Below are positions 1-11,220 of a stretch of 11,220 nucleotides of DNA, piece by piece. The stretch's first letter is position 1; the number at the start of each line of letters is the position of its first letter. The notes beneath the pieces were generated by a model. That model saw nothing but the letters and a program-made list of their open reading frames with translations, was not told the origin of the DNA and did not search any database. A program made the translations under genes and the position numbers. Source of the DNA: Candidatus Hodarchaeaceae archaeon (GTDB lineage: Archaea; Hadarchaeota; Hadarchaeia; Hadarchaeales; Hadarchaeaceae). The DNA is taken from positions 1 through 11,220 of the forward strand of contig JASEGJ010000028.1 in the NCBI GenBank assembly GCA_030018135.1. Reading direction: 5' to 3'.

Positions 1-60
1 CGCTTGCATGAATAGTCATCAACGGCAAAAACAAAGGAATTTTGCACACCCCTAATGATG

Positions 61-780
61 CTATTCTGATTCGCGTAAACCGACATATTTATAGACATGG
101 CTAGGCTTTCCTCGGCCGCCCAGCCCGTTGGCGGCGAGCTTCGTTTGCTCGGTCGGTTGCACAAGTCCTTGCCCGACCAACTTTTGGACCGTGCGCCAAA
201 CCGTAATTTTTGAGGCCCGCGTTCGACGCATCAGCTCCGGTATTGTGAACTCTTTCATTTCCATGATGTGGCCGACTATCTCCACATCCCTGACGGTCAT
301 GTCGTGGAGGCCATGCTCGAGTAAGGTTGAAGTCGCCTCGCCCCACATGCGCCTGTGCCCGATCCACACCGCAAATACCATGATGCCCATCGTCACGCCT
401 ATGCTGGCAGAAATGGGCACAACGGCAATACCCTCGGTTTTGTAAACTATGACCTGTGTCCCTGTTACTGCGACTTTTTCTTGAAGCCTTTGCAACGCCA
501 CTTCCTCGTTATCCGCTTGAAGCGGGGAGATATAATCATAAAGGGGGACGGCATCCTCCACCGAGCCCGTGATAATAGCATAATATGAAGATGGAATATT
601 ATCCTCAGGCCCGCCCCCCGCTTGAGAACGGGTAGAGGCTATTCCTGCAAGTATGTCTTCAACCGGCAAAACGTAGGTGCGAGGCTTACCATAGGAGTGA
701 TTCAGGGCAAAATAAGATATCGCGGTCGCGCAGACCGCAACGCTCAAAGCTATCAGCGCGCCAAGCGCCCGGTGGCGCAT
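61..780 (-). CDS. Membrane-anchored winged-helix transcriptional regulator
   Basis: Predicted 239-residue protein with a hydrophobic N-terminal segment (about residues 6-26), an extracytoplasmic stretch of about 90 residues, a second membrane segment (about 118-140) ended by the basic run GHRR, then a cytoplasmic winged helix-turn-helix domain (about 163-235). In that domain, residues 190-207 (SKITVWRTVQKLVGQGLV) look like the recognition helix and the Gly/Lys-rich GGRGKPSHVYKY like the wing. Two-pass proteins with a C-terminal wHTH occur widely in archaea and are thought to link envelope state to transcription; the signal sensed here is unknown. The ATG start is supported by GGTGA four bases upstream and a TATA-like element about 30 bases upstream. 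It is divergent from the small membrane protein and BsuPI-domain genes, which are its most obvious targets (inference). No other family name can be assigned. Confidence 0.8.
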   Translation of the reverse strand: MRHRALGALIALSVAVCATAISYFALNHSYGKPRTYVLPVEDILAGIASTRSQAGGGPEDNIPSSYYAIITGSVEDAVPLYDYISPLQADNEEVALQRLQEKVAVTGTQVIVYKTEGIAVVPISASIGVTMGIMVFAVWIGHRRMWGEATSTLLEHGLHDMTVRDVEIVGHIMEMKEFTIPELMRRTRASKITVWRTVQKLVGQGLVQPTEQTKLAANGLGGRGKPSHVYKYVGLRESE

Positions 781-809
781 GATTTCACCAATGAAATATT
801 TAGAACTTG

Positions 810-820
810 GATATAAAAGT
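810..820 (-). promoter_or_regulatory. TATA-like promoter element of the membrane wHTH regulator
   Basis: On the minus strand this reads ACTTTTATATC, close to the archaeal TATA consensus. It lies about 30-40 bases upstream of the ATG at 780, so transcription would start near 788 and leave a very short leader containing the GGTGA ribosome-binding site. Confidence 0.45.
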
Positions 821-838
821 TAGGTTTCGTATATGAAA

Positions 839-846
839 TTTAATAT
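839..846 (+). promoter_or_regulatory. TATA-like promoter element for the small membrane protein/BsuPI operon
   Basis: TTTAATAT sits in an AT-rich run (836-850), about 37 bases before the ATG at 883. Transcription would begin near 868-870, giving a short leader with AGGG six bases before the ATG. A second candidate on the same strand is ATATAAAAG at 811-819, which would give a longer leader. Confidence 0.4.
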
Positions 847-882
847 TTATCCGAGGGGTTCGGACAAAAAATAGGGTTGAAC

Positions 883-1062
883 ATGAGAACGGCGATCGTA
901 GCGACAATTTTAATGCTGGCTATATTTCCGAATCCCGTGACAGCAGGCAATGGTTCGCCAACGTTCGACGATGCGCTACGAGAGGCGCTCATAGGTTCTA
1001 GTGGTATCTTGATGCTCGTAGCGGGCTTCTGGTATTTGTTAAAGAAATGGGGGGAGAGGTGA
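883..1062 (+). CDS. Small membrane protein with signal-like N-terminus
   Basis: Predicted 59-residue protein, unrecognised. The N-terminus (MRTAIVATILMLAIFPNPVTAG) resembles a signal peptide with a possible cleavage site after VTA. A short polar stretch follows (about 22 residues, GNGSPTFDDALREA...), then a C-terminal membrane segment (SSGILMLVAGFWYLL) ending in a basic KKWGER. If the signal is cleaved, the mature protein would be about 37 residues with its short N-terminal part outside. ATG at 883 is preferred over TTG at 877 because AGGG lies six bases upstream. Its stop codon is one base before the next ATG, so the two genes are almost certainly co-transcribed and translationally coupled. 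It may be a partner or anchor for the BsuPI protein (inference). Confidence 0.65.
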   Translation: MRTAIVATILMLAIFPNPVTAGNGSPTFDDALREALIGSSGILMLVAGFWYLLKKWGER

Positions 1063-1063
1063 G

Positions 1064-1609
1064 ATGAAAACATGGGCTATGGCGGCCGCATCGGTCGCGA
1101 TCATTGCCATAATTTTAGGCGCGCTTGTTATACAGCGTATGCCCGGAGGTGACCGAGAACCGAACACGACGGCGACGGTGACCGAGAACGCCGTCGAACT
1201 TGCGATCAGCATTGAAAAAAGGGGATACCGCTCCGGAGAAAACGTGGACGTGGCGTTCTTATTGAAAAACGGGCGGAATGGCGAAGTCAAATTGATTTTC
1301 TCGGATAGTCAAATCTTTGACCTTGTGATGTACGACGAAAATCTCGCGAAGGTTTGCGCATGGTCAGATGACAAGGCCTTCTTGGAGGTCGTCACCGAAA
1401 TCGCTTTGAATCCGGGAGAATCGCGCAGCCAACTCCTCACTTGGGGACAGAGGAAATACGATCGCGACACTAGCGAATACCTGCCAATCAAACCTGGAAA
1501 GTACTATCTAGAAGGACTCTTGATGGGTGGCTGGTTCGATAACCAAGAAGCGGGCCCCAAGCGTCAGGGGATGCGGACGCCGATGTTGGAGATAGTAATT
1601 TTGCCTTGA
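1064..1609 (+). CDS. Membrane-anchored BsuPI-domain protein (putative proteinase inhibitor)
   Basis: Predicted 181 residues. A hydrophobic segment (about 6-24) serves as an uncleaved anchor or signal. Residues about 45-152 resemble the BsuPI fold named after the Bacillus intracellular proteinase inhibitor: paired strands VDVAFLLKNGRNGEVKLIFS, the F-D-L-V-x-Y-D segment (85-91), WSDDKAF (100-106), the ALNPGES turn (114-120), then PIKPGKYYLEG (141-151). BsuPI domains are small beta-sandwiches. The B. subtilis member inhibits subtilisin-type proteases, but many anchored archaeal and bacterial members have no proven target, so inhibition is only a possibility here. GGGGAGAGGTGAG across the preceding stop supplies a strong ribosome-binding site. 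The gene is second in a two-gene operon divergent from the membrane wHTH regulator. Confidence 0.75.
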   Translation: MKTWAMAAASVAIIAIILGALVIQRMPGGDREPNTTATVTENAVELAISIEKRGYRSGENVDVAFLLKNGRNGEVKLIFSDSQIFDLVMYDENLAKVCAWSDDKAFLEVVTEIALNPGESRSQLLTWGQRKYDRDTSEYLPIKPGKYYLEGLLMGGWFDNQEAGPKRQGMRTPMLEIVILP

Positions 1610-1663
1610 AAACTCTACCGCATGTGCAGTTGATAAGATCAAATCAGATATCCCAACAAAATT

Positions 1664-3026
<1,363 letters not shown>

Positions 3027-3055
3027 GGCACCACAATTTCTGCTTGGGTGAAGGG

Positions 3056-3063
3056 ATATTTAA
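3056..3063. promoter_or_regulatory. Possible shared TATA element between the SAM hydrolase operon and thiC
   Basis: ATATTTAA (TTAAATAT on the other strand) is the best TATA-like element in the 69-base divergent gap. It is about 30 bases from the TTG start of the SAM hydrolase and 33 bases from the thiC ATG, so it could serve either direction. Transcripts would be leaderless or have leaders of about 5-12 bases. There is no room for a TPP riboswitch in front of thiC. Confidence 0.4.
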
Positions 3064-3095
3064 CAACGTAATAAAACATACTCGAAGGCGATCCC

Positions 3096-4373
3096 ATGCA
3101 AATGGCTGAGGCTAGGCGCGGCGTGGCGACAGAAGAAATCCGGGCCGTGGCGAAGGATGAGGAGAAACCCATCAAACACGTCATGAAAATGCTCGCCATG
3201 GGCCGGATCGTGATCCCGCGGAATGTCAGGCGCGAGGGCATCAAAGTTAAGGGGATCGGGGAGGGGCTGCGGATCAAGGTTAATGCAAATGTCGGCACTT
3301 CGCCCGATTATGCGGATGTTCAAGAGGAGGTCGAAAAAGCCAAGACAGCGGTCAAATACGGGGCCGATACCGTTATGGATTTGAGCGTGGGGGGTGACAT
3401 CGACGAAGTTAGGAGGCGAATCCTCCGCGCCGTCGAGGTGCCGATCGGAACTGTCCCGATTTACCAGGCAGGGGTCGAGGCCGCAAAAGGGGGCAGCGTA
3501 GTGGACATGACCTCCGACGATATCTTCAACGCCATCCGTAAACATGCGGACGATGGCGTGGATTTCGTGACGGTCCATTGCGGTGTGACCAAGGCTGCAG
3601 TTGATGCGCTGCTTCGCCAACGCCGCCTGACTGACGTGGTAAGCAGGGGCGGCTCTTTTTTGATAGCTTGGATGGTGCACCACGGCGAGGAAAACCCGCT
3701 TTACAAGGAGTTCGACTACTTGCTCGAAATTGCTCACAAATACGACCTCACGCTCAGCTTGGGCGATGGTATGCGGCCGGGCTGCTTGGCAGACGCCTCG
3801 GATCGGGCGCAGTTCCAAGAACTCCTAACGCTCGGCGAACTCGTGGAACGAGCTTGGGCGAAGGACGTACAGGTCATAGTCGAGGGGCCTGGGCACCTCC
3901 CGCTCGATCACATCGAGGCGAATGTCAGGCTCCAGAAAAGCGTATGCAGGGGTGCGCCCTTTTACGTGCTTGGGCCGATCGTGACCGATATCGCGCCGGG
4001 CTATGACCATATCGTCGGTGCGATTGGCGGGGCGATCGCGGCTTGGGCCGGTGCTGACTTCTTGTGCTATGTGACCCCCTCGGAGCACATCTGCTTGCCG
4101 AACATCGAGGATGTCAAAGAGGGGGTGATGGCGACGAGAATAGCTGCCCACGCGGCAGATGTCGTCAAAGGCATCGATGTCGAGCGCGATGCAGAGATGG
4201 CGAGAGCGCGAAAGGAATTGAATTGGACAAAACAGTTCGAGTTGGCGATCGACCCTGAGAAAGCCAAAGAACTAAGGCGTAGACGCCCACCCCTTATTGA
4301 CCCCACCGCCTGCGCGATGTGCGGCAAATACTGCGCGATGAGAATGGCGAGCGAGTACTTAGCCAAACTTTAG
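3096..4373 (+). CDS. thiC: Phosphomethylpyrimidine synthase ThiC
   Basis: Predicted 425-residue short form without the long N-terminal extension of many bacterial enzymes. ThiC is a radical-SAM enzyme that rearranges aminoimidazole ribotide to HMP phosphate, the pyrimidine half of thiamine. Conserved blocks are NVGTSPD (65-71), GTVPIYQA (118-125), DFVTVHCGVT (156-165), SRGGSFLIAWM (183-193), SLGDGMRPGC (221-230), VEGPGHLPLDH (262-272, metal-binding His), TDIAPGYDHI (297-306) and TPSEHICLP (327-335). The C-terminal 4Fe-4S motif is CAMCGKYC (406-413), spaced CX2CX3C. A methionine two codons later (3102) is an alternative start; GAAGG about eight bases before 3096 gives weak support to the first. 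The main alternative is the ThiC paralogue BzaF (benzimidazole synthesis), but no cobamide genes are nearby. Transcription is divergent from the SAM hydrolase operon and convergent with rubredoxin. Confidence 0.94.
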   Translation: MQMAEARRGVATEEIRAVAKDEEKPIKHVMKMLAMGRIVIPRNVRREGIKVKGIGEGLRIKVNANVGTSPDYADVQEEVEKAKTAVKYGADTVMDLSVGGDIDEVRRRILRAVEVPIGTVPIYQAGVEAAKGGSVVDMTSDDIFNAIRKHADDGVDFVTVHCGVTKAAVDALLRQRRLTDVVSRGGSFLIAWMVHHGEENPLYKEFDYLLEIAHKYDLTLSLGDGMRPGCLADASDRAQFQELLTLGELVERAWAKDVQVIVEGPGHLPLDHIEANVRLQKSVCRGAPFYVLGPIVTDIAPGYDHIVGAIGGAIAAWAGADFLCYVTPSEHICLPNIEDVKEGVMATRIAAHAADVVKGIDVERDAEMARARKELNWTKQFELAIDPEKAKELRRRRPPLIDPTACAMCGKYCAMRMASEYLAKL

Positions 4374-4394
4374 ACGTCAGGGAGCTTAAACATC

Positions 4395-4553
4395 TCACGC
4401 CTTTTCGAACATGTCCTTCGACGCGCCACATACCGGGCATACCCAGTCTTCTGGTAAGTCCTCGAAAGGTGTGCTCGGGCTTATGCCGGAGCTTGGGTCA
4501 CCGCTCTCCGGGTTATAAACATATCCACAAACAGTACATCTCCACTTTTGCAT
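4395..4553 (-). CDS. Rubredoxin
   Basis: Predicted 52-residue protein with the full rubredoxin signature: CTVCG (Cys6, Cys9) and CPVCG (Cys39, Cys42) bind one iron, with the conserved aromatic [10 protein letters not shown] after the first knuckle and the [11 protein letters not shown] segment before the second. Rubredoxins are small soluble one-electron carriers, typical of anaerobes, serving for example superoxide reductase, rubrerythrin or flavodiiron proteins; none of these partners is in the window. The ATG at 4553 follows a good ribosome-binding site (GAGGTGA, about four bases away). The gene ends 21 bases from the thiC stop (convergent) and is divergent from the class V aminotransferase. 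Confidence 0.96.
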
Positions 4554-4597
4554 TTCTTCACCTCTAAGTAGTGTTTTTGCTCGCTACGTTATGTTTA

Positions 4598-4616
4598 GGC
4601 TTTTTTGTGTAAAGCC
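4598..4616. repeat. Inverted repeat upstream of rubredoxin
   Basis: GGCTTT (4598-4603) and AAAGCC (4611-4616) are perfect 6-base arms around a 7-base T/G-rich loop. The repeat is 45 bases upstream of the rubredoxin ATG, beside a weak TATA-like stretch (TAAACATAACG on the minus strand, about 4585-4595). It could be an operator; it may also be chance. Confidence 0.25.
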
Positions 4617-4646
4617 ACGAGTTTTTGGTTATTCGCCAGGCGATGG

Positions 4647-4681
4647 GCACCAATCGGTGCTTACAGTGGCCGGGCCAGTAA
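4647..4681. repeat. Two adjacent dyads in the rubredoxin/aminotransferase divergent region
   Basis: The first dyad is GCACC-AATC-GGTGC (4647-4660), a perfect 5-base stem. Directly after it, 4661-4681 is a near-palindrome: TTAC, a two-base bulge, TGGCC, one base, GGCCA, GTAA. Both lie in the roughly 190-base gap between divergent genes, where regulator-binding sites are expected. As RNA they would form two hairpins in tandem. Their role is unproven. Confidence 0.35.
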
Positions 4682-4759
4682 ACATGACCCAATCCGTGAA
4701 AAATGGATGCCAGCATAACGATTAAGAAGCTTGAGTTCCGCAGACGTATGGGTACGAAG

Positions 4760-5860
4760 ATGACCTACAAAAAACAACTCATAATGCTCCCGGGCCCTAC
4801 GAATGTTCCTGAGCGCGTCATGAATGCCATGACAAAGCCCATCATAAATCACCGCGGCCCGGAATTTCGCGAACTTTACGATAGCCTGCTCAAAAAATTA
4901 AGATACGCGTTTCAGACAAAAAACGATGTTTTCACCTTAACCTCCTCGGGTACCGGAGGCGTCGAGTGCGCGATAAGCAACATCCTCTCGCCAGGTGACA
5001 AGGTTTTGGTTCCGGTCAACGGCGTCTTCAGCCAGAGATTAAAGGAGAAGATCGAGACCTTCGGAGGCTCACCGATAGAGATACCAGTCAAGTGGGGGGC
5101 AGCGGCCACGCCTGATCAAATAGCAGATGCCGCAGAGGGGCAGGATGTCAAGGCGATTGCCGTAGTATATAACGAGACATCGACGGGCGTAACGGCACGA
5201 GTTTTAAATGAAATAGGGAAGATAGCCGAGGAGCATGATGCCCTCTACATCGTAGACGCGATCTCCATCTTGGGCGGGGACGAGCTGCCAGTTGACAAGT
5301 GGGGCATAGACATCTGCATAGCCGGGAGCCAAAAATGCTTGGCCTGCCCGCCCGGGCTGGCGTTGATATCCATAAGCGGCCACGCTTGGGAGGTAATTAG
5401 ACAAACCAGGTCAAAGGCCTACTATTTTAACCTCCTTAAAATCCAAGAGTTTCACGAGCGAAAAGAGACGCCCTTTACGCCTGCTTTGACGCTTTGGTAC
5501 GCGCTGGATGAGGCTTTAACTATGCTGGAGGAAGAGGGACTCGAAAAGCGCATAAAAAGGCACGAGGAGTGCGCTCGCGCCTTCTACGATGCGGTACGGG
5601 AATTTGGGTTGGAACCGTTCGCAGATGAGCACTGGCTTTCAAATACTGTCATTGCGGTAAAAAACCCGCCTGGGATAACGGACAAGGAAATCCGCGACTT
5701 AATGCGTGAAAAACATGGCGTGGTGATCGCAGGAGGGATGGGTCAGCTAAAGGGAACGATGTTCAGGATAGGCAGTATGGGCATCATTACGGGGCGGGAG
5801 GTAGCGGCGACGGTGCAAGCCCTCCGAAGTAGCCTGGAGGAACTCGGGTACTTTAAATAA
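4760..5860 (+). CDS. Class V PLP aminotransferase (serine/alanine-glyoxylate aminotransferase family)
   Basis: Predicted 366 residues from this ATG. Family marks are PGPTNVPERV (11-20), NHRGPEF (30-36), the phosphate-binding SSGTGG (62-67), VDAISILGG (165-173, Asp contacting the PLP ring nitrogen), the PLP-lysine motif AGSQKCLACPPG (K192) and LKGTMFRIGSMG (330-341). Relatives move amino groups between alanine, serine or aspartate and glyoxylate or pyruvate; the substrate cannot be read from sequence alone. The start is uncertain. In-frame ATGs at 4703 and 4748 would add 19 or 4 residues, none has a strong ribosome-binding site, and the fold begins just after 4760. A second aminotransferase, of class IV, follows after 27 bases on the same strand. 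Possible roles are serine/glycine or glyoxylate metabolism, with alanine or 2-oxo acids shared with the neighbour. Confidence 0.88.
   Translation: MTYKKQLIMLPGPTNVPERVMNAMTKPIINHRGPEFRELYDSLLKKLRYAFQTKNDVFTLTSSGTGGVECAISNILSPGDKVLVPVNGVFSQRLKEKIETFGGSPIEIPVKWGAAATPDQIADAAEGQDVKAIAVVYNETSTGVTARVLNEIGKIAEEHDALYIVDAISILGGDELPVDKWGIDICIAGSQKCLACPPGLALISISGHAWEVIRQTRSKAYYFNLLKIQEFHERKETPFTPALTLWYALDEALTMLEEEGLEKRIKRHEECARAFYDAVREFGLEPFADEHWLSNTVIAVKNPPGITDKEIRDLMREKHGVVIAGGMGQLKGTMFRIGSMGIITGREVAATVQALRSSLEELGYFK
5852..5859 (+). promoter_or_regulatory. TATA-like element over the stop codon of the class V aminotransferase gene
   Basis: TTTAAATA overlaps the upstream gene's TAA and sits 20-36 bases before the candidate starts at 5879, 5882 and 5888. 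That spacing would allow a separate, nearly leaderless transcript of the class IV aminotransferase in addition to read-through. Confidence 0.35.
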
Positions 5861-5887
5861 CGAGGGAAAATATCTATCGTGGTGTTC

Positions 5888-6811
5888 ATGTCCATAACTC
5901 CGACGAAATTCATATGGATGGATGGAAAACTCGTCCCGTGGGATAAGGCTAAAGTTCACGTGCTTACCCATACCTTGCACTATGGCCTTGGGGTCTTCGA
6001 AGGAATCAGATGCTACAAAACCCAAAAGGGTTCAGCCGTTTTTAGGCTGCGAGACCACATCAAAAGACTCGAAAACTCCGCTAGCGTTATGGGGATTAAG
6101 ATCCCATATTCATTCGAAGAGCTTGTGAATGCAGTTAAAAGGGTAATAAAGGCGAACAAGATCGGGGAGTGCTACATCAGACCCATAGTATATTATGGCT
6201 ATGGGGTGATGGGGCTAGATCCAACTGGTTCACCGGTAAATGTGGCGATTGCTGTCTGGCCATGGGGGACCTATCTTGGCGAAGAAGGGCTGAAGAGGGG
6301 GGTCAGGGCAATGGTCTCCTCTTGGCTCCGCATCGACTCGAGAATGCTGCCCCCTCACTCGAAGACCGTTGCAAATTACACCAACTCAATCCTTGCGAAG
6401 CTTGAAGCGGTGAAGGCTGGCTACGATGAGGCTATCCTGCTCAACATTCATGGGTTCGTTGCGGAGGGACCCGGCGAAAATATCTTCCTCGTGAAGGACG
6501 GCGTACTTATAACACCGCCCCTTTCCTCAAGCGCGCTTGGGGGAATTACTAGGGACTCCATAATAAAAATTGCCCAAGATAAGGGCATGCCTGTGCGAGA
6601 GGAAAATGTTTCGCGGGATCAGCTTTATGAGGCGGATGAGGCTTTCTTCACTGGCACCGCGGCCGAGGTAACGCCGATAAGGGAAATCGACGGTCACACG
6701 ATAGGAAACGGGAAAATGGGAAAAATTACTGGGGACCTCCAACACACATTTTTTGAAGCGGTTCGAGGAAAAGTGGCGAAATACATATCTTGGCTAGACT
6801 ACGTGGAATAA
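5888..6811 (+). CDS. ilvE: Branched-chain-amino-acid aminotransferase (class IV PLP)
   Basis: Predicted 307 residues, typical of IlvE, which exchanges amino groups between leucine, isoleucine or valine and 2-oxoglutarate. Motifs are WMDGKLVPWDKAKVHVLTH (10-28), YGLGVFEGIRCY (32-43), the PLP lysine in HSKTVANYTNS (K159), the AEGPGENIF loop (192-200) with the PLP-contacting glutamate, LGGITRDS (217-224) and EAFFTGTAAEVTPI (251-264). D-amino-acid transaminase and aminodeoxychorismate lyase share the fold, but the FEGIRCY and AEGPGENIF segments fit the branched-chain group best. GTG codons at 5879 and 5882 are alternative starts; ATG 5888 is preferred on family alignment. It lies 27 bases after the class V aminotransferase, with its own possible TATA element. 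A nested palindrome follows the stop. Confidence 0.9.
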   Translation: MSITPTKFIWMDGKLVPWDKAKVHVLTHTLHYGLGVFEGIRCYKTQKGSAVFRLRDHIKRLENSASVMGIKIPYSFEELVNAVKRVIKANKIGECYIRPIVYYGYGVMGLDPTGSPVNVAIAVWPWGTYLGEEGLKRGVRAMVSSWLRIDSRMLPPHSKTVANYTNSILAKLEAVKAGYDEAILLNIHGFVAEGPGENIFLVKDGVLITPPLSSSALGGITRDSIIKIAQDKGMPVREENVSRDQLYEADEAFFTGTAAEVTPIREIDGHTIGNGKMGKITGDLQHTFFEAVRGKVAKYISWLDYVE

Positions 6812-6814
6812 CCC

Positions 6815-6850
6815 CGATTTTTGTTCTTTAAAGAAATCTAGCAAAAATCG
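6815..6850. terminator. Nested inverted repeats after ilvE (possible terminator or operator)
   Basis: The outer arms CGATTTTTG (6815-6823) and CAAAAATCG (6842-6850) are perfect over 9 bases. Between them lies the perfect 12-base palindrome TTCTTTAAAGAA (6824-6835). The structure begins three bases after the ilvE stop and ends about 24 bases before the TATA element of the next gene. It is AT-rich for a hairpin terminator, and archaeal termination usually needs only a T-run, so a regulator-binding site is an equal alternative. Confidence 0.4.
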
Positions 6851-6873
6851 AGAAATTTGAACGCATACAAAGG

Positions 6874-6883
6874 TTATTTAAAA
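6874..6883 (+). promoter_or_regulatory. TATA-like promoter element of the TIM-barrel/P-loop operon
   Basis: TTATTTAAAA is a strong archaeal TATA-like element ending 28 bases before the ATG at 6912. Transcription would start close to 6900-6905, and GGTGAG (6903-6908) supplies the ribosome-binding site. Confidence 0.5.
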
Positions 6884-6911
6884 GTCAAAAGATAATCCCG
6901 ACGGTGAGCAA

Positions 6912-7880
6912 ATGAGGCTAGGCAGGAACTTCACCAACCTACTTTATTTTGATTATCTTAGCGATGATGATAAGCGCAAATTTGAGGCGGGTGGGCTTAA
7001 TGTCGCCGATATGGATGCGACCGTTCAAATGATTGCAAAAGGGGACATCGTGAGGCAGGTGTTGGCCGCCAAGGCGTACAGTATCGATCATATTGAGTTC
7101 GATGGCGCAGTGCCCAACCCATACCTAACTTTCACGCAGGAGGACAAACAGAGGGCAAAAAACATTGCACATGAAAACGGCATTACCCTCTCGTTACACC
7201 TGCCCTACTCCTATGTTGGAGCAAGCCTCTGTGCCCCCGATGAGGTGGACAGGCAAGCGGCAAGCGACCTTCAGAAACGCTACATAGAGTTTGCGTCCGA
7301 CCTCGGCTGCAAGTGCTGCGTATTACACCCGGGTATCGCACCATTCCATCATGCGAATGGGAAATATCTAGAGCAGGTTAGGAATAGCCTAATTAAAAGC
7401 TTGCTTGAGCTGGCCACATTTGCGGCTGATCGCGGTATAGAGCTTCACCTCGAGAACAACACGGTTTTTGAGAGGGTTTTTGTGGAGCTAAGTGAAATAT
7501 GCGAGGTACTCGAGGAAGTTAGGGGAAATGGGGCCGCTGTTTACTTTTGCTTCGATATAGGTCATTGGCTTACCCGCGCCGATGTCGGCATGCGGATACC
7601 TAGCCAACCTGAGCGCATCTTAGAGGGGATGCCCGATGGCATGTTCAAGGAGCTACATCTAAACGATTACGTGCCCGGTAAGCGGATCTTCCACCCGCCA
7701 CTCCATGAAGGGATTGGCTTGCTGAGGCATGAGAACCTCAAGCGCTACGCTGAGCTCGTTTCGAAGAAGGGCGTAGAACTCATCGTGGTAGAAACTGCAG
7801 CCGGAACCAAAGAACAGGTCATGCAACGCGATAAAATCCTGCGCGAGGAAACCGAGTATTTGCGGAGCATTTTCGGATGA
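6912..7880 (+). CDS. Xylose-isomerase-like TIM-barrel protein (sugar phosphate isomerase/epimerase type)
   Basis: Predicted 322 residues with the pattern of the AP endonuclease 2/xylose-isomerase-like superfamily. Strand ends carry likely metal ligands: IEFDG (61-65), SLHLPYS (94-100), VLHPG (137-141), LHLENN (178-183, E181), CFDIGHW (213-219, D215 and H218), ELHLND (247-252, H249) and IVVETA (291-296, E294). This set fits a divalent-metal enzyme acting on a sugar, sugar phosphate or related polyol; endonuclease IV activity is the alternative but seems less likely without its full His set. The substrate is unknown. Cysteines cluster at 133-136 (CKCC), which is unusual. GGTGAG before the ATG and a TATA-like element support the start. 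A P-loop kinase-like gene follows after four bases, so the pair probably acts in one pathway. Confidence 0.75.
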   Translation: MRLGRNFTNLLYFDYLSDDDKRKFEAGGLNVADMDATVQMIAKGDIVRQVLAAKAYSIDHIEFDGAVPNPYLTFTQEDKQRAKNIAHENGITLSLHLPYSYVGASLCAPDEVDRQAASDLQKRYIEFASDLGCKCCVLHPGIAPFHHANGKYLEQVRNSLIKSLLELATFAADRGIELHLENNTVFERVFVELSEICEVLEEVRGNGAAVYFCFDIGHWLTRADVGMRIPSQPERILEGMPDGMFKELHLNDYVPGKRIFHPPLHEGIGLLRHENLKRYAELVSKKGVELIVVETAAGTKEQVMQRDKILREETEYLRSIFG

Positions 7881-7884
7881 TTTC

Positions 7885-8499
7885 ATGCCCAACGTTTTCC
7901 TAATAGGCAGGCCTGGCTGCGGCAAATCCGCCGTCTACAAGCTACTAGAGGAGGAGCTACGTGCCGCTGGCTACGGAGGTAAGCTCATGCGCATCGACGA
8001 TTTTCCCATACTCAAGCAGATTTTCGACGAAGATATCGAGCATAGACGACATCGCCCAATACCTGAAGGGGGTGTGAAGGTTACCGATGATGCGGTCTGG
8101 GATGACCTTACGAAGGCGTTAAATCAACGGGCGCTTAAGTTGCAGGATCCAAATCTCCTCCTTTTCATAGAATTTTCGCGCGACAGCTACGTTCGCGCAT
8201 TCAAGAACTTTAGCCCGGAGATCTTGCGTAATTCGCTCATACTCTACATCGACGCCCCATTCGATGTTTGCTGGGAGCGAAACGCTCGCCGCGCGCTGGA
8301 GGAGCGAGGTCTCGATGCGCATCTAGTCTCGTGGGAGGAGATGGAGAAGACCTATGCGCGGGACGACAGCAAGGAGCTACCGCGGTACGTTGACGCGCCG
8401 ATCCTCGTAGTGAAAAACGACTCGGATGACATCCAAAAATTGCGGAGGGAGCTTCAGAAAGTCGTGAAAAAACTTAAGAGAATTTTTGTATGTGTTTAG
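7885..8499 (+). CDS. P-loop nucleotide-binding protein, kinase-like
   Basis: Predicted 204 residues. The Walker A motif GRPGCGKS (8-15) sits right after the first strand, as in adenylate-kinase-like and other small nucleotide or sugar kinases. IDDFPIL follows the second strand, and the hydrophobic strand LLLFIEFSRDSY could carry the Walker B glutamate. LYIDAPFDVCWERNARRALEERG has Arg residues placed like those of an NMP-kinase lid or arginine finger. The C-terminus is Lys-rich and helical. The family is not recognised and no phosphate acceptor can be named. GGATGA inside the preceding gene's end serves as ribosome-binding site, and only four bases separate the genes, so the product is probably made together with the TIM-barrel protein. 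The pair may process a phosphorylated sugar or nucleoside (inference). Confidence 0.7.
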   Translation: MPNVFLIGRPGCGKSAVYKLLEEELRAAGYGGKLMRIDDFPILKQIFDEDIEHRRHRPIPEGGVKVTDDAVWDDLTKALNQRALKLQDPNLLLFIEFSRDSYVRAFKNFSPEILRNSLILYIDAPFDVCWERNARRALEERGLDAHLVSWEEMEKTYARDDSKELPRYVDAPILVVKNDSDDIQKLRRELQKVVKKLKRIFVCV

Positions 8500-8559
8500 C
8501 TCGTCGAAAAGAAGCCCAATTTGGCCTCCGTTCAAGTGCATGATCCTTCAAAATTGATA

Positions 8560-8602
8560 AGAAGAAGGTTAAAATAACCCCTGTTTCAAAACAGCTTCTT
8601 CT
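8560..8602. repeat. Branched inverted-repeat structure (three-way junction)
   Basis: Outer arms AGAAGAAG (8560-8567) and CTTCTTCT (8595-8602) are perfectly complementary. They enclose two hairpins side by side: GGTTA-AAA-TAACC (8567-8579, sharing one G with the outer arm) and CTGTTT-CA-AAACAG (8581-8594). Together nearly all 43 bases pair in a cruciform or three-way junction. It starts 61 bases after the stop of the P-loop gene, so it could end or stabilise that transcript. It could also be part of a small RNA or the margin of a mobile-element remnant. Confidence 0.5.
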
Positions 8603-8722
8603 ATGATGGCGGCATCCTTCTATTCGCGGCCCATACTGCACCATGGCTCTTCGCCCTAACGGGCCCCCTCCGTCTAAACAACGCGACCAATGCCGTAAGC
8701 TGTTGTCGAGGCACACAGCCCG

Positions 8723-8868
8723 TTACCGGAAGTCCCTGAATTCGCGCTTTTCCTTGAGCAGGACGTACATCACTTTCAGGAGCTTTCTTGCCGTTGCCAC
8801 GGCCACTTTTTGCTTTCACTTTTCGCGGGATGTAGCTCCGTCTGAAGATCAATGGTCTATCGAAATTC
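8723..8868 (-). pseudogene. Transposase C-terminal fragment, IS110-like, frameshifted
   Basis: On the minus strand, codons from 8806 to the TAA at 8725-8723 read VAVATARKLLKVMYVLLKEK followed by REFRDFR. This closely resembles the C-terminal helix region of IS110/IS1111-type transposases (Transposase_20 domain, typically K-x-x-VA-x-VA-x-A-RKLL-x-x-x-Y-x-LL-K). The basic stretch expected before it, FRRSYIPRKVKAK, is in the frame shifted by one base; removing one A from the A5 run near 8807 joins them. No catalytic N-terminal DEDD domain is visible upstream, where a stop at about 8948-8950 closes the frame. It appears to be the dead tail of an insertion sequence. The family assignment is from motif memory and is the least certain part. 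Confidence 0.45.
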
Positions 8869-8930
8869 GTTAAGAGATAGCTCCGATCAAGGTCGTTGGA
8901 GAATATCATCATCGGTGGAGTGGGTCCTAG

Positions 8931-8946
8931 GGGATAAATCGATCCC
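8931..8946. repeat. Short dyad before the MBL-fold gene
   Basis: GGGAT (8931-8935) and ATCCC (8942-8946) form a 5-base dyad, extended outward by TAG/CTA with a one-base bulge. It lies about 10 bases upstream of the TATA-like element of the MBL gene, where a regulator could bind. It is too short to be more than suggestive. Confidence 0.2.
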
Positions 8947-8956
8947 TAAGAGCCAG

Positions 8957-8969
8957 TTATTTTAGATAT
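8957..8969 (+). promoter_or_regulatory. TATA-like promoter element of the MBL-fold gene
   Basis: The stretch TTATTTTAGATAT is centred about 30 bases before the ATG at 8994. No ribosome-binding site is visible before that ATG, so a leaderless transcript starting at or just before the ATG is likely. Confidence 0.4.
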
Positions 8970-8993
8970 CACATCGATGTTAAAAAGAGCATC

Positions 8994-10133
8994 ATGGGCA
9001 AGCTTACCTTCGAACCGGTGTGGTTCGATTCGCTTGGCGCTAAATCGTCGTGCACTTTAGTCCGTACCCCTGATGTCTCCGTCCTCATTGATCCTGGGGT
9101 CGCGGTGATGCAACCCAGCTTCCCGGCATCATGGGCGAAAAAGCTTTATTGGGAGGCCCAGGGGATGCGCGCGGTCAAGAAGGCAAGCCGCAAGGCGGAC
9201 GTAATCGTGGTATCCCACTACCACTACGACCACTTCGCCGATTTCGACCGTAAGCTCTATGAGGGAAAGCTCCTGCTGGTGAAAAACCCCAATAATTACA
9301 TAAACGATTCTCAACGTGGACGGGCGGAGAGCTTCTTCAATAACATCTGTCAAACATTTGGAGGGGTAAAGCTTGAGGATGTACTGCAAAAACATGAGCA
9401 AAAGACTTATGGTGATCCCCTAGATGAGATTCCTCGCGCCCATGATAAGGACTTTGGTGATTATAACAGGCGCCGCAGAGAACTCCTTGTGAAGGGACGC
9501 GTATGGTTTCGAAATCGCGTGAAGCATTGGAACTCGAGAAAGTTGATTCCTGAACTGAAATTCAAAGATGTCGAGGTGAGGTTCCCAGAAAGTAAGGAAT
9601 TCAAGTTTGGGCGCACAAAGCTCAAGTTCACTCGACCGCTTTTTCACGGCATCGAATTCTCGCGCGTAGGTTGGGTTTTCGCGACGGTTATCGAGCGGGG
9701 TGGAGAGAAATTAATTCATTCTTCCGACCTCAATGGCCCAATCATCGAGGATTACGCTGATTGGGTCATCCGCGAGAATCCAAATGTGTTAATCCTCGAC
9801 GGCCCAGCCACGTACCTCATCCCCTACATGCTGAACATGATAAATCTTGGGCGCTGCATCGAAAATATTTGTAAGATAATTCGAAAAGCTTTGAACATAC
9901 AGTTGATAATTCTAGATCATCACTTGCCTAGAGACATAAGATACATGAAAAGGTTGAAGGAGGTATACTCAAGCGCCGAAAGGGAGGGGAAGAAAGTTAC
10001 CACTGCTGCGGAGTATCTCGGAAAAATTCCGAAGGTTTTAGAGTTATCGAAATCAACTGAAAGTTCCAGCGGTTGGATCTTAGACAAGAGGATTAAGCGA
10101 GGATTAGGTTCAAATTCCTTGAAGACAAGTTGA
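8994..10133 (+). CDS. MBL-fold metallo-hydrolase, UPF0282-like
   Basis: Predicted 379 residues of the metallo-beta-lactamase fold. The metal motif HYHYDH (75-80) is preceded by VIVVS. Further ligands are probably H218 (PLFHGIE), D245 (HSSDLNGP) and H309/H310 (ILDHHLPRD). The N-terminal WFDSLGAKSSCTLVRTPD and the SSDLNGP and LDHHLPRD blocks fit the archaeal UPF0282 family, whose function is unknown; MBL proteins of this size include nucleases and other hydrolases. It is longer than the roughly 300-320 residues I recall for the family. A charged insert of about 55 residues (128-183) lies between the second and third metal sites, and a basic tail follows residue 350. No ribosome-binding site precedes the ATG; a TATA-like element suggests a leaderless transcript. 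It stands alone between a transposase remnant and a convergent small gene. Confidence 0.82.
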   Translation: MGKLTFEPVWFDSLGAKSSCTLVRTPDVSVLIDPGVAVMQPSFPASWAKKLYWEAQGMRAVKKASRKADVIVVSHYHYDHFADFDRKLYEGKLLLVKNPNNYINDSQRGRAESFFNNICQTFGGVKLEDVLQKHEQKTYGDPLDEIPRAHDKDFGDYNRRRRELLVKGRVWFRNRVKHWNSRKLIPELKFKDVEVRFPESKEFKFGRTKLKFTRPLFHGIEFSRVGWVFATVIERGGEKLIHSSDLNGPIIEDYADWVIRENPNVLILDGPATYLIPYMLNMINLGRCIENICKIIRKALNIQLIILDHHLPRDIRYMKRLKEVYSSAEREGKKVTTAAEYLGKIPKVLELSKSTESSSGWILDKRIKRGLGSNSLKTS

Positions 10134-10141
10134 AAAAATGT

Positions 10142-10186
10142 AGGGGATGGTATAGAGACAATCCTTGATAGAACTCTACCTCCCCT
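10142..10186. terminator. Imperfect inverted repeat between convergent genes
   Basis: AGGGGA-T-GGTA-TA-GAG (10142-10157) pairs with CTCTACCTCCCCT (10174-10186): 13 base pairs with one- and two-base bulges and a 16-base loop. It lies in the 94-base gap between the ends of the MBL gene and the small minus-strand gene, so it could end or protect transcripts from both sides. No strong T-run follows on the plus strand. Confidence 0.35.
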
Positions 10187-10227
10187 CCGCTAAACGTCAC
10201 TCCACATATGGTTTACCTTGCTGTATT

Positions 10228-10452
10228 TTACTGGTGCCCGAACATCTTTGCGTAGTAGCCGATTGGCTTTATGTCGACGATGCGCGTTTCGTGGACAACG
10301 TACTCGCCGTCCTTTGAGAGCCTTACCCTGCTCTCCACTATCGGCATTGCTGTCACCTTCTCAGCTACCCGCTCCGGCGCCAGCACAAACTCTGACTCCT
10401 CGGCCTCAGCGGCTTTTAGCATCTTAGCCAACTCCTCTGCTTTTTTTGTCGT
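10228..10452 (-). CDS. Small unrecognised protein with ambiguous (possibly ACG) start
   Basis: The minus-strand frame ends with VVHETRIVDIKPIGYYAKMFGHQ and has ordinary coding character (many GAG, AAG and GCT/GCC codons). The body is an acidic helix (AEELAKMLKAAEAEESEF) followed by what looks like a small beta-rich part (TAMPIVESRVRLSKDGEYVV). The family is not recognised and there are no membrane segments or cysteines. The start is odd. The strongest ribosome-binding site, GGAGGTGA (10465-10458), is five bases from ACG (10452), giving 74 residues starting (M)TKKAEELAK. Alternatives are ATG at 10422, nine bases after GAGGAG (64 residues), or TTG at 10497 with no ribosome-binding site (89 residues). 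Either ACG is used, an ATG was lost to a T-to-C change, or translation moved to 10422. It sits downstream, on the same strand, of a dead hypD. Confidence 0.6.
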   Translation of the reverse strand, partial: TTKKAEELAKMLKAAEAEESEFVLAPERVAEKVTAMPIVESRVRLSKDGEYVVHETRIVDIKPIGYYAKMFGHQ

Positions 10453-10497
10453 ATTAATCACCTCCCATGCCCGTCCGCAAGCTCGCACGGCATCCAA

Positions 10498-10800
10498 TTC
10501 GATTTTGACAGAGGTAGTTTATGAGGCGAAAACAACAAGGTTCTGTTTCATTTTCGGGAGATAAACTGAGAAATCTGAGATCGTCTTTAAAGTGCATGCA
10601 TGCAGGTTATGGTCCTAAAAGGGCGAGCTCGGGGATGGGGAGTCAAAAACTCCTTTTTTATCATGATCTATATCCCGAATGTAAACAAAACCAACAACAA
10701 CGTTCAAACGTCTCAAAAAATGATGTTAAAGGCCCTAGATGTGAGATCTCGATCGATGCCCCATCAAGGCCTTCGTTGATTCGGAGTAGGATAGGGTAAA
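10498..10800. other. No supported gene
   Basis: About 300 bases between the small gene and the recognisable part of the hypD remnant. Short open frames exist on both strands, but none has a convincing start, ribosome-binding site or family resemblance. By position it could hold eroded hypD sequence, yet I cannot match any of its three minus-strand frames to the later HypD motifs. A CAUAAAC-like AT patch near 10510-10520 might be a weak promoter for the small gene. Confidence 0.5.
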
Positions 10801-11171
10801 TAAAGTGTCCGTCGTGTTGTAGACGATTCTAACACTGGCGCCATCGGTTTTTGCGTCTGCAAGGGGGTACGCGTACCGAGACAAGAAAAAGATCGCCAAA
10901 GGTGGTGATGAGATGACCTCGCCTAGCGAGTTCTATCATCTTGTCGATCTCAGCCGCGCTTCATGACGCAAACGGGAAAGCCTAGCCCACCGGTAACTTA
11001 AACCCAATCTGGCAAAAGTGATCTAAGCCCATACTTTGTGATTGTCACTTCGTGACTGCCGCACGATGCATAAGTTTATCTTGCGAGCGGGCTTGATTTC
11101 TGGATTCTCTGAACGATTTGTTCCGCCAAACCACGGTTCCTAAACATCTCCTGAATCGCCAGCGCGCCCAT
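10801..11171 (-). pseudogene. hypD: Truncated, frameshifted hypD pseudogene ([NiFe]-hydrogenase maturation)
   Basis: HypD is the iron-sulfur scaffold that, with HypC, assembles the Fe(CN)2CO unit of [NiFe]-hydrogenases. The minus strand keeps its N-terminal third in pieces: EMFRNRGLAEQIVQRI, then a stop (11078-11076), CGSHEVTITKYGLRSLLPD (from the CGTH motif), a second stop (11000-10998), and GGLGFPVCV in place of GPGCPVC. A +1 shift near 10958 leads into AAEIDKMIELARRGHLITTF and GDL; another shift in a C5 run (10863-10867) leads into LADAKTDGASVRIVY up to about 10801. The remaining two thirds are absent. Two stops, two frameshifts and substitutions in the conserved Cys motifs mean it is dead, not mis-sequenced at one site. 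The probable original start is ATG 11171, after AGGTGAT. That site overlaps a stop (11184-11182) of a frame entering from outside the window, possibly the end of an upstream gene. Confidence 0.82.
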
Positions 11172-11220
11172 TTAAGTCATATCACCTAATTTTCGCCGTA
11201 AAATAGTTCTTGAGATACTT

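Follow-up and report, generated by a model that had tools for sequence, protein, structure and literature searches.

A decayed type-A hypD at its ancestral locus in a Hadarchaeota genome and its probable displacement by a foreign hypD-hypC pair

The hypD remnant and its locus

The window analyzed here is an entire contig (C20; 11,220 bp) of a metagenome-assembled archaeal genome of the Hadarchaeota (G000; 1.1 Mb, 45 contigs, 93% complete), whose closest named relatives, judged by intact HypD, are Hadesarchaea and Ca. Hadarchaeum. The product of hypD is required for making the metal centre of hydrogenase. Features of the window were compared with those of related genomes carrying one of two types of HypD, termed A and B and described below, and were as follows:

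3096..8499, plus strand: genes for ThiC, a class V aminotransferase, a class IV aminotransferase (IlvE-like), a TIM-barrel protein and a nucleoside-kinase-like protein; conserved upstream flank, common to the relatives G015 and G004
8994..10133, plus strand: metallo-beta-lactamase-fold (MBL) gene, part of the conserved hypD flank and with 70% identity to its G015 counterpart
10134..10800: no detectable trace of amrS or of the last two thirds of hypD, both of which G015 has here
10801..11171, minus strand: type-A hypD pseudogene, first ~125 codons, with the ATG at 11171-11169; by profile match and frameshift-tolerant alignment
11172..11220: TTAA target and L-end of an insertion element present in many copies, immediately 5′ of the hypD ATG; the contig ends inside the element

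The minus strand of 10801-11171 matched the Pfam HypD profile at 37.6 bits (cut-off 25), in agreement with the first-pass annotation, which had proposed a dead hypD at this position and a frameshift-aware search as its check. This search recovered a match to the HypD of G015 at 11168-10801, with 78/120 identities and an alignment score of 356 compared with a mean of 34 for shuffled sequences (SD 4.1, maximum 48, n = 200). The remnant was 65% identical to G015 HypD in the aligned part and 37% identical to the intact HypD encoded on contig C1 of its own genome. The intact type-A orthologue of G015 scored 481 bits against TIGR00075 and matched Thermococcus kodakarensis HypD (PDB 2z1d, also 3vys), the E-value to 2z1d being 7e-107. 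When set against T. kodakarensis HypD, TIGR00075 and PF01924, the remnant aligns to the N-terminal region of HypD; it differs from the T. kodakarensis protein in being truncated, frameshifted and devoid of the first Cys of GPGCPVC (C69).

The lesions of the remnant included: (i) a nonsense TAA in the ancestral frame at 11000-10998, where G015 has GAG; (ii) about five indels, the exact count of which depends on the alignment; and (iii) a Cys-to-Phe change at codon 10979-10977 (E. coli C69), by which GPGCPVC reads GLGFPVC. The altered GPGCPVC and the truncation after about 125 residues had both been recognized in the first-pass annotation and held up, with the remaining two thirds of hypD, as well as amrS, giving chance-level scores in 10134-10799 on both strands. 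Its other readings required revision: both of its two stops are present, but one is in the ancestral frame while the other TAA is a by-product of an adjacent indel; its two frameshifts fall short of the indels found; and CGSH, which it had taken for an altered CGTH, is the normal sequence of type-A HypD (13 of 13 relatives carrying this type). The C69/C72 pair of HypD is a thiol-disulfide motif considered functional (PMC12134894). With significant but frame-broken homology to HypD, Phe at the C69 codon and all residues after ~125 missing, 10801-11171 is confirmed by these comparisons as a hypD-derived pseudogene, predicted to be incapable of encoding HypD. Differences in the remnant were distributed 26/19/65 over the three codon positions; thus, a coding-like pattern persists, and its third-position bias shows that the death of the gene was recent.

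Gene order was then compared among the relatives. In G015, the locus reads ThiC, AGXT aminotransferase, IlvE, TIM-barrel protein, nucleoside kinase, MBL, amrS, hypD-A (minus strand) and phosphoesterase, with hypD-A intact and the only hypD of this genome. The hypD-A gene is divergent to the phosphoesterase gene in all 13 of the 13 type-A genomes, and the phosphoesterase gene facing hypD in these relatives is the first gene of contig C13 in G000. The nucleoside-kinase and phosphoesterase genes are neighbors 158 bp apart in G004, a type-B genome, where MBL, amrS and hypD-A are absent between them. Three stages of the locus are seen across these genomes, namely intact (G015), decaying (G000) and cleanly deleted (G004). 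Type-A hypD or hypC remnants were not detected at E < 0.05 in the hypE, MBL and phosphoesterase loci fetched from the other type-B genomes, where the exceptions were the expected type-B genes and a lone hypC match in G020 that was no better than chance (E 0.042). An orphan ORF of 89 aa (10228-10497, minus strand) was also observed between the MBL gene and the remnant; it has no Pfam match and nothing similar at related loci.

The insertion element at the start codon

The element next to the hypD ATG is present in ~10 copies; in the G000 assembly its left end was found at 10 contig ends, as was its right end. All of these ends begin TTAAGTCAT, are near-identical and have TTAA at both junctions. 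The part of the element visible at contig ends is 99 bp and includes the last 28 residues of a putative transposase, the last coding residues reading ANWFYGDLQGLEKAVRKYLKNYFTAKIR. Left ends were located in the window (11172-11220) and at the ends of C1, C13, C18, C24, C27, C28, C29, C41 and C45, while right ends were located on C6, C8 (both ends), C11, C13, C14, C27, C40, C43 and C45. The element breaks up the assembly at its copies, and many other contig ends group into such families; positions 1 to ~55 of the window, for example, are a repeated end common to C3, C5, C19 and C42 that represents a second element family. The same left end was also found just upstream of hypD-B in the type-B genome G002 (L118:5121). 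The region upstream of hypD had been considered as a palindromic promoter, which was rejected when the scan of contig ends revealed the insertion element.

The other end of the element opens contig C13. When the flanks of C20 and C13 were joined at one TTAA, a join based on synteny and the empty-site alignment, the resulting sequence aligned with the upstream region of the relatives up to the ATG. By this alignment, the element lies within a TTAA that abuts the start codon, thereby separating hypD from its promoter.

Resident and foreign types of HypD and HypC

The family comparison included 22 genomes, 20 with hypD and 19 with both hypC and hypD. The HypD proteins were of two types, with type A detected in 13 genomes (~458-474 bits) and type B in seven, including G000 (~388-416 bits); none of the 20 hypD-carrying genomes was found to have both types intact. 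HypD proteins of other Hadarchaeota families are A-like (52-56% identity to A vs 44% to B). In a HypD tree of 40 sequences, type A joined the other Hadarchaeota (100/100), and the remnant fell within the type-A clade as the sister of G015 HypD (93/80), with a branch length of 0.72 compared with 0.23 for this sister. Type B formed a single clade (100/96) inside the Thermoproteota HypDs, beside Desulfurococcales/Sulfolobales sequences. An EF-2 species tree paired G000 with G004 (100/99) and then G015 (98/98), a position of G000 that agrees with the place of the remnant in the HypD tree. Since the remnant belongs to the A clade while the hypD on C1 belongs to a B clade nested in Thermoproteota, the dead gene is ancestral and the intact gene foreign. 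Together with the locus comparison, the trees show the dead gene to be the lineage's original, phylum-type hypD, inherited vertically and still at its ancestral locus. Monophyly of the type-B genomes was rejected on the species tree (p-AU 2.6e-6), and the type-B gene tree grouped G016 with G000, G002 and G004, in conflict with the species tree; this placement of G016 suggests some lateral spread.

The intact type-B hypD of G000 (C1:28423-29520) exceeds the TIGR00075 equivalog cut-off and forms an adjacent, intact pair with a type-B hypC, in the position that the pair also occupies in G004. In several Thermoproteota relatives, too, a hypC is directly downstream of hypD. The first-pass annotation had offered, as one of two readings, that an intact second hypD exists and that the remnant is a discarded copy; the intact gene was indeed found, but the remnant is the original and the intact gene the foreign one, which has a hypC of its own. 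Thus, the same genome holds a dead resident hypD and an intact homologue of foreign origin.

The resident hypC was found to have a similar fate. The type-A hypC of G000 is at a separate locus upstream of hypA-hypE (C18:12436-~12662), where it is frameshifted while the hypA and hypE genes behind it are intact; only a single short deletion breaks it, and by itself this might reflect a mistake in assembly. This broken hypC clustered with the type-A HypCs in a HypC tree, of which we used only the A/B split (81 columns, long branches). The resident hypC is, therefore, broken in a genome with an intact hypC of the foreign type. HypC and HypD were of the same type in all 19 genomes with both, with no A/B mixture of partners. 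By phylogeny, the HypF and HypE of G000 are resident, with the HypE tree being without rows for five genomes; hypE was not found in G004 and G002, which are incomplete genomes. G003 was observed to have two intact type-A hypC-hypE loci, L168 (C3) and L169 (C24), possibly by duplication or a mixed bin.

The type-B HypC of G000 was found to be fused to a 4HBT/hotdog (YbgC-like) thioesterase (L001:657-1460, minus strand, on C1). This fusion is conserved in four type-B genomes with SDTDYLQVMHYTNY, an active-site-like motif, intact, while the HypC of G004 (type B) is unfused. HypC-hotdog fusions of other genomes are located at:

L118:3056-3850, minus strand
L116:8382-9170, minus strand
L115:10432-11205, plus strand

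A search of titles and abstracts for HypC, thioesterase and hydrogenase maturation gave no report of a HypC-thioesterase fusion among its matches.

Hydrogenase maturation and the probable takeover of the HypCD scaffold

The genome was searched for hyp genes and hydrogenase large subunits, the second check proposed with the first-pass annotation, and HypA, HypC, HypD, HypE, HypF and one large-subunit match were found. Besides the type-B HypC and HypD, G000 keeps intact HypA, HypE, HypF and a HycI protease, and the last residues of its HypE are PRIC, a motif through which cyanide is passed to HypCD (PMC12130793). The large subunit is of the [NiFe] type and retains both CxxC pairs (RICGFC and DRCISC), which argue for a [NiFe] site in this predicted protein. 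It also has a C-terminal extension, presumably of the kind that HycI-type proteases remove. The large subunit scored higher as a complex-I 49-kDa (NuoD/FpoD-like) protein than as a classic hydrogenase, as group 4 enzymes generally do. A hydrogenase-like operon was observed on contig C40 (L176:7586-11603); it is compact and encodes a ferredoxin-type protein, a 30-kDa subunit, an HdrB-like CCG protein, the NuoD-like large subunit (four cysteines) and a small subunit, with no antiporter subunits seen beside it.

Alternative explanations of the remnant were weighed against these data. The other reading of the first-pass annotation was that the lineage had lost its [NiFe]-hydrogenase, with the maturation genes in general decay, as might be suggested by the death of both type-A genes, hypC and hypD, and by a single large-subunit match that scores better as a NuoD/FpoD-like protein. 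We consider this very unlikely, and rejected it, with the maturation genes intact (i.e., HypA, the PRIC-ending HypE, HypF, HycI and the type-B HypC and HypD) and the large subunit retaining RICGFC, DRCISC and its C-terminal extension; G000 is devoid of neither a large subunit nor a maturation set. With these genes remaining, hydrogenase maturation was apparently kept and its HypCD scaffold replaced. The presence of a second, intact hypD elsewhere in G000 would also fit a remnant derived from duplication of the genome's own hypD. Tree, identity and locus all speak against this origin, which was rejected as extremely improbable: the remnant is far closer to G015 HypD than to the C1 copy, is in a different, well-supported clade from that copy, and is at the locus of the only hypD of G015, beside the phosphoesterase gene that adjoins hypD in all type-A genomes.

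Errors of assembly or consensus in a functional type-A hypD also had to be weighed, with the remnant at the end of a metagenome-assembled contig and its differences still mostly at third codon positions. As the main cause such errors were rejected as highly improbable; the lesions are many and independent, the last two thirds of hypD are gone, a key-motif Cys is replaced, the genes next to it are undamaged, hypC of this pathway is broken as well, the branch of the remnant is long, and G004 has lost hypD at the same site. A different history is that the family ancestor carried both HypCD types for different hydrogenases and that each lineage lost one along with its client enzyme, such that a specialized paralogue was lost rather than replaced; this parts from our preferred reading only in its history and in why the loss occurred. 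The scattering of type B on the species tree fits such ancient coexistence with differential loss, and further large subunits occur in some type-B genomes, in one case on the hypD-B contig (G018 C26). We nonetheless regard it as unlikely, though a reading of some weight, as none of the hypD-carrying genomes keeps both types intact, G000 has one large-subunit match, and the type-B gene tree places G016 with G000, G002 and G004 against the species tree.

The reading that we prefer, with a probability of about 90%, is that the region is a fossil of the genome's own hypD and that the HypCD scaffold has been taken over by a foreign hypD-hypC pair. HypC and HypD form one complex that bears Fe(CN)2CO and at which HypE docks (PMC6886295, PMC12134894). 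Compared with this known scaffold, that of G000 appears to be foreign in its entirety while HypE and HypF are resident, and its foreign HypC has an additional domain, the hotdog thioesterase. The displacement may have begun with acquisition of an adjacent hypD-hypC cassette of the Thermoproteota type, which would supply a complete HypCD scaffold for Fe(CN)2CO assembly and would be self-sufficient given that HypC joins HypD in a single complex (PMC6886295). Resident HypE and HypF would go on donating cyanide to the foreign HypCD; with the new scaffold thus served, the unlinked resident hypC and hypD would have become redundant together and decayed. The physical steps, whatever their order, would be element insertion, point decay and deletion, where the element either killed hypD or entered an already redundant gene. 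Mixed A/B pairs probably work poorly, and we infer that the type-B pair has assumed the function of the resident one. Given the scatter of type B over the species tree, the family ancestor may have gained the cassette a single time, one type or the other then being lost repeatedly, or the cassette may have moved between members of the family.

As in xenologous gene displacement, in which a horizontally acquired homologue replaces a resident gene, the resident copy has died where it ancestrally stood, and an intact homologue derived from another lineage is found elsewhere, presumably doing its job. This case differs from the usual one in that (i) two unlinked resident genes of one complex are both dead; (ii) the genes that came in lie side by side; and (iii) three stages of the locus are found in three related genomes. 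Formyl-CoA is among the proposals for where the CO ligand comes from under anaerobic conditions (PMC12134894); speculatively, the fusion is a candidate link to this anaerobic source. A broader proposal, which we rate as rather improbable, is that HypC and HypD can be displaced only as a pair, since cross-type pairs would fail, that HypCD is an exchangeable module docking to a foreign HypE, and that the hotdog acyl-CoA thioesterase joined to HypC in four genomes, which is apparently active, might link this module to a thioester (formyl- or acyl-CoA) from which CO would derive.

Overall, the region would represent a snapshot of a multi-protein assembly line being re-plumbed by gene transfer, in which mutually binding partners are swapped jointly while the rest of the line stays in place. 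This predicts that the HypC-A/HypD-A and HypC-B/HypD-B pairs would work, that mixed pairs would fail, and that resident HypE would serve both. Furthermore, the HypC-thioesterase fusion may offer a concrete candidate for how the CO ligand is supplied under anaerobic conditions.
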